NCBI RefSeq assembly: GCF_006874625.1
Contig: NZ_CP030034.1
Span: 3,472,001 to 3,536,000, forward strand
DNA from: Bdellovibrio sp. NC01
GTDB lineage: Bacteria > Bdellovibrionota > Bdellovibrionia > Bdellovibrionales > Bdellovibrionaceae
DNA: 64,000 nt
Direction: 5' to 3'
Positions 1 to 64,000 of this stretch are shown here, piece by piece. Both the position numbers and the translations under genes were made by a program. The number at the start of each line of letters is the position of its first letter. Within the stretch, counting starts at the first letter, position 1. The notes beneath the pieces are model-generated. The model saw only the letters and a program-made list of their open reading frames with translations. It did no database searches and was not told the DNA's origin.

Positions 1-1118
1 ATTGAATTTCATTTTTACGAGTCAGATGATTAAATAACGACTTACCTTGCGCATCCGTTGGGGCATCGTAAATCGCGTTCATTAACATCTCTTCTGTCAC
101 GGTGTTCACACGATCTAGAACAGTACTGCGTACACCCATTTTTTTTGAAATAGGCAACCATGTCATCGCGAAGTTGTTCACGCTGAGAAGAATGAGAAAC
201 CGTTTTCTTTTGAACTTCCACACCCCACGTTAGGTATTTTTCAACCCCGAAGATGTTTTTATTCAGAAGCTTGCCCAACGCCGTTAAGACATAACGAATT
301 GTCGCATTCTTATCTTCCGCATCGCGAGAGATAATATGTTCAACAAAGCGATTGTGCTCAAGAACTTGCAAGTTTCCTTGCACGTCTTTGCTAGTCAAAA
401 GAACCGCGTGTGGCGCAAGCTTACCGTCATGAACCTCTTTAAGGACTTCGACGCAGCTATCTTCCGCCAACACGATATCGTATTTATTATTTTTTAAGAA
501 TTCACGAGCCGCTTCCGCGTCACCCGCAAGATCCAATTGCACACCGGTACCGCCCAAGGCCATACGCACTGGCAATTGTTGTTTTTTATCTGGCTCTACC
601 AAAAGAACGCGACCGCCACGACCTTCAGTCAAAGCTTTTTGCGCTTCATGAAGTTCGCGATTCAAGATTTCAAATAAGCGTGCTTTTTCATTCGTCTTCA
701 TCAGACGTTCCGTCAAGATGAAGCAATAAATTTGGTAAAGAAGAGCTTGAAAACGATCTTTATCTTTTGGATGAACGTGGGCGAAATCTTCAGAACGAAT
801 CGCAAAGCACTCGACATCAGTTAAAGCTTTTACGGTTGTTGAAGTGGGATTTTTTGTAATCACACTCATCTCGCCGAAAACTTCACCTGGATGTTCAAAG
901 GTTGCTAGGATTTCGCCGGCCAAAGATATTTCAACTTTTCCGCTTCGTAAAAAATAAAGCGAATCGTTTTTTTGGCCTTCTTTAAGAATGAAATCACCAG
1001 CTTTAAAGCTGGCAGAATGAATCATGGCAGAAACTTGCAGCAACAAATCTTCACTGAAGGATTTGAAAAAAGAGTGTCCTTTGATTTCCTTAGCAATCTC
1101 GGCCGGGTGCAGTCTCAT
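1..1118 (-). CDS. Cyclic-nucleotide-binding / receiver-like / ATPase regulator, partial and frameshifted
   Basis: A cytoplasmic regulator. After the N-terminal MRLHPAEIAK, residues of about 15-130 form a cNMP-binding (CAP-effector) beta-roll with the typical GEVFGEMSVI segment. A degenerate receiver-like region follows (VLLVEPDKKQ ... YDIVLAEDS), then a linker. The frame open from the start ends at position 42 in an implausible Cys/Arg-rich tail. A run of eight T (139-146, eight A in the coding strand) precedes this tail. Removing one A restores a sensible reading through position 1, including EEMLMNAIYDAP, which resembles the N-box of a GHKL (RsbW/histidine-kinase-type) ATPase. The real gene therefore probably continues past the window edge. 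I chose ATG at 1118; a TTG at 1190 is in frame but has no ribosome binding site. The frameshift may be a sequencing error, a mutation or slippage. Confidence 0.7.
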
Positions 1119-1225
1119 ATAGGACCAATTATGTAGTGATACAGCTATGCTTGGGTAGATAGCTCTTGAATATTTCTGGGAATCTAACAAAAATTAAGTC
1201 TATCGTCCGTGTTTAAGGAGGACGT

Positions 1226-1996
1226 TTGCTTCCGCTGATTCACGTCACTTCCGGCGTTTCAATTCCGAGCTATTACCTTGTCCTCAGTGTTGTGGTCATG
1301 GCTTGTCTTTTTTGGATTACTCATCGAGCGAAGAAGTACAATTTATCTCACGCGATCACGCTCGACTTAAGTCTGATAATTATGGTTTCCGGCTTCATCG
1401 GCGCGCGCCTTATGCACGTGTTTTACGAGAACCTGACGTACTACCAAGAAGACTACATGCGCATCTTGTACTTCTGGGATGGCGGCTTCGTTTACTTCGG
1501 TGGCGCGATCTTAGCGGCCGCTTTATGCGTGTTGTTTCTTGAAATCAAAGCTCCGAAAGATACTGAAAGGTATTTGGATTTATTTGCACCCGTCACAGCA
1601 TTTGCTTACGGCTTTGGTCGCTTAGGTTGTTTGCTTGCGGGCTGTTGTTACGGAAAATATTGCGAGCTTCCTTGGGCCATCAGTGGTCGTCACCCGACCC
1701 AAGTATATGCCTTCTTGTGGGAAATGGGTGTCGTCTGCATTTTGATGGGTGTTGAGTCTATTGGTGCGAATCATCGTCGCCCGAAATCTTTGGGCGATGC
1801 CGGATCTGTTTTTTATTTATGGATGATCCTTCACGGCATCGGCAGACTTTTGATGGAGGCCTTCCGTGAAGATTTCCGCGGACCTTCATTGGGCATTTCT
1901 ATTTCAAGCTGGATTAGTATTGCGCTGATCGCTTTAGGCTTGCTGCTATTGTTGCGCCGGAAGCCAACACGTCGGGGCATGGCATTGTTGTCCTAG
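1226..1996 (+). CDS. lgt: Prolipoprotein diacylglyceryl transferase family protein (Lgt-like)
   Basis: Predicted inner-membrane enzyme of the Lgt family, which moves diacylglycerol from phosphatidylglycerol to the lipobox Cys of prolipoproteins. It has 256 residues and several hydrophobic segments. Visible family motifs are GFIGARLMHVFYENL (about 56-70), GRLGCLLAGCCYG (131-143) and HPTQVYAFLWE (156-166). The start is TTG at 1226, with AAGGAGG just upstream. It differs from E. coli Lgt at two places: the segment equivalent to FHGG reads YFGG, so the His is missing, and the GRxGN signature has Cys instead of Asn. It thus belongs to the subfamily with a GCxxAGCCYG signature, and true Lgt activity is inferred from family only. 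Its 3' end overlaps the convergent gene by about 50 bp. Confidence 0.8.
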   Translation: MLPLIHVTSGVSIPSYYLVLSVVVMACLFWITHRAKKYNLSHAITLDLSLIIMVSGFIGARLMHVFYENLTYYQEDYMRILYFWDGGFVYFGGAILAAALCVLFLEIKAPKDTERYLDLFAPVTAFAYGFGRLGCLLAGCCYGKYCELPWAISGRHPTQVYAFLWEMGVVCILMGVESIGANHRRPKSLGDAGSVFYLWMILHGIGRLLMEAFREDFRGPSLGISISSWISIALIALGLLLLLRRKPTRRGMALLS

Positions 1997-2800
1997 TTGG
2001 CAACTTGCTCCGGCTAAAAAAGTATCTAAACGACATTGATCTGTTGGATAAGAGTTGCGAACCAGTTCAGTCACCGCAGCTGCACGCACATCAAGACTGA
2101 CCGGCGTGAATTCACGATAAGAATATCTTTGGAAGCTATTTACCAAATCAAAACCAATTTGCGCGACTTGCTGACATGATTCATTCGCACCACACATGTG
2201 CTGAATTCTTGCATTAATCACAAGAGTCTTCGCCAATTCTGGATGTCGTCGCAAATAATCCGGCAAACACACGCGAGCCGCATAGAAATCAGAATTACCC
2301 TCTGTCGATGCCCAGTCAGAACCAGGAATTGTTTGACGAGGCTCTCCCGCAATCACGTGACCGATCTCGTGACAAAGCGCTGCCGCCAATTGCAATTTGG
2401 TGAAGCCCGGCGCACGCGCCATTCCTCCCCACAATGAAACTTGCATGTAAGTATCACGCTTAATCGCGAAGGCCGTGAAGTACGGACTATTCCACTCGTT
2501 CGGGATTAGTAGCGGCATTCCTGTTGTTTGAATAACAGCGCTTTGATAGTGCGATTGAAAGTCCGTGATCAATTCGCGATAGTCTTGTTCTGAGACATTC
2601 GAAACGTTCGCAGAACCTACAGGAAGATAGAAGTAGTCTTTGCGCTCTTGAGATTGTTCTTGCGCGTGAACGGGCTTGCTGAGCGATTGACGCGTCATCT
2701 GCATCATCGAAAACAAAAGCATCAACAGGATGCTGGCTAGAATGTAGGGAGAGATTTTAAAGCCCTTCATAGTGCGCCAAATTAACACACTCGAATTCAT
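1946..2800 (-). CDS. Secreted or membrane-anchored HExxH zinc metallopeptidase-like protein
   Basis: A 284-residue protein of unknown role. An N-terminal hydrophobic segment (about residues 18-35) acts as signal or anchor, placing the rest outside the cytoplasm. AALCHEIGHVIAG (His144, Glu145, His148) is a zincin motif, and EGNSDFYAAR about 25 residues later could supply the third zinc ligand, as in M48-like peptidases. The C-terminal half has many Cys, consistent with disulfides. ATG 2800 has a weak GTGGA upstream; ATG 2770 (MKGFKIS) is an alternative. It is convergent with the Lgt-like gene and overlaps its end. Substrate unknown. Confidence 0.7.
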   Translation of the reverse strand: MNSSVLIWRTMKGFKISPYILASILLMLLFSMMQMTRQSLSKPVHAQEQSQERKDYFYLPVGSANVSNVSEQDYRELITDFQSHYQSAVIQTTGMPLLIPNEWNSPYFTAFAIKRDTYMQVSLWGGMARAPGFTKLQLAAALCHEIGHVIAGEPRQTIPGSDWASTEGNSDFYAARVCLPDYLRRHPELAKTLVINARIQHMCGANESCQQVAQIGFDLVNSFQRYSYREFTPVSLDVRAAAVTELVRNSYPTDQCRLDTFLAGASCQLGQQCHAPTCWLPAQQ

Positions 2801-3014
2801 CTATTCCACTGTAATGATTTTAACACTCTGACAAAGAACGTCTCATTGTGGGATGTTTAGACGAAAGCGACACAAATTGTCTCTGGGTGATCTGAAGCTA
2901 ACAGTTAGAGCACCTCTATATCGATTTACTTCCACCTTAGCTCCACAAATCCTTTGGCACGTCTCATGAAGTAGCATCCTTTCGTAGAAGTTTATTTATT
3001 TAAGAGAGGTTCTT

Positions 3015-3722
3015 ATGAAAAAGTTTATCTTCGCATTCGCGGCTATCGCATCGACTGTTTGGTTCGTTGGCTGCAGTAAAGGTAGCGACAGTTCCAATGG
3101 TGCATACGGAGTTTCGTGCCCAGCGGGTTCTTCTTGGAATGGATCTTATTGCGTAAATGCAAACGGTGGCATCGTGAATCCTACGGGTCCTACGACGCAA
3201 GTGAATTACTATGACTACAATTATTATCAAGTCTACACACAATATCGTGGTGACATGACGATCGTAAACACGGGCGCTTATAAAGCATTCTTGAAAGAAG
3301 CGATGGGCATCTGTGATACACAAGTGTGGTCATTGATTAACACGGGTTATGCAAACTGTAATGCCTGGGTTGCTGGTTCACTTCAAGTTGCTTGGTCAAT
3401 GGGTTCAGATTTGAAACCTTCGATTCAGTTCACTGCATACCCAACTCCACAGTATTTCACTGCAAGCTTCGGCATCAGCGGTGGCGGTGCAGCACTAAAT
3501 CCATTGAACTTGTATAGCGCAACGACTTATAACTTGATCAACAACAGCAAAGGTTTCGAAATCAGATCAAACGGTTCTTCTTGGAATGGTGGCGGTTTGA
3601 GATTGATCCAAATTCAAGTTCCAGTAGGTACTGTGAATGACACTTACTTCTCTTACGACATCTACTACCCGTTCAACGGTGTAGCAACTAAGATGGCGAG
3701 CGGTAAGTTCAAACGTTTCTAA
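3015..3722 (+). CDS. Predicted lipoprotein, unknown function
   Basis: A 235-residue protein with a lipoprotein signal: MKKF, a hydrophobic stretch, then WFVGC with Cys at about residue 20. The mature part is rich in Asn, Ser, Tyr and Gly, including a short Tyr/Asn-rich stretch (NYYDYNYYQVY), and has little charge. This suits an exported surface or periplasmic protein. The ATG is preceded by AGAGAGG at good spacing. I do not recognise a family. It stands alone between a long upstream intergenic region and yacG. Confidence 0.75.
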   Translation: MKKFIFAFAAIASTVWFVGCSKGSDSSNGAYGVSCPAGSSWNGSYCVNANGGIVNPTGPTTQVNYYDYNYYQVYTQYRGDMTIVNTGAYKAFLKEAMGICDTQVWSLINTGYANCNAWVAGSLQVAWSMGSDLKPSIQFTAYPTPQYFTASFGISGGGAALNPLNLYSATTYNLINNSKGFEIRSNGSSWNGGGLRLIQIQVPVGTVNDTYFSYDIYYPFNGVATKMASGKFKRF

Positions 3723-3788
3723 TCTGCACTCCGCACTAGAAACCTTGCGTCTTGCGCTGCTAGCAAGAGTTTGCAAGAATCCAAAATT

Positions 3789-4022
3789 ATGACTGAACCA
3801 AAAGTTCGACAAGTCAAATGCCCGCAGTGCGGGCGTTTGACTTTGTACTCACCAGAAAATGCTTTTCGTCCTTTCTGCTCTGAACGATGCAGACTTATCG
3901 ATCTTGGCGAGTGGGCCAGCGAAGGTTACCGCATTCCCGTAGGACATTCTTCAAGTGATCCTTTAACTTCCGATGAAGACAATTACGACGATAGCGATGA
4001 AGGAAACAATCATCAGCATTAG
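3789..4022 (+). CDS. yacG: DNA gyrase inhibitor YacG-family zinc protein
   Basis: A 77-residue zinc-binding protein. Near the N-terminus CPQC and, about 20 residues later, FCSERC form the four-Cys zinc site of YacG, followed by the family signature [16 protein letters not shown]. In E. coli YacG binds GyrB and inhibits gyrase; that activity is inferred here. The C-terminal tail is acidic ([13 protein letters not shown]) and probably disordered. ATG 3789 is chosen over an in-frame TTG at 3771 because family members begin close to the first CxxC. Confidence 0.88.
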
Positions 4023-4079
4023 TTTTCAGCATTGCATGCTTTTGAAAAGCGCAGTGCGAGCTAATTTCGCAAAATGCTA

Positions 4080-4109
4080 TTGACGAAAACTAAAAATTGA
4101 TTTCATATT
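4080..4109 (+). promoter_or_regulatory. Candidate sigma-70 promoter for hup
   Basis: TTGACG (4080-4085) is followed after 18 bp by CATATT (4104-4109), in an AT-rich tract about 85 bp before the HU start. Similarity to consensus only. Confidence 0.4.
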
Positions 4110-4193
4110 TGGCTGTCATTGGATGACGAAGAGTTATCATCAAGATTTTTATAACAACGCAGGACACACACACGTGTCTAAACAGGAGTTCAC

Positions 4194-4466
4194 ATGAACA
4201 AAGCACAACTTATCGAAAAAATCGCATCTGAAACTAAAGTTTCTAAAGCTCAAGCTGAAAACATCTTGGATTGCGCAGTAGAAAACATCAAAAAAGCAGT
4301 TAAAAAAGGTGACGATGTTAAATTGGTAGGCTTCGGTACTTTCACTAAAGCTAAACGTAAAGCTCGCACTGGTCGCAACCCACAAACTGGTAAAGCAATC
4401 AAAATCCCAGCTGCTTGGGCTCCAAAATTCCGCGCTGGCGCAGAATTCAAATCAATGGTTAAGTAA
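4194..4466 (+). CDS. hup: HU-family nucleoid-associated DNA-binding protein
   Basis: A 90-residue bacterial HU/IHF-family protein that bends and compacts DNA as a dimer. It begins MNKAQLIEKIA and carries the family signature GFGTFTKAKRKARTGRNPQTG, with the Arg/Pro arm (GRNPQTGKAI) that enters the minor groove. Length is normal for HU. AACAGGAG precedes the ATG. Lys-rich, with strongly biased codon use suggesting high expression. It is monocistronic: a candidate promoter lies upstream and a strong terminator follows at 4521. Confidence 0.95.
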   Translation: MNKAQLIEKIASETKVSKAQAENILDCAVENIKKAVKKGDDVKLVGFGTFTKAKRKARTGRNPQTGKAIKIPAAWAPKFRAGAEFKSMVK

Positions 4467-4520
4467 TCTCCTTTAAGAGATTTCTGCTACTTCGACAACG
4501 TTGAAGTGTAGACCAGAGAA

Positions 4521-4549
4521 GGGCGTTCGTAAGAACGTCCTTTTTTTTT
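4521..4549 (+). terminator. Rho-independent terminator of hup
   Basis: The stem GGGCGTTC / GAACGTCC (one G-T pair) with loop GTAA is followed by nine T residues. It lies directly before pfkA and separates the two genes. Confidence 0.85.
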
Positions 4550-4583
4550 GCCTTCAATCAAGCAAAGCAGTACGATTTCCCGT

Positions 4584-5573
4584 ATGGCAACCTTCGATAA
4601 GAAAATCAAAAGAATCGGTGTATATACAAGCGGCGGCGACGCCCCTGGAATGAACGCGGCCATTCGTGCTGTGGTTCGTGTCGGTATTGCTCAGCAACTT
4701 GAAGTTTATGGTATTCATAGCGGCTATGTCGGCATGATCGACAACGTGATTGCGCCACTTCAACTTCGTGATATGGCAAACGTCATTCAACGTGGCGGTA
4801 CGGTTTTAAAAACTGGACGATCCGCTGATTTTCAAAGACCCGAAGGTCGCGCCAAAGCTGCAGCAAATTTGAAAGCACATAACATTGATGCCCTTGTGTG
4901 CATCGGTGGTGACGGTTCGTTCCGCGGTGCTCATGCACTTTGGGAAGAACATCAAATTCCTATCGTTGGCGTTCCTGGCACAATTGATAACGACATCTTT
5001 GGCAGTGATAAAACAATCGGCTTCGATACAGCCGTCAACACGGCGCTTGAAGCGATTGACCGTATTCGTGACACAGCTGCTTCTCATGATCGTTTGTTTA
5101 TCGTTGAAGTGATGGGTCGCAACTCTGGTTTCATCGCATCCCACGTGGGCCTAGCAGGTGGAGCGGAAGAAATCTTCACTCCAGATGGCACAGCGACTGT
5201 TGAAAAAGCGATCGATCACATCAAAGAAGGTATCGCTCGTGGTAAAACAAGCAGTATCTTGATCACAGCAGAAGGCCAAAAACCAGGTCGTGCTTACGAC
5301 CTTGCTGATTCCATTCGTAAAAAATCAGGCATGGAAGCGAAAGTTTCTATCTTGGGTCACCAACAACGTGGTGGTTCACCGACAGCAGCGGATCGTATCC
5401 TTGCAAGTCGTATGGGTGCCGCAGCGGTTGATTCACTTCTGAAAGGTCAATGTGACATCATGATCGGCACAGAGGGCGAACGCCTTGTAACCGTGCCTTT
5501 GGATATCGTCACTAAGACCGAGAAAAAATCCCAAATGGATTTGATCTCCTTAGCAAATCTTTTGGCCACATAG
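4584..5573 (+). CDS. pfkA: 6-phosphofructokinase
   Basis: Glycolytic enzyme that phosphorylates fructose 6-phosphate to fructose 1,6-bisphosphate in the cytoplasm. It has 329 residues, close to the usual 320. Motifs in order: TSGGDAPGMNAAIR (nucleotide binding), GGDGSFRGA (the GGDGS form typical of ATP-dependent enzymes, against GGDD in PPi enzymes), PGTIDNDI with the catalytic Asp, and VMGRNSGFIA with the substrate-binding Arg. ATG 4584 gives the expected N-terminus; an in-frame TTG at 4548 lies inside the terminator T-run and is unlikely. Confidence 0.93.
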   Translation: MATFDKKIKRIGVYTSGGDAPGMNAAIRAVVRVGIAQQLEVYGIHSGYVGMIDNVIAPLQLRDMANVIQRGGTVLKTGRSADFQRPEGRAKAAANLKAHNIDALVCIGGDGSFRGAHALWEEHQIPIVGVPGTIDNDIFGSDKTIGFDTAVNTALEAIDRIRDTAASHDRLFIVEVMGRNSGFIASHVGLAGGAEEIFTPDGTATVEKAIDHIKEGIARGKTSSILITAEGQKPGRAYDLADSIRKKSGMEAKVSILGHQQRGGSPTAADRILASRMGAAAVDSLLKGQCDIMIGTEGERLVTVPLDIVTKTEKKSQMDLISLANLLAT

Positions 5574-5610
5574 TTCATTCCCTTTTGTCTTGACCTCTTT
5601 TCTAGATACT

Positions 5611-5630
5611 TGAATCCTAAAGGATATTCA
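5611..5630. promoter_or_regulatory. Imperfect inverted repeat upstream of the livJ-like gene
   Basis: TGAATCC-TAAA-GGATATTCA is an inverted repeat with a 2-base bulge, about 25 bp before the start of the ABC transporter operon. It could be an operator or a leader hairpin. No regulator is assigned. Confidence 0.3.
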
Positions 5631-5653
5631 TAGTTTTCTAAAAAGAGGTCTGA

Positions 5654-6775
5654 ATGAAACGTCTTCTACTTTCCCTAGTTCTGGTTTTGCCACTTCTGGC
5701 AGGATGTACAAAAAAAGATAACGTCATCACAATCGGCGAATACGATTCGATGACAGGCAGTGAAGCCACTTTCGGTTTGAGCTCAAACAAAGGTGTGCGC
5801 TTGGCATTTGACGAAATCAATGCTGCTGGCGGTATCAAAGGAAAAAAAATCGATTTAAAAGCCATGGATGACCAAGGCAAGAACGAAGAAGCTGCTTCTG
5901 CGGTCACTCGCCTGATCACTTCGAATAAAGTTGTTGCGATTATTGGTGGCGTCGCTAGCGGTCGCTCGAAAGCAGCAGCACCGATTGCGCAATCACATGG
6001 CGTACCGTTCGTGTCGCCAGCTTCAACGAATCCTGACGTCACTAAAATTGGTGATTATGTTTTTCGCGTCTGCTTCATCGATCCATTCCAAGGTGCGGTC
6101 ATGTCGAAATTCTCGTCTGAAACTTTGAAAATCAAAAAAGCCGCAGTTCTTCGTGACGTTAAGAACGACTACAGCGTGGGACTTGCTGACGCTTTCGTAG
6201 AAGATTTTAAAAAGCGCGGTGGCGAAATCGTTTCGGATCTTAGCTATCAATCGGGCGATATCGATTTCAAAGCACAATTGACTCAAATCCGTTCTAAAAA
6301 TCCAGAAGCCATCTATGTCCCTGGTTATTACACGGAAGTAGGTCTTATCGCTCAGCAAGCACGTCAATTGGGAATTAAAGTTCCTTTGATGGGTGGTGAC
6401 GGCTGGGATAGCGACAAGCTTTCTGAAATCGGCAAAGAGGCTGTGAACGGCAACTATTACTCAAACCACTACACGACTGAATCGACAGAGCCTGCAGTGA
6501 CTGAGTTCATCAAAAAGTTTAAAGCGAAGTACAATGAAACTCCGGATGCATTGGCAGCTTTGGGATACGACGCTGCAAAAATCTTGGCCGCTGCAATTGA
6601 ACGTGCACCAGACTTGTCAGGCAAAGCAATCCGTGATGAACTAGCTAAGACGAAAGATTTTGCTGGCGTAACTGGTAAAATCACTTTGAATGAAAATCGT
6701 GACGCTGTGAAAAGTGCGGTTGTAATCCAAGTCGATGGTAAAAACCGTAAGTACATTTCAACTGTCGCGCCTTAA
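5654..6775 (+). CDS. livJ: Branched-chain amino-acid ABC transporter, substrate-binding lipoprotein
   Basis: First gene of a five-gene Liv-type importer. The 373-residue protein starts with a lipoprotein signal ending LLAGC (Cys at about 18), so it should be tethered to the membrane facing the periplasm. The mature part is a type I periplasmic binding protein (Leu/Ile/Val family): TIGEYDSMTGSEATFG, GVRLAFDEINAAGGIKGK, VVAIIGGVASGRSKAAAPIA and VPFVSPASTNPDVT are typical. AAAGAGG precedes the ATG. The exact ligand (branched-chain amino acids, other amino acids, amides or urea) cannot be told from sequence. Confidence 0.88.
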   Translation: MKRLLLSLVLVLPLLAGCTKKDNVITIGEYDSMTGSEATFGLSSNKGVRLAFDEINAAGGIKGKKIDLKAMDDQGKNEEAASAVTRLITSNKVVAIIGGVASGRSKAAAPIAQSHGVPFVSPASTNPDVTKIGDYVFRVCFIDPFQGAVMSKFSSETLKIKKAAVLRDVKNDYSVGLADAFVEDFKKRGGEIVSDLSYQSGDIDFKAQLTQIRSKNPEAIYVPGYYTEVGLIAQQARQLGIKVPLMGGDGWDSDKLSEIGKEAVNGNYYSNHYTTESTEPAVTEFIKKFKAKYNETPDALAALGYDAAKILAAAIERAPDLSGKAIRDELAKTKDFAGVTGKITLNENRDAVKSAVVIQVDGKNRKYISTVAP

Positions 6776-6793
6776 TCGTCTTTTAAGGAGACT

Positions 6794-7696
6794 ATGCAGG
6801 ATTTCGTACAGCATCTTATCAACGGATTAAGCCTTGGATCTATCTACGCTCTGATCGCCCTTGGCTACACGATGGTGTACGGAATTCTGAAAATGATCAA
6901 CTTCGCCCACTCGGATGTTTATATGGTGGGCGCCTTCGCGGCTTACTATGTCGCGCGTTGGTTGGGAATTGATGCTCAACCCGGCCTTCCGACTCTGATT
7001 ACTCTTTTGATTGCTTCGATGGTTGTGTGCAGTGTTCTGGGTTTGCTGATCGAACGCTTGGCTTATCGTCCCCTTCGTAATTCTCCAAAATTAAATATTC
7101 TAATTACTGCCATTGGTGTCAGCCTTCTTCTTGAATACGGCGGTCAGGTTGTTTTCGGAGCCGATCCTAAAGTTTTTCCTGAAGTCATGAAAGATTTTGT
7201 GATCTTTTCCGCAGGTGGAGTCGAATTGAAATCGTTCGACGTCACAGTTCTGATTGTCAGCTTGCTTGCGATGCTTGGTTTGCAATTCCTGATTCATAAA
7301 ACAAAAGTGGGTCGTGCGATGCGCGCTGTAAGTTCGAACATCAGCGTCGCAAGTTTAATGGGTGTAAATCCTGATCGCATTATTGCTTTTACATTCGTGA
7401 TTGGTTCGGCGTTGGCTGGTGTCGGTTCCGTGCTTGTGGGAATGAAGTATCCTAAGATCGATCCTTTGATGGGCATGATGATTGGCTTAAAGGCCTTCGT
7501 CGCTGCTGTTCTTGGCGGTATTGGCAACGTCGGTGGCGCTGTGATTGGTGCCTTGATCATGGGCTTATCTGAAGAAATGGTCGTCGGATATTTGTCGTCG
7601 ACGTATCGTGATGCTTTGGCATTTGGTATTTTGATTTTAATCTTGATCTTTAGACCCGCCGGAATTCTTGGCAAATACTCTGTGGAGAAAGTGTGA
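6794..7696 (+). CDS. livH: Branched-chain amino-acid ABC transporter permease LivH
   Basis: A 300-residue inner-membrane permease with about eight hydrophobic segments. Typical LivH motifs are NGLSLGSIYALIALGYTMVYGILKMINFAH near the start and the cytoplasmic coupling region MRAVSSNISVASLMGVNPDRI. AAGGAG lies just upstream of the ATG. Its stop overlaps the start of livM by 4 bp, indicating coupled translation. Confidence 0.9.
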   Translation: MQDFVQHLINGLSLGSIYALIALGYTMVYGILKMINFAHSDVYMVGAFAAYYVARWLGIDAQPGLPTLITLLIASMVVCSVLGLLIERLAYRPLRNSPKLNILITAIGVSLLLEYGGQVVFGADPKVFPEVMKDFVIFSAGGVELKSFDVTVLIVSLLAMLGLQFLIHKTKVGRAMRAVSSNISVASLMGVNPDRIIAFTFVIGSALAGVGSVLVGMKYPKIDPLMGMMIGLKAFVAAVLGGIGNVGGAVIGALIMGLSEEMVVGYLSSTYRDALAFGILILILIFRPAGILGKYSVEKV

Positions 7697-8670
7697 TGAT
7701 CAAAGCTTTGAAGAATCCGCTTTTTGCATTCATTAGTCTTTGTCTTTTCGGTGTCGCTGTCGAATTCGGCCTAGACGCTTACATTCAACTGACGATTTTA
7801 TTCATCTGCGTAAACGCACTGATGGCTATGAGTTTGAATCTAGTCAACGGCTACACAGGACAGTTTTCGTTAGGCCACGCTGGCTTCATGGCTTTGGGTG
7901 CATACTTTTCCGCTTACGCATCAACGAAGTGGGATTTTCTGCCTTCTAATTTTTCACTTCTTTCCGCTTTCATTTTCACATTGGGCAGCGGCCTTGTTGC
8001 CGCAGCGGCGGGTTTCATTGTTGGTCTGCCGTCACTGCGATTAAAAGGTGATTACCTGGCGATCGTGACATTAGGTTTTGGCGAAATCATCCGTGTGGCC
8101 TTGTTAAACATGGACTTCTTGGGCGGACCTCGTGGTTTGGCAAATATCCCAAGTATCGGCTCGTTCCCAATGTCGTTTGGTTTTGCTGCCATTTGGTTAG
8201 TGATTTGTTTCTTTACGATCTGGCGAGTGATGCATTCAAGTTACGGTCGCGGCTTCCTGAGCGTACGTGAAGATGAGATCGCCGCAGAATCAATGGGCAT
8301 TAACACGACTAGCATGAAAGTTCGCGCTTTCGTTCTTTCAAGTTTCTTTGCCGGCGTTGCGGGTGCGCTGTTCGCGCACTTCACAAACTTTATCAATCCT
8401 TCGTCGTTCACGTTCTTAACTAGCGTCAATGCCGTGATCATGGTTGTTCTTGGTGGCATGGGTTCGATGACAGGCTCGATTGTCGCTGCGATCTTTATCA
8501 CAGCTTTGCCAGAAGCCCTGCGCCCACTTCAAGAAATCACAGGCGTTGATTTGCGTATGGTGATTTACTCTTTAGCTTTAATTTTGGTTATGATCTGGAG
8601 ACCTAAAGGCATCTTCGGAGAGCTTGAACTTTCAGATGTGTGGAGAAAATATGTCCGACGTTCTGCTTGA
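7693..8670 (+). CDS. livM: Branched-chain amino-acid ABC transporter permease LivM
   Basis: A 325-residue second permease of the Liv importer. It has the LivM hallmarks MSLNLVNGYTGQFSLGHAGFMALGAY, LKGDYLAIVTLGFGEIIR and GRGFLSVREDEIAAESMGIN (coupling helix). Multiple transmembrane segments. Its 5' end overlaps livH by 4 bp and its 3' end overlaps livG by 20 bp. Confidence 0.9.
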   Translation: MMIKALKNPLFAFISLCLFGVAVEFGLDAYIQLTILFICVNALMAMSLNLVNGYTGQFSLGHAGFMALGAYFSAYASTKWDFLPSNFSLLSAFIFTLGSGLVAAAAGFIVGLPSLRLKGDYLAIVTLGFGEIIRVALLNMDFLGGPRGLANIPSIGSFPMSFGFAAIWLVICFFTIWRVMHSSYGRGFLSVREDEIAAESMGINTTSMKVRAFVLSSFFAGVAGALFAHFTNFINPSSFTFLTSVNAVIMVVLGGMGSMTGSIVAAIFITALPEALRPLQEITGVDLRMVIYSLALILVMIWRPKGIFGELELSDVWRKYVRRSA

Positions 8671-9427
8671 AGCTCGTAAGATCACGATGCAGTTTGGCGG
8701 TTTAAAAGCTGTCGACTCTTTAGAATTCAAAATCATGAAAGGTCAGCTTGCAGGTTTGATCGGACCTAACGGTGCCGGCAAAACAACTGTGTTCAATATG
8801 CTGACGGGCGTGTACCAGCCAACACTGGGCGAGGTCACTTTAGAAGGACATTCGCTGAAAGGTTTGAAGCCTTTCCAAATTTCCCATAAAGGCATGGCTC
8901 GCACTTTCCAGAATATTCGTCTTTTTAAAAACCTTTCAGTTTTAGAAAATGTTTTGATCGCGACACATCAACACGTGAATTATGGTTTACTCGATTCGTT
9001 GCTAAAGACTTCTCGTTATCAACAGACCGAAAAATATCTAACAGATAAAGCCATGGACTTGCTGAAATTGTTTTCTTTGGAAAGCAAAGCTCACGACTCC
9101 GCTTCATCTTTACCCTACGGTCAGCAACGCAAACTTGAAATCGTGCGCGCCCTAGCAACGGATCCAAAGATTCTGTTGTTAGACGAACCTGCTGCCGGCA
9201 TGAATCATTCGGAAACGCATCATTTGATGGAAACGATTGCGAAGATTCGTGAACAATTCAAATTAACGGTTCTATTGATTGAGCACGATATGAAACTGGT
9301 GATGGGTATTTGCGAAAACATCGTGGTTCTTGATCACGGTGTAAAAATCGAAGAAGGCGCACCTTTGCACATTCAAAATTCGCAAAAAGTTATCGAAGCC
9401 TACCTTGGCGTTGAGGAGGCTGAATGA
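8651..9427 (+). CDS. livG: Branched-chain amino-acid ABC transporter ATP-binding protein LivG
   Basis: A 258-residue ABC ATPase. Walker A GPNGAGKTT is near residue 37, the MARTFQNIRLF Q-loop region follows, the ABC signature is degenerate (LPYGQQRKLEIVRAL, typical of LivG), and Walker B is ILLLDEPAAGMN. ATG 8651 is preceded by GTGGAGAA; an in-frame start at 8624 is less likely. It overlaps livM by 20 bp and livF by 4 bp. Confidence 0.92.
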   Translation: MSDVLLEARKITMQFGGLKAVDSLEFKIMKGQLAGLIGPNGAGKTTVFNMLTGVYQPTLGEVTLEGHSLKGLKPFQISHKGMARTFQNIRLFKNLSVLENVLIATHQHVNYGLLDSLLKTSRYQQTEKYLTDKAMDLLKLFSLESKAHDSASSLPYGQQRKLEIVRALATDPKILLLDEPAAGMNHSETHHLMETIAKIREQFKLTVLLIEHDMKLVMGICENIVVLDHGVKIEEGAPLHIQNSQKVIEAYLGVEEAE

Positions 9428-10137
9428 GCTCCCCTATTATCCAAGCTGAAAATTTAAACGTACACTATGGCTCGATCCACGCTTTGAAAGGCATTACTTT
9501 CCAAGTGAACAAGGGCGAAGTTGTAAGTCTTATTGGCGCTAATGGTGCCGGCAAAACAACGACATTGCGTGCGCTATCTGGGCTTGTGCCATGCACTGGT
9601 AAATTGTATTTCGAAGATCAAGATCTGACGAAGGTTCCCACATTTAAACGTGTAGGTTTGGGACTTGCACAATCCCCTGAAGGGCGTGGCGTCTTCCCAC
9701 AGATGAGCGTTGAAGAAAACCTGACGATGGGTGCTTATTCACGCTCTGACAAAGGCGGCATCAAACAAGACATGGATATGTGCTTGGAACTATTCCCTCG
9801 TTTGAAAGAGCGTCTGTGGCAAATGGCTGGCACGATGTCAGGTGGTGAACAGCAAATGCTTGCGATCAGCCGCGCATTGATGGCTCGTCCGAAGATTTTG
9901 TTATTGGATGAACCGTCTTTGGGATTGGCTCCGCTGATCGTTGCGCAAATTTTTGATATCGTTAAAAAACTAAATCAAGAAGGCATGACGATCTTGCTCG
10001 TTGAACAAAACGCAAGAATGGCTTTGAAGATTTCTCATCGTGCATATGTTTTGGAAACTGGAAAAATCGTTATGCAAGATTCGGCTGTGAATCTTTTAAA
10101 TAACAATGAAGTTCGTAAGAGTTACCTTGGCGTCTAA
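9424..10137 (+). CDS. livF: Branched-chain amino-acid ABC transporter ATP-binding protein LivF
   Basis: A 237-residue ABC ATPase that pairs with LivG. Walker A is GANGAGKTTTLRAL, then QSPEGRGVFPQMSVEENL (Q-loop region typical of LivF), the signature MSGGEQQMLAISRALM, and Walker B ILLLDEPSLGLAP. It overlaps livG by ATGA. The operon ends with a hairpin terminator shortly after the stop. Confidence 0.93.
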   Translation: MSSPIIQAENLNVHYGSIHALKGITFQVNKGEVVSLIGANGAGKTTTLRALSGLVPCTGKLYFEDQDLTKVPTFKRVGLGLAQSPEGRGVFPQMSVEENLTMGAYSRSDKGGIKQDMDMCLELFPRLKERLWQMAGTMSGGEQQMLAISRALMARPKILLLDEPSLGLAPLIVAQIFDIVKKLNQEGMTILLVEQNARMALKISHRAYVLETGKIVMQDSAVNLLNNNEVRKSYLGV

Positions 10138-10142
10138 AAATA

Positions 10143-10169
10143 AAAGGGCTTGCTAACCGCAAACCCTTT
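10143..10169. terminator. Terminator between livF and the convergent histidine kinase gene
   Basis: Stem AAAGGG-c-TTGC / GCAA-a-CCCTTT with a 5-base loop and one internal mismatch. A/T-rich flanks suggest it may serve both strands. Confidence 0.6.
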
Positions 10170-10206
10170 ATTGACGCAAATCTCAACCAAAAGTAAGTCC
10201 GTGCCT

Positions 10207-11619
10207 TTAGGCCATCTTTTGCAAGATCACTTCGAATTCTGTACCGTGGCCGTCTTTGACTGGTGATTTCACTGATACTTTTCCTTCGTGGGCTTCAACG
10301 ACGGCTTTTACAAACGTCAAACCCAAACCCATTCCGTATTCAGAACGAGCTTTGTCGATACGATAAAGTTTTTGCCAGATCAATGAATGCTCATCCGCCG
10401 CAATACCCGGGCCCGAATCTGTCACGCGCAAAATCACATTTTCAGTTTGATTGATTGTTTCAATCGTCACGGTACCACCTGGTGGCGTGTACTTGTGCGC
10501 ATTATCCAACAGATTCGCGATCACACGAGAAATCAGACGTGAATCCACCATCGCCCAATCGTGCTTATCAAGTTTTTGCACGACCTGAATTTCTTTTTCT
10601 TCGAAAGCCATTTCGTACAAATTCATCATATCTGTGACTAAATCACTGATGAATTTCTTTTCCAGACGAAGTCTGCGCGAACGATTTTCCGCCTCTGTAA
10701 TATCAGACAGTACTTGAAGAAAGTTTAAAATCTTATCTGAGTTTTCAAAGCAGCTTTGTAAAGCTTCACGGTAAGACTCAACGTCGCCTTCACTTTGCAG
10801 TGCGATTTCCGCACGACCACGCAAACGAGTTACCGGCGTACGAATATCATGGGCCAAGTGATCGAAGGCTTCGCGCAGTCCATTCACCAGATTTTCGATT
10901 TTATCGAGCATCTTATTAAAAAGGACTTTCAATTCTTCGAGTTCATCTTCGCTGTTACCAACCGGAACGCGAGTGGCAAAATTACCAGAGTCGATCTTCT
11001 TCATCGAGTTGATGACTTCACGTACAGGACTTAGAGTTGAATTCGATAAGAATAGACCACCCAAGAAACCGATAAGGGCCACAGGCAGTAACGACCACCA
11101 GAAGATCTTTTGCAGATTGCGCAACTGAGCGCCCAAGCCTTCTGTACTTTTTGCGACGACCAAACGGCTGCCGTCTTTTAAGCTACGACCCAAAACCAAA
11201 ACGGCTTCGTTGCCGAACTTTTCAGGCAAAGAGAAATCAAAATAGCGCTGTTTCTGATTCGCCAATTCCTTATTCAAAAGATCCATGTCGACTTTGAAGC
11301 TTGGGAATGGCTCATGGAAGAAGATCATCTCCCCTTTTGCAGAGAAGACACCGATCAGCAAGCTCGCATCGCGATCGTAGTTCGGGACATACATAAAGTA
11401 TTCATTGAAGTCCTTGAGACCACGAATTTCGATGCGATTGCTATATTCTTCGAGTTTGCTTTGAAGAATCACACGCTCTTGATCTTGAAGAGCGTGTGTA
11501 ATTTGAAAATAGAGGTAGCTGAAAATCAGCGTCGAGCTGAGGATCAACACCAAGGAGTACGCGAACGTCAGCTTGGTGCTGATACGGAACAGAGTCGGCT
11601 TAAGACGACTTAAGAACAT
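10207..11619 (-). CDS. Membrane sensor histidine kinase (EnvZ/BaeS-like)
   Basis: A 470-residue kinase. TM1 is about 17-39, a periplasmic sensor region about 40-170, TM2 about 172-193, HAMP about 195-245, then HisKA with the phospho-acceptor His257 in AFDHLAHDIRTPVTRLR. The ATPase domain carries the N-box VIANLLDNAHKYTPPGG, DSGPGIA and GMGLGLTFVKAV. It overlaps the 3' end of the response regulator by 20 bp, so the pair is co-transcribed with the regulator first. The periplasmic part is unlike any family I know, so the signal is unknown. Confidence 0.9.
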   Translation of the reverse strand: MFLSRLKPTLFRISTKLTFAYSLVLILSSTLIFSYLYFQITHALQDQERVILQSKLEEYSNRIEIRGLKDFNEYFMYVPNYDRDASLLIGVFSAKGEMIFFHEPFPSFKVDMDLLNKELANQKQRYFDFSLPEKFGNEAVLVLGRSLKDGSRLVVAKSTEGLGAQLRNLQKIFWWSLLPVALIGFLGGLFLSNSTLSPVREVINSMKKIDSGNFATRVPVGNSEDELEELKVLFNKMLDKIENLVNGLREAFDHLAHDIRTPVTRLRGRAEIALQSEGDVESYREALQSCFENSDKILNFLQVLSDITEAENRSRRLRLEKKFISDLVTDMMNLYEMAFEEKEIQVVQKLDKHDWAMVDSRLISRVIANLLDNAHKYTPPGGTVTIETINQTENVILRVTDSGPGIAADEHSLIWQKLYRIDKARSEYGMGLGLTFVKAVVEAHEGKVSVKSPVKDGHGTEFEVILQKMA

Positions 11620-12274
11620 AACCTACACCTCTGACTGTATAGATTAGGCGTGTAGGGAAATCTTTCTCTAACTTGTTTCTCAAACGGCATACAAGTACGT
11701 CTACCACGTTTGTCTGTGGATCGAAATCATAATTCCAAACTTCTTTAAGAATAGTTTGTTTACCGATGATTTTATTTGGGTTGCTCATGAAAAGATCTAG
11801 AAGAACGAATTCACGTTCTTGAAGGTCCAATTTTCTGCCTGCGCGAACCACATCACGATTCAAGCGGTTCAATTTCAAATCTTGGAAAACCAATTGCGTT
11901 ACTTCAGAAGCTTTTTGTGCACGCTTCAAAAGATTTTTTACGCGGATTTGAAGTTCAGCCATCGCGAATGGTTTAGTAAGGTAGTCATCACCACCCATGC
12001 TCAAACCTTTCAAGCGATCGTCAAGTTCACGAAGTGCACTCAAGATTAGGATTGGTGTGTTCACTTCTTTTTCACGAAGAGATTTAGCAAACGTGTAACC
12101 GTCCATTTCTGGAAGCATCAAATCCAAAACGATAATGTCGTAATGGTTTGTTAGCGCTCTTTCGAAAGCACGGCGGCCGTTAGATTCCACTTCGACTTCG
12201 CCTTCAAGCTCTCCAAGACCTTGTTTTACGATCGTTGCGATTTCGTTATCGTCTTCAACTACTAAGCATCTCAT
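11600..12274 (-). CDS. OmpR/PhoB-family response regulator
   Basis: A 224-residue regulator. The receiver has Asp8/Asp9, the phospho-acceptor Asp51 (VLDLMLPEMDGY) and Lys101 (DYLTKPF). The C-terminal winged helix ends with the family signature CRLRNKLEKDFPTRLIYTVRGVGYVL. The ATG is preceded by AAAGGTGA. It is the partner of the overlapping histidine kinase. A palindrome upstream (12328-12343) could be an autoregulatory site. Confidence 0.92.
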   Translation of the reverse strand: MRCLVVEDDNEIATIVKQGLGELEGEVEVESNGRRAFERALTNHYDIIVLDLMLPEMDGYTFAKSLREKEVNTPILILSALRELDDRLKGLSMGGDDYLTKPFAMAELQIRVKNLLKRAQKASEVTQLVFQDLKLNRLNRDVVRAGRKLDLQEREFVLLDLFMSNPNKIIGKQTILKEVWNYDFDPQTNVVDVLVCRLRNKLEKDFPTRLIYTVRGVGYVLKSS

Positions 12275-12316
12275 TGGGAGTCACCTTTGTTACTAGATTG
12301 TTAAATCTGGGCACAG

Positions 12317-12343
12317 TGTATATCAGGTTTGTTTCTAAACAAA
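12317..12343 (-). promoter_or_regulatory. Candidate promoter and operator of the response regulator gene
   Basis: On the minus strand a TATACA -10-like box (12322-12317) lies about 45 bp before the start codon. Just upstream of it is a perfect 7-bp-arm palindrome, TTTGTTT-CT-AAACAAA (12328-12343), covering the -35/spacer region. This geometry suits regulator binding. Assigned by pattern only. Confidence 0.4.
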
Positions 12344-12506
12344 AGTGGTAGTTTTAATGATTTCCCTATTATTACAGACATTTAATTACACTAGTGAGTT
12401 CTATTGCGCAGATGAAATTCATTAGCCAAGAATCGAGGTTGCCAACGAGAAATTTTGTTTATATTGGCCGGATTAAAGAGGAGAACGCGAGTATTTTGAA
12501 TAAAAA

Positions 12507-12535
12507 AAGCGAACTCCGGGTCAAAGAGTTCGCTT
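12507..12535 (-). terminator. Strong Rho-independent terminator ending the flagellar operon
   Basis: Perfect 10-bp arms AAGCGAACTC / GAGTTCGCTT with a 9-base loop. On the minus strand the stem is followed by seven T residues, so it stops transcription arriving from flgE, about 180 bp after the flgE stop codon. Confidence 0.85.
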
Positions 12536-12668
12536 AAGACATGGTTTAAGTAATCTACTTCTCGAGCGCTTAATCTTCGCACGATGCGTGCAAAAATTCC
12601 GTCAAAGCATCCGCCGATTACAGAGCTCTTACGTTCCTCTCATCAAGGAAAGAGTTCGAGAGTTTTTA

Positions 12669-12698
12669 GTAATGAGCGAGTGGGTGCTCGCTCATTAC
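12669..12698 (-). repeat. 12-bp perfect inverted repeat just after flgE
   Basis: GTAATGAGCGAG and its exact complement are separated by 6 bases, 16 bp past the flgE stop codon on the minus strand. There is no good T-run on either side, so it may protect or process the mRNA end, or be a weak first terminator before the stronger one at 12507. Confidence 0.6.
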
Positions 12699-12714
12699 TT
12701 GTTAATTTAGTTTA

Positions 12715-13998
12715 TTATCTTTTCAACTGAATAACTTCGTTAAGAAGTTCGTCTGTTGTTGTGATTGTCTTCGCATTGGCTTGGAAACCACGTTGATTTT
12801 GGATCATGTTTACGAACTCAGTCGCTAGATCCACTGTAGATCTCTCAAGAGATTTCGCGAACAATTTACCACGGCCTGCTGTGCCCGGGCCACCAACTGA
12901 AGCGCCACCTGAATCTCTAGATTCTTTCAAACGGTTGTTACCAACTTTGAAAAGAGCTTCCGGATTTTCGAATTTCGCCAAAGCGATTTGTGCTAAGTCT
13001 TGTGCTTGACCGTTTGAGTAAACCGCAGTCAACGTACCTTCATCCGAGAATGACAAGTTCGTGATCGTACCAGCCGCCGCACCGTCTTGATGCCAAGAGA
13101 TAAGGTCAGAGTTTTTACCGTACTGTTTAGTACCTTCCAAACCTTTACCGCCATCTTTAATAGCGTCACCGAAGTTCAACTTGATTTGTTGGCCTTGAAG
13201 AGCGCCACCTTTGAAGTTGAAGTTTGCAGAAGACATCACGTTGCTGTCTAGTTTACCGTCAACCGTGAACTCCAATTTACCAGAGCACACTTCAGACATT
13301 TTACCTTCTTCGCCGCCAGTAACTTCTTTACCGTCAACCAAGCCTTTGTATTCCCATTGTCTGTCAGCTGTTTTATTGAAGAACAATGACAACAAGTGCT
13401 TGTTACCTTGAGAGTCGTACATCTCAACACCTGTAGAGTAGTGAGAAGTCGAATAAGGATCGTTAACGTCGAATTTTTTAGTCGCTTCCATACGAGAATC
13501 CAAGTTAAGGTCCAACTTGATTTCTTTAGTCGCTTTAGCTGGGATCAAGGCGCGAGGGAATTTGATATCCGTCATTTTGTTAACAACGTTACCTTTTTCG
13601 TCTGTAGCGAAACCTTGAACTTTTTGATTGTCGTTTGTTACTAGGTAACCTTCGCGGTCAAAGTGGAATGAACCATCACGAGTGTATGATTCGCCATCAG
13701 AACCTTTTACTTTGAAGTAACCGTCACCAGAGATAGCAAGGTCAGTTACTTTTTCAGTAGCGTCTACGTTACCTTGAGAAAGAATTGGGTTTACGGCACC
13801 GATCTTCACACCGCGACCGATTTGGTTACCACCAAGAATACCTTTTAAGTTTTTAGAGATAATATCTTGGAACTCTGCGCGGCTTGCTTTGAAACCGATA
13901 GTGTTGGCATTGGCGATATTGTCACCAATAACTCCAAGGGCTTCGCCCTGTGCAGTCATACCAGACACACCCGTGTACAATGAAGAAAGAATACCCAT
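12715..13998 (-). CDS. flgE: Flagellar hook protein FlgE
   Basis: Structural protein of the hook, exported through the flagellar type III system. It has 427 residues. The N-terminus MGILSSLYTGVSGMTAQGEALGVIGDNIANANTIGFK is the conserved rod/hook family signature. A central DGYFKVKGSDGESYTRDGSF block follows, and the C-terminal FVNMIQNQRGFQANAKTITTTDELLNEVI is the coiled-coil D0 segment. The ATG follows TGGAGGTCAC. It is the last gene of the flagellar operon, 170 bp after the previous gene, with a structured leader between. Confidence 0.93.
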   Translation of the reverse strand: MGILSSLYTGVSGMTAQGEALGVIGDNIANANTIGFKASRAEFQDIISKNLKGILGGNQIGRGVKIGAVNPILSQGNVDATEKVTDLAISGDGYFKVKGSDGESYTRDGSFHFDREGYLVTNDNQKVQGFATDEKGNVVNKMTDIKFPRALIPAKATKEIKLDLNLDSRMEATKKFDVNDPYSTSHYSTGVEMYDSQGNKHLLSLFFNKTADRQWEYKGLVDGKEVTGGEEGKMSEVCSGKLEFTVDGKLDSNVMSSANFNFKGGALQGQQIKLNFGDAIKDGGKGLEGTKQYGKNSDLISWHQDGAAAGTITNLSFSDEGTLTAVYSNGQAQDLAQIALAKFENPEALFKVGNNRLKESRDSGGASVGGPGTAGRGKLFAKSLERSTVDLATEFVNMIQNQRGFQANAKTITTTDELLNEVIQLKR

Positions 13999-14045
13999 GT
14001 GACCTCCATGTCGTTGACGTCTTCAATCGGAATCCGTCGTTTGGA

Positions 14046-14070
14046 GGGCCTCCTCTGCGAGGACCAGCCC
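14046..14070 (-). other. Hairpin in the leader upstream of flgE
   Basis: GGG..TCCTC / GAGGA..CCC with a 3-base loop lies about 50 bp before flgE in the 170-bp gap. It may be an intercistronic processing or attenuation structure. No function can be assigned. Confidence 0.3.
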
Positions 14071-14168
14071 ATTTATTTAGTTTTTCTATCCAAGCCTTGA
14101 ACACATTCTATGTTCTTAGCTTTTTCACTTTATCTGTCTCTTCGGGACAGCTTCAGTGAGCTTTGCGG

Positions 14169-14606
14169 TTAAATAACTACTGTGGAATCGATGTTCGTGA
14201 ATACATTTTCTTTCAATGCATTCTTGTCCATCACAGTGACCACTGTGTTATTCTTCACGCTGACGATCAGTGCAGAGTCATTCATTAATACTAATGAATC
14301 CTTTGAACCTTTCGCCGCTGCTCTCGAAATCGCGTCTTGCAGCTTCGTGATATCCTCGGGGCTATAACTGATGCCTCGAGTTTTCATGCGCTCAATCGCG
14401 TGATTCGAAAACTTCACTCCTTCAGTAGCTTTTGCAAGCCCTTGCGGATTTACTTGATTCAAGTTCTGCGGTTTATTCAAACCACCGACAGAATCGAGTG
14501 TATCCTTGAAGGATGGTCCCGTACCACCCAGATCAGGTTGTTTAACCTTACCCGGTTGACTCGGAACGAGTTGATCGAATGTCTGTATCTTCTTTAAGTC
14601 AACCAT
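14169..14606 (-). CDS. Small flagellar-operon protein (TIGR02530-like)
   Basis: A 145-residue protein located between flgD and flgE. Its central part, VKFSNHAIERMKTRGISYSPEDITKLQDAISRA, followed by DSLVLMNDSALIVSVKNNTVVTVMDK, matches the small flagellar operon protein family that sits next to flgD/flgE in many bacteria. The molecular role of the family is not well established. The N-terminal 60 residues are Pro/Gly/Gln-rich and look disordered. Only 1 bp separates it from the flgD stop. Confidence 0.8.
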   Translation of the reverse strand: MVDLKKIQTFDQLVPSQPGKVKQPDLGGTGPSFKDTLDSVGGLNKPQNLNQVNPQGLAKATEGVKFSNHAIERMKTRGISYSPEDITKLQDAISRAAAKGSKDSLVLMNDSALIVSVKNNTVVTVMDKNALKENVFTNIDSTVVI

Positions 14607-14607
14607 C

Positions 14608-15618
14608 TTACTTCACAGTCTCCTTGGCGATCTTTTCCATCATGTCGCGAGATAAACCCACCGTATCCATGATCTTAGATTTTGCCGCAGGAGCTGAAGG
14701 AGTGGAAGTCTTTTGTACTTCTACATTCGGCTCTTTTCCAGTTTGCGCTGCGACACTATCTTTCTTCAAGTCTAGGTTTGTAACATCATTTACATTCTGG
14801 TCGTTTCTCATAAGACGTGGGTCCGTAATCTTTTTCACGTCACGGAAACGAATCGCTTGGTTACCAACGTTAAGGATTGGGCCTTCTGCAGAATAACTCA
14901 CGCCTGTGATCACTCCGTCGAAGTCAGTTTTGATACCCATCTTCTTACCGTCGCCAGTTTTTGCTTCTGCTAAGAATTGATATTCACCAGCAGCAGCTTT
15001 CATACCTTTTTCGTCTTCACCATTCCACGTCAATTTATTTTCGCCCGCTTTCAAACCTTTCAAGTTGTACGTGCGAACAACGTTACCGTCTGCATCGCGC
15101 ACTTTGATTTGAACTTCGTTCGCTGCCATTGGCAGATTGAAACGGAAATCGTGATCTTTATCATTCACACCGCGCACAACTTTTGATGAATCACCAGCAA
15201 CTGCTTTGCCGATTAAGTTCAACGCTTGGAAATTTTCTGAAGGCTTTTGTGCGTTCTTCAATTCCTCAAGTGTTTTGTTCATGTTCTGCATTTGCTCGAG
15301 TGACGAGAAGTTCGCCAATTGAGCAGCCATCTCATGTGACTTCATCGGATTCGTTGGATCTTGGTTCTTCATTTGCGCAAGCATCAATTTGAAGAAAGCA
15401 TCTTTATCCAAATTGGGATTGCCCGCTGTACGAGGTTTTTTCGAAGGATCAATCCAGTTAGGATCAGCAAGTTTATTGGCAACCGAGCCAACATCCTCTT
15501 CACCGGTTTTTGCTTTGTCTTGGGCACTGAGTGTGTTCATTGTGTTGTTAGTGCTTTCAGGTTTTGCCTGAGTTGCACCGAACGCATTCACTCCCAATTT
15601 CGCATTCACCATTGTCAT
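14608..15618 (-). CDS. flgD: Flagellar hook capping protein FlgD
   Basis: Scaffold that caps the growing hook and is lost when the hook is complete. 336 residues, longer than the usual 220-230. The FlgD core DKDAFFKLMLAQMKNQDPTNPMKSHEMAAQLANFSSLEQM is at about 70-110, followed by a FlgD Ig-like/tudor domain (VRDADGNVVRTYNLKGLKAGENKLTWNGEDEKG). Extra low-complexity sequence lies at the N-terminus and after the core. The ATG follows AGGAGAAGG. Confidence 0.9.
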   Translation of the reverse strand: MTMVNAKLGVNAFGATQAKPESTNNTMNTLSAQDKAKTGEEDVGSVANKLADPNWIDPSKKPRTAGNPNLDKDAFFKLMLAQMKNQDPTNPMKSHEMAAQLANFSSLEQMQNMNKTLEELKNAQKPSENFQALNLIGKAVAGDSSKVVRGVNDKDHDFRFNLPMAANEVQIKVRDADGNVVRTYNLKGLKAGENKLTWNGEDEKGMKAAAGEYQFLAEAKTGDGKKMGIKTDFDGVITGVSYSAEGPILNVGNQAIRFRDVKKITDPRLMRNDQNVNDVTNLDLKKDSVAAQTGKEPNVEVQKTSTPSAPAAKSKIMDTVGLSRDMMEKIAKETVK

Positions 15619-15638
15619 GTACCTTCTCCTTGTACAAA

Positions 15639-17504
15639 TTATGCTACTAAGTTAAGACCAGAACCTTTACCACTCACCGCTCGTGCTGCCGTCTTTGTTG
15701 ACGAAGTTTCAAGTGGTTGAAGTGGATCTCTGCCTTTGCCGCCATAACCTTTGATATTTTGGAAATCAGCTAAAGCTTCGCGTCGTCCTTGGTTACCAAA
15801 GTTATCGTTAAATTGGTTCCAGAACTGACGAGCTTCCCGATGCTGATTTTGTCCATTCATATTCTGCTGGTTATTTTGTGCAGAATTATCCGTCGATGCG
15901 GTATTCACCACATCAATCTTAACATTTTCTACTGACAATTTGTGAGCAGCAAGACTGGTTTTCAGTTCAGCTAGACTAGACTCGATCGTCTTCTTAGCTT
16001 CCTGAGTATCCGCCGACATTTGCATGTTCACTTTGCCGTCCTGAAGCATAACTTTCAGATGAATTGTTCCCATACCCTCGGGAGTCATTTCAACTTTCAC
16101 TTCGCCGCCGCCGTTTTTGATCAAGTATTGTGCTTGATTCATCAACTGCTTCACAGCCGCTTCATTTTCAGCCTTGCCCATCTGCTGCGGAGCCACTGGC
16201 GCCATTGGAGCCATCGGATCGAATTTCAAGCTTTCACCTTTGATTGGCGGAGCTTGAAGTCCTTCAAGTCCCGTCATCGTTGACTTGAATTCAGCAGATT
16301 TCGTTGTCAGTTTTGTTTTCGCAGATTCTTTATCGCCCGCACTTTGTTGGAAGAAGTCTTTAGCATCCTTCATCAACGAATCGCCTTGCGATTGATTCTG
16401 CTGTTGTTGCATGAAATCTTTCATCGCATCTTTTGACTGCACCACATTGTTAGCATTCGGACCTAGTAAAGGCTTTTCTGCTTTTGGTGCTGCAAGAGCT
16501 TGCGAGAATTCATCCTTCAACTCTGGAGTTTCTTCCGATGCATTTTCAGCACTCGCTTGAGCGGCTGCCGCTTTCTTCGCAGCTAAGGCCGCTAGAAGAG
16601 CCGGTGACATCGCATCTTGCATTTGACCTTGCAGGTGCGGTGGAAGCTCTGGAAGTTTCGCTTGCGGTGCTTGTGGCATCGCAGGTTGAGCTTGCGGAGC
16701 TTCAATATCCATCTCTGAAGAATCCATCATGTCCAACGCTGCCGTTGGATCTGCGGAATCATCCATAGTGATATTTTGCATCAGATCACCACTTAGATCA
16801 GGCATCGCTGTTTGCGCAACCTTTGTATCTTGGGTCATCCAGAATTTTTTATTTAGGTTATCAACGGCAGAACCCATCAGATCTTGTTTCTGTTGAGCCG
16901 CGGCCACGCGCATCTGCATGCCTTGTTGAGACATGCTTGCACCCGCCATCATTTCTGGGGCAGGTTTCTGTTGTGGCGTTTGCTGCAATTGCATAAGCAT
17001 AGAGGCATACATCGCACGAGCTTTATCAGCTTGCGCGTCGTCAAGACCCAATTGCTCAATCACAGCATCTGCTGTTGTTTCAGGGGATTCTTTAAGTTGG
17101 CTGTCGTCCAGCTTCGCCATCGCTTCCACAAGTCGTGTGGGAGGGATCTCAAATTCACTCTCGAAGGAGTCCATGAATTCTTTAATGGCTTGTTGTCGAT
17201 TCGCCGACTTTTTCTTTAAAGTCCCATCTGGTTTCGCAACCTTTTGTTCCGGCTTCTCATCCGTCGCTTTGCGATTCGTGCTTTCTTTCTCTTGTGGATC
17301 TTTTGAATCCTTCGAGTCTTTCGCACTCATCTCTTGTTTCGGATTATCCTTAACCTCTTTCGGTGTCGTCGCTAATTTATCTTGCAACGTCTTTCCGAAT
17401 GAAGATTCGGTTCCGGAGCCTTTGAAGTTCTGCTCTTTCGCTTTCTCGAGCGTAGACTTCAAATCGGTCGCACCCACCATTTGGGGGCCGACTGTTGATA
17501 GCAA
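15639..17504 (-). CDS. fliK: Flagellar hook-length control protein FliK-like
   Basis: A 621-residue export-apparatus ruler. The long N-terminal and middle region is rich in Lys, Glu, Ala, Gln, Pro and Met and probably disordered. The C-terminal Flg_hook domain (about 460-545) has the core GGGEVKVEMTPEGMGTIHLKV and NMQMSADTQEAKKTIESSL. FliK controls hook length and switches the export gate from hook to filament substrates. The start is TTG 17504, with a very good AGGAGG upstream. Longer than E. coli FliK (405 residues). Confidence 0.85.
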   Translation of the reverse strand: MLSTVGPQMVGATDLKSTLEKAKEQNFKGSGTESSFGKTLQDKLATTPKEVKDNPKQEMSAKDSKDSKDPQEKESTNRKATDEKPEQKVAKPDGTLKKKSANRQQAIKEFMDSFESEFEIPPTRLVEAMAKLDDSQLKESPETTADAVIEQLGLDDAQADKARAMYASMLMQLQQTPQQKPAPEMMAGASMSQQGMQMRVAAAQQKQDLMGSAVDNLNKKFWMTQDTKVAQTAMPDLSGDLMQNITMDDSADPTAALDMMDSSEMDIEAPQAQPAMPQAPQAKLPELPPHLQGQMQDAMSPALLAALAAKKAAAAQASAENASEETPELKDEFSQALAAPKAEKPLLGPNANNVVQSKDAMKDFMQQQQNQSQGDSLMKDAKDFFQQSAGDKESAKTKLTTKSAEFKSTMTGLEGLQAPPIKGESLKFDPMAPMAPVAPQQMGKAENEAAVKQLMNQAQYLIKNGGGEVKVEMTPEGMGTIHLKVMLQDGKVNMQMSADTQEAKKTIESSLAELKTSLAAHKLSVENVKIDVVNTASTDNSAQNNQQNMNGQNQHREARQFWNQFNDNFGNQGRREALADFQNIKGYGGKGRDPLQPLETSSTKTAARAVSGKGSGLNLVA

Positions 17505-17514
17505 GTTACTCCTC

Positions 17515-18318
17515 CTATCTGCGTTTGTACCCAGCGTACTTCTCAGAAATGATCTGAGCTTTTTCTGGTTTAAGTAAATTCATAATATCAGCAGCATTTT
17601 TCTTTTTCATACGACCAAGTATTTCAACGACCAAATCCTCGTCCATTGTCTCGAAGATCTTAGCCGCTTGTGGTGGCTTCATATTCGAGTACATCTGTAC
17701 CAAGGTATCGATCTTCTGGTCGTCAGCCTTGACACGCTCTTCAAGCATTGAAGAGATCTTGCCGCGCATCTCTTCCAATTCTTTGAGGCGTTTATCAAGT
17801 TCGGACTTTTGCGCCTGAAGTTCTGATTCTTGACGATTCAATTCTTCTTCGCGTGCATCTAATTCTTTTTTTCTATCGTTCAATTTCGTCAGGTGATCGA
17901 TATCTTCTGTTGTTAACGCAGAAGATTTCTTTTCACCGTCAGCGGCTTCGTCTTTTTTCTCTGCAGCTGCGGCTTTTTCTTCTGGTTTGGACGGAACGTT
18001 TTCAGCAACCGCTTCACCAGTCATTGTGATTTCTACGCGCTTCACCATGCGCTCAACTTCTTCGTGGTTTTGTACTCCCCACAAAGCAAGAAGCAATCCC
18101 ATAAAGGAAACAGCCATCATTTTCCAAGGAATCGATTTTTTCTTTTTCTTTTTTGGCCCAGACATTTTCATGCGACGGCGGATCTGTTGCTCGATATCTT
18201 CAGAGGCTAAATCAAGATGCAAACGTGGAGCAGCAGGATTCTTACGAAACTTAACTCCGCTATTTTCGTCAGCAGCTTTGCGAGCATTTTTAAAGAATTG
18301 ATCGTATCCGCTTTTCAT
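17515..18318 (-). CDS. MotE/YlxF-like flagellar protein with MgtE N-terminal-type domain
   Basis: A 267-residue protein placed just after fliJ, where MotE/YlxF-type genes often lie. It has a basic cytoplasmic N-terminus, one membrane segment (about 67-82, WKMMAVSFMGLLLALWG), a Glu/Lys-rich coiled coil (about 135-195), and a C-terminal MgtE-N/FliG-like helical domain (PPQAAKIFETMDEDLVVEILGRMKKKNAADIM). The coiled coil and C-terminal domain should face the periplasm. Related proteins help assemble motor or periplasmic flagellar parts; the exact role here is inferred. Confidence 0.75.
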   Translation of the reverse strand: MKSGYDQFFKNARKAADENSGVKFRKNPAAPRLHLDLASEDIEQQIRRRMKMSGPKKKKKKSIPWKMMAVSFMGLLLALWGVQNHEEVERMVKRVEITMTGEAVAENVPSKPEEKAAAAEKKDEAADGEKKSSALTTEDIDHLTKLNDRKKELDAREEELNRQESELQAQKSELDKRLKELEEMRGKISSMLEERVKADDQKIDTLVQMYSNMKPPQAAKIFETMDEDLVVEILGRMKKKNAADIMNLLKPEKAQIISEKYAGYKRR

Positions 18319-18322
18319 CTAT

Positions 18323-18772
18323 CTATGATTCCTTCACAGCTTTGAAGCGCAAGATGGTATTTTCATCCATCTCTTTCTGATCTTGAATAGTTCGTTCCGC
18401 TTTGTAGGCCTCGAATTTATTCTCGCGCATCTTCTCCATAATTTTATAGTCTAGAGCCGCTTGTCGCAAAATCTCTCTTTTGGCCTCGACCAATTTCTCG
18501 ACCTGTTGGACTTTTGCGACCTGATGCGCGATGCGAAGCTTTTGACCTGTAAGGAATTCGTGAATTTGTGAGAGTGCTGGACCTTGGGCCCCGCCAGTCT
18601 GAGAAAGCATCCCCATGCGGGCACGCGCTTCTTGGACATCCTGATTCATTTTATCGAGAAGGGCTTGTTCTTCATTCAAAACCGCAACGACATCCTGAAA
18701 GTCTTTCTGTGCAAGACTTTCCTTCACCTTACGGTGATCCATCACTTTTTGAAGAGGAAATTTAAATTTCAA
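18323..18772 (-). CDS. fliJ: Flagellar export chaperone FliJ
   Basis: A 149-residue, almost entirely coiled-coil protein (KFPLQKVMDHRKVKESLAQKDF at the start). It fits FliJ by length, sequence character and position directly after fliI. FliJ binds FliI and FlhA and helps deliver export substrates. The start is TTG 18772 with GAGGG upstream. Four bases separate it from the next gene. Confidence 0.8.
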   Translation of the reverse strand: MKFKFPLQKVMDHRKVKESLAQKDFQDVVAVLNEEQALLDKMNQDVQEARARMGMLSQTGGAQGPALSQIHEFLTGQKLRIAHQVAKVQQVEKLVEAKREILRQAALDYKIMEKMRENKFEAYKAERTIQDQKEMDENTILRFKAVKES

Positions 18773-18805
18773 TTAAGCCCTCGCGCTTCCTGCGCTCTTG
18801 CTAAA

Positions 18806-20134
18806 TTATGCGTTAATAAGAATCTGCTGCATCATGCGAACAGTGCTGGTGAAGTTCGTTGGATCTTCGACTCTTTGTTTTAAGAAGTCGTTAACCTGAT
18901 CGATGACTTTCACAGCTTTATCAATCTTTGGATTTGAACCTGGTTTGTAAGCACCAATGTTAATCAAATCTTCAGCGTCTTTATAAACAGCCAAGGTTTC
19001 ACGCAGCTTTTGTGCAAGCTTCACGTGCTCTGGCGACGAAACGGCTTTCATCACACGACTTGCACTTTGCATGATATCGATCGCCGGGAAGTGGCCGCGA
19101 GCAGCCAAGGCACGACTCAAAACAATGTGACCATCGACGATCGAACGAACAGAGTCCCCGATCGGATCATTCATGTCGTCACCCTCTACGAGGGTTGTAT
19201 AAAAACCTGTGATACTGCCTTCACCTTCGAAAGAACCTGCGCGCTCCAAAAGTTTTGGCAACGTCGCAAATACTGACGGCGTGTAACCTTTTTGTGAAGG
19301 TGGTTCGCCCGTGCTAAGACCGATTTCACGTTGTGCCATTGCAAAACGAGTCACCGAATCCATCATCAGAAGAACGTTTTTGCCCTGTGAACAGAAATAC
19401 TCTGCCAATGCGGTTGCGACATAAGCACCACGCATACGAAGCAAAGGACTTTGATCACTGGTCACACACACAACCACAGAGCGAGCCATCCCCTCTGGTC
19501 CCAAATCATGCTCGATAAATTCGCGAACCTCACGGCCACGTTCACCGATCATCGCGATAACGTTTACGTCAGCGCTGGTGTTTCGAGCCATCATCCCCAA
19601 AAGGACGGACTTACCCACACCGGAACCTGCCATAATTGCGACACGCTGACCTAGACCGGCGGTTAATGCCCCGTTAATAGAGCGAATACCAACGTCAATA
19701 GGTTGTCTAATAGGTCTGCGGGCCAAAGGATTTCTGACTTCGCTGTATAAAGGGATCTCGCGGAAGTTTTCGACTTCGCCTTTGGAATCTAAAGGACGAC
19801 CCAAACCATCAACCACACGGCCCAAAAGCTCTTCGCCGGCACGAACGGTTGCGATTTGACGAGAAAGAATAATTTTAGAACCTAAAGCGACGCCTCTCAT
19901 ATCGTTGAGGGCCATCATCAAGACGTGTTTGTCTTTAAAACCAACCACTTCAGCTAAGAACGTTTTTTCTGTTCCCGCTGGAGCGATTTGTACGATACTT
20001 CCGACGCTAGCGCCTGGAAGGTAGCCCTTGATAAGCATCCCGTTGACCTCTGTCACCTTACCGCTATCGCGAGTTAAGTGAGTGGTGTCTACAAGATCGG
20101 AATACTTTTCAAGGTTCAATTCCAATTCAGACAT
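18806..20134 (-). CDS. fliI: Flagellum-specific ATPase FliI
   Basis: A 442-residue ATPase of the flagellar type III export apparatus, related to F1 beta. Walker A GSGVGKSVLLGMMARNTSADV, then IGERGREVREFIE, Walker B NVLLMMDSVTRFAMAQREIGLS and the GEPPSQKGYTPSVFATLPKLLERAG segment are all typical. Its ATG overlaps the fliH stop codon by one base (TAATG). Confidence 0.95.
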   Translation of the reverse strand: MSELELNLEKYSDLVDTTHLTRDSGKVTEVNGMLIKGYLPGASVGSIVQIAPAGTEKTFLAEVVGFKDKHVLMMALNDMRGVALGSKIILSRQIATVRAGEELLGRVVDGLGRPLDSKGEVENFREIPLYSEVRNPLARRPIRQPIDVGIRSINGALTAGLGQRVAIMAGSGVGKSVLLGMMARNTSADVNVIAMIGERGREVREFIEHDLGPEGMARSVVVCVTSDQSPLLRMRGAYVATALAEYFCSQGKNVLLMMDSVTRFAMAQREIGLSTGEPPSQKGYTPSVFATLPKLLERAGSFEGEGSITGFYTTLVEGDDMNDPIGDSVRSIVDGHIVLSRALAARGHFPAIDIMQSASRVMKAVSSPEHVKLAQKLRETLAVYKDAEDLINIGAYKPGSNPKIDKAVKVIDQVNDFLKQRVEDPTNFTSTVRMMQQILINA

Positions 20135-20946
20135 TAACCAGCAATCCTGTCTTTAACTTTAGGCATATTTTCAGAAAGAGTTTTCCAAAGCTGTTCCACA
20201 CGTTGTTCAACGCGCGCATCGACTTCGCCGTAGTTCGTTTCCACGATACAACCGCCATCAGCCAATTCAGCATTTGGTTCGAAGTGAATCTTTTTAACGA
20301 ATTCAAATTCACGGCCTGTTTCTTTTTTCAACTCTTCAAGGAAATCGAATTGTGATTGAGAAACATGAACTGTGATTTCTTCTTCATCTTGCGCCAAAGC
20401 AACAGCATCACGAAGGATTTGCACCATCGCCTCGTTGTTACCTTCCAATTGTGTTTTCGCTAGGCGAGCTGCCATCTGGAAAGACAATTTCACAAGGTGA
20501 GTTTCATTGAACGTCGCCATTTCCGTCTTTAGTTCTTTCACTGCTAAAAGCAATTGATCCAAAGTCGTCATGCGTTCTGCAATTTCAGCGGATACTTTTT
20601 CAAAAGCTTCTTTACGACCTTCTTCAAGGCCCAACTCGTAAGCTTGTTGATAAGCCTGCTCTTGAATCTCTTTTAGTTTTTCAAGAGCTGCCGCTTCAAT
20701 CTTTTCTTCTTCATTTACTTTTTCAACTTGATCGACGCCCGTTTGCACACGAACGGCATCATTCATGCGGAAATCTGATCCACGTTGTTTTTCGTGGACG
20801 TAATTCATCGCCTGCTCTGGAGTGCCTAGGTCAAAACGCATTGGAACGAATTCCAACACGGTTTGATCAGCCAACTCTTTAGAGAGGACAGATTTCGCTT
20901 TACGTACTGGAGCGCCATTGCTGGCACCGCTATTAGACCATGGCAT
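20134..20946 (-). CDS. fliH: Flagellar assembly protein FliH
   Basis: Negative regulator and peripheral stalk of FliI. About 270 residues from ATG 20946; a TTG at 20967 would add seven. The middle part is helical (AAALEKLKEIQEQAYQQAYELGLEEGRKEAFEK, with GxxxG-like spacing), and the C-terminal region around VHVSQSQFDFLEEL resembles the FliH/YscL/AtpE-type domain. It lies between fliG and fliI, overlapping fliG by 14 bp. Confidence 0.88.
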   Translation of the reverse strand: MPWSNSGASNGAPVRKAKSVLSKELADQTVLEFVPMRFDLGTPEQAMNYVHEKQRGSDFRMNDAVRVQTGVDQVEKVNEEEKIEAAALEKLKEIQEQAYQQAYELGLEEGRKEAFEKVSAEIAERMTTLDQLLLAVKELKTEMATFNETHLVKLSFQMAARLAKTQLEGNNEAMVQILRDAVALAQDEEEITVHVSQSQFDFLEELKKETGREFEFVKKIHFEPNAELADGGCIVETNYGEVDARVEQRVEQLWKTLSENMPKVKDRIAG

Positions 20947-21967
20947 CTTCCGAACCGCCTCTTGCAATTAGGATCTTTCCTTCTGCTTCCAAACGACGAG
21001 CCGCATTTACGATCTCTTGTTGTGCAGATTCTACGTCTGACAGACGAGAAGGTCCCATGTTCGACAAGTCTTCGCGTAACATCTCTGCCGCACGAGCTGA
21101 GATATTTTTGAAAACTTTTGTACGAATTTCTTCGCTTGAAGTTTTGAGCGCAAGCAATAGCTTGTCGTTCGGAACTTCTTTGAGAAGCGTTTGGATACCG
21201 CGATCGTCGATTTTGACGATATCGTCGAATACGAACATAAGTTTGCGAATCTCTTCCGCAAGAAGAGGATCTTTCTCTTCCAAGCGTGACATGATCGCTG
21301 TTTCTGTATTCTTGTCCATAACGTTGAGCATTTCGGCAACTGGTTGAACACCACCAAGGCTGGCTTGTTCGACTGTTGCTGTATTAGATAATTGATTTTT
21401 CAATACGCGGTCGATCTCTGCGATCAACTCTGGGTCCACGTGCTCCAAGTTTGCCATACGCAAAACCACTTCCGCTTGAAGTGCTTCTGGAAGACGTTTT
21501 AGAACCTCACCTTTTTTCTCTGGCTCAAGATGCGCAAGGATCACCGCAACAGTTTGCGGATGTTCGTTCACTAGGAACGTTGCCAAAGATTTCGCATCGA
21601 CCATCTCTAGTGATTCCAAAGAACGCGAACCACCCGATGTGATATTCAAACCACCCAGGATACCGCGGGCACGTTCTTCACCCAAAGCATCTACGATTGT
21701 ATCTTTCGCAGAGATGTCTTCAGAGAAGATATAGTCTTCAGTTTCAGAGATCATTTCATAGTATTCTTCCAACACACGTTTTGTGACGTGAACTGGAACA
21801 ACACGCAATTTACTCATTTGATTGATAAGCTTGCGGATGTCGGCATCGTCCATACGACGAAGCAAAACCTTCACCGCATCACGGCCCAAGTAATTGATAA
21901 GGATTGCGGCCTTATCAAAACCTTTTAGATTTTCATACTCGATATTCTCGGCCTTATGAAGTTTCAT
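20933..21967 (-). CDS. fliG: Flagellar motor switch protein FliG
   Basis: A 344-residue C-ring protein that connects the MS ring to the stator and produces torque. The EHPQ motif (NEHPQTVAVILAHLEPEKKGEVL) sits in the middle domain. The C-terminal torque domain is MFVFDDIVKIDDRGIQTLLKEV and following, with charged residues. Length is normal. Its ATG overlaps the fliF stop by one base. Confidence 0.95.
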   Translation of the reverse strand: MKLHKAENIEYENLKGFDKAAILINYLGRDAVKVLLRRMDDADIRKLINQMSKLRVVPVHVTKRVLEEYYEMISETEDYIFSEDISAKDTIVDALGEERARGILGGLNITSGGSRSLESLEMVDAKSLATFLVNEHPQTVAVILAHLEPEKKGEVLKRLPEALQAEVVLRMANLEHVDPELIAEIDRVLKNQLSNTATVEQASLGGVQPVAEMLNVMDKNTETAIMSRLEEKDPLLAEEIRKLMFVFDDIVKIDDRGIQTLLKEVPNDKLLLALKTSSEEIRTKVFKNISARAAEMLREDLSNMGPSRLSDVESAQQEIVNAARRLEAEGKILIARGGSEDAMV

Positions 21968-23619
21968 TAGCCATCCTTCCTAACAAGCCACATGCCAAAC
22001 GCGTTCGCTGCTTTTTCTTCATCACGGCTCATTGATGCCATGATACGGTCTTTCAGCAATTCACTTTCAGCCTTCTCTGGGTCGATAGATTCCTGCAGAA
22101 CAGGAAGAGCGGTCGACATACCAGGAAGAGAGTTATCAACGGACTGCAATTCTTCCAATTCCTCGATCGTACGTGGCAACATTTCCTCAACAGAGTCTTG
22201 GAAGCTGTCTGTAATCCATTGCATGAATGGACGAACCACGATGAAGAAGAACAACGCCAAAGAGAAACCTAGCAAAGCCCATTTGAACAATGCATGGATC
22301 AACTTTTTACGCTCAAGCGTCGTCAAGATTTTCTCTGCTTCAGAGAAGTCTTCTGGTTGGAACTGGATCGTTTCGATTTTTACACTGTCACCGCGAGCGG
22401 CATTGAAACCGATAGCACTTTTAACAAGGTCTTCGTATTTCTTAACTTCTTCAGCAGAACGAGGTGCCCATTTAGTTTCAGTTGTGCCATCAGGTTTCGT
22501 TGTTGTTGTCGCGATTCCATCAACGACAACCGCAACACTGACACGCTCAAGATTGCCGGCAGTTTCTCTGATATTACGAACTGTTTTAGGCACTTCGTAA
22601 TTCACTGTCTTCAATTCTTTTTTAACGTCTTGTTTGAAACCAACTTGGCCGCTGTTATCTTCAGCACCCGGGATATTTGAACGAGAACCCGGAACACCTG
22701 AAGGATTTGTTCTTGCGCCATCCAAAGATTCTTCTTCAGATTGTTGCGATTTGATTGCTGTTTTATCTGGATCAACAAGTTCTTCTACGGAAGAGATCAC
22801 ACGGTGATTCAAAGTCGCATCGACTTTCGCTACCACTTTCGCATGACCAACGACTTTAGAAAGAATGTCTTCAATACGACCTTCAAGATCGCGCTCTACT
22901 TTTGCTTTCAAATCTAGCAATTCGTTGGAACCACCCGTTGAACCATCAGAAGTACGAGTCAAAACTTTACCGCGTTCATCAAGAACCGCGACTTTATCTG
23001 GGTCCATACCTTCAACGGCATTTGCCACTAGGTAACGGATACCACGAACTTGATCAGGGGAAAGTTCTTTACCTTGGTGAAGTTCAACAACGACAGACGC
23101 CGATGGTTGACCGCCTTCTTCAAGGAACGTTTTTTTGTTTGGAAGAGCTAAGATAACTTTAGATTGTTTTACCGCTGTCAAAGTGTTGATGGCTCTCATC
23201 AACTCACCTTGAAGAGCACGTTGGTAATTGATTTTCTGAGCGTAAGAGTTCACGCCGAAATCTTGTTTGTCGAAAAGCTCAAGACCGATGTTACCCATTT
23301 TTGGAGAACCGATCTCTGCCATCAACGTCATTTGCGTTGAGTGCAAAAGCTCTTTAGGGATTGCGACTGTTTTACCGCCATCACGAAGTTGGAAAGGAAT
23401 ATTTTTTTCGTTCAACTTCGCAACGATAGAAGAAACTTGTTCCGTAGGGATGTTCGTAAACAATGGAACATAGTCTTTACCTGATGCCATGAAAAGCATC
23501 GTACACAACGCCACAAGCGCGATAACTGTAACCGCGATGACTGAAAGCCTCTTGGTTGGACCCAGATTTTTAAAGAACTCACGAAACTGGACAACCAATC
23601 CACCGAAAATTTTGTTCAA
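21967..23619 (-). CDS. fliF: Flagellar MS-ring protein FliF
   Basis: A 550-residue inner-membrane ring protein and the base of the flagellar motor. TM1 is about 23-46 and TM2 about 440-462. Between them are the ring-building motifs: FTNIPTEQVSSIVAKLNEKNIPFQL, NYQRALQGELMRAINTLTAVKQSKV and SASVVVELHQGKELSPDQVRGIRYLVANAVEGMDP. The C-terminal cytoplasmic helix binds FliG. The start is TTG 23619 with AGAAGGGG upstream. Confidence 0.94.
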   Translation of the reverse strand: MNKIFGGLVVQFREFFKNLGPTKRLSVIAVTVIALVALCTMLFMASGKDYVPLFTNIPTEQVSSIVAKLNEKNIPFQLRDGGKTVAIPKELLHSTQMTLMAEIGSPKMGNIGLELFDKQDFGVNSYAQKINYQRALQGELMRAINTLTAVKQSKVILALPNKKTFLEEGGQPSASVVVELHQGKELSPDQVRGIRYLVANAVEGMDPDKVAVLDERGKVLTRTSDGSTGGSNELLDLKAKVERDLEGRIEDILSKVVGHAKVVAKVDATLNHRVISSVEELVDPDKTAIKSQQSEEESLDGARTNPSGVPGSRSNIPGAEDNSGQVGFKQDVKKELKTVNYEVPKTVRNIRETAGNLERVSVAVVVDGIATTTTKPDGTTETKWAPRSAEEVKKYEDLVKSAIGFNAARGDSVKIETIQFQPEDFSEAEKILTTLERKKLIHALFKWALLGFSLALFFFIVVRPFMQWITDSFQDSVEEMLPRTIEELEELQSVDNSLPGMSTALPVLQESIDPEKAESELLKDRIMASMSRDEEKAANAFGMWLVRKDG

Positions 23620-23679
23620 AGCGATCCCCTTCTACTTAGAACTCTGCTGCATCCGAAAACTTTTAAAATAAACTTAGAA

Positions 23680-24015
23680 CTAAACCTGCATCTTCATGAC
23701 TTCTTGGTACGCATCAATAATCTTGTTGCGCACTTGAACCATCACTCTCAATGCGATGTCTGCACGTTCTGCTGCGATCATTGCACCAGCAACGTCATCT
23801 GTTTTTCCCGTCGCAACGTTCTGAGCAAAAGTGTCAGATGACTTTTGCAATTCGTTTACGGAATTAACAGCGTCTTTCAAGGTATCGGCGAAGCTCTTGC
23901 CAGATTCAGCTGAACTACCAACGGATGAAGGGCCCTCGACAGAAAGAGACTTGGAATCACGTATGTTTCCAGTGTCGAGAAATCTGTTTGCATTCGATAC
24001 AGTAAAACCCTCCAT
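23680..24015 (-). CDS. fliE: Flagellar hook-basal body complex protein FliE
   Basis: A 111-residue protein that joins the MS ring to the rod. SFADTLKDAVNSVNELQKSSDTFAQNVATGKTDDVAGAMIAAERADIALRVMVQVRNKIIDAYQEVMKMQV is the typical FliE C-terminal region (split here by reading 23680-23890). ATG 24015 is preceded by AGGAGAGG; a start at 24036 would lie upstream of that site. Confidence 0.92.
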   Translation of the reverse strand: MEGFTVSNANRFLDTGNIRDSKSLSVEGPSSVGSSAESGKSFADTLKDAVNSVNELQKSSDTFAQNVATGKTDDVAGAMIAAERADIALRVMVQVRNKIIDAYQEVMKMQV

Positions 24016-24089
24016 GGCTTCACCTCTCCTTATCAAAATAGTAATCTAAACTAACTCAAAATTCCTGCTTTTTTAGCCAGGTCCAGGAA

Positions 24090-24533
24090 CTATCTTCCTA
24101 TCTCTAATGCGCTCATCGCCATATCTTTTGACGCCTGCAACGCAGAGACGTTCGCCTCGTAGGAACGCGATGACTGTATCATATTGGTCATCTCTTCCAT
24201 GAGGTTGATATTGGGATAAGCTACGTATCCATCAGCATTTGCGTCTGGATGATCCGGCTCGTACTTCAATAGCGGAGCCTTACGATCCGAGACCACATCA
24301 GTGACCTGGACTCGTTGGAAATTTCCATGAGGGTCCGTCCCAGTGATGATTTCGCCAAAATTTTTAGCGTCTGGCATCGATTCGAACACCACGTCTTTTC
24401 TACGGTACGGACCACCTTCCGGCGTCTGTGTCGTATTGATGTTCGCGATGTTAGAAGCAATGGTATTCATGCGCATTCTTTGCGCCGCCATACCACTCGA
24501 ACTAATTCTCATCCCTGTTAAAAAATCAGCCAT
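24090..24533 (-). CDS. flgC: Flagellar basal-body rod protein FlgC
   Basis: A 147-residue proximal rod protein. It has the N-terminal rod signature FLTGMRISSSGMAAQRMRMN and IASNIANINTTQTPEGGPYRRKDVVFE, and the C-terminal NLMEEMTNMIQSSRSYEANVSALQASKDM. Normal length and position. Confidence 0.94.
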   Translation of the reverse strand: MADFLTGMRISSSGMAAQRMRMNTIASNIANINTTQTPEGGPYRRKDVVFESMPDAKNFGEIITGTDPHGNFQRVQVTDVVSDRKAPLLKYEPDHPDANADGYVAYPNINLMEEMTNMIQSSRSYEANVSALQASKDMAMSALEIGR

Positions 24534-24545
24534 TGATTGCTCCTA

Positions 24546-24959
24546 TTATCTACCGTCGCCAGCAGCGTATTTTAAAGCAGCCATTTTTTTATTAATCAAT
24601 TGCAGAGCTGTCTTGTACATGATGGCATTTTCCGACAATGCCGACATTTCTTTTTCAAGATCGACAGTGTTGCCATCGTTGTTCACAGCGCCTTCTGGAT
24701 TTTCGTAAATATCAGGACGAGTCTTCGCCGCAGACAAACCACCCACCGCAAAATGCTCGGGGCTGCTTGTGCTTAAAGAGTTCATGCCATCCATGTCCAG
24801 GGCACGAGACAAAGCATCTTCGAAATCCATTTTCTTTGCATGGTATCCCGGAGTCTCTGCGTTCGCGATGTTAGAAGACGTTACGTTGTGACGTAACTGT
24901 CTCATGCGCATAGAAGTCGCTAAGGCATTGGTGGTTTTATCGAATAAATCACCACTCAT
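24546..24959 (-). CDS. flgB: Flagellar basal-body rod protein FlgB
   Basis: A 137-residue proximal rod protein. Its signature is MRMRQLRHNVTSSNIANAETPGYHAKKMDFEDAL, and it ends with the helical segment KEMSALSENAIMYKTALQLINKKM. Its ATG overlaps the stop of the upstream AAA+ regulator (ATGA), so the two are translationally coupled. Confidence 0.94.
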   Translation of the reverse strand: MSGDLFDKTTNALATSMRMRQLRHNVTSSNIANAETPGYHAKKMDFEDALSRALDMDGMNSLSTSSPEHFAVGGLSAAKTRPDIYENPEGAVNNDGNTVDLEKEMSALSENAIMYKTALQLINKKMAALKYAAGDGR

Positions 24960-25795
24960 ACTACCGCCTCCTTATATTCATTGAGTTTGTTTCTCAAAGT
25001 ACGAATGCTAATACCTAACATCTGAGCCGCGCGAGTACGGTTCTGAGCCGTCAACTCCAAGGTCTGTAAGATGAGACGCTTCTCGACTTCAGAAAGGGAC
25101 ATGCCTGGGGCAAAATCCACTGACATATCCTCAGCAACGGCCTCAAATTGAATAGAATCGGCGCCGATCACTGAATTTTTTGCAAGAACCACAGAACGCT
25201 CGATCACATTTTCAAGTTCGCGGATGTTTCCAGGCCAGTTCCACGAGTTCAAACGCGAATATGCGTCAGCCGAAAACTGCAAGCCCGATTTACCGTGCAT
25301 GATTTGTGAAACTTCCAAAATAAAGTTCACGATATTGTGGAAATCAATAGCGCGATCTTCCAAACGTGGAAGTTCCAAATGTACAACTGCGATTTTATAA
25401 AACAGATCTTGGCGGAATTGTTCTTGCTTCACCATCGCGCGGATATCACGACGAGACGTAGAGATGAAACGAGGTTTTGTTCCATCCGTGCGTTCAGCCA
25501 ATTTCATCAATTCAGTTTGAATTGCAGAAGAAGCTGCATCCAAATCTTCAATCAAAAGAGTGCCACCTTCAACACGGGCGAAATCAAAACCACCTGGGTT
25601 TTTGCACTCTAGAACATACAAGCGAGAAGAACGGCTCTTCGTATAAATGTAACGAGCCAAGCTTGTTTTACCTACACCAGCTTCACCGACAATAAGAAGG
25701 CTAGCTTGCGTTGGCGCCAATTGCAGGCTCAACTGCTTCGCTTCATTCACCTTTTTGTCTTCGATGTGTAGAGCATCAAAATCAAAGTACGACAT
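24956..25795 (-). CDS. AAA+ Fis-type flagellar regulator lacking the GAFTGA loop
   Basis: A 279-residue relative of sigma-54 activators (FlgR/FlbD/NtrC group) without a receiver domain. Walker A is GEAGVGKT (37-44), Walker B LLIEDLD (80-86), sensor I STSRRD, arginine finger region FRQDLFYK (127-134), sensor II WPGNIRELE (187-195), and a Fis-type HTH NRTRAAQMLGISIRTLRNKL (252-271). The stretch between Walker A and B is only about 35 residues, roughly half the usual, and the sigma-54-binding GAFTGA loop is absent. It is therefore unlikely to activate sigma-54 in the classical way. The upstream AMIN-TPR gene stop lies inside its SD (TAGGAGACAGG). Confidence 0.85.
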   Translation of the reverse strand: MSYFDFDALHIEDKKVNEAKQLSLQLAPTQASLLIVGEAGVGKTSLARYIYTKSRSSRLYVLECKNPGGFDFARVEGGTLLIEDLDAASSAIQTELMKLAERTDGTKPRFISTSRRDIRAMVKQEQFRQDLFYKIAVVHLELPRLEDRAIDFHNIVNFILEVSQIMHGKSGLQFSADAYSRLNSWNWPGNIRELENVIERSVVLAKNSVIGADSIQFEAVAEDMSVDFAPGMSLSEVEKRLILQTLELTAQNRTRAAQMLGISIRTLRNKLNEYKEAVV

Positions 25796-25803
25796 CCTGT
25801 CTC

Positions 25804-28581
25804 CTACTTGCTTTCTTCTTTTTCTGACATTGCTGGAATACGTTTAATATATTTCTTATAACCATCGCGCCATTCAGAGTTCTTAAGTTGTTCCTGCGCT
25901 AGATTTTTCCAGAAACCACTTTTTTCACCCTTAAATGTATTCCAAGTATCCGCAGCTTGTTGTACATCGCCGCGCTTGAAATAAATTTGGCCGAGCTTGT
26001 AACGGATTGACGACAACGGACGAGTCTCTTCGTATTTATCAAGAAGAGATTTGTAAGCATCAATCGCTTGATCCTTAGAACCGTTCGCCAAATAAATATC
26101 ACCCATTGTCTCTAACGCTTTCGCATGAATCGCCGGAGACACGTGATCTGAATCTTTTGCCAATTTGTCGATCATACCCAAAGCGGCCAAGGCATCGTCT
26201 TTCTTACCTTGCTTTTGTTGCAGCTCTGCCAATTTCAAATAAGGCTCTGCAACAAGTTCTGGCTGACCTTTCCAAGTGCGAAGAAGTTCGCCCAAATAAC
26301 GAACTGCTGAATCTGTGTCGCCACGTCTTTCAAGCAAACGAACGGCGATATTTACGCGTTCGATTTGTTCTGTCTCAGACAATTTTTCTGGTACTTTAAC
26401 GTTTTTCAAATACTCATAAGCCTGATTGTACTTTTGCTCATTCGAAGAAACAGCCGCCAAACGAAGATTCAATTCATCTTCTGTTGGGATTTGTTCTTTC
26501 ACGTTGATTTCACGAGCTTCCGCAGTACCACGGATTGAATACACTCTGTTCAAAACGTCTTTATAATATTTTTCAGATTCAACAGGCACGCCCGCCATTT
26601 CAAATGCGCGACCCACGTTGAATTTCGTGTCCAAGCGTTTTGAATTCTTCAACCAGCTATCTGAATACTGCGTGTGAGTTTTCAAAGCGCCGATGAAGTT
26701 TCCGTCTTCAACTTGTTTTTCTAGCTTGTTGTTGATGTTCGCCACGATTCTTTGAGTCATCAATGGCACGTCAACGTTTGTTGGATGTTCTTTATAGTAT
26801 TTAGAAAGCAGATCGATCGACTTATCGTATTCACCACGTTGTGAATAACCGTCAGCAACCATCACCGTCGCGAACTGCTCCATGTTTGGCAAATCTACTT
26901 TTTTCGCCAATGACATGATTTCTTTCACAGCGTTTTCAGTTTCTTTTGGTTTCATGCCTTTCATACGAGCTGAAAGCAAACGCAGACGAGAAATCACCGC
27001 ACTTGGATTTTCACCATAGCGGAAATACGTTTCAAGGTAAGCACCCATCACACGTGATTTATCTGCACCCAAGATCTCTAGCAATTCACCCATACGAGTC
27101 ATCGCGAATGGTGCGTGCTCGCTTGATGGGAATTTTTTTACGAATTCACGATACAAATCCAAACTTTGTGGGAACTTCTGCATACCAAACAAAGATTCTG
27201 CTTGGTTGTAGAATGCATTTGGATAGAACGCTTGGCCTTCTGGATATTTCTTCAAAGCCGTTTGATAGTCAGCAACGGCTTTCGCGTAATTCTTTGCACG
27301 AATCCACACGTCACCTTTACGGTAAGCCGCTTCAACTTTCAAATCTTGATGAGTTGAGTTTTTCTCAATCGCATCGTATTGCGCGACTGCATCTTCCCAT
27401 TTATTCAAACGCATGTAAGCCAAGCCCGTACCCATACGAGCCAAATCTTTGGACAAAGATTCTTTTCCACCGAAATTTTTATTGTCGATGTGTTCTTTGA
27501 ACAAACGAAGCGCGCTTAAGTTATCGCCACGTTCAAGAGTCAAATAGCCGACTTTCAAAGACGTGCGCTCAGACAAAGAAGACGTTGGGTATTTAGCAAT
27601 CGCCTCTTTGTATTTTTGCATCGCTTCGTCGAAGCTTTTTGTGTTACCCGGCTCTTTTGACAATGCCAAGTGAACATCGGCTGTCATGAAGTCGATGATT
27701 TCGTTGTATTCAGATTTTGGATATTTTTCTTTGAACCACTGAACAGTTTTAAGATAAACGGCATAACGTTCTTTTTCGAACAACGTCAAAAGAAGACGAG
27801 CCTGTTTATTCTCATCCGTTGGTTTTGGATTGATTTCATAAATTGTCGGCGTGTTCTTAACTTTTTCCCAGTACGTTACTGGAGTTTCAAGCATCGGAAA
27901 GCCGATATAATAGTTATCTTTCGCGCGGATCACTGACTCTTCTTTAATATCGTAAGGTTTAACAGTGAAGCGCTCATAGTCTGGATCGCCACCGTCAAAG
28001 ATACCTCTGTGCGCAACATTGTCATTCATCGCGACAGTCGTACCTTGATTTGCAATCACCAATGCATCTGCCGTCGCAGGCGTTCTGCCTTTTGGAGTTT
28101 TAGCTTTTGCTACAGTTTTTGCTGGCTTAGCTTCCTCTGACTTTTCTACAGTTTCTTTTTTAGCAACTGGTTTCTTATCAGTTTTTGCACCTGGATTAAC
28201 ATAAAAGTCTACAATAAGACGTGAAGGTTGATCTGTCAGATAATCGAATGTGTCGATGGAAGAACCAGAAAGAGTGAACGAAACGATATACTTGCCATCT
28301 GGACCTTTGCGATCCACTGACACTTCAGTGACCATTTCACTTTTGAAGCTATTTAAAGAGTTCACAGAAGCATCGTCCATCGCTGGAACTGTCATTTCCA
28401 CAACGGTCTTACCTTTGACCTCTTTGCGTTTGACGTCATAGTCCCAGTTCTGCTGACCGGATAGCTCAAGATGAACAGTGTCACCCTGAAAATTAATTGC
28501 GCCAGTAACCTTCGCAGCCCATGCGGGTGCTAGACTAAAGAACAGGCATCCTGCCATCGTTGCTTTAAGTAAAGTGTTCAC
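25804..28581 (-). CDS. Exported AMIN-like / TPR solenoid protein at the head of the flagellar operon
   Basis: A protein of about 925 residues. A signal peptide (LLKATMAGCLFFSLAPAWA) is followed by an AMIN-like beta domain (about 25-130, GAINFQGDTVHLELSG ... SRLIVDFYVNPG), a Lys/Ala/Pro linker (about 130-180), and then many TPR-type helical repeats to the end (for example YKEAIAKYPTSSLSERTSLKVGYL and YQTALKKYPEGQAFYPNAFY). It should lie in the periplasm, possibly on peptidoglycan via AMIN. I chose GTG 28581, which has AGAGGGG at 8 bases; an ATG at 28674 also exists but would start at the predicted transcript start. The stop is 8 bp before the flagellar regulator, so it belongs to the flagellar operon. 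A motor scaffold role is a guess. Confidence 0.75.
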   Translation of the reverse strand: MNTLLKATMAGCLFFSLAPAWAAKVTGAINFQGDTVHLELSGQQNWDYDVKRKEVKGKTVVEMTVPAMDDASVNSLNSFKSEMVTEVSVDRKGPDGKYIVSFTLSGSSIDTFDYLTDQPSRLIVDFYVNPGAKTDKKPVAKKETVEKSEEAKPAKTVAKAKTPKGRTPATADALVIANQGTTVAMNDNVAHRGIFDGGDPDYERFTVKPYDIKEESVIRAKDNYYIGFPMLETPVTYWEKVKNTPTIYEINPKPTDENKQARLLLTLFEKERYAVYLKTVQWFKEKYPKSEYNEIIDFMTADVHLALSKEPGNTKSFDEAMQKYKEAIAKYPTSSLSERTSLKVGYLTLERGDNLSALRLFKEHIDNKNFGGKESLSKDLARMGTGLAYMRLNKWEDAVAQYDAIEKNSTHQDLKVEAAYRKGDVWIRAKNYAKAVADYQTALKKYPEGQAFYPNAFYNQAESLFGMQKFPQSLDLYREFVKKFPSSEHAPFAMTRMGELLEILGADKSRVMGAYLETYFRYGENPSAVISRLRLLSARMKGMKPKETENAVKEIMSLAKKVDLPNMEQFATVMVADGYSQRGEYDKSIDLLSKYYKEHPTNVDVPLMTQRIVANINNKLEKQVEDGNFIGALKTHTQYSDSWLKNSKRLDTKFNVGRAFEMAGVPVESEKYYKDVLNRVYSIRGTAEAREINVKEQIPTEDELNLRLAAVSSNEQKYNQAYEYLKNVKVPEKLSETEQIERVNIAVRLLERRGDTDSAVRYLGELLRTWKGQPELVAEPYLKLAELQQKQGKKDDALAALGMIDKLAKDSDHVSPAIHAKALETMGDIYLANGSKDQAIDAYKSLLDKYEETRPLSSIRYKLGQIYFKRGDVQQAADTWNTFKGEKSGFWKNLAQEQLKNSEWRDGYKKYIKRIPAMSEKEESK

Positions 28582-28679
28582 TCCTTGAACCCCTCTTTTC
28601 CCTTCACTGTGCCATTGCACAGACGATGCCACCCCTTTCAAAGGTCTATTGGCAAATATGTTCAAGATGGGCAAAAAGT

Positions 28680-28709
28680 TTCATAGAATCTTTGTCAGGC
28701 CTGACAAAG
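28680..28709 (-). promoter_or_regulatory. Predicted promoter of the flagellar operon with a 20-bp palindromic operator
   Basis: A perfect palindrome with 10-bp arms (half-site CTTTGTCAGG, no spacer) lies at 28690-28709. On the minus strand it contains a -35-like TTGTCA (28707-28702), followed after 16 bp by TATGAA (28685-28680). The site is between the two divergent operons, and GTCATGAC (28709-28716) adds another small palindrome. Likely a binding site for a dimeric regulator. Confidence 0.6.
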
Positions 28710-28737
28710 TCATGACAGGTACTTTGGTCCTGTTTCA

Positions 28738-28745
28738 TATACAAT
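28738..28745 (+). promoter_or_regulatory. Possible -10 element for the lipoprotein/Mla operon
   Basis: TATACAAT lies 40 bp before the start of the lipoprotein gene on the plus strand. No good -35 is seen at 17 bp. The palindrome at 28690-28709 is just upstream. Confidence 0.35.
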
Positions 28746-28785
28746 GACTGAATTATTCAAGAAAGAATTCCGATAGATAGACGAT

Positions 28786-29274
28786 ATGTACAAGCATCTT
28801 AGATTTTTCATCATGAGTTTTTTATTCGCGGGCTGCGTGTCTGTTCAGCTTCCTGGCGGCAAAATCACGCCAGCAAAGGATGTCAGCTTTGAAGAGCCTT
28901 CCGCTCCATTCAAAAAAATCAAAGCGATTAACGCCGACAAAACATGGCAGAGCGAAAAAACTGGCAATACAATTTCGTTTTTATCGGAATGCGGTGGAAC
29001 GGCTGACCCGAGCTTGCAATCCATTGAGACAGAATCTTTAAGCGCGATGAATAATCTGCGCATCGTAAGTACTGAAAATCTTCAATACAACGGTCGCGAA
29101 GCTCGTCAAACGATCTCTACGGGTGAGGTTGACGGTGTTTCTGTACAATTGGCGTTGTTGATCTTTAAAAAGAACGGCTGCAACTACACTTTAAGTTACG
29201 GCGGTTTACAAAAGCAGTTCACTCCTGAATTAAGATATTTCGAAAAATTCAAATCTGAATTCAAGGCTCCATAG
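28786..29274 (+). CDS. Predicted lipoprotein, first gene of the Mla-type operon
   Basis: A 162-residue lipoprotein: MYKHLRFFIMSFLFAGC, lipobox FAGC, Cys at 17. The mature part has alternating short strands and a Cys pair (LSECGG and KNGCNY) and resembles the PsbP/DUF1795-like fold in outline. Only 1 bp separates its stop from the MlaE-like permease, so it is probably an accessory part of that transporter, perhaps an outer-membrane partner. No known Mla lipoprotein (MlaA) similarity is seen. The SD is weak. Confidence 0.7.
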   Translation: MYKHLRFFIMSFLFAGCVSVQLPGGKITPAKDVSFEEPSAPFKKIKAINADKTWQSEKTGNTISFLSECGGTADPSLQSIETESLSAMNNLRIVSTENLQYNGREARQTISTGEVDGVSVQLALLIFKKNGCNYTLSYGGLQKQFTPELRYFEKFKSEFKAP

Positions 29275-29275
29275 T

Positions 29276-30064
29276 ATGAACTTCTTAGCTCTCCCACTAG
29301 CGCCATTCATTATAGAAAGTCTCCATTTCATTGGTGGCGTGGGTTTGCTGACGCGTGAAATCTTCCGCGATTTATTTACGACTAAAATTTATTGGAAATT
29401 ATGGATTGAGCAAATCTATCAAGTGGGTATTCGCTCGACTCCCCTGATCGTTATCACAGCCGCAAGTACTGGTATGGTGATGGCATTGCAGTTCGGTTTA
29501 GGTCTAGAAAAATTCGGCGGCAAAATGTACGTCCCCAAATTATTGGCGGTGACTATTTTGCGTGAAATGGGACCAATGTTCACAAGCTTGATGCTGGCAG
29601 CCCGCGTGGGTGCAGGTTTTGCGAGTGAAATCGGCAGTATGGTCGTGACTCAACAAATCGATGCGATTCGTGCATTGGGCACTTCGCCGATTCGTAAAAT
29701 CGTTATTCCGCGTGTGATGGCGACGTTGATCGTGCTTCCAGTCCTTGTGGCCTTTTCAAATCTTGTCGGCAATGCCGGTGGTCTTTTGATTGGTGCCACA
29801 GAATTAAAACTGGATCCCGGCTTTTATCTTTTAAAAGTTATTACGACATCATCGTTGTCAGACTATCTTTCTGGCTTCGCAAAAAGCTTCTTCTTTGCTT
29901 TGATCATTTCAATTCCTTCTTGTTATTTCGGACTGACCGTTAAGAACGGTACGAAAGAAGTAGGTATCGCGACAACGAAAGCCGTTGTGGTTTCTTCTAT
30001 CCTCATTCTAGTTGCCGACTTCTTTTTGTCGAAATTGTTCTGGATCGTGGAGAAAATGTTATGA
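29276..30064 (+). CDS. mlaE: MlaE-family ABC transporter permease
   Basis: A 262-residue inner-membrane permease of the MlaE/YrbE family, which moves phospholipids between the membranes together with an MCE protein. Family motifs: STGMVMALQFGLGLEKFGGKMYV, LREMGPMFTSLMLAARVGAGFASEIGSM and VTQQIDAIRALGTSPIRKIVIPR. Five to six membrane segments. It overlaps the ATPase gene by 4 bp (ATGA). Confidence 0.92.
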   Translation: MNFLALPLAPFIIESLHFIGGVGLLTREIFRDLFTTKIYWKLWIEQIYQVGIRSTPLIVITAASTGMVMALQFGLGLEKFGGKMYVPKLLAVTILREMGPMFTSLMLAARVGAGFASEIGSMVVTQQIDAIRALGTSPIRKIVIPRVMATLIVLPVLVAFSNLVGNAGGLLIGATELKLDPGFYLLKVITTSSLSDYLSGFAKSFFFALIISIPSCYFGLTVKNGTKEVGIATTKAVVVSSILILVADFFLSKLFWIVEKML

Positions 30065-30813
30065 GTAACGAAGCAGGACAAGGCTTTATCGAAGTCGTCG
30101 ATTTTAAGAAGTCATTTGGTGAAAAGAAAGTTCACCAAGGTGTCAGCTTTTACGTGCGTAAAGGTGAATGCCTGGGTTTGATTGGTGGCTCTGGCGCAGG
30201 TAAGAGTGTGATCTTGCGCAGTCTTGTGGGTCTTGAAAAACCAGACAGCGGTCAAATCATCATTGATGGCGAAGACATTGTTCCAAAAAACGAAGCAGAA
30301 CTTGTCGAAGTTCGTAAAAAAGTGGCTTACGCCTTTCAAGGTGGCGCTTTATTTGACTCGATGACTGTTTATGAAAATCTAGCTTATCCCCTTCGCGAAC
30401 ATTTTAATTTTAGCGAAGCCGAAATTGCGAAACAAATTCGCGCGCAATTAGAAGAGTTCGGTCTAGATAAGAATGCCGAAAAGCTTTATCCGGGAAGTCT
30501 TTCTGGAGGCATGCAAAAACGTGTGGGCTTAGCACGCGCGATGATGATGCATCCCAAAGTCGTTTTGTACGATGAACCGACCGCGGGTCTGGATCCGTAC
30601 AATACCAAACGAATTCAAGAATCTATTTTAAAAATGAAAGCACAAGGAGTGACGTCGATCCTGGTCACTCATGATATGCCGACGGTTTATGCCGTTTGCG
30701 ATAAGGTCGCTTTATTATTGAATGGCCGTATTGGTGAACAATACACCATCGATAAATTAAAGTCCGAGCCGTCAGGAACGATGACAGATTTTATTAACGG
30801 AGAGAGCGCGTAA
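30061..30813 (+). CDS. mlaF: MlaF-family ABC transporter ATP-binding protein
   Basis: A 250-residue ABC ATPase that drives the MlaE permease. Walker A GGSGAGKSVILRSLVGLEKPDSG, Q-loop VAYAFQGGALFDSMTVYENL (FQ.GALFDS is typical for MlaF), signature LSGGMQKRVGLARAM and Walker B VVLYDEPTAGLDP are present. Its stop overlaps the MCE gene start by one base. Confidence 0.93.
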   Translation: MSNEAGQGFIEVVDFKKSFGEKKVHQGVSFYVRKGECLGLIGGSGAGKSVILRSLVGLEKPDSGQIIIDGEDIVPKNEAELVEVRKKVAYAFQGGALFDSMTVYENLAYPLREHFNFSEAEIAKQIRAQLEEFGLDKNAEKLYPGSLSGGMQKRVGLARAMMMHPKVVLYDEPTAGLDPYNTKRIQESILKMKAQGVTSILVTHDMPTVYAVCDKVALLLNGRIGEQYTIDKLKSEPSGTMTDFINGESA

Positions 30814-31625
30814 TGGAATCACAAAGCAGCACACAACTTAAAGTCGGAATCTATCTTGCGATTGGTATCGCAGCGATTCTTGCTTCGATCTTCTTCTTGG
30901 GCGCTGATAAAGCGATCTTCAGAAAGTACGTGAAAATTCACGCTTACTTCGATTCAACTCAAGGTTTGGCTGAGGGTAGCGTTGTTTCATTGTCAGGCGT
31001 GACAGTCGGTAACGTTAAATCAATCACTTTCCTTGAAGCTGAAAACAAATTGGACGTAACAATGACGATCGATGAAAAATACATCAATCGTGTTCGTAAA
31101 GATTCAGAAGTAGAAATCCGCACGCAAGGTGCCTTGGGCGACAAATTCGTATTCGTGTTCCCGGGTGATGCACGTCACCCTGTTGTGCAAGAAGGTGACG
31201 TTCTTGCCGTTGCCAAACCCACAGACTTGATCGGCGTTATTTCCGAGCGCGGTGGCGAAGCAGGACGTATTTTTGACGTTATCAATGAAGTCTATAAATT
31301 AGCGCACACAATGAACGCTGATAATCGCATGGGTAAAATCATGAACAACTTCGAAACAGCTTCTGTCGCTCTTGCACAAGCAAGTAAAGATGCGCAGAAG
31401 ATGGTTGGAACAGTGAACGGTGCTCGCGGTGGTGAAAAAATGGCGCACACTTTGGATCGCCTGGATGCCATCGTCACTAAGATTGATAAAGGTGAAGGCA
31501 CATTGGGTCTTCTTATCAATGATCCAACCCTGCATAATCAATTGAAGTCAGCCCTTGGCGGCACGACTCGTAAGAATCACGTTAAATCGTTACTAAGAAC
31601 ATCTATCGAAAAAGAAGACGAATAG
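30813..31625 (+). CDS. mlaD: MCE-domain lipid-binding protein, MlaD-like
   Basis: A 270-residue protein with one N-terminal membrane segment (about 12-31) and an MCE domain in the periplasm (about 37-120: VKIHAYFDSTQGLAEGSVVSLSGVTVGNVKSI ... DSEVEIRTQGALGDKFV). The rest is helical and ends KGEGTLGLLINDPTLHNQLKSAL, a motif common at MCE protein C-termini. It should form the lipid-binding hexamer on MlaE. MlaB and MlaC homologues are not seen in the window. Confidence 0.9.
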   Translation: MESQSSTQLKVGIYLAIGIAAILASIFFLGADKAIFRKYVKIHAYFDSTQGLAEGSVVSLSGVTVGNVKSITFLEAENKLDVTMTIDEKYINRVRKDSEVEIRTQGALGDKFVFVFPGDARHPVVQEGDVLAVAKPTDLIGVISERGGEAGRIFDVINEVYKLAHTMNADNRMGKIMNNFETASVALAQASKDAQKMVGTVNGARGGEKMAHTLDRLDAIVTKIDKGEGTLGLLINDPTLHNQLKSALGGTTRKNHVKSLLRTSIEKEDE

Positions 31626-31681
31626 GCCTTAGCTTTGCTTTATTGATCCTTCGAAGTTTTAAAACAATTTTGGAGGATCTA

Positions 31682-32206
31682 ATGAGCAAAAACCTATTCG
31701 CTGTGGCCCTTTTTTGTCTGCATGTCATTCCCGTAAACACTTTCGCGGCAGAAGCCACTTCGGCTGATATCGACTCACTGGTTCAGGAAGCACGTCCTGC
31801 CACAGAAGCCGAAATCCGCGCTAAAATCCTAGAAAATCAGAAGCTTACGCTAGAACTAGCGAAAGTTCAGAACGATCTAGAAAGCATTCAAAAAGATATC
31901 GCGGAAAATCGCCATTACGTTAAGAAAGATCTTATCATCGCTGGTGGTACGGCTTTGGGTTCAGCCATCCTGGCTTATTATTTCAGAAGTCAAACGGGCC
32001 GTTCTGAAATGGCCGATTCATTGAACATCATGTTCTCTGTCGCAAGTGTGCTTATTGGTGGATCTGTGACTGTGATGAATGCAGGTAAAGCCGGTATTCA
32101 CTATCTGGTGTTGAAATTGGATGAAAAGAAAATCCCTGCTCTGCAAGCAAAAGTCGCTGAACTACAAAAGCAACTTGAAGACCAAACGAAAACTCTTTTG
32201 AGATAA
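31682..32206 (+). CDS. Uncharacterised membrane protein with coiled coil
   Basis: A 174-residue protein. Signal-like N-terminus (MSKNLFAVALFCLHVIPVNTFAAE), an acidic/helical region with coiled-coil character (about 30-85), two hydrophobic segments (about 90-108 and 118-137), then a C-terminal coiled coil (LDEKKIPALQAKVAELQKQLEDQTK). ATG 31682 has GGAGG at good spacing. It follows mlaD by 56 bp in the same direction. No family recognised. Confidence 0.65.
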   Translation: MSKNLFAVALFCLHVIPVNTFAAEATSADIDSLVQEARPATEAEIRAKILENQKLTLELAKVQNDLESIQKDIAENRHYVKKDLIIAGGTALGSAILAYYFRSQTGRSEMADSLNIMFSVASVLIGGSVTVMNAGKAGIHYLVLKLDEKKIPALQAKVAELQKQLEDQTKTLLR

Positions 32207-32219
32207 GAGATAACCACTC

Positions 32220-33125
32220 GTGCGTGCTTTAAAACACTTGCTGCTAATTCTGATAAGCTTATGCATCTTTGCCACGTCAAACGCGGCAGAGATGTGTAGC
32301 AGCGTGTTTGCCGATGAAGGTCCCTATCAAAACTTGGCTTTAGATGCCGCACTTAAAAAAGCCATCACGAAGAGTGGCGACATCAAAGGTCTTTCCTCAA
32401 ACGACCTGAAGTTCCTAGTCGAAAAAGTCTTCGATAAGCAGCAAGGTCAGCAATATCAAATCAAACACTATTGGCGCATGAACGCCGATCAACGCACGGT
32501 CGATCTGATGATGCGCCAAATTGGTGAAGAAGTTACGCACAAAGGTCTCGAGCGCTACTTTGAAGAACACGGTCTCTTAAAAGAAAAAAGCCGCCTTTTC
32601 ACCAAGCTACAACTTATCAACCGCAGTAAGACCTTCAACGTCTTTCAAACTCTGTGGATTAGCTTCGCCGCGGCTTCCAAGGGAACTCCCCCTGTGATGT
32701 TGCCGGAAATTTTCTTTGAAATGAAAAAGGCTGACAAAGACACCCTGATGATGAAGGGTTTTGATTCGGTGGAAGGCAAAGAAATCGCCGCTCGTTATAA
32801 ATTTAAACAAGAAGGCATTCGTGGTTACACGATAGTTTCTAAATACTACTCGCGCATCGCCATCGCGGTCTTAGGTTATTTCCTTTATGAAAAAACCAAA
32901 GAGGAACTTCATAAGCATGAAGAAGAACAAAGCGACATCGCCTTTGCTGAATTGATGAAACGCCTGGAAGAAATGTTCGGTGGCAGCACCAAAGAAACGA
33001 AAGAAGATATTCTGCTTGAAAACGTCGTAAAGAAATTCATCGAACGCTATGGGCGCACTCCAGACGCAAACGAACGCGCACTGATCTGCACGAAAGTGTA
33101 CGGCCCTCAAGGCTGCCCACAATAG
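32220..33125 (+). CDS. Uncharacterised exported protein
   Basis: A 301-residue protein. Signal peptide MRALKHLLLILISLCIFATSNAAEM, then a mostly helical, Lys/Glu-rich body, with one hydrophobic stretch around residues 216-229 (YSRIAIAVLGYFLYE) and a tail with two Cys. GTG start at 32220. It lies 13 bp after the previous gene and precedes a terminator, so it ends the Mla-type operon or forms a two-gene unit with its neighbour. No family recognised. Confidence 0.65.
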   Translation: MRALKHLLLILISLCIFATSNAAEMCSSVFADEGPYQNLALDAALKKAITKSGDIKGLSSNDLKFLVEKVFDKQQGQQYQIKHYWRMNADQRTVDLMMRQIGEEVTHKGLERYFEEHGLLKEKSRLFTKLQLINRSKTFNVFQTLWISFAAASKGTPPVMLPEIFFEMKKADKDTLMMKGFDSVEGKEIAARYKFKQEGIRGYTIVSKYYSRIAIAVLGYFLYEKTKEELHKHEEEQSDIAFAELMKRLEEMFGGSTKETKEDILLENVVKKFIERYGRTPDANERALICTKVYGPQGCPQ

Positions 33126-33137
33126 TTCAAAAAGAAA

Positions 33138-33161
33138 AAGGCCTCTTCCGAGGCCTTCTTT
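33138..33161. terminator. Bidirectional terminator
   Basis: Stem AAGGCCTC / GAGGCCTT with a TTCC loop, T-rich on the plus-strand side and A-rich on the other. It serves the convergent genes at 33125 and 33181. Confidence 0.85.
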
Positions 33162-33180
33162 ATCTAAACAGTGATCAAAA

Positions 33181-35121
33181 CTAGTTTTTGAAGTTTCCGT
33201 TTTCGTCGATCAACAAACGAAGATCGAAGGATCTGTTGTTGATAACGTTTTGAATGTACATCAATGACTTGTACAATTCTTCGTTCGGGCAGTAACCAAT
33301 TTTAAAGTTAATCGGTTCCACACCTTTTGCCGAGAACGTCATTTCATAACTAAACAACGTGTTTGCTTTCGCTTTTGGCACCATTGACATGATGAAACTA
33401 ATGCCACGCTCTCTCCACAATTGAGATCTTTGCATAGATCTGAAGTTTGTGAACATAGCTTCGTTCGTTACAAGTGGATTTGTAATTGCCGAAAGACCTT
33501 TTGCAATGACATCAAGGTCTGAACTGTAATCAGAAGTCCATACGTAATCGTCATTGTTGCCATGTGAAGTAGGATTGTTACGTTTTACTGGCAAACCAGT
33601 ACGTTCAATGTACTGAACGAAGGCGCTATAATAACCCACTGTGTTCATTGGCGGCATATTCGACAAAGCTTCTGGGTTGATGAACAATTGGTGTTTGAAG
33701 TAACCATTCACCAAATCATCAAAGTTCCAGTTCTTCCAATCAATTTGTGCATAAGCTTCTGCTGGAATCGCTTTACGAACTTGATCTTGTACACTTCTGA
33801 AGTCGCGCTTAGAAACGCTACGCATTTTTACTTCGCGATAATTTGTATAAGTGACGAAGCTGCCTGGCGTCCAAGCGTCGTTCGAGTTAAACACCAAGTT
33901 GCTGCCATCACGAGTTTTATCACCGAACAAACCGAACAAGATTCTTGATTCGAAATCTTTTGTGTAAGTATCGAACAAGTAACGTTGTTCATTGTTGTTA
34001 CGATCGTAATTCAACAATTGATTTTGGCTGTAGACCAAACCTGACTTGAATTTGATGACACTCAAGCCCAATTTGAAGCTTTGTGATGAATCCAACGAAG
34101 TGTTCGAACCTTTAAAGATACGGTCGATACGGCGTTGTTGACCTGGAAGATTTAGGTCTTCGTTGAAGATGCCTTCGATATCAGACATATCTGTCATCAA
34201 ATCGTTCGCAAGATCTGTACGAGAAGCCGTTGGATCAATGACTTTCAAGTCTTTGAATTTAACTTTCTTAGACATGAAATCGTCGAAAGCCTGTGAAGCT
34301 TGCGCGTTTTTCAAATCAAACACGTAATCAAGCATGAATACGTCATTGGCGCTTTTACCGAAGCCCAAAGAAATTGGAGTCAGATCCACCCACTTTTCGA
34401 TACGGCGATCAACCACACGCAGACCTACGATTTTAAATTTACGACCGTACTCGAGGTCAGCATTAATGCCCGTACCTTTTTTGCGCATCGTGATCAACTT
34501 CACACGAACTTTGTCGTTATCCATACGGAATAGATGGATCATGAAGTCGCCAGACAAGAAGACATGCGTTGAACCACCCAAGTTGAAGCCACCACCGACT
34601 TCAGTGTTGGCACCTACTGAGAACACAACGCCCACGTTTGCTTGCAATGCTACGAAGTCGCCGACATTCAAGTTGCGAATCGCTTTGTTGGCATTCAAAG
34701 GAACGTTCTTCAACGTGTATGGAATTGCCTTCAAAGAATCTTTTTGTGTTTTGAATTGACGAGCAAAGATGATCTCTGTGCCCTGTTCGATAGAAAAACC
34801 AAATGGAGAATCATTGTCGTCAATGATGTCACCAGGATTGATCTTCGCATTCAAAGAGTACTTGTCTACGCGTGTGTAGAAACCATCAAGGTATGAAGGT
34901 TCACTTTCCAAACGGTATTTCAAAGCTGTGTTGAAGCCATTGATCAATTCACCATCGATTAAGCCAATGGAAGCGCCGATTTCAGCTTTCGCGATTTGCT
35001 TGCGGATTGTTTCAAAGATTTTCGCAGGCTCAAGGAAGCCCCAGCCCGCTTGGCTGGTTGCAGGTGTCGCGGTTAAGCTCAGACCAATCACGGCTGCGGT
35101 TAACAAAGATGTAAATTTCAA
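33181..35121 (-). CDS. Large exported protein of unknown function
   Basis: A 646-residue protein with a signal peptide (MKFTSLLTAAVIGLSLTATPATSQAG). The body has alternating short hydrophobic/polar segments, many Asn, Asp, Phe and Lys, and few Cys, which suits a periplasmic or outer-membrane-associated beta-rich protein. I do not recognise the family. The start is TTG 35121 with TGGAG upstream; that SD can pair with CGCTCCA at 35156-35162 (complement). Monocistronic, between two terminator/leader regions. Confidence 0.7.
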   Translation of the reverse strand: MKFTSLLTAAVIGLSLTATPATSQAGWGFLEPAKIFETIRKQIAKAEIGASIGLIDGELINGFNTALKYRLESEPSYLDGFYTRVDKYSLNAKINPGDIIDDNDSPFGFSIEQGTEIIFARQFKTQKDSLKAIPYTLKNVPLNANKAIRNLNVGDFVALQANVGVVFSVGANTEVGGGFNLGGSTHVFLSGDFMIHLFRMDNDKVRVKLITMRKKGTGINADLEYGRKFKIVGLRVVDRRIEKWVDLTPISLGFGKSANDVFMLDYVFDLKNAQASQAFDDFMSKKVKFKDLKVIDPTASRTDLANDLMTDMSDIEGIFNEDLNLPGQQRRIDRIFKGSNTSLDSSQSFKLGLSVIKFKSGLVYSQNQLLNYDRNNNEQRYLFDTYTKDFESRILFGLFGDKTRDGSNLVFNSNDAWTPGSFVTYTNYREVKMRSVSKRDFRSVQDQVRKAIPAEAYAQIDWKNWNFDDLVNGYFKHQLFINPEALSNMPPMNTVGYYSAFVQYIERTGLPVKRNNPTSHGNNDDYVWTSDYSSDLDVIAKGLSAITNPLVTNEAMFTNFRSMQRSQLWRERGISFIMSMVPKAKANTLFSYEMTFSAKGVEPINFKIGYCPNEELYKSLMYIQNVINNRSFDLRLLIDENGNFKN

Positions 35122-35124
35122 GTT

Positions 35125-35162
35125 CGCTCCAAATGTTTAGGTTACTTAAATGCAATGGAGCG
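35125..35162 (-). promoter_or_regulatory. Inverted repeat that can mask the SD of the 646-residue protein gene
   Basis: CGCTCCA and TGGAGCG (7 bp each) flank a 24-base loop in the minus-strand leader. The arm next to the TTG start holds the TGGAG ribosome binding site. Confidence 0.35.
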
Positions 35163-35306
35163 GAAACTCTAACGATTTTGTAAGGAAGCACAACACACAC
35201 CGGGTCATTGTTTTTTGGCGGTAAACTACTGGAACATTCACCGAAAAATTTTGGTAACTGCGTCCGTATTCCTGGAAAAGTCACTGTCAAAAAGTTCTAC
35301 ATTTCT

Positions 35307-35332
35307 CCTCTGAAAAACAGGCATTTCAGAGG
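35307..35332. promoter_or_regulatory. Palindrome upstream of the S1 protease gene
   Basis: CCTCTGAAA and TTTCAGAGG, 9-bp perfect arms and an 8-base spacer, end 28 bp before the ATG. Either an operator or a leader hairpin. Confidence 0.45.
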
Positions 35333-35360
35333 GATACGGGAATTGCATTGAATACCAACC

Positions 35361-36239
35361 ATGAAGAAGATTGTCGCACTCGCACTTTTGCTATTAACGG
35401 CCTGCCAGGGTTCAAATCACTCGGAAGAAACTGTCCCGGCGGGACAGGAAGCTGCCGTGGTTGGTGGTTATACCGTGGTGAGTAACGGCGTTTTAAAAAC
35501 CAAAGTGCTGTCTTTGGGTGTCGCGGTAAAAAATGTCGACGGAGGGTTGAGTGCTTCCCAATGCACAGCTAGTGCTTTGACGTCGCGCTTGATCATCACA
35601 GCGGCGCACTGTATTTCGGCGAACGCGGTCCATACCCAAGTTGAACTTCGCGATAACAACAACAAAATTGTACCCTTCAAAGCTGAAAAAGCATTCGTGC
35701 ATGCTGGTTATGCGAAAGACAAACAGAACGACTTAGCACTTTTGCTTTTAGAAAAGCCACTTCCGGCAGGAATTAGAAAATTGTCTTTACCTTATCAGTG
35801 GTCAGTTCTTTTGTTTGATCAAATTCTTGCTGCTGGCTACGGCAAAGACAACGGCGTACAAGGCGAGAAATACACTTTAGGGGTTTTACGCGTTACCAAC
35901 ATCCCCGTTTTAGAGTTTGATAAGACTAAAAAAACTTTCGTCGTCGATCAACGTAAAGGTCACGGCATCTGCCAAGGTGATTCCGGTGGACCAGCGATGG
36001 TTACGAAAGACGGTATCGACTATATCGTGGGTGTCGTTTCAAAAACAGTTTATCAATTGCCTGAAACGATTGATGGCGTTCCTGATTTTTGCAATTACAA
36101 AGGCGTTTACGTCAATATCCAACAGGGTGAACTGCGTAAGTGGATCATCGATACTTCAAATCAAGCCATGCTAACAAATGCGGTGAATCCCGCTTTGGCT
36201 GTGACTTATGACTACACCGCCGTGAACGCGCAAGAGTAA
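35361..36239 (+). CDS. Trypsin-fold (S1) serine protease lipoprotein
   Basis: A 292-residue secreted protease. Lipoprotein signal MKKIVALALLLLTAC (Cys15). The mature enzyme would start at VVGG (33-36), which suggests zymogen-like activation. The catalytic triad is visible: His83 in TAAHCIS, Asp125 in QNDLALL, Ser209 in GICQGDSGGPAMV. Cys68 and Cys84 match the S1 C42-C58 disulfide. The residue six before Ser209 is Gly, not Asp, so Arg/Lys specificity is not expected. Alone, with a palindrome in its leader. Confidence 0.88.
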   Translation: MKKIVALALLLLTACQGSNHSEETVPAGQEAAVVGGYTVVSNGVLKTKVLSLGVAVKNVDGGLSASQCTASALTSRLIITAAHCISANAVHTQVELRDNNNKIVPFKAEKAFVHAGYAKDKQNDLALLLLEKPLPAGIRKLSLPYQWSVLLFDQILAAGYGKDNGVQGEKYTLGVLRVTNIPVLEFDKTKKTFVVDQRKGHGICQGDSGGPAMVTKDGIDYIVGVVSKTVYQLPETIDGVPDFCNYKGVYVNIQQGELRKWIIDTSNQAMLTNAVNPALAVTYDYTAVNAQE

Positions 36240-36268
36240 CTTACACTCCGACTTCGTCGGAATAGTTC

Positions 36269-36676
36269 TTATTCCTGGTCTTCTTCTTTAGGCGCAATCT
36301 TTTGAATCATTTCTTTGAACTGCATATCGTCGCTTTGTGGAACTTCTCTGCGATCGAGTGTGAACTTGATGTATTTCACGAAATTATTTTCGAATTTCTG
36401 ATTGATGGTATCGCGAATGGGATCTTTCATGAAGATCATCTGCTGCATCCATGTGGAGTTACGAACCCACACGTACAAAACTCCCCGTTGGAAACCAACC
36501 GGTTCGGCATTTTTAGCGATTGTCGGTCCGACGACCTCTTCCCACTTTGCCCAAAGTTTCCAACGCATAAATTGCTCTGACAACGGTGAACGACCGTTTT
36601 CAAAGAGAGCTTGAAGAACTTCCGACCCTAAGGCGAATTTCTTCTTTTTTTTGCTGTTGGCACCATTGAAATCCAT
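36269..36676 (-). CDS. DUF721 / DciA-like protein
   Basis: A 135-residue protein. The core LWAKWEEVVGPTIAKNAEPVGFQRGVLYVWVRNSTWMQQM is the DUF721 domain (W..VVG..IA....P.....G.L.V.V..S.W...L). In bacteria without DnaC this family includes DciA, which helps load the replicative helicase; that role is inferred. The basic N-terminus KKKKKFALG may contact DNA. The ATG at 36676 is accepted because the domain begins soon after. Confidence 0.75.
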   Translation of the reverse strand: MDFNGANSKKKKKFALGSEVLQALFENGRSPLSEQFMRWKLWAKWEEVVGPTIAKNAEPVGFQRGVLYVWVRNSTWMQQMIFMKDPIRDTINQKFENNFVKYIKFTLDRREVPQSDDMQFKEMIQKIAPKEEDQE

Positions 36677-36816
36677 ACGGCCATGATTACCATAAAGGCG
36701 CCATTTTTCACCCTTTTTTCATTCGGAATTTGAGCTATTTTCCAAGGGCTTGAAATTAGCGACCTTTTAACAGAGCGCGGTTGCATTCCGGGTGTAAAAA
36801 GCGTACTACCTGCGCC

Positions 36817-38142
36817 ATGACTCAAAGCTTGAATAAACAAAAAATCTCTGTAGTTGGAGCTGGCCTTGCTGGTTCTGAATGTGCCTTGCAATTAGCCGAT
36901 ATGGGCTACCAAGTGGTGCTTTTCGAAATGCGCGAAAAGACGATGACCCCGGCACATAAAACCGGAAAGTTTGCAGAGCTTGTGTGCTCGAACTCTTTTG
37001 GCAGCTTGAATCCAATTTCAGCTCCGGGTCAGTTGAAGTGGGAAGCGCAACAATTGAAATCACACATCCTGTCGGCGGCTCACGAAGCGGCGGTCCCTGC
37101 AGGTCAAGCTTTGGGCATGGATCGCGAAGTGTTCGCATCGTTGATCACAGAAAAAGTCAAAAATCATCCCAACATCGAAGTGCGCACGGATGTGATCAAA
37201 TCTTTAAACGATGTACCGCGCCCGACTGTTGTCGCAACAGGTCCGTTGACTCACGAAGAATTGGCGGAAGACTTACGCAAACATTTCGGTGATGAATTCT
37301 TGTATTTCTTTGATGCGATTGCGCCGATCATCGACGCCGAATCAATCAACACAGAAATCGCGTGGAAAGCCGATCGTTATGGCAAAGGCACGGACGATTA
37401 CTACAACTGTCCAATGAATAAAGAGGAATACAACCGCTTTATCGAAGAAATCGCTAACGCCAAAAAAATCGAACCAAAACATTTCGAAACAACAGAGTTC
37501 TTTGAAGGCTGCATGCCGATTGAAGTGATGGTTGAACGTGGTCCACAAACTTTGCGTTTCGGGCCGATGAAACCGATCGGTCTTGATGATCCACGCACGG
37601 GTCGTTACCCATGGGCCGTTGTGCAACTTCGCCAAGACAATAAAGAGGGCACTGCTTTCAATATGGTGGGCTTCCAAACACGCATGGCTTACGCTGAACA
37701 AGTGCGTGTGTTCAGAATGATCCCGGGCCTTGAAAACGCCGAGTTCTTAAAACTTGGCAGCATCCACAGAAACTTGTTCATCAATTCACCGAAACGTTTG
37801 AACAAAGATCTTTCAAGCAAAAATGATCCATGGTTGTTCTTTGCAGGACAGATCACAGGCGTTGAAGGTTATTTCGAATCGACGTGTGTGGGTTTGATGG
37901 TGGCACGTTTCCTTGATCAGAAATTGAAAGACAAACCTTTCACTCCGCCACCGCGCCCGACTGCGATGGGTTCGTTGTTAGAGGCGATCACAGATGAAAC
38001 TCGTGCGGATCACTTCCAACCGACAAATATCAACTTTGCTTTGTTCCCACCTTTGGCTGAAAAAGAGCGTGACAAAGAAACGCGTAAGAAAAAGCAAATC
38101 GCCATCGCACAAGATGCGATGAATGAATGGTTAAAAGTATAG
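36817..38142 (+). CDS. trmFO: tRNA (m5U54) methyltransferase TrmFO, folate/FAD-dependent
   Basis: A 442-residue enzyme that makes ribothymidine at tRNA position 54 using methylene-THF and FADH2. FAD motif ISVVGAGLAGSECALQLADMGYQVVLFEMR at the N-terminus; CSNSFGSLNP, CPMNKEEYNRF, EGCMPIEVM, RFGPMKPIGL and AGQITGVEGYFEST are TrmFO signatures. ATG 36817 gives the usual N-terminus. A strong terminator follows. Confidence 0.95.
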   Translation: MTQSLNKQKISVVGAGLAGSECALQLADMGYQVVLFEMREKTMTPAHKTGKFAELVCSNSFGSLNPISAPGQLKWEAQQLKSHILSAAHEAAVPAGQALGMDREVFASLITEKVKNHPNIEVRTDVIKSLNDVPRPTVVATGPLTHEELAEDLRKHFGDEFLYFFDAIAPIIDAESINTEIAWKADRYGKGTDDYYNCPMNKEEYNRFIEEIANAKKIEPKHFETTEFFEGCMPIEVMVERGPQTLRFGPMKPIGLDDPRTGRYPWAVVQLRQDNKEGTAFNMVGFQTRMAYAEQVRVFRMIPGLENAEFLKLGSIHRNLFINSPKRLNKDLSSKNDPWLFFAGQITGVEGYFESTCVGLMVARFLDQKLKDKPFTPPPRPTAMGSLLEAITDETRADHFQPTNINFALFPPLAEKERDKETRKKKQIAIAQDAMNEWLKV

Positions 38143-38157
38143 CTCGAATCCTAGACT

Positions 38158-38185
38158 GCCGCTCAACACAATGAGCGGCTTTTTT
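38158..38185 (+). terminator. Rho-independent terminator of trmFO
   Basis: Stem GCCGCTCA / TGAGCGGC (8 bp), loop ACACAA, followed by T6. Confidence 0.88.
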
Positions 38186-38230
38186 GTCTGAAATTTGTCC
38201 ACCGGAATCCATGGGAGTATGATTGTTCTT

Positions 38231-39037
38231 ATGAAACATTTGTCCGTGATTCTGTCAGCTTTGCTTTTCTTTGGCTCCCGGTCTTTTGCGACGGTCACGG
38301 CACCGACATGTTCAACGACTTACCGAACTGCCGTTAATGAATCTGAACCGCTTTACTATCGGGACGACCAGCATAACAAATATGTCGGAATTTCCTCTGA
38401 CGTGATTGATGAACTTGCAAAAAGAACCGGCTGTAATTTTGAAGCACAACAGATCAATCGTTCTAAGCTCTATCAAGAAATGTCATCGTTTCGTGTCGAC
38501 CTGGCATTAGTCACGATTCGCAATAATCGCTATGACAAAGTCGGCAAGTTTTTACCCATCACTTCGATTCAACGCGAAGTCGCTGGTCCGAAAGAGCTGG
38601 TACACGTGCACTCTTCGATTCAGGATTTCATAAACAATATTCGTGTGAAATTCATTATTCTGCCGGGCGCACCGTTCTTCTTTACTCCAGAAGAATCAGC
38701 TCGTTTGGAAAAAGAGGGTCGCTTTATGACGACGACCTCTTTACAAGAAGCTTATGCCTTGCTGGTACGCTCTAAAAATACCGTGATCATGCAGACCACG
38801 TTTGTTCAGGACTATTTCTTTGCAAAAATGAAGTTGGATCGCAATTTCGCGCGCATCCCTGATCGTAAGACAACCTTTGAAATTGGCGCATATTATATAG
38901 TCAAAAAAAGTAATGAACAGAATTTGCCGGTGATCGAAAAGACTTTAAAACAGATTGCCAGTGATGGCACTTGGGACCGAATTATCCGTAAACACACGAA
39001 GCTCGCCGAAAACAGCGAGCTTCTGGGAAAAAACTAA
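38231..39037 (+). CDS. Extracellular solute-binding protein, family 3 type
   Basis: A 268-residue protein with a signal peptide (MKHLSVILSALLFFGSRSFA). The mature part has the type II periplasmic binding (amino-acid ABC/SBP_bac_3) outline: EPLYYRDDQHNKYVGISSDVIDELAKRTGCNFE, VDLALVTIRNNRYDKVGKF, and a C-terminal EKTLKQIASDGTWDRIIRKH. No transporter genes lie near, so it may be an orphan receptor or sensor. Its 3' end overlaps tdk (convergent) by 4 bp. Confidence 0.78.
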   Translation: MKHLSVILSALLFFGSRSFATVTAPTCSTTYRTAVNESEPLYYRDDQHNKYVGISSDVIDELAKRTGCNFEAQQINRSKLYQEMSSFRVDLALVTIRNNRYDKVGKFLPITSIQREVAGPKELVHVHSSIQDFINNIRVKFIILPGAPFFFTPEESARLEKEGRFMTTTSLQEAYALLVRSKNTVIMQTTFVQDYFFAKMKLDRNFARIPDRKTTFEIGAYYIVKKSNEQNLPVIEKTLKQIASDGTWDRIIRKHTKLAENSELLGKN

Positions 39038-39651
39038 GCAAGATCCATTTCGCGTTTTAGTTTCCAATCCATTGTCGGTTGATCGACTTCTGGTTTGAAA
39101 TGCTGGCGGCAACGAGCCTCATAAGCGTCGTGCGTTCCTACTAAAACTTGACCCGCTTCGCCACCCGCAGTTCTTTGCGTGCGACTTGCTTGGGCTCCAC
39201 AGACAACACAAACTGCGTGCTGCTTTGTCACACTTTCAGCCACCGCCATCAAAGTTGGCATTGGTTCGAAAGGCTTACCTTGCCAGTCTGTATCCAGGCC
39301 AGCGATGATCACGCGAATTCCACGCTCTGCCAAATCTTGCACGACTTGCACAAGGTTTGCTGAAAAGAATTGGCCTTCATCGATACCAACAACTTTAGTT
39401 CCTGGTTTCAAATGTTCCCAGATTTGTTCGGCATCGTTGATCGGTGTTGAATCGATTGTCGTAAGATCATGCGATGTTACGGCCATCTCGTTATAACGTT
39501 TGTCGATAATTGGTTTGAACACTTGGATTTGCAAACGTGCGAATTCAGCACGACGCAAACGACGGATCAGCTCTTCTGTTTTACCTGAAAACATAGAACC
39601 GACGACAACTTCAACCCACCCTCTTGGTGAAACATAGGAAAACTCAGTCAC
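39034..39651 (-). CDS. tdk: Thymidine kinase
   Basis: A 205-residue type II thymidine kinase for pyrimidine salvage, phosphorylating thymidine with ATP. P-loop GSMFSGKTEELIRRLRRAE, Walker B-like VVGIDEGQFF, AGLDTDWQGKPFE, and a zinc-finger-like part (CVVCGAQASRTQRT ... YEARCRQHF) are typical. Salvage of host nucleotides would suit a predator, but the gene is widespread. Confidence 0.94.
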   Translation of the reverse strand: MTEFSYVSPRGWVEVVVGSMFSGKTEELIRRLRRAEFARLQIQVFKPIIDKRYNEMAVTSHDLTTIDSTPINDAEQIWEHLKPGTKVVGIDEGQFFSANLVQVVQDLAERGIRVIIAGLDTDWQGKPFEPMPTLMAVAESVTKQHAVCVVCGAQASRTQRTAGGEAGQVLVGTHDAYEARCRQHFKPEVDQPTMDWKLKREMDLA

Positions 39652-39860
39652 GGACCCCTCCGACTTTTAACGGTTGAAAGGATCGAATGACCTCGAAAAC
39701 CTGTCAACCGACGGCTCCAAAGCGGCTGCTAAATGCCGTTTTCACAATGTCTGCGTCATAAATCTGAGGCTTTACCGCTTTGTTTCCCGCATGCATCAAG
39801 GCTTTGGGGATACTGAAGTTTTTTCTGATTCACCGTTTAATTCATGAAAAAACCGCCAAA

Positions 39861-39883
39861 CTTTCACATTTAAAGCGTGAAAG
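39861..39883 (+). promoter_or_regulatory. Leader hairpin upstream of the MltF-like gene
   Basis: CTTTCAC-N9-GTGAAAG; its 3' arm runs into the AAGGTG ribosome binding site of the ATG at 39894. Possible translational control. Confidence 0.35.
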
Positions 39884-39893
39884 AAGGTGCTTA

Positions 39894-41318
39894 ATGCTTG
39901 CACAGGCGGCGCGCCGTGGGCTACCTAGGGCGAACAGTATGGCGATGAATTTAAGATTTCGACAGAAATTAGGCCAGATCTTCGTTTTCGGAAGTTTGGC
40001 AATTACCACAATCGTGATGAACGGTTGTGACGCCATCTATTGGCATGAGAACGAGAGTCTTGCCAACGTAAAGTCCAAGGGCGAGATCACGGTCCTAACA
40101 ACTGAAAGTCCTCTTATATATAGTCATTCCAAAAAAGGTGAAGCTTCCGGGATCGACCACGATCTTTTGGAAAACTTCGCCGAACACTACAACTTGAAAA
40201 TCAAGTTCGTAGTCCTTCCTGATGAAAAAGCCGTGTACCGTGCTTTATCTAAAGGAGAGGGCGATATCGCCGCCGCCCGCCTCAGAACTCCGGAAAATCG
40301 TATTGGCTTCCTGACAGGCCCGGCTTACGAGGAAACTTATTTAAGCCTGTACTGCCAAAAGAAGTCTGGCGTCGGCACTATTAAAGATCTTGCTGGCAAA
40401 ACAGTCGCACTTCTAAAAAAGGACAATTACGAAGGCTTCGCATACCGCCTGAAACAGTTGTCACCGGAAGTGATTGTTCAAGAACAAGAAACAACTCAAG
40501 CTGCTGATTTATTGAAAGATTTAAACAATCGCAAATACGACTGCGCGATTGCTGAAAATGCGTCAGGCGATTTCTATGTTCGTTTCCACACGCGTTTAGA
40601 AAAAGTCAGTGACCTTACTGATTCATATTCATTGAGCTGGTTGCTTGCTCCGCAAAATCAAGATTTGCTGATGTTGATGCAGTCATGGTTCCAACAAGCT
40701 TCGCGCGAAGACGAAGTGATGCGTATCATTGACCGTTATAAATCGCCGTTAAGCCAATTGGATACGAAAGACATTTCGAAATTCTTCAGAAGCATTCAAG
40801 AAACTCTGCCAAACTATAAGCAGGCCTTCAAAGAGGCTGCAAGTGAACATGGTTTGCCATGGCAGTTGGTGGCTTCTGTCGCTTATCAAGAATCGCACTG
40901 GGACCCAGAAGCACGCAGCTTCACTGGCGTTCGCGGTTTAATGCAGTTGACGACTGATACGGCTGATCACATGGATATCGAAGACAGAACGGATCCTTTG
41001 CAAAGCATTTGGGGCGGTTCAAAATATCTTCGTTATCTGATGGATAAAATGCCAACGTTCTTGAATTCAAAAGATCGCCTGTCATTGGCTCTGGCTGCTT
41101 ACAATGTTGGTTACGCGCATTTACGTGACGCCCAGAAGTTGGCAGAGCAAATGGGTCGCAATCCCTATTCTTGGCATCATATGAAAGAGATTTTGCCGTT
41201 ATTGGCAGATCCTAGCTACGCAGAAAAATTGGAATACGGCTTTGCTCGCGGTTACGAAACGGTTGAGTTTGTTGAACGTGTGAAGTCATTCTACAATCTG
41301 ATGAATAGCGCGGGCTAA
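39894..41318 (+). CDS. mltF: MltF-like membrane-bound lytic transglycosylase
   Basis: A 474-residue peptidoglycan-cleaving lipoprotein. The lipobox is around TTIVMNGC (Cys about 46), followed by a family 3 solute-binding domain (about 55-285, KGEITVLTTESPLIYS ... GIDHDLLENFAEHY) and an SLT transglycosylase domain (about 320-450). The catalytic Glu is in VAYQESHWDPEARS, and GVRGLMQLT and LAAYNVGYAHLRDA follow, as in MltF. ATG 39894 has AAGGTG upstream; later ATGs at 39939 and 39945 are possible. Confidence 0.88.
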   Translation: MLAQAARRGLPRANSMAMNLRFRQKLGQIFVFGSLAITTIVMNGCDAIYWHENESLANVKSKGEITVLTTESPLIYSHSKKGEASGIDHDLLENFAEHYNLKIKFVVLPDEKAVYRALSKGEGDIAAARLRTPENRIGFLTGPAYEETYLSLYCQKKSGVGTIKDLAGKTVALLKKDNYEGFAYRLKQLSPEVIVQEQETTQAADLLKDLNNRKYDCAIAENASGDFYVRFHTRLEKVSDLTDSYSLSWLLAPQNQDLLMLMQSWFQQASREDEVMRIIDRYKSPLSQLDTKDISKFFRSIQETLPNYKQAFKEAASEHGLPWQLVASVAYQESHWDPEARSFTGVRGLMQLTTDTADHMDIEDRTDPLQSIWGGSKYLRYLMDKMPTFLNSKDRLSLALAAYNVGYAHLRDAQKLAEQMGRNPYSWHHMKEILPLLADPSYAEKLEYGFARGYETVEFVERVKSFYNLMNSAG

Positions 41319-41339
41319 TTCTGCCGACGCCTGTGTTTG

Positions 41340-41363
41340 TTTAGTTTTATTTCTGAAACTAAA
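41340..41363 (+). terminator. Possible AT-rich terminator after the MltF-like gene
   Basis: TTTAGTTT / AAACTAAA with an 8-base loop, followed by TTT. Low GC, so weak. Confidence 0.35.
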
Positions 41364-41399
41364 TTTGCTTGATTAAATTCTTAGGCTCATTGTTAAAAG

Positions 41400-41912
41400 A
41401 TGTTTTGGCGATTCTGCGGTTACTTCGTAGCTGGAGTTTCTGTTATGTGTTCTGCTTTGATGGCAGGCGTGTCGCAAATCTATGTCTTTGCGATGATGCG
41501 CTATTTCGAACGCAGCAGTTTAAATGAGTTCCTTGAATACTATCGAGCCATTGGCAAAACCACGCGCTTACCAGTCGCTTTGACTTATCTTACAATGATT
41601 TGTTCGTCGATCTTGTGGCTTTACGCTTTACGTAGACAACATCGTTCATTGCCATTTTATATGGTGATTGGAGTTTTACTTTGTCAATTGCAGGAAGCTT
41701 CTTTGTCGTATTTTGGGCATTATAAAATCAATGACATGCTAATGGCATACGCGAATAGCAATACCGTCGTTCAAGAATGGCAAAGCCTGCGCGAAGAACT
41801 CAATCAATTCTATTATCTGCATTTTGCGATGAATTTAACCGCGTTCGTGATCGGTCTCGCTGCGATCTTTATTGTGAAAGGAATTTTCTTTCACAACAAA
41901 CCCATAAACTAA
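41400..41912 (+). CDS. Small integral membrane protein, unknown
   Basis: A 170-residue protein with about four hydrophobic segments (about 5-30, 55-75, 80-98, 140-160) joined by short charged loops. No family is recognised. No good SD is seen before the ATG. It lies between the MltF-like gene and the convergent glmS, and ends at a shared terminator. Confidence 0.6.
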   Translation: MFWRFCGYFVAGVSVMCSALMAGVSQIYVFAMMRYFERSSLNEFLEYYRAIGKTTRLPVALTYLTMICSSILWLYALRRQHRSLPFYMVIGVLLCQLQEASLSYFGHYKINDMLMAYANSNTVVQEWQSLREELNQFYYLHFAMNLTAFVIGLAAIFIVKGIFFHNKPIN

Positions 41913-41913
41913 A

Positions 41914-41947
41914 AAAGCCCCAAGTTCCCTTTGGGGCTTTTTCATTT
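41914..41947. terminator. Bidirectional terminator between the membrane protein gene and glmS
   Basis: Stem AAAGCCCCAA / TTGGGGCTTT (10 bp, 7-base loop) with A-rich and T-rich flanks on the two sides. Confidence 0.9.
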
Positions 41948-41949
41948 TT

Positions 41950-43836
41950 TTATTCTACTGTTACTGACTTCGCCAAGTTACGTGGCTGATCAACATCGTA
42001 ACCCAGGTTGCAAGCAAGATGATAAGACATCAATTGCAATGGAATCACTGACAGGATCGTATTCACTGTCCAGTGAGCTTTCGGCAATGCCAAGTAGTGC
42101 TCGCTGATACCACGCAATTTATCGTTTTCGCCTGTGCCGATAGAAATAATTTTTCCACCACGCGCACGAGCTTCTTCCAAGTTGCTGATCGTTTTTTCGT
42201 ACCAGTGATCTGTTGGTGCAACCATCACGATCGCCATACGTTCATCAATCAACGCCAAAGGACCATGCTTCATTTCGCCTGCGGCATAACCTTCAGCGTG
42301 CATGTAAGCAAGTTCCTTCAATTTCAAAGCACCTTCCATCGCGATTGGGAAGCTTGTGCCACGACCCATGTACAAGAAGCCACGGAATTGTTTCAAATCG
42401 TTCGCTGCTTCATTGAAGTATTTGTCGAACGCAAGAACCGATTCCATTTGGCTTGGTACTGCCAACAAAGATTTTACAAGCTCTGCTTGTTCTTTGTCGT
42501 TCAAGTTGCCGCGTGTGTGCGCCATTGCGATAGCCAAGCAATTCAATACCGCCAAAGTACTTGTGAACGCTTTTGTTGAAGCGACACCGATCTCTGGACC
42601 TGAATTCATGTACAAGTGACCGTGAGCTTCACGATCAATTGTTGAGTTGCGTACGTTACAGATACTCAAAGTCGTTGCACCCATTTCTTTTGCAAGACGG
42701 ATGGCTGCCAACGTATCTGCCGTTTCACCAGATTGAGAAATCGTCATCACCAACGTTTTCGCTGGGATCACAGGATTGCGGTAACGGAACTCAGAAGCGA
42801 TATCCACTTCAACCGGAATGCGCGCTAATTGTTCGATCAAGTATTTACCAACAGTACCGGCATAATAACTTGTACCGCAGGCAATGATGAAGACGCGTTC
42901 GATACCTTTGAACACTTCCTGAGTTTTCGCCCAGTCCGTCGCGATATCAAGCTCTTCCAGTTTTTGCACCGGTTGACCACCGAAGCCCACTTTTTTCAAA
43001 GCGACTGCGAAAGTCTCTGGGTTCACGTGAGGTTCGATGGCAGAAGCTACGGCACGTGGCTGCTCATAAATTTCTTTAAGCATGTAGTGAGCGTAGCCTT
43101 GTTTTTCAACCATCTCTGGGTTCCAGTTCAATTCAACAACTTTCTTTTGAATTGGGAAACCGTTCGCAGAGAAGAACTTCACGTCAGCACCTTTGATTTC
43201 AGCAATTTCGCGGTCATCAAGGTAAACGAATTTTTTAGTGTATTGGATCAACGCTTGAACGTCTGATGCCACGAACATTTCTTTTTCGCCAAGACCAACA
43301 ACCAATGGTGGGCCGTCTTTGAAAGCGATCAAACGATCTGGTTCTTGTTCCCACATCACAAGGATCGAAAACGCACCACGAAGTTTCGTCAAAGTTCTTT
43401 CAACAGCTTTGAAAAGATCTTTTGTGTTTTCAACTTCATTGGCGATCAAGTGAGCAACAAGCTCTGTATCTGTGTCAGACGTGATATCCGCACCTTGAGC
43501 CAAAAGTTCTTCACGGATATCAAGATAGTTTTCGATAATACCGTTATGAACAAGGTTGATGCCACGAACTTGGTGAGGATGGGCATTGCGCTCTGACGGT
43601 TTACCGTGAGTCGCCCAACGAGTATGACCGATACCCAAGTGGCCATCGAATTTTTCGCCCACAAGTTTGTCTTCAAGAGCTTTCAATTTCCCTTGAGCAC
43701 GAACACGTTTTGTTTTGCCATGATCAAGAACAGCAATACCGGCGCTGTCATAACCACGGTATTCTAATTTTTTTAAACCGCTAATGATAATGTCTTTAGG
43801 ATTTTGAGGTCCAAGATAACCTACGATACCGCACAT
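41950..43836 (-). CDS. glmS: Glutamine-fructose-6-phosphate aminotransferase (isomerizing)
   Basis: First committed step of amino-sugar synthesis: fructose 6-phosphate plus glutamine gives glucosamine 6-phosphate. 628 residues. It begins MCGIVGYLG, so Cys2 is the glutaminase nucleophile; RWATHGKPSERNAHPH and DTDTELVAHLI follow. The SIS isomerase half has ACGTSYYAG and ISQSGETADTLAA, and the protein ends DQPRNLAKSVTVE as usual. It lies 8 bp after glmU. Confidence 0.96.
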   Translation of the reverse strand: MCGIVGYLGPQNPKDIIISGLKKLEYRGYDSAGIAVLDHGKTKRVRAQGKLKALEDKLVGEKFDGHLGIGHTRWATHGKPSERNAHPHQVRGINLVHNGIIENYLDIREELLAQGADITSDTDTELVAHLIANEVENTKDLFKAVERTLTKLRGAFSILVMWEQEPDRLIAFKDGPPLVVGLGEKEMFVASDVQALIQYTKKFVYLDDREIAEIKGADVKFFSANGFPIQKKVVELNWNPEMVEKQGYAHYMLKEIYEQPRAVASAIEPHVNPETFAVALKKVGFGGQPVQKLEELDIATDWAKTQEVFKGIERVFIIACGTSYYAGTVGKYLIEQLARIPVEVDIASEFRYRNPVIPAKTLVMTISQSGETADTLAAIRLAKEMGATTLSICNVRNSTIDREAHGHLYMNSGPEIGVASTKAFTSTLAVLNCLAIAMAHTRGNLNDKEQAELVKSLLAVPSQMESVLAFDKYFNEAANDLKQFRGFLYMGRGTSFPIAMEGALKLKELAYMHAEGYAAGEMKHGPLALIDERMAIVMVAPTDHWYEKTISNLEEARARGGKIISIGTGENDKLRGISEHYLALPKAHWTVNTILSVIPLQLMSYHLACNLGYDVDQPRNLAKSVTVE

Positions 43837-43844
43837 ATACTCAC

Positions 43845-45239
43845 CTACTCTTTGCTGTCAGTCTCTGTCGACTTGACAGCGTAATTTTCTTTTACAAATT
43901 GTTTACCACGCGCCACTGCAAGAGCTTTTGCAGGAACGTCTTTCGTGATTGTTGAACCGGAACCAATCACAGCATCGTCACCGATAGAGATCGGAGCGAT
44001 GAATTGTGTATCACTGCCAACGAACACACGGTTACCAATCTTCGTTTTATATTTCTTTCTGTCCGCAGCGTAGTTGCAAGTTATAGTTCCGCAACCTACG
44101 TTCACTTCTTCGCCAACTTCTGCGTCGCCAAGATACGTCAAGTGACCTGCTTTAGATTTCTTACCGAATTTGGTTTTTTTCATCTCAACAAAGTTACCAA
44201 CATGCGCTTCTTCCATGATTTCTGTTTCAGGGCGAAGACGCGCGTAAGGTCCCACAGAAACCTTATCGTGCAACTTAGAGCTTTCAAGATACGAACCGCC
44301 GCGTACTTGAACGCTGTTGGCGATTTCGCAATCAGAAATGAATGAATTTGATTCGATCACACAGAACGAACCGATTTGTGTACGACCACGAATGAAGACA
44401 TTTGGATACAACACAGTGCCAGCGCCGATTTGCACAGACTCTTCCACATACGCTGTACGTGGGTCGATCATCAACACCCCGTCTTCAAGCAATTGCAAAG
44501 CTTTACGTTTGAAAATCAAACGCGTTGCTTTCGCAAGCTCCACTTGATTATTCACGCCCACAGCAACCTTTGGATTTCCTTTGATCGCTTGCACGCGGCA
44601 TTTGTCTTGAATGCACAAAGAAATCAAATCAGTGATGTAGAATTCTTTTTTCGCGTTGTTGTTTTGAATTTGCGGAAGGTATTGCGCAAGCACTTCTGCT
44701 TTAGCGATGTAGATACCTGTGTTGATCTCTTTAATTTTCAAAGCTTCTGCAGATGCGTCTTTGGCTTCAACGATGGCCATCAATTCACCACGGTTACGCA
44801 CGATACGACCGAACTCGCCAGGATTTTTCAATTCGGCAGTTACAACCGCAAGATCACATTTTTCGTCGCGGAAAATTCTTAGGAAATCTTTGATGTCAGA
44901 CGCTTCGATCAATGGATGGTCACCATTCATGATCACAACATCGCCTTCGATGTTTTCTGGTTTAGCACAACGAACTGCGTGTGCTGTTCCCAATTGTTCG
45001 TCTTGCACGTAGCACGCAACACCCATTGGTTCTACAACTTGACGAACCAATGCTTGGCCGTGACCAACGATAACGCGAACTTCTGCAGCACCCGCTTGTT
45101 TTGACGCCTGAATTACTTTTTCAATCATCGGACGGCCTGCTACTGGATGAAGCACTTTTGGAAGAGGTGACTTCATACGAGTCCCTTTTCCCGCAGCTAA
45201 GGCGATCACTGTCAATTTTTGGGCGGATTGTTCTGCCAT
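43845..45239 (-). CDS. glmU: Bifunctional UDP-N-acetylglucosamine pyrophosphorylase / glucosamine-1-phosphate acetyltransferase
   Basis: Makes UDP-GlcNAc, the precursor of peptidoglycan and LPS. 464 residues from ATG 45239 (AAAGGA upstream); the longer reading frame upstream is not needed. N-terminal nucleotidyltransferase: LAAGKGTRMKSPLPKVLHPVAGRPM and NGDHPLI. C-terminal left-handed beta helix: hexapeptide repeats, GHLTYLGDAEVGEEVNVGCGTITCNYAADRKKYKT and FVGSDTQFIAPISIGDDAVIGSGSTITKDVP. Operon with glmS. Confidence 0.95.
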   Translation of the reverse strand: MAEQSAQKLTVIALAAGKGTRMKSPLPKVLHPVAGRPMIEKVIQASKQAGAAEVRVIVGHGQALVRQVVEPMGVACYVQDEQLGTAHAVRCAKPENIEGDVVIMNGDHPLIEASDIKDFLRIFRDEKCDLAVVTAELKNPGEFGRIVRNRGELMAIVEAKDASAEALKIKEINTGIYIAKAEVLAQYLPQIQNNNAKKEFYITDLISLCIQDKCRVQAIKGNPKVAVGVNNQVELAKATRLIFKRKALQLLEDGVLMIDPRTAYVEESVQIGAGTVLYPNVFIRGRTQIGSFCVIESNSFISDCEIANSVQVRGGSYLESSKLHDKVSVGPYARLRPETEIMEEAHVGNFVEMKKTKFGKKSKAGHLTYLGDAEVGEEVNVGCGTITCNYAADRKKYKTKIGNRVFVGSDTQFIAPISIGDDAVIGSGSTITKDVPAKALAVARGKQFVKENYAVKSTETDSKE

Positions 45240-45296
45240 GTTCAAAGTTCCTTTTAAAAGCTTTTCTTCTATGAAAAAAACAGGTTCAATTATGTC

Positions 45297-45992
45297 ATGC
45301 AAGCAAACATTTTTCATCAATCTTCTTGGGCTACGACTGCAATCGGTACTCCCATTGAGCTGTATAAAAAAACACACAGTGGAAGTGGTTTTTCCGAACA
45401 GCCCATTCTGATGATTGGTGGCGTTCACGGCGATGAACCCGAAGGCGTTCGCCTTGCGAATGAACTTCTAAAATGGCTCCAAGAAAATGAGAAAACTCGT
45501 AGCCAAATGATCCGCCCATGGATTCTTATTCCATGTATTAATCCAGATGGATTCGCGAAGAACCAAAGAACGAACTCCAATGGCGTGGATCTTAATCGCA
45601 ACTTCCCTTCCTCTGACTGGAATTCCGAGGCGAAAGCCCCACGATACTATCCCGGCCCTTCGCCTGGGAGCGAGCGTGAAGTTCAGGCATTGGTAAAACT
45701 CATTGAGGACGAAAAGCCACAGCTTATAGTACACTTTCACTCATGGGAGCCTTGCGTTGTATACACGGGTTCTCCGGGCCAAAAAGCCGCAGAGATCCTC
45801 GCAACGGGCACGGGATACGAATGTCGCGAAGACATTGGTTACCCCACTCCGGGAAGTTTAGGACAGTACGGTTGGATCGAGCACAAAACTCCTGTGATCT
45901 GCATTGAAGAGCAAGAGAGCATCGATCTGGATAAAGTGTGGCCTCATTTCCGCAAGGGACTTGAACTTTTACTGACGGGAGGGAGCATCTAA
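45297..45992 (+). CDS. M14-family zinc carboxypeptidase/amidase (MpaA-like)
   Basis: A 231-residue cytoplasmic metallopeptidase, no signal peptide. GGVHGDEPEG supplies zinc ligands His44 and Glu47. NSNGVDLNRNFPSSDW is the substrate-binding NR motif, VHFHSW gives the third zinc ligand, and VICIEEQES the catalytic Glu (about 204). The size and motifs match MpaA-type murein peptide amidases, which cut D-Glu-DAP bonds in recycled cell-wall peptides; substrate inferred. It diverges from glmU (57 bp) and overlaps the next gene (TAATG). Confidence 0.8.
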   Translation: MQANIFHQSSWATTAIGTPIELYKKTHSGSGFSEQPILMIGGVHGDEPEGVRLANELLKWLQENEKTRSQMIRPWILIPCINPDGFAKNQRTNSNGVDLNRNFPSSDWNSEAKAPRYYPGPSPGSEREVQALVKLIEDEKPQLIVHFHSWEPCVVYTGSPGQKAAEILATGTGYECREDIGYPTPGSLGQYGWIEHKTPVICIEEQESIDLDKVWPHFRKGLELLLTGGSI

Positions 45993-46675
45993 TGGCGAAG
46001 TATAAATCTCTCGTCTTTGACTTGGATGACACTCTTCTTGATACGTCGGGCCTGTTGGTGCCGATGGCTTCCTTAAGAGCATGTCAGGCGATGATCAATG
46101 CGGGACTTCAGTGCACTCTTGAAGACTGTATGAAGATGCGACATGCCCTCGCTTCTGAATTTTCGCACACGGAAATTTTTACGCAGATCGCGAACCACTA
46201 TGGCACGAACACGAAGGGCAAAGCCGTTCACGATGCTTTAGAGGAATTCTATAATCCTGAAATTCCGATGGTGTTGCCTTTGATGGCCGGTGCCACAGAA
46301 AATCTTCTGCACTTAAAAGAACAATACACTTTGTATCTTGTGACGATGGGTTCTTTCGAAGCGCAGGTTGATAAAATCCGCGCTTTGCAAATCGATAAAT
46401 TCTTTAAAAAGATTTACGTCTTAAATGGTTTCATCGGCGAAAAAAAAGAAATCGCCTTCAAAGATATTTTGAATAACGAAGGCCACGAAGCGCACGAACT
46501 TCTGAGCATCGGCAATCGTCTGTCGAGTGAAATTCGCGACGCCAAACGCTTAGGTTCGGATACTTGCTACTTCGCGCACGGTGAACACATCGGTGAAAAA
46601 GCGCAGTATCCCGAAGATCACCCTGACTTTACGATTTTCCATCACAAGGATCTGATCACGACATGCGGACTTTAA
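45992..46675 (+). CDS. HAD-family hydrolase
   Basis: A 227-residue HAD phosphatase. Motif I FDLDDTLLDTSG (nucleophile Asp at about 10), motif II VTMGS, a Lys in GEKKEIAF, and motif III around LSIGNRLSSEIRDAKRLGSDT. The substrate is unknown; YjjG/Gph-type nucleotide or sugar phosphatases are the nearest by eye. It starts within the stop of the M14 gene and overlaps the kinase gene by 13 bp. Confidence 0.82.
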   Translation: MAKYKSLVFDLDDTLLDTSGLLVPMASLRACQAMINAGLQCTLEDCMKMRHALASEFSHTEIFTQIANHYGTNTKGKAVHDALEEFYNPEIPMVLPLMAGATENLLHLKEQYTLYLVTMGSFEAQVDKIRALQIDKFFKKIYVLNGFIGEKKEIAFKDILNNEGHEAHELLSIGNRLSSEIRDAKRLGSDTCYFAHGEHIGEKAQYPEDHPDFTIFHHKDLITTCGL

Positions 46676-48519
46676 AAGCCAGCTTCCTGCTTATCGGTCC
46701 CTGGGATGCGCGCCTTCAAGAATTAGGTGCGCATGTTGCCACGGATTTGAATCAGGCATGGCACTGGATTCAAGATTCCACTTACAACGTTGTCGCCTTA
46801 TCAGTGACTTTGGTTCTTGGAAAAAAGTTCGATGAGTTTTATGAAGAAATCAAACGCTCTAATCCCGCGACACAGTTCATCGCCGTCGTGCCACAGGATT
46901 TTTCTGCAAATCAGTTAGCAGTTCTTCATCAGGAATATACGTTCTTTCGTGTGATGACGACATTCCAAGATCCCGATCTGGAAAGTCATTTGTTTTCAGC
47001 ACTGGAAGAAGCCAATCAACGTAAACAAGATGAAAACCTCGCTTTACTGATTCGCGAACAGACTGCAAAACTGAAACGCTTGCAAATTGAATTGGAAGAA
47101 CGTGTTCAGAAAAGAACACGTTTCCTAACGGAAGCTCGTCGCAAATTGTTCTTAACGAATTCACGGATCGAAGGCTTTAAAGGCGCTTTGATGGCGGTCC
47201 ATCAGGCAAGCTCTGTGGGTGAAATTGAACAGCTATTAAATGATTCTTTAGCTGCGACCGTGCAGACTTCGTGGATTCGCATTTTCTTTCATCCTCAAGA
47301 TGAAATTTTCGCACGCCAAGTAACGGCGCAATTGAATTTCACACAACTGCAAGTGCCACTGTTTAGGCAGCACGAAAAAGTGGGTTCGATTTTTTATCTG
47401 CGTGCCCCCGATCATCCCTTCACGAAGGATGAAAGCGATTTCTTAATGCGCACGGCGGAAGCTGTGGCGCTGGCACTGGATCGTATTCAAAAACTTAAAG
47501 AATCCGAATCTTTAAAAGAACAGTGGGAAGCGACTTTTAACTCGATGTCGGATCCTGTCGTTTTGATTGATCATAACTACAATATCATTCAATCAAATAA
47601 AGCAGCCGACGAACGCTTACGTGAACGCGAGCACATGATTCCAGCGCGCAAATGCCATCAGGCTTTGTACAATCGCGAGGAACCATGTCCTGGCTGTCAA
47701 CGTGGCGGCAACTTCCGCGTGCAATCTTCCGATGCACAACCGCGCACGTTTGAAGTTTACAGTCACAGTCTGGTGCTAGATTCAGATAAGCCTGCTGTTT
47801 ATGTAAATCTTTATCACGACATCACAGCGCAATTAAAAATGGAGCGTCAGATCCTTGAGTCTGCAAAAATGGCAGAGCTTGGAACGATCGGTTCTTCGAT
47901 TGCACATGAGTTGAATAATCCATTGGGAGGTATTCTTTCTTTCACTCAACTTATTAAGATGGAAATGAAACCCGACAATCCGCTTTATCCCGATATCGTC
48001 GAGATGGAAGCGGGCGTGCAACGCTGTAAAGAGATCGTGCAAAATCTTTTGGGCTTCACCCGCAATCCAAATGCCGATCAAGAAGGCGATTGCAGTTTGA
48101 AAGAAGTGTGCACGCGTGCACTTAAAATTGTTGAGCTACAAACGAAGTCACAAGGCATGGACGTGCGCTTGCACTTCCCTGGGACCGATGTTGAAGTTCT
48201 TGGGCACTTAAATCTGTTGGCCCAAGCTTTGAAGAATCTGCTGCAGAATTCTATAGACAGAATTAATGAAAAAAATCGTCAGCTCAAAGGTTTCAAAGGC
48301 CAGATCGATATAGAAATTTCTGCTGGTCCAGGGTTTGCCCATATTTTCATCAAAGACAATGGCCTACCCGAAAAAAATCCAAGTCTTCCTATAGGTTTAG
48401 GTGTTCCAGTGGCTACTCAGATCCTTCGCGATCATGAAGCGGACCTCGAATTTTTCTCGGGTCCGGAGCACGAAAATGTGGCAAAAATTTCCTTCACCCG
48501 TCTAGTTTTGAGGTCCTGA
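46663..48519 (+). CDS. Soluble sensor histidine kinase (NtrB-like) with pseudo-receiver, GAF and PAS regions
   Basis: A 618-residue kinase with no membrane segment. Residues 1-115 resemble a receiver fold, but the strand that should carry the phospho-acceptor reads YNVVALSVTL, with no Asp. A coiled coil (about 115-165) and a GAF-like region (about 175-280) follow, then a PAS domain (about 285-395) with Cys331, Cys342 and Cys345 in ARKCHQALYNREEPCPGC. HisKA has His415 in AHELNNPLGGILSFTQL; the ATPase part ends with a degenerate G2. It pairs with the sigma-54 regulator downstream. Confidence 0.88.
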   Translation: MRTLKASFLLIGPWDARLQELGAHVATDLNQAWHWIQDSTYNVVALSVTLVLGKKFDEFYEEIKRSNPATQFIAVVPQDFSANQLAVLHQEYTFFRVMTTFQDPDLESHLFSALEEANQRKQDENLALLIREQTAKLKRLQIELEERVQKRTRFLTEARRKLFLTNSRIEGFKGALMAVHQASSVGEIEQLLNDSLAATVQTSWIRIFFHPQDEIFARQVTAQLNFTQLQVPLFRQHEKVGSIFYLRAPDHPFTKDESDFLMRTAEAVALALDRIQKLKESESLKEQWEATFNSMSDPVVLIDHNYNIIQSNKAADERLREREHMIPARKCHQALYNREEPCPGCQRGGNFRVQSSDAQPRTFEVYSHSLVLDSDKPAVYVNLYHDITAQLKMERQILESAKMAELGTIGSSIAHELNNPLGGILSFTQLIKMEMKPDNPLYPDIVEMEAGVQRCKEIVQNLLGFTRNPNADQEGDCSLKEVCTRALKIVELQTKSQGMDVRLHFPGTDVEVLGHLNLLAQALKNLLQNSIDRINEKNRQLKGFKGQIDIEISAGPGFAHIFIKDNGLPEKNPSLPIGLGVPVATQILRDHEADLEFFSGPEHENVAKISFTRLVLRS

Positions 48520-48540
48520 AACCCTTTCTGGGCGCGGATT

Positions 48541-48572
48541 TTTTGACAGTCCAGTCAAAATCAACTTATCCT
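48541..48572 (+). promoter_or_regulatory. Candidate promoter of the NtrC-type regulator with inverted repeat
   Basis: TTGACA (48543-48548) is followed after 18 bp by TATCCT (48567-48572). The -35 lies in TTTTGAC-AGTCCA-GTCAAAA, a 7-bp-arm inverted repeat. Confidence 0.4.
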
Positions 48573-48630
48573 GAACAGGTAGTTCGATTCCGTCGAATTA
48601 CTTAAAGAACCCACCATGGAAGGAAGGTTC

Positions 48631-50034
48631 ATGCGAACTCAACGCGTTCTTATATTAGATGACGAGTCATCACTTCGCACAGCACTCTTCAGAGTGTTAG
48701 ATCGCAAAGGACTTAACGTCATCACAGCCAACAAAATCGAAGAAGCAAAAGTTTTGTGTCAAGGCGATGTGCCTGTTGATCTTGCTATCGTAGATTTGAA
48801 TCTTCCGGACGGAGACGGCATTGAATTCATGACTTATTTAAAGTCATTGAATCCAGCTGCGGAAGTAATCATTTTGACTGGTCACGCGACAATTGAATCT
48901 GCAATTCGTGCAACTCAAAAAGGCGCCTTCCATTTCGTGACTAAGCCATTCAATCTTGAAGAGCTGATGAGCTTGATCGAGAAAGCTTTGACTCACAAGA
49001 AGTTGCAACAAGAAAACCAGCAACTTCGTTCTGAATTAAATAAGAAATATAAATTCGACCAAATCATCGGTTCCAGCGAACAAATTCAAAACGTTTTGCG
49101 TTTGATTGAACGTGTTGCTGATTCTGATTCAACAGTGTTGATCACGGGTGAGTCTGGAACAGGTAAAGAATTGATGGCTCGTGCGATTCACTACAACTCG
49201 CCACGTGCGAACGGTCCTTTCGTTCCAATTAACTGTGGCGCGATTCCGTCGGAGCTTTTGGAAAGTGAATTGTTCGGTCATATGAAAGGTGCCTTCACAG
49301 GTGCTATCGCAAACCGTGTCGGTCGTTTTGAAATGGCTGACGGCGGTACGATCTTCCTGGATGAAATCGGCGACCTTGAACCTTCGTTGCAAGTGAAACT
49401 TCTTCGCGCTTTGCAAGAACGTAGCTTCGAACCAGTGGGTTCTACAAAAACCGTGACAGTGAATGTTCGTGTGATCGCAGCGACGAACTTGAATTTAGAA
49501 GATGCTGTTGAAAACAACAGATTCCGCGAAGACTTGTACTATCGTTTGAACGTTATTCCGTTGGTGGTGCCAGCATTGCGTGAACGTAAAGCTGATATTC
49601 CGTTGTTGTTGAATCACTTCATGGAAGTGTTCAGCAAAACGAAAGGCCGCGGTTTGACTGGTATCACAACAGACGCGTTGGATGCTTTGGTAAATTACGG
49701 CTGGCCAGGAAATATTCGTGAGCTTGAAAATCTTGTTGAGCGCATGACCATCCTTAAAGGCCAAGGCTCGATCGAAATCAGTGATCTTCCGCCGAAATAT
49801 AAATCAAGCAAAGTCGTTTCGACTGACGTTGGTTCGTTGGAAATTCCTGATTCAGGAATGGACTTCAACACAGCAGTTGATAGCTTCGAAAACACTTTGA
49901 TCTTGAAGGCGCTAGAAAAAACAGGCTGGAACCGCAACCAAGCGGCGGCCCTGTTAAGACTGAACAGAACAACGTTGGTAGAGAAGATCAAAAAGAAAGG
50001 TCTGACTCCCCCGAACGATGTGAACCCTACTTAA
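48631..50034 (+). CDS. Sigma-54-dependent NtrC-family response regulator
   Basis: A 467-residue activator. The receiver has Asp55 (VDLNLPDGDG) and Lys in VTKPFNL. The AAA+ domain has Walker A TGESGTGKELMARAIHYNSPR, the sigma-54 contact loop GAFTGAIANRVGRFEMADGG, Walker B TIFLDEIGDLEPS and the arginine finger region FREDLYYRLNVIPL. The Fis-type HTH is GWNRNQAAALLRLNRTTLVEKIK. ATG 48631 has GGAAGG at the right distance; the ATG at 48616 is upstream of it. A complete partner for the upstream kinase. Confidence 0.93.
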   Translation: MRTQRVLILDDESSLRTALFRVLDRKGLNVITANKIEEAKVLCQGDVPVDLAIVDLNLPDGDGIEFMTYLKSLNPAAEVIILTGHATIESAIRATQKGAFHFVTKPFNLEELMSLIEKALTHKKLQQENQQLRSELNKKYKFDQIIGSSEQIQNVLRLIERVADSDSTVLITGESGTGKELMARAIHYNSPRANGPFVPINCGAIPSELLESELFGHMKGAFTGAIANRVGRFEMADGGTIFLDEIGDLEPSLQVKLLRALQERSFEPVGSTKTVTVNVRVIAATNLNLEDAVENNRFREDLYYRLNVIPLVVPALRERKADIPLLLNHFMEVFSKTKGRGLTGITTDALDALVNYGWPGNIRELENLVERMTILKGQGSIEISDLPPKYKSSKVVSTDVGSLEIPDSGMDFNTAVDSFENTLILKALEKTGWNRNQAAALLRLNRTTLVEKIKKKGLTPPNDVNPT

Positions 50035-50050
50035 TCAAGAATTCCTTCAG

Positions 50051-50108
50051 GCCCCTTCGCTAAGTCTTTACCTCCTCAAAATGAAGACTGTGTGAAGGGG
50101 CTTTTTTT
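50051..50108 (+). terminator. Long-stem terminator after the NtrC-type regulator
   Basis: The outer stem GCCCCTTC / GAAGGGGC encloses an inner AGTCTT / AAGACT, followed by T7. It overlaps the end of the convergent Cys-rich gene. Confidence 0.75.
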
Positions 50109-50409
50109 ATAGCCCGCAGTACACGCAGCTTACGCCATTACGCTCACCATCAGTGAAATTCGGCAAACATTGCGTTGAATGAGATCCACACTTATCGCAG
50201 CTTTCAGCAACTTCGGTCGCACATCCTTGAAACGCCAAGGGACGAAGCATTCCAAAAGTCTGCGGTGGCGCGCTTTGACAGCCTGGATTGGGGCGTGGAC
50301 GAGGATTGTGTCCTTCGCATTCACCTGGCAAACAACCGATCGCAGCTCCTGCCAAAGAAGCTTGGGTTAAAAGACCAACAAACATCGCCATAGCGAAAAA
50401 TAATTTCAT
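50107..50409 (-). CDS. Small Cys-rich exported protein
   Basis: A 100-residue protein. Signal peptide MKLFFAMAMFVGLLTQASLAGA, then about 78 residues with nine Cys (including CDKC and CVYC) and a Pro/Arg/Asn-rich stretch (HNPRPRPNPG). The Cys spacing could support disulfides or metal binding outside the cytoplasm. ATG 50409 follows GGAGG; a longer start at 50430 is not needed. No family recognised. It diverges from the LysR-type gene. Confidence 0.65.
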   Translation of the reverse strand: MKLFFAMAMFVGLLTQASLAGAAIGCLPGECEGHNPRPRPNPGCQSAPPQTFGMLRPLAFQGCATEVAESCDKCGSHSTQCLPNFTDGERNGVSCVYCGL

Positions 50410-50495
50410 GATTACCTCCGATATTTGCAACCTACATTAGAGCGCTCCGGGTGGCTGTTGACTTCTTTGCAAGTTCGAACATACTTTTTGTCAAC

Positions 50496-51377
50496 ATGAG
50501 CAAATTTGAAATTTCCCCAGAAGATTGCCTGATTACACTGGAATTCCGCGACTCTGCTTCATTACGTGAAGTGGCGACGCGTTTAAACTGTGATCCGTCA
50601 GCCCTTGTACGCAAAGTCCAACGAATTGCTTCCGAGCATGGTCTTCTAGAAAAAGTAAAAGGGCGCTGGGTTTTAACGGCAAAGGGTCATTTGCTAAATC
50701 GTTGGACCGAAGATTCTTTGGTTTCACAAAAGAGGTTATTGGAATCAAAACCACAGATGCGCATTGGAACGACCATGTGGCTTTCAGAACAAGTGATCGT
50801 CCCCTATTACCAAGCTTTGCATCAAGCGACCGAAGCTCACTACAACTGGATTGTCACAACTCCCCATCGTAGTTTTGAAACAGAGCTGATTGAAGGCACA
50901 TGCGATTTCGTAATCGCTTGCGGTGCTCCGGTGGACCCGTTGATTTCTTATAAAAGAATTTTGCCAGAAGAATTCATTCTTATTGCGCCTAAGTCTTGGC
51001 AAAAAGAATTTAAAAAAATCGAAGAACAAGAGCGCTTCGAAAAACTATTAACCAAGCCCTTTGTTCGTCACTCTGACATGAATCCACAAGAGTTCTTGAA
51101 TCTGCCAGAGCAGATCACGAACATCTCTTTAACCGTCGACAATATCATTGGAATTCGTTCTGCCGTTTCTAAAGGCCATGGCTGGAGTGTCGTTCCACGT
51201 TTAGCTGTTTTGAATGAACTTGAAGCGGATGAGCTGATTGAAATTCCCTATGGGAAATTGAAAGTTCTAACACAGAATCATTTATCGTTGTGGTGGCTGC
51301 GCTCGCGCAAAGAACCACAACAGCTGGTGGGAAAAATGCAGCAGTGGCTGCTGCACTCCCTTGCTGGAATCAAATAA
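50496..51377 (+). CDS. LysR-family transcriptional regulator
   Basis: A 293-residue regulator. The N-terminal winged HTH includes SLREVATRLNCDPSALVRKVQRIASEHGLLEKVKGRWVLTAKG, with the LysR outline though divergent. From about residue 85 there is a LysR substrate-binding domain (MRIGTTMWLSEQVIVPYY, GTCDFVIACG, ISKGHGWSVVPRLAV-like). ATG 50496 is taken. It lies divergent to the Cys-rich gene (86 bp) and its stop touches the convergent speB stop. Confidence 0.8.
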   Translation: MSKFEISPEDCLITLEFRDSASLREVATRLNCDPSALVRKVQRIASEHGLLEKVKGRWVLTAKGHLLNRWTEDSLVSQKRLLESKPQMRIGTTMWLSEQVIVPYYQALHQATEAHYNWIVTTPHRSFETELIEGTCDFVIACGAPVDPLISYKRILPEEFILIAPKSWQKEFKKIEEQERFEKLLTKPFVRHSDMNPQEFLNLPEQITNISLTVDNIIGIRSAVSKGHGWSVVPRLAVLNELEADELIEIPYGKLKVLTQNHLSLWWLRSRKEPQQLVGKMQQWLLHSLAGIK

Positions 51378-52310
51378 CTATTTCACGAATAAGTGGAGCA
51401 TTTCAAACATCGCATCCATGCCTGCCAAAGCCGTGATATCGCTTTGGTCAAATGGAGGCGAAATTTCCACAACGTCACAACCTACTAAGTTTGGAATTTT
51501 CAACGCACGGAATATTCTTTGCACTTCATAAGTCGTTAAACCACCCGGAACCGGCGTGCCCGTACCTGGTGCGCATGATGGATCCAAGTTATCGATGTCA
51601 TAGCTGATGTATGCCGGAGTGTCGTCAAACGTCGGCAATGTTTTTAAGAAGTCGTTGATGTTCGAATGGTTTCTGAGGTCATCAACTGTGATCACGCGAA
51701 TGCCGTGTTTGTTCACGAAATTCAAATCATCCCCGCCAGCTAATGGACCACGAATACCAATTTGCACCATTTTCTTTGGATCAACCAAACCCTCTTCGAC
51801 GGCGTGACGTGCAAATGCGCCGTGATGATATTCCTGACCCCACGCTGCTGGATAAGTATCCAAGTGTGCATCGAAGTGCACGAATGCCAATGGCTTACCG
51901 TATTTTCTGCGCAATGAACGAAGCACTGGCAAAGTTGTTGAATGGTCACCACCAACAAAAACGAATTTCTTGTTGTACGAAAGAAGCTCGTCCACGAATT
52001 TTTCAATACGTTGATAAGTTTGCAATTGGTCGATTGGCACTGTTGGGCAATCGCCGATATCGGCGACTTTTAGTTTTTCAAAGAAGTTTTCCATACGAGT
52101 CATATGGAACCCGCGACCTAAGGAAGAAATCTCACGCACTTTTGTCGGAGCAAAACGACCGCCTGGGCGATAAGAGACTCCGCCATCATAAGGGATACCG
52201 AAAATACCGACTTCATAGTCCGCGTTCATTTCCACATAGGGCAATCTGAAGAAAGTTTTAATGGCTGAAAATCGAGGAAACTCGCGTCCGCTGAGTGGTT
52301 TGTATTCCAT
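51378..52310 (-). CDS. speB: Agmatinase/arginase-family ureohydrolase
   Basis: A 310-residue Mn-dependent hydrolase of the arginase fold. Metal motifs: FVGGDHSTTLPV, VHFDAHLDTYP, HHGAFARHAVEEG and SYDIDNLDPSCAPGTGTPVPGG. SpeB-type enzymes split agmatine into putrescine and urea; formimidoylglutamase or guanidinobutyrase are alternatives. Divergent from mutY by 38 bp. The leader has a short hairpin containing its SD. Confidence 0.85.
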   Translation of the reverse strand: MEYKPLSGREFPRFSAIKTFFRLPYVEMNADYEVGIFGIPYDGGVSYRPGGRFAPTKVREISSLGRGFHMTRMENFFEKLKVADIGDCPTVPIDQLQTYQRIEKFVDELLSYNKKFVFVGGDHSTTLPVLRSLRRKYGKPLAFVHFDAHLDTYPAAWGQEYHHGAFARHAVEEGLVDPKKMVQIGIRGPLAGGDDLNFVNKHGIRVITVDDLRNHSNINDFLKTLPTFDDTPAYISYDIDNLDPSCAPGTGTPVPGGLTTYEVQRIFRALKIPNLVGCDVVEISPPFDQSDITALAGMDAMFEMLHLFVK

Positions 52311-52316
52311 ATTGAC

Positions 52317-52334
52317 TCCTGATTTATGTCAGGA
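52317..52334 (-). promoter_or_regulatory. Hairpin overlapping the SD of the agmatinase gene
   Basis: TCCTGA-TTTATG-TCAGGA, 6-bp arms. In the minus-strand transcript the downstream arm carries AGGA of the AGGAG ribosome binding site, 6-8 bases before the ATG. Confidence 0.35.
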
Positions 52335-52348
52335 CTAGATTAGCGCGA

Positions 52349-53347
52349 ATGACTGCAAAATACGACCATAAATCCGATCACAAAGCGGCCCATCACAAAG
52401 ATCTCGTGACGTGGTACAAGAAAAACAAACGTGATCTGCCTTGGCGAGCAAATAAAGACCCTTACAGAATTTGGCTTTCCGAAGTAATGCTGCAACAGAC
52501 CACAGTTGTTGCGGTCATCCCGTATTTTGAAAAATTCCTGGCGAAGTTTCCAACGGTTCATGATTTAGCCAACGCCCCTGAAGCAGAGGTTTTAGAAGCG
52601 TGGGCAGGTCTTGGTTATTATTCTCGAGCTCGCAACTTACACAAAGCTGCTAAAGCATTATCGGCACAAGGTTTTCCTAAAACTGCGGCTGAACTTTTAG
52701 AACTTCCTGGTTTTGGCCCCTACACTTCGCGTGCGGTTTCCAGCATCGCGTTTGGTGAAAAAGTAGGCGTTCTTGATGGCAACGTGATTCGTGTTCTATC
52801 ACGTAAGTATGGTTTGAAGCTTGAGTGGTGGAATAATAAAGCTCGTGCGCAACTTCAAGACATCTCGGATGAACTGGCGCGCTTTGGTCAGTCCGACAAT
52901 CTCAATCAGGGATTGATGGAGCTTGGTGCAACTGTGTGCACTCCACAAAAAGTCATGTGCATGCTGTGCCCGTGGTCCGACGATTGTGTGGCTCGCGAAA
53001 AAAATCTCATAGAGAAACTGCCGCTGAAAAAACCTCGCAAAGAAAGTGAAGTCTGGGTCTGGAAGCCCCTTGTCGCGATCAAAGACCGTAAGGTGGCATT
53101 AATTCAAAATGACTATGCACCATTCCTAAAAGGCCAATGGATTTTCCCTGGAGAAATCGCCTTGGAGAAAAGCAAGCCCAAGGACTATGATGCCAAACAC
53201 AACATCACTCACCATGATATTTTTATTCAAATCACTCAGAAAAAAAGCCTTAGTGGCCGAAACATTCAGTGGGTAGAATTGAAAGAACTTAAGAAGGTGA
53301 ATCCATCTTCGCTCCTACAGAAAGTACTGCACAAGGTTGATATATGA
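52349..53347 (+). CDS. mutY: A/G-specific adenine glycosylase MutY
   Basis: A 332-residue DNA repair enzyme that removes A opposite 8-oxoG. WLSEVMLQQTTVVAVIPYFEKFLAKFP contains the catalytic Glu. The HhH motif is ELPGFGPYTSRAVSSIAF. The 4Fe-4S cluster site is CTPQKVMCMLCPWSDDC (C-X6-C-X2-C-X5-C). The C-terminal NUDIX-like region that reads 8-oxoG is present but short. It overlaps the next gene by 4 bp. Confidence 0.94.
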   Translation: MTAKYDHKSDHKAAHHKDLVTWYKKNKRDLPWRANKDPYRIWLSEVMLQQTTVVAVIPYFEKFLAKFPTVHDLANAPEAEVLEAWAGLGYYSRARNLHKAAKALSAQGFPKTAAELLELPGFGPYTSRAVSSIAFGEKVGVLDGNVIRVLSRKYGLKLEWWNNKARAQLQDISDELARFGQSDNLNQGLMELGATVCTPQKVMCMLCPWSDDCVAREKNLIEKLPLKKPRKESEVWVWKPLVAIKDRKVALIQNDYAPFLKGQWIFPGEIALEKSKPKDYDAKHNITHHDIFIQITQKKSLSGRNIQWVELKELKKVNPSSLLQKVLHKVDI

Positions 53348-54378
53348 AGTGGAACTGGAAGATCGTGACAATTGCGGGAGTGCTTTGCGGCTGCTCCCAT
53401 TTAAGTGTCACAAAAGATCTTCTGACTCCCGATTATCTTCTGACTAAAGGTACGAAGCAGATTACTTTCCAAGGTGATAACGAACATCCAAGGTTTTCTC
53501 CGGATGGGACAAAGCTTATCTTCGCCAGTCGCAATCGTCCTACGCATAAAGGTTCGCAAATTTACGAAGTCGATTTGACTCGCAATAAAGAACGTCGCGT
53601 GACGTTTTCAGATGGCGATGCTTTTGATCCCGGCTACGTGAGCGATTCAGAAATTCTTTACGCTTCGACAACAGACGAAATTAAAGAAAGTCCGTTCATT
53701 AACAAAAACTACAATAAAGATTTTCCGCCTTCAGATCTTTACATGAGCGATCGCTTTGGTGGTGAAATCGTGCGTTTAACAAATGCACCTGGTTTTGATG
53801 CTGAACCCACTTTCGTACAAAACCCTACGAAGCCTTTCATCTTGTATACGACTTATCGTAACGAAGTGATGGGTGTCTCGCGTATGGATTTGCAAAAGCT
53901 AATGGTGACCGTATTGAGTGCTGATCCAGAAAAAGAACGTCGTTTTCCAGCGATCACTTCTGATCACAAACAAATCGCATTCTTAGAAAAAGATAAAAAG
54001 ACTTCGGAACAAAGTTTGGTGCTTTACAACATCAAAACCAAAAAATCGGAAGTATTGAAATCGGGCGAAGGCCAATATCGCGATTTGATTTTCACAACTC
54101 GCTCGCCAGCGCGTCTGTTTTACAGCGTGCTTCGAAAAGGCGAAAAACAATATCAAATCGAATCGTATGACCTGGATGACAAGTGCACCCAGGTTGTCTT
54201 TAAGGGCGCCGATTCGCTGACTCATCCGGTGATCTCGGATGACAGTAATGAACGATTGGTTTTTGCGCGTAATTTCCAAGGCAAAAAACAGCTTTATATG
54301 GTGAATTTACCTGAAGATCTGGGCCCTTGCCTTGAACAACGCAATCCTGGTGGTCCTAACGCCCCTTCTCAGAAATAA
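53344..54378 (+). CDS. TolB-like beta-propeller lipoprotein
   Basis: A 344-residue protein. Signal peptide with lipobox VLCGC (Cys about 17). The mature part has TolB/PD40-type propeller repeats: NEHPRFSPDGTKLIFASRNR, EIVRLTNAPGFDAEPTFV, RRFPAITSDHKQIAFLEKD and DSLTHPVISDDSNERLVFAR. Likely a periplasmic or outer-membrane scaffold; a link to mutY is positional only (ATGA overlap). Confidence 0.8.
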   Translation: MKWNWKIVTIAGVLCGCSHLSVTKDLLTPDYLLTKGTKQITFQGDNEHPRFSPDGTKLIFASRNRPTHKGSQIYEVDLTRNKERRVTFSDGDAFDPGYVSDSEILYASTTDEIKESPFINKNYNKDFPPSDLYMSDRFGGEIVRLTNAPGFDAEPTFVQNPTKPFILYTTYRNEVMGVSRMDLQKLMVTVLSADPEKERRFPAITSDHKQIAFLEKDKKTSEQSLVLYNIKTKKSEVLKSGEGQYRDLIFTTRSPARLFYSVLRKGEKQYQIESYDLDDKCTQVVFKGADSLTHPVISDDSNERLVFARNFQGKKQLYMVNLPEDLGPCLEQRNPGGPNAPSQK

Positions 54379-54425
54379 TTTCCTTGGCTCTTGCTAGGGC
54401 CATTGGGACTTGTTAGCCTGAAAGG

Positions 54426-54983
54426 GTGAAAACGCTTTGTCTTGCTCTTCTATTTCCAGCTCTTTCATTTGCGGCGCCTCATCCGGCGACAAGCAGCTCT
54501 GCGTTCACAGCTCCTGAAAACGGTCTTTATTTCTTGCACAAAGGTTTCACTTTAAAAACGGACGGCAGTCAATGGAAGCCCGTTGCTGATACCAGCACGA
54601 CGGTTCTTGATACAGTTCGTTTTGCAGCGAAAGAAGATGCCACAGGATATTTGACGGTACGTACTGACAAGGTCGCAAAAAGCGCTTCATTAGAGCTCTA
54701 CACACGCCGCTGGATGCGTGATTATCCAAACTATGGCTTTGAGATCTTAGCGACGAAGAACTTTTCTTTAAATGGCCAACCGGCTTTGATCGTGGACCTT
54801 GCTTCACGCTCTAAAGGAAAACAAATTCGCCAAGTCGTTTTGAAAAACGAAGACAAAGTGGCGATCATGACATGCATGGATAACAAAGAAAGCTTTGGTC
54901 AGTCCGTGCAACAATGCAATCAGATCATCAAAACTTTCCGTTGGGCTTCAGAGCCAGCGCAAGCGCCAGCTCTGAAAAAATAA
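54426..54983 (+). CDS. Exported protein, PsbP-like outline
   Basis: A 185-residue protein. Signal peptide MKTLCLALLFPALSFA, GTG start. The body (YLTVRTDKVAKSASLELYTRRW ... FSLNGQPALIVDLASRSKGKQIRQVVLKN ... SVQQCNQIIKTFRWA) has the layout of PsbP/DUF1795-type small lipid or stress proteins. The 28786 lipoprotein has a similar layout. One Cys pair. Function unknown. Confidence 0.65.
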   Translation: MKTLCLALLFPALSFAAPHPATSSSAFTAPENGLYFLHKGFTLKTDGSQWKPVADTSTTVLDTVRFAAKEDATGYLTVRTDKVAKSASLELYTRRWMRDYPNYGFEILATKNFSLNGQPALIVDLASRSKGKQIRQVVLKNEDKVAIMTCMDNKESFGQSVQQCNQIIKTFRWASEPAQAPALKK

Positions 54984-54984
54984 T

Positions 54985-55557
54985 TTACGGAAGCGAATAC
55001 GTTAAATTCAAACCGACCGCTTTAAAGTCGTACAGTCCACGCGCCACATATGAGTTCGCACCTTCAAGATAAAAATCGATACCCCATTTCGGTGTGAAGT
55101 TGAACATTGCACCAAAAACAAAAGGGAATGTCGGCGTTTCAACATCCTTCACATTACAACTAACATCACCGGAACAATTCGCAGCAATATTAATTGAAAC
55201 GTTAAATCCTAAATATAAGCCGAACGACTCTGAAGGTTTAAACAAAACATCCAAGGGAATATCCAAGTACTGCATATCGTAATTGATCTTTACACCGGTG
55301 CCGTCATTCTCGCTCTGAAGAGGTCTTTGCGTGTACAGAAGTCCCGTACGGAAGTGGGCGACCCCACCTTGCAAAGGATAGTGCAGATAAGCTCCCGCCT
55401 GCATCCCCGTCTGGGAATTCGCTGAAATCGCTGCCCCCCCGGCCACATCCCCGCCCTGTTGACGAACTCCCAACTCCAGACCGTAATCGAAGGCTGCTTG
55501 GGCTGTGCCAGCAGCAGTGACAAGGCTTAGCACTGTCATCAAGAACCATTTTTTCAT
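54985..55557 (-). CDS. Outer-membrane beta-barrel protein
   Basis: A 190-residue protein. Signal peptide MKKWFLMTVLSLVTAAGTAQA, then alternating amphipathic strands (FDYGLELGVRQQGG, GAYLHYPLQGGVAHFRTGLLYTQ, SFGLYLGFNVSINIAAN, KWGIDFYLEGANSYV, FKAVGLNLTYSLP) and an aromatic last strand, as in OmpW/OmpX-like eight-strand barrels. ATG 55557 has GAGGTGG upstream. It follows the repeat protein gene by 23 bp. Confidence 0.78.
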   Translation of the reverse strand: MKKWFLMTVLSLVTAAGTAQAAFDYGLELGVRQQGGDVAGGAAISANSQTGMQAGAYLHYPLQGGVAHFRTGLLYTQRPLQSENDGTGVKINYDMQYLDIPLDVLFKPSESFGLYLGFNVSINIAANCSGDVSCNVKDVETPTFPFVFGAMFNFTPKWGIDFYLEGANSYVARGLYDFKAVGLNLTYSLP

Positions 55558-55580
55558 ACGCATCCACCTCATTATGATTG

Positions 55581-57632
55581 TTATCGACGGAAACCACCGC
55601 CATGAAATCCTCCTCCAGCACGCATTCCGCCACCGCCACGCAATTGCTGTGCGCTGCCGCGATCGGGCGGCCTGCTATTCGCGGGCACTCGTTCGCTGAC
55701 GTTGCGAGTTTGATGCAAGTTTTCTAATTCACCTGCATTTTTTCTGTTAATATCATCCCACGCTCCAGGACCCTGATACTGTTGCCACTGGCCACCGGGA
55801 TTACGACGATAAATTTGCCCATCGTGACCCGCATAAATTTCACCGCTGCCGTGAGCGCGCGCAAATTTCGTGTCGCCAATCGTGTTCACGTTAAAACCGC
55901 CACCCGGGCCCGTGACAATCGTGTGCTTGCCCCAATTCGTATAAATATTTGTGACGTGAATTGGTGGAGGATAATATCCGCCCCAACAACAAGTGCCCCA
56001 GCCCCACGGCGACATCATCACACCCATTGAAAAGCCCATGTAATAACCTTCGTCGTAGCCATAACCATATCCCGCACCAAATCCATAAGTTGCGGGTGCT
56101 GGGTACCACGTGGTTCCCGAAGTGTAAGAGCTGTAGGCGTAGCCCGTGCCATACACGATCGTGCCATCAGCCGACACGAATGTGCCTTGATAACCAGGCG
56201 TGTATCCAACGGTCACAAACTGATCGTTAGAATCATACACGCGCACGTAAGTGACGTAATAAATCGGTGATGACGATGGAATTTTATAAATTGATTGCGG
56301 AACTGCGACGGCAACAGTCCAAGGACCTACGCCCGATGTTGACGTGAACCACACGCCATCTTGAATGGCATAAAATTGTTTTTCATTCACTTGGATGATT
56401 GGCGTGTTGCAGTTTTCTGCATACTTCAACGATGTGCCTTGAATGTTTGTCCATTTTTGCGCGCCATCGCAGTCGATATTTTTCGGCTGAGTACTTTTGT
56501 CGACCTTTGCCATTTGCGGAATGTTACTAACAATCGCCGCTTGTTTGGCTTGCGCTGTTCCCGGCACTGATACCAAGGCATCAGCGACAGGACTGTTCGC
56601 ACCAATTTTGGCAAAATCATGCGGAAGATTTCTTCCCGGCACATAAGAGTAAGGACCTTGAGTTAGATTTTTTGCTGTAAACCAGCGACCCGTTACCAAG
56701 ACATAGTAATCTTGTGTTTTTGAATCTAAGAAAATCGAATTCGGTGAATTCGACATATATAACAAAGCAGTTCCCGCAATCGCCTGAAACTGCGGTTCAC
56801 CTTGGCTTTGCAGAAGTTCTGATGGGCGCGTAGAGATAATAATTTCTGGATTGATTTGTGGCGGGTAGATAGATTTTCCGTCTGCCGTTTTGCCACTAAT
56901 AGGATCTATTTTTTTGTCTTTAATCAAATCTTCTTTGATGATTCCATATTTTTGCGACGGACTTGCGCCCGCTTTATATGGGCCCATCAAATTACTAGCT
57001 CCATACCATTTGCCTAAAGCCCACAGATAAAATTCTTTATTTTCTTCGTGAAGAATTAAAGCGCTGGTGTTGATGACACGTTTAACTTCTTTAGCGCCTT
57101 TTGATTCGGCCCATTGGGGATCACCGGAAATCATCACAAGAACGGCGGGCTCTTTAACATAGAAAAATTTTGGTACGTCATTTTTGATTTCAGGCTTAGG
57201 GCGTTCCCCTTCTGAAACCTGAACTTGCATGTTATTGATGACTGCGCGATAGGGAATGTCATAACTTTTCCCGTCGTACAGCCCTTGCAGTTGCGCCTGC
57301 AATTCCTTGGGATCTTTTTTTGCGGCAGGAACTTGTACATTGATGACTTTGATCTGACTTAATGATACCAAATCCTTCGATTTGTCGACCAACGCCCGAC
57401 CTTTAATTGAAAAACTTCCGTAATATTCTTTTTTATCTTGAGTGAATTTGAAGGCCGAGGTCGCAAGCAGCTCGTCTTCTTTAAGTGATTCAACTTGTGG
57501 TTGAAAGACCGTGATATCGTGCTCGCCGAGTTTATAATCCTTCGGCCAAACTAAAGCTTTGTCGGAAGATTTTTTAGCACCTTGAGCTACCGTAAACGAC
57601 AGTGTCAGCAGAACTATGACAAGCCATCTCAT
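55581..57632 (-). CDS. Large exported repeat protein with Gly/Tyr-rich C-terminus
   Basis: About 683 residues. Signal peptide MRWLVIVLLTLSFTVAQGA. The middle part has at least three copies of a unit ending in a pattern such as YVLVTGRWFTAKNLTQGPY, FYLWALGKWYGASNLMGPY and FYAIQDGVWFTSTSGVGPW. A Tyr/Gly/Pro-rich stretch follows (YGFGAGYGYGYDEGYYMG), then a basic RGG-like tail (RGGGGMRAGGGFHGGGF). Its role is unknown; surface or periplasmic. ATG 57632 with GGGGGA upstream. Confidence 0.75.
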   Translation of the reverse strand: MRWLVIVLLTLSFTVAQGAKKSSDKALVWPKDYKLGEHDITVFQPQVESLKEDELLATSAFKFTQDKKEYYGSFSIKGRALVDKSKDLVSLSQIKVINVQVPAAKKDPKELQAQLQGLYDGKSYDIPYRAVINNMQVQVSEGERPKPEIKNDVPKFFYVKEPAVLVMISGDPQWAESKGAKEVKRVINTSALILHEENKEFYLWALGKWYGASNLMGPYKAGASPSQKYGIIKEDLIKDKKIDPISGKTADGKSIYPPQINPEIIISTRPSELLQSQGEPQFQAIAGTALLYMSNSPNSIFLDSKTQDYYVLVTGRWFTAKNLTQGPYSYVPGRNLPHDFAKIGANSPVADALVSVPGTAQAKQAAIVSNIPQMAKVDKSTQPKNIDCDGAQKWTNIQGTSLKYAENCNTPIIQVNEKQFYAIQDGVWFTSTSGVGPWTVAVAVPQSIYKIPSSSPIYYVTYVRVYDSNDQFVTVGYTPGYQGTFVSADGTIVYGTGYAYSSYTSGTTWYPAPATYGFGAGYGYGYDEGYYMGFSMGVMMSPWGWGTCCWGGYYPPPIHVTNIYTNWGKHTIVTGPGGGFNVNTIGDTKFARAHGSGEIYAGHDGQIYRRNPGGQWQQYQGPGAWDDINRKNAGELENLHQTRNVSERVPANSRPPDRGSAQQLRGGGGMRAGGGFHGGGFRR

Positions 57633-57700
57633 AATTTCCCCCACCTGAAAATCTTAGGGACAGATCTTCGTGGGGGATATGTGCTTTGGAAAAAAACAAA

Positions 57701-58690
57701 CTATTGATTTGTGTTCTTACGCAACCATTCGGCCATTGGCAAAGCGAAGTATGTGAAAATCACATCCGCACCGGCTCTGCGCATTGAATATAACGTCTCG
57801 ACCATCGCGCGCGTTTCGTCGATGATGCCGGCTTTCGCGCCCAGTTTGATCAAGCCGTATTCACCGCTGACATTGTAGGCTGCCACAGGAACGTTGGTGT
57901 GGGCTTTAACTTTGGCGATGATATCAAGATAACTCAACGCTGGCTTCACCATCACCATGTCAGCACCCTCTTCAACGTCCAAATCAATTTCACGAAGTGC
58001 TTCGCGTGAATTTCTGAAATCCATTTGATAAGTTTTTTTGTCGCCAAACTTCGGAGCTGAATCCAAAGCTTCGCGGAATGGACCATAAAAACTTGAAGCA
58101 TATTTGACTGAATAAGAAAGGATGCCTGTATCTGTGAAACCTTCGTTATCAAGGGCTTCACGAATGGCACCCACTCGCCCATCCATCATGTCAGATGGCG
58201 ATACAATGTCGGCACCGTTTTGTGCATGAACAATACACATCTTTGCAAGAATCTCGACCGTCTCGTCGTTCACGATAATACCGTCACGAACCACGCCATC
58301 ATGACCATCCGAAGAGTACGGGTCCAAGGCCACATCCGTAATCAAAGTCACATCTGGGAACTTATCGCGAATCATTCTCAAAGTCGTAGGAAGCAATCCA
58401 TTTGAGTTGAGGGATTCTGTTCCCACTTTATCCTTTTTTGACTCAGGCAATGCTGGAAACAAATCGAACGTTTTCACTCCTAACGAGACTGCTTTTGCAA
58501 CTTCTTCTAGAATCAGATCGGGACTCAAACGAAAAATTCCAGGCATCGAGGCAATCGCTTGCCTTTCACCCTTTCCTTCGACTAGAAACAGGGGCAAAAC
58601 TAGCTGTGAAGAACGTAATTCTGTCTCTGCGATCATTTGGCGCAGGGCTTCAGATTTGCGATTTCTTCTAGGTCTTTGAGTGAGCTTCAT
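57701..58690 (-). CDS. hemB: Delta-aminolevulinic acid dehydratase (porphobilinogen synthase)
   Basis: A 329-residue enzyme joining two ALA molecules to porphobilinogen. It has LPLFLVEGKGERQAIASMPG, DLFPALPESKKDKVGTESLN, VKPALSYLDIIAKVKA and the active-site Lys in FRDALDSAPKFGDKKTYQMD-type and MVMVKPAL segments. ATG 58690 follows GGAGGTATT; the longer reading frame would overlap hemA. A small hairpin precedes the SD. Confidence 0.95.
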   Translation of the reverse strand: MKLTQRPRRNRKSEALRQMIAETELRSSQLVLPLFLVEGKGERQAIASMPGIFRLSPDLILEEVAKAVSLGVKTFDLFPALPESKKDKVGTESLNSNGLLPTTLRMIRDKFPDVTLITDVALDPYSSDGHDGVVRDGIIVNDETVEILAKMCIVHAQNGADIVSPSDMMDGRVGAIREALDNEGFTDTGILSYSVKYASSFYGPFREALDSAPKFGDKKTYQMDFRNSREALREIDLDVEEGADMVMVKPALSYLDIIAKVKAHTNVPVAAYNVSGEYGLIKLGAKAGIIDETRAMVETLYSMRRAGADVIFTYFALPMAEWLRKNTNQ

Positions 58691-58698
58691 AATACCTC

Positions 58699-58712
58699 CA
58701 ACCCGTGGGTTG
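58699..58712 (-). promoter_or_regulatory. Inverted repeat adjoining the hemB SD
   Basis: CAACCC-GT-GGGTTG, 6-bp arms; on the minus strand the GAGG of the ribosome binding site follows directly. Either hairpin or operator in the hemB/hemA divergent region. Confidence 0.35.
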
Positions 58713-58797
58713 AATTTGAGATTTTGCAGATGACCAGCAGCAGTTATGACAATTCGATGACACTTTATTGAAAGAGAACTGATACATCTAATACCAC

Positions 58798-59712
58798 ATG
58801 GAAGATATACTCCTCGTTCACAGAAAATCCAGTTCAAACTTTGCTGCTCCAGATTTTTCGGCGGCACTGCAAGACGCAGCCATTTTCAAAACTTGCCTGC
58901 GCAAAATCATGTTCTGCCGTGAAGATGAAGTGAACAATTATTTGGATTATCTTGAAGCAGATGACCAAATTCTTCGTGGTGAAAAAGCTTTGTCATTGTT
59001 GTTAGAAATCTTGTGCGGCCTTCACTCTCCGGTTGTTGGAGAGACTGAAGTGTTCGGACAATTCAGAGCTTTCGTCGATTCTCGCAAACAACTTAACGAT
59101 ACACTTTTTTCTGATAACCAAAAGTGGTTGAACTTCATCATCGCTGAAGTCAAAAAAACACGCTCTGAGCATTTGGTTGGTATCGGTTCACAAAGCTACG
59201 GCAGTCTTATCCGCCGCCATACAAAAGATCTTGAGTCCGTGACTATTTGCGGTTCAGGTCAATTGGCGCAAGAGATCCTTCCTTGGCTTGCTCATAAAAA
59301 ATCTGTGCAAATTATTTGTCGTGATCCTTTGAAGCTTCAAGCTTTCGCGGAAAAATACGACAACCTCACAATCTCTACTTACAACGAAGCTTATGTTCAC
59401 GGAGAAGCGATGGTTATCGCCGCTCCAGTTGGTGATGCACGTATTTTGGAATTGATGGGCAAGCAAGAAAACCGTCCTCACGCGATCTTTGATTTGCGTG
59501 GCGAAGAAAATGCTCTTCCTGCTTTGTCAGAAAAACAATTTCCACAAGTTCAAGTCATGGGTCTTCAACAGTTCTTCGCAGAAATCGAAGAAACAAAGAA
59601 GGATACTCAAACCAAACTTCAAGCCATCAAGAAGTATCTTCTTGAAAAGGCTCTGTCATTCACTCACAGAACAGAGCTTCGTCCACTTGGCTGGGACGAC
59701 ATATGCGCTTAA
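58798..59712 (+). CDS. hemA: Reduced glutamyl-tRNA reductase
   Basis: Reduces glutamyl-tRNA to glutamate-1-semialdehyde, the first C5-pathway step. Only 304 residues (usual 400-450). Present: catalytic Cys33 in AIFKTCLRKI, the GLHSPVVGETEVFGQFRAF segment matching the GEDQILGQ region, and an NADPH-type VTICGSGQLAQEIL. Missing: the usual N-terminal GxNHKTAP stretch and the C-terminal dimerisation domain. An in-frame stop 9 bases before ATG 58798 rules out a longer N-terminus. It overlaps hemC by 10 bp. Confidence 0.8.
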   Translation: MEDILLVHRKSSSNFAAPDFSAALQDAAIFKTCLRKIMFCREDEVNNYLDYLEADDQILRGEKALSLLLEILCGLHSPVVGETEVFGQFRAFVDSRKQLNDTLFSDNQKWLNFIIAEVKKTRSEHLVGIGSQSYGSLIRRHTKDLESVTICGSGQLAQEILPWLAHKKSVQIICRDPLKLQAFAEKYDNLTISTYNEAYVHGEAMVIAAPVGDARILELMGKQENRPHAIFDLRGEENALPALSEKQFPQVQVMGLQQFFAEIEETKKDTQTKLQAIKKYLLEKALSFTHRTELRPLGWDDICA

Positions 59713-61217
59713 AGATCTCTGCACGCAAAAGTGACCTTGCACGCCTTCAGGCTTACATGGTTGGTGACGCTCTTAAATCTAAGAACCCACAATTGGAAAT
59801 CGAATATCGCTTTACGGAGTCGTTGGGCGATAAAAATCTGACAGACCCTTTGTGGAAAATTCCCCAAAAAGGTGTTTTCACAGAAGACTTCATGAACGAA
59901 TTGCTGAATGGCGATACGGACATGGTCGTGCATTCATGGAAAGACCTTCCAACGGAGCCTAAAACACAATCTGCGATCGTTGCGACTCTACCGCGCGCGG
60001 ATCAGCGTGATTTGTTGTTGGTTAAAAAATCTCATTTCGAAAAATTGCGTTCCTCAAAAGCGATGCGTGTTTTCAGTTCTTCGCCTCGTCGAGAATACAA
60101 CCTGACGGGTTTCTTTAAAACGCATTTGCCGTTTGCTTTGGAATCGGTGCGCTTTGAAAGCGTGCGTGGCAATATCGCGACTCGCGTGCGTAAGCTTTTG
60201 GAAAATCCTGAAGTCGACGGCTTGATCGTTGCGAAAGCCGCACTCGATCGTTTGTTGAGTGTGCCGCAAGATGAATTCAAAGAAAGCCAACGCGAACTTC
60301 GTTCTTACTTAGCACAAGTGGAATGGGTAGCTCTGCCATTGTCGGTGAATCCAAACGCCGCAGCCCAAGGTGCGTTGGCGGTTGAAATTAAAAATGGTCG
60401 TTCTGATTTGGCAGCGATGCTTGCTGAAATCAATGATCCAGTGACATTCGCCTGCGCTGAAAGCGAAAGAAAAACTTTGGCAAGCTTCGGTGGCGGTTGC
60501 CATCAGAAGATCGGTATTGCGGTTTTATCTCGCCCTTACGGTCACATCACGATGTTGAAGGGTTTGACGGATGCGGGTGTTGTTTTAGACAAACATGAAC
60601 TTGCGGCCTCGACTGCACTTCCTAAATTCTCTGCCGAACAAATGTGGGCTTCTGAGGCCTCTTCACAACGTCAGGCTTTAAATAATTGGTCTTTGCCTGC
60701 TGGCACAAACGCTTTGTATGTGGCGCGCAGTGAAGCTTGGCCGGAAAAATTGACCGCAAACGCACAAGATTACTTTGTGTGGACTGCGGGGCTTAAAACG
60801 TGGAAAAACTTAGCGCAAAAAGGTATATGGGTTCACGGATGCTCGGAAAGCCTTGGTGAACAGGAAGAAGCGCGCATCGATGTTCTTGGTGGCAAATTAA
60901 CATGGGCGAAATTATCTCATGAAACAGGTTACCAAGAAAACGCAGCGGTGATGCCTTTGGTTGCAACCTATTCGCTGAGTGCGGAAATGAAATTGCCTGA
61001 AGTTGCGAAAACCGAAAGCTTCTTCTGGGCCAGTGGCAGCCAGTTCTTGCAAGCCGCAGAACAAGCGCCAGAAATTTTGAACAAACATCATGCCTGCGGG
61101 CCTGGCAACACTTACAAAGTGATTCGTCAGTATCTTGAAGAAAAAAATAAGTTTGATGCAAAACACCTGCAAGTGTTTTTGGATCAAGAGGACTGGAGAA
61201 AACAATGCACAAAGTAA
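59703..61217 (+). CDS. hemC: Porphobilinogen deaminase fused to uroporphyrinogen-III synthase-like domain
   Basis: A 504-residue fusion. Residues 1-300 are Hem[27 protein letters not shown] with catalytic Asp81, and [11 protein letters not shown], where Cys266 binds the dipyrromethane cofactor. Residues about 305-504 look like a HemD domain ([24 protein letters not shown] ... [17 protein letters not shown] ... [11 protein letters not shown]), shorter than usual. Together they turn porphobilinogen into uroporphyrinogen III. It overlaps hemA and hemL. Confidence 0.88.
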
Positions 61218-62485
61218 CATCTGAAGAATTATTCCAACGCGCCCTGAAGGTGGCACCAGGTGGTGTTCACTCTCCTGTTCGTTCTTTTAAAGGCCTTGAT
61301 CGTGCACCTGTTTTCTTTAAACAAGCTGAAGGTGCTTTCCTGACTTCCGTTGAAGACAAAAAGTACATCGACTTCTGCCAAAGCTTTGGTCCATTGATTT
61401 TGGGTCACCGCGATCCTGAAGTAGCTGAAGAAGTTCATCGCATGGTTGATACCGCTTGGACTTTCGGCGCAACAGAAATTTATTCTTTGGAACTGGCAGA
61501 GTGGATCACTTCAACTTTGCCATTCATGCAAAAACTTCGTTTCGTTTCTTCGGGTACGGAAGCTGTGATGTCAGCATTGCGTGTGGCACGTGCAGCCACA
61601 GGCCGTAGCAAGATTTTGAAATTTGAAGGTTGCTATCATGGTCACGTTGATAACTTGCTTGTTAAAGCAGGTTCAGGTCTTGCTGGTGCATCGGCTTCTT
61701 CTTCGGCAGGTATTTCTGCAGAAGTTGCGGCGACAACTGTTGTTGCGCCACTTGATGACGAAGCGAAATTAGCTGAAGTATTCGCAGCTCAAGGTAAAGA
61801 TATCGCTGCGGTGATCATCGAACCACTTCCAGCGAACTATGGTCTTTTGATTCAACGCCAAGAATTCTTGCAAAAAGTTTCTGAGCTTTGCAAAAAGAAC
61901 GGTTCATTGTTGATCTTTGACGAAGTTATTTCTGGTTTCCGTGTTGGCTTGGCTGGCATGGTTGAAAAAACAGGTATCACTCCGGATCTAGTGACTTACG
62001 GTAAAATCATCGGTGGTGGTTTCCCAGTAGGTTGCTACGGCGGTCGCGCGGAATTGATGAACATGGTTGCACCAAGCGGTGACGTTTACCAAGCCGGCAC
62101 ATTGTCAGCAAATCCAATCGGTATGCGTGCAGGTCTTGTGACTTTAAAGAAAATGCAACGCCTTGACGGTTGGAATGTTCTAGAAAAACGCACGCAAAAA
62201 TTCGTTCAAACATTGCGTGATGGTTTTGCGAAAAAAGGTTTGCCGTTGAAAGTTGAACAGCACTCTTCGTTGTTCTGGATTCACGGTAATTCAACAAACA
62301 CAATCCGTACGATCGAGCAAATCCCTGCGGACCAAGGTGCGACTTTCAAAAAGTTGTTCCTGAAGTCTTTGGATAAAGGTGTTTACTTGGCTCCAAACGC
62401 TTACGAAGTTGGTTTCGTATCAATGGCTCACTCGGATGAGCTTTTGGCAGAAGCTGCCCACATCATCATTGATTCAGCAGAGTAA
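61205..62485 (+). CDS. hemL: Glutamate-1-semialdehyde 2,1-aminomutase
   Basis: A 426-residue PLP enzyme forming [45 protein letters not shown] and the PLP Lys267 in [17 protein letters not shown] are typical. It overlaps hemC by 13 bp and ends 5 bp before a sensor kinase gene. It begins [14 protein letters not shown], as usual. Confidence 0.96.
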
Positions 62486-62490
62486 GAAGC

Positions 62491-63339
62491 ATGATGAAGA
62501 AACTCCTTAAACCTAATGTGAAAACGTTGCTTGCGATCATCTGGTTCGCATTCACGTTTTCGCTTGTAACATGGTGGTGGATTTTCTTCCTTTTGCGTTT
62601 CCAATCTTCTGCTTCACACCGCATGTTCGCTTGGGAAGGTAGCATCTTGATTGCTGCCATCCTGATCGGCGGTATCGCATTGATCGTCTTCAGTTACCGC
62701 GATCAAAAACGTCATCAGCGTTTGCGCTTCTTCTTTTCAACTTTCAGTCACGATATCAAGACATCGATTGCTCGCCTGCGCCTGCAAGCGGAAGTTCTGG
62801 AAGAAGATCTTAATGGCAACAACAGCCCGGTGATGAAACGTTTGATTCAAGATATTCAGCGTTTAGACCTGCAACTGGAAAACTCTTTGCTGCTAGCAAA
62901 CCTTGAAGAAGGCCACATGCTTCGCGAAGACGTTTCTTTGAATACGCTCTTCGGGTCTTTGAAGAACGAATTCCCTGATTTGTCGTTAGAAATCGAAAAA
63001 GAAGCTTCCATCAAAGGCGATCGTCGCGCTTTGATGAGTGTTTTTAGAAATCTTCTGCAAAACGCTGTCTTGCATGGCAAAGCGGATACGATTCGTATTA
63101 AGGTCCGTGCCTTAAACTCTCACCGTTTGGAAATTGTGGTTTCTGATAACGGCTTAGGTTTTAAGGGACATCTTAACAAACTAGGTTCCGAGATTTTAAT
63201 TTCCACAGATTCACGCGGCAACGGTATCGGTCTGCTTATCACCAAACGTCTTCTTGAAAAGATGAATGGTGACGTAAAATTTGAATCAAAAGAAAATGCT
63301 GGCTTTAGCTCTATCATTCAAGTGGAGGGTCGTCTGTGA
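62491..63339 (+). CDS. Short-loop membrane histidine kinase linked to the heme operon
   Basis: A 282-residue kinase. TM1 about 12-35, an external loop of only about 15 residues, TM2 about 51-68, then HisKA with His87 (TFSHDIKTSIARLRLQ) and an ATPase domain (VFRNLLQNAVLHGKA, SDNGLGF, RGNGIGLLI). No HAMP. The tiny loop points to membrane or intramembrane sensing. It starts 5 bp after hemL and overlaps the response regulator by 4 bp. Confidence 0.88.
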   Translation: MMKKLLKPNVKTLLAIIWFAFTFSLVTWWWIFFLLRFQSSASHRMFAWEGSILIAAILIGGIALIVFSYRDQKRHQRLRFFFSTFSHDIKTSIARLRLQAEVLEEDLNGNNSPVMKRLIQDIQRLDLQLENSLLLANLEEGHMLREDVSLNTLFGSLKNEFPDLSLEIEKEASIKGDRRALMSVFRNLLQNAVLHGKADTIRIKVRALNSHRLEIVVSDNGLGFKGHLNKLGSEILISTDSRGNGIGLLITKRLLEKMNGDVKFESKENAGFSSIIQVEGRL

Positions 63340-64000
63340 AAAGAAAGATCCTTTTAGTTGAAGATGATTTATCGCTGGGTGAAACGCTGACAGAACGTCT
63401 GCGTAAAGACTATGACGTCGAATGGGGTAAGACCCTGGCTGACGCGTGGAACTTGTTTTCTAAAGGCAAAGATTTTGATCTTGTGCTTTTAGATGTGGGC
63501 CTTCCTGATGGCAGTGGCTTTGAATTAGCCGCTAAAATCAAAGAGGTTTCCCCGGTGTTGTTTTTATTCCTGACAGCACAGGCCGACGCCGAGTCGCGCT
63601 TACAAGGGTTTGAGTTGGGTGCGGAAGAATATATTCCGAAGCCATTCCATCTTAAGGAATTACTGATTCGTGTGAAACACGTTTTGGATGCGCATGCACC
63701 CGTTCGTGAAATCGCATTGGACAATTGTGTGATTAATTTTACAAACATGTCGGTAAAGAAAAAATCAGGTCAGATTGAATATCCGCCTGTGACTGACATG
63801 AAGATCTTGCAGTTATTAATTGATAAATCGCCCCGAGTACTCAGCCGTGATGAAATCATGAATGAGATTTGGGGCGTTGATAAAAATCCCAGCGTTCGCA
63901 CCATCGACAATACAATTGTCCGCCTAAGACAACTCTTGGGTGACGACGGAGAAAAATACATCCGCTCTGTTCGCGGTGTGGGCTATCAATGGGCTACGGA
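63336..64000 (+). CDS. OmpR-family response regulator (truncated by window end)
   Basis: Partial gene, at least 221 codons. GTG start at 63336 overlapping the kinase stop. Receiver: LLVEDD, phospho-acceptor Asp in LVLLDVGLPDGSG, Lys in YIPKPF. Winged helix: LSRDEIMNEIWGVDKNPSVRTIDNTIVRLRQ and IRSVRGVGYQW, as in OmpR. Only the last residues may be missing. Partner of the upstream kinase. Confidence 0.9.
   Translation, partial: MKRKILLVEDDLSLGETLTERLRKDYDVEWGKTLADAWNLFSKGKDFDLVLLDVGLPDGSGFELAAKIKEVSPVLFLFLTAQADAESRLQGFELGAEEYIPKPFHLKELLIRVKHVLDAHAPVREIALDNCVINFTNMSVKKKSGQIEYPPVTDMKILQLLIDKSPRVLSRDEIMNEIWGVDKNPSVRTIDNTIVRLRQLLGDDGEKYIRSVRGVGYQWAT

Follow-up and report, generated by a model that had tools for sequence, protein, structure and literature searches.

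The 925-aa protein encoded at 25804–28581 on the minus strand of the window (the whole stretch of 64,000 nucleotides from Bdellovibrio sp. NC01 that was analysed) likely represents, in Bdellovibrionota, the class of flagellar motor spokes to which PflA and MotK belong, and is probably the component behind the extra (12-fold) ring of the Bdellovibrio motor. This candidate spoke is an AMIN-TPR periplasmic protein, and comparison of loci indicates that, in essentially all of the flagellated relatives examined, the flagellar operon begins with its gene.

The underlying idea has been known since 2018, when Chaban et al. reported B. bacteriovorus WP_011165745.1 from a flagellar operon, named it PflA-like and suggested that it forms the 12-fold, inner-membrane-proximal ring that cryo-ET revealed in the motor of this species (PMC5758724). 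The PflA-like idea for the B. bacteriovorus protein was repeated in a 2025 in situ structure paper (PMC12222027), and single flagella-linked TPR proteins across bacteria have likewise been treated as PflA-like (PMC11870540). The HD100 orthologue of the window protein is almost certainly the published WP_011165745.1, because it is the only long TPR ORF inside a flagellar cluster of that genome. WP_011165745.1 was described as having a signal peptide, a TM helix and TPRs (PMC5758724), whereas the N-domain was identified here as an AMIN fold. Besides this assignment, the present analysis adds phylum-wide synteny and co-occurrence, a promoter and a linked E-ring-type gene.

The reading frame opens with a GTG at 28581 and ends with a stop at 25804. 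An in-frame TTG at 28674 could provide a longer start, but Bdellovibrio orthologues open with (M/V)NTL at the GTG position, and GTG 28581 is therefore the right start. The gene is single-copy in the complete 3.98-Mb Bdellovibrio genome, where the remaining matches were generic TPR proteins, and a plasmid search gave no match. The part order claimed in the initial annotation (signal peptide, beta domain, linker and TPR array) was confirmed by Pfam and AlphaFold2 models. Specifically, the signal peptide (VNTLLKATMAGCLFFSLAPAWA, followed by A; residues 1–22, 28516–28581), probably cleaved by signal peptidase I (type I), is succeeded on the minus strand by an AMIN-fold beta-sandwich (residues 23–130, 28192–28515; profile and structure model), a low-confidence and probably disordered linker (residues 131–226, 27904–28191) and a TPR-like solenoid (residues 227–925, 25807–27903). 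A lipoprotein reading was also considered, as the signal peptide has a Cys that, in Bdellovibrio, resembles a lipobox; this Cys is absent from other genera, and since it is not conserved in the wider family, the protein was not regarded as a lipoprotein. A conserved short motif within the linker, IFDGGDPDYERF (residues 194–205, 27967–28002, minus strand), and residues 491–540 (26962–27111, minus strand), the most conserved stretch of the protein, with partly low model confidence, are candidate contact sites on the basis of their conservation.

For the N-terminal domain, sequence profiles and structure were both used. Pfam found only TPR families in the whole protein (TPR_16, 1e-27; TPR_6, 6e-27), and AMIN (PF11741) was not called on the full-length protein. 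The isolated N-domain reached PF11741 with E = 0.12 (full-length) and 12.9 bits, below the curated cut-off of 20.5, and AMIN, the only plausible family, was matched by three of ten orthologous N-domains (best E 1.4e-4). Structure prediction from a shallow alignment (10 sequences, from the window and related loci) gave an AlphaFold2 model of the N-domain with the AMIN sandwich and a pLDDT of 90.6. The five best structural matches of this model were all AMIN-type domains: the AMIN domain of AmiC (4bin) aligned with Z 13.9 over 103 residues at 2.2 A, PilQ in the type IVa pilus machine model with Z 11.8, and Neisseria PilQ with Z 10.2 (4av2) and 9.9. The PflA N-terminal domain (9leq_A) followed at Z 8.2 (103 aligned, rmsd 6.3), and the background consisted of small heat-shock folds at Z 7.2 or less. 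The model thus settles, as far as a predicted structure can, that the N-domain has the AMIN fold; the AMIN-like beta domain proposed earlier holds as a fold, whereas the N-domain sequence itself stays below the PF11741 cut-off.

The full-length model had a mean pLDDT of 70.9 and a pTM of 0.41, with the linker (132–226) at pLDDT <50 followed by ~34 helices, or approximately 17 TPR-like helix pairs. Foldseek ranked first the 773-residue chain K of 9hmf, a periplasmic scaffold from Campylobacter, with E 5e-14 over 935 columns, and the next match had E 2e-9. From its chain length and N-domain, we infer that 9hmf_K is PflA. Superposition of the full-length model on 9hmf_K was poor (TM 0.22–0.25), as expected for a flexible solenoid and equally for unrelated solenoids, and with VIA-align 2 at full length, generic TPR proteins matched best, in a piecewise manner, and PflA was absent among the 50 matches listed. 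Considering the low TM and the preference of the second aligner for ordinary TPR proteins, the full-length match therefore supports a common architecture, not a rigid superposition. In addition, a profile sequence search matched no PflA chain in the PDB, and no Flc structure was among the fold-search matches listed.

The structural comparison with PflA that had been proposed earlier showed the same domain layout in both proteins. PflA of Campylobacter jejuni and Helicobacter and the window protein have in common a signal peptide, an AMIN-like beta-sandwich, a disordered linker and ~16–17 TPR repeats, and PflA is the best Foldseek match over the full length if 9hmf_K is taken as PflA. Unlike this architecture, the sequence of the window protein has no detectable similarity to that of PflA, which is itself not conserved at the sequence level (PMC11870540). 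PflA forms spokes in the Campylobacter motor, and its N-terminal part (AMIN and linker) was described as binding the scaffold protein PflB (PMC12222027, PMC11870540). In contrast to the PflA system, no PflB, PflC, PflD or cage partners were recognised for the window protein, a TPR_16 search for a PflB-like partner having revealed no further long TPR gene in the neighbourhood of flagellar or motB genes, and, unlike pflA, the window gene lies at the head of a flgB–fliF operon. MotK of Cereibacter sphaeroides and CC_2058 of Caulobacter are also periplasmic AMIN and TPR proteins encoded in flagellar clusters with motE (PMC10954123, PMC13023049), and MotK is needed for rotation and interacts with MotB2 (PMC10954123). 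The motK gene adjoins motA/motE, whereas the window gene precedes the AAA+ gene and flgB, and motE follows about ten genes downstream. The TPR collar proteins FlcA and FlcB of Borrelia work with a ring of FlbB, a protein that the MotE candidate of the window resembles, but no AMIN domain is reported for them in the portions of the literature consulted. The initial annotation had suggested an analogous or independent scaffold, and its origin relative to PflA may be either shared or independent: fold and architecture match, whereas sequence does not.

The gene order links the protein to the flagellum. As noted at the outset of this work from the sequence, the stop codon lies exactly 8 bp (25796–25803) before the ATG (25795) of an AAA+ gene, which in turn overlaps flgB at 24956–24959; the coordinates bear this coupling out, and the gap is too short for any terminator. 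Downstream of the AAA+ gene, on the minus strand, are flgB (24546–24959; Flg_bb_rod match and gene order), flgC (24090–24533; profile match), fliE (23680–24036, start codon approximate; profile match) and the MS-ring gene fliF (21967–23619; TIGR00206, 5e-95). They are followed by fliG, fliH, fliI, fliJ, a MotE-like gene, fliK and flgD. The MotE-like gene (17515–18318, minus strand) is a candidate for a MotE/FlgY/FlbB-type E-ring protein. Its product has one TM helix, a coiled coil and a C-terminal MgtE_N-like domain (MgtE_N 9e-7, above the cut-off; FlbB NF047368 3.6e-12, below the cut-off), which is the topology reviewed for the E-ring proteins FlbB, MotE and FlgY (PMC13023049). Since PflA spokes touch FlgY and MotK works with MotE and MotB2, the window holds the reported two-gene set of spoke and E-ring protein. 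On the other side of the operon, a divergent Mla-type lipid transport cluster (28786–31625, plus strand) was detected, comprising a small lipoprotein-like ORF, mlaE, an ABC ATPase-like ORF and mlaD.

The AAA+ protein (24956–25795, minus strand) is a relative of sigma-54 activators with a Fis HTH, without a receiver and without the GAFTGA loop that contacts sigma-54, and therefore should not activate sigma-54. The state of this gene varied among the operons: it was intact in L048, L050–L053 and L061, FlrC-like with a receiver in L058–L060, altered in its loop in L049 (DAFAGA) and L056/L057 (GAFAGT), and without the loop in L054, L055, L062–L065 and Bdellovibrionales. These sequences suggest an apparently repeated decay of the operon AAA+ gene across the phylum.

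Upstream of the TPR gene, a sigma-54-type −24/−12 promoter (TGGCATCGTCTGTGCA, 28616–28631, minus strand) was identified ~50 bp before the start codon, and the element TGGCAY-N5-NTGCW occupied this position, ~50 bp upstream, in all Bdellovibrio loci. Sigma-54-type motifs lay within 100 bp upstream of the start in 40/40 Bdellovibrionales loci tested, which include many close relatives and do not represent 40 independent events, compared with 7–8% of other ORFs at the same score. The spacing between motif and start codon varied by one to three bases, and coding constraint therefore does not explain the conservation. Across the whole window the sigma-54 pattern occurred at chance level (42 seen versus 38.5 expected); only position and conservation make the site at 28616–28631 meaningful. 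Sigma-70-type promoters and terminators were no more frequent in the sequence than in shuffles. The motif was also present upstream of the TPR gene in most other orders, the exceptions being family f16 and a few single loci. In f16 (L062–L065), where the motif was absent and the adjacent AAA+ protein lacked GAFTGA, several loci had another AAA+ activator gene just upstream of the TPR gene, and a switch in how the operon is controlled seems to have taken place. The genome encodes RpoN, and the flagellar transcript likely begins, as predicted from the DNA, with the TPR gene. The sigma-54-type promoter of the operon might be activated by an NtrC-type response regulator encoded 20 kb away (48616–50034, plus strand), whose intact GAFTGA is one of six such sites in this genome. 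A literature search found no paper on sigma-54 control of Bdellovibrio flagella.

The distribution of the gene was analysed in a phylum sample of 241 genomes. In Bdellovibrionales, 67 genomes had both the TPR gene and fliF, 7 had neither, and none had only one, indicating the phylogenetic co-occurrence with flagellar genes that the scaffold proposal called for. All seven negative genomes belonged to one family, and the pattern therefore reflects few independent losses. Moreover, no location outside flagellar loci was seen among the matches listed: the TPR gene was within 8 kb upstream of fliF on the same strand in 38/38 pairs from Bdellovibrionales and in 49/49 same-contig pairs from other orders, with distances of 1.3–5.6 kb in the same-contig pairs listed. 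The order TPR-AAA+-flgB-flgC-fliE-fliF-fliG-fliH-fliI-(fliJ)-MotE was kept wherever the contig was long enough, and TPR-(AAA+)-flgB-flgC-fliE-fliF was also found in 20 loci from other families. In 20/20 further fliF-positive genomes without a direct match, chosen from the list, a TPR protein occupied the same operon position. In L058–L061 (families f17 and f11), the TPR protein at the locus had 725–800 aa and appeared to be without the N-terminal AMIN; AMIN is therefore not essential for the role of the family, and the anchor may be dispensable or replaced in these loci.

Several other roles were weighed against a spoke. The protein may, though this is unlikely, be a periplasmic flagellar assembly factor or chaperone (e.g., for P-ring, rod or MotE insertion through peptidoglycan) and no permanent motor part, a role compatible with its position next to rod genes, its sigma-54-type promoter, the occurrence of AMIN domains in amidases and pilus secretins too, and the precedent of PilF/PilW, TPR proteins that act as assembly factors; its length and spoke-like build, which recall PflA and MotK (PMC10954123, PMC12222027), and a matching unexplained ring in the motor (PMC5758724) argue against it. 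We consider it very improbable that the protein is the scaffold of another ring, such as a disk associated with the outer membrane or an enlarged P/L-ring in the sheathed flagellum of Bdellovibrio. Chaban et al. did report that the P- and L-rings of this motor are enlarged and of unknown composition (PMC5758724), and AMIN domains of the PilQ type work close to peptidoglycan and the outer membrane. Against this, PflA and MotK, whose layout is the same, are associated with the inner-membrane-proximal scaffold, MotE and stators, and every flagellated family sampled has the gene in this one position. A regulatory role as a periplasmic sensor of motor assembly that signals to the co-encoded AAA+ protein is hardly to be expected. 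It would fit the close linkage, in most of the phylum, with a divergent gene of the sigma-54-activator kind, but apart from the signal peptide the protein has no TM segment, it lacks a cytoplasmic domain for passing a signal, and in L066 and L067 the TPR gene is directly before flgB with no AAA+ gene between.

The periplasmic motor scaffold proposed in the initial annotation is thus favoured by the PflA-like layout, operon linkage, co-occurrence and conserved promoter, from which we infer membership of the motor. As a spoke of the PflA/MotK class, the protein would be made early and exported to the periplasm, its gene opening a sigma-54-type operon from which the rod, MS-ring and C-ring proteins are also produced. 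The C-terminal TPR solenoid would probably lie radially, with one end at the E-ring around the MS-ring, where the partner would be the MotE/FlgY-type protein from the same cluster, and the other near the stator units. The AMIN domain and disordered linker would be at the outer end, holding stator MotB, another scaffold protein or, conjecturally and as originally suggested for AMIN, peptidoglycan. About 12 copies would then build the inner-membrane-proximal ring of the B. bacteriovorus motor.

In summary, the phylum has one AMIN-TPR gene as regularly as it has fliF, at the head of the operon and together with an E-ring-type gene. This converts a one-species speculation into a specific, testable prediction on the composition of the 12-fold inner-membrane ring, a question since 2018. 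More tentatively, and with somewhat less than even confidence, an AMIN-TPR spoke on a MotE/FlbB-type E-ring might be a core, sigma-54-controlled flagellar part throughout Bdellovibrionota that alone makes the 12-fold stator ring without a PflB rim, representing either a living simple spoke stage that preceded the Campylobacter scaffold or a convergent rebuild. The Bdellovibrionota gene provides an outgroup for how the high-torque Campylobacter motors were assembled.
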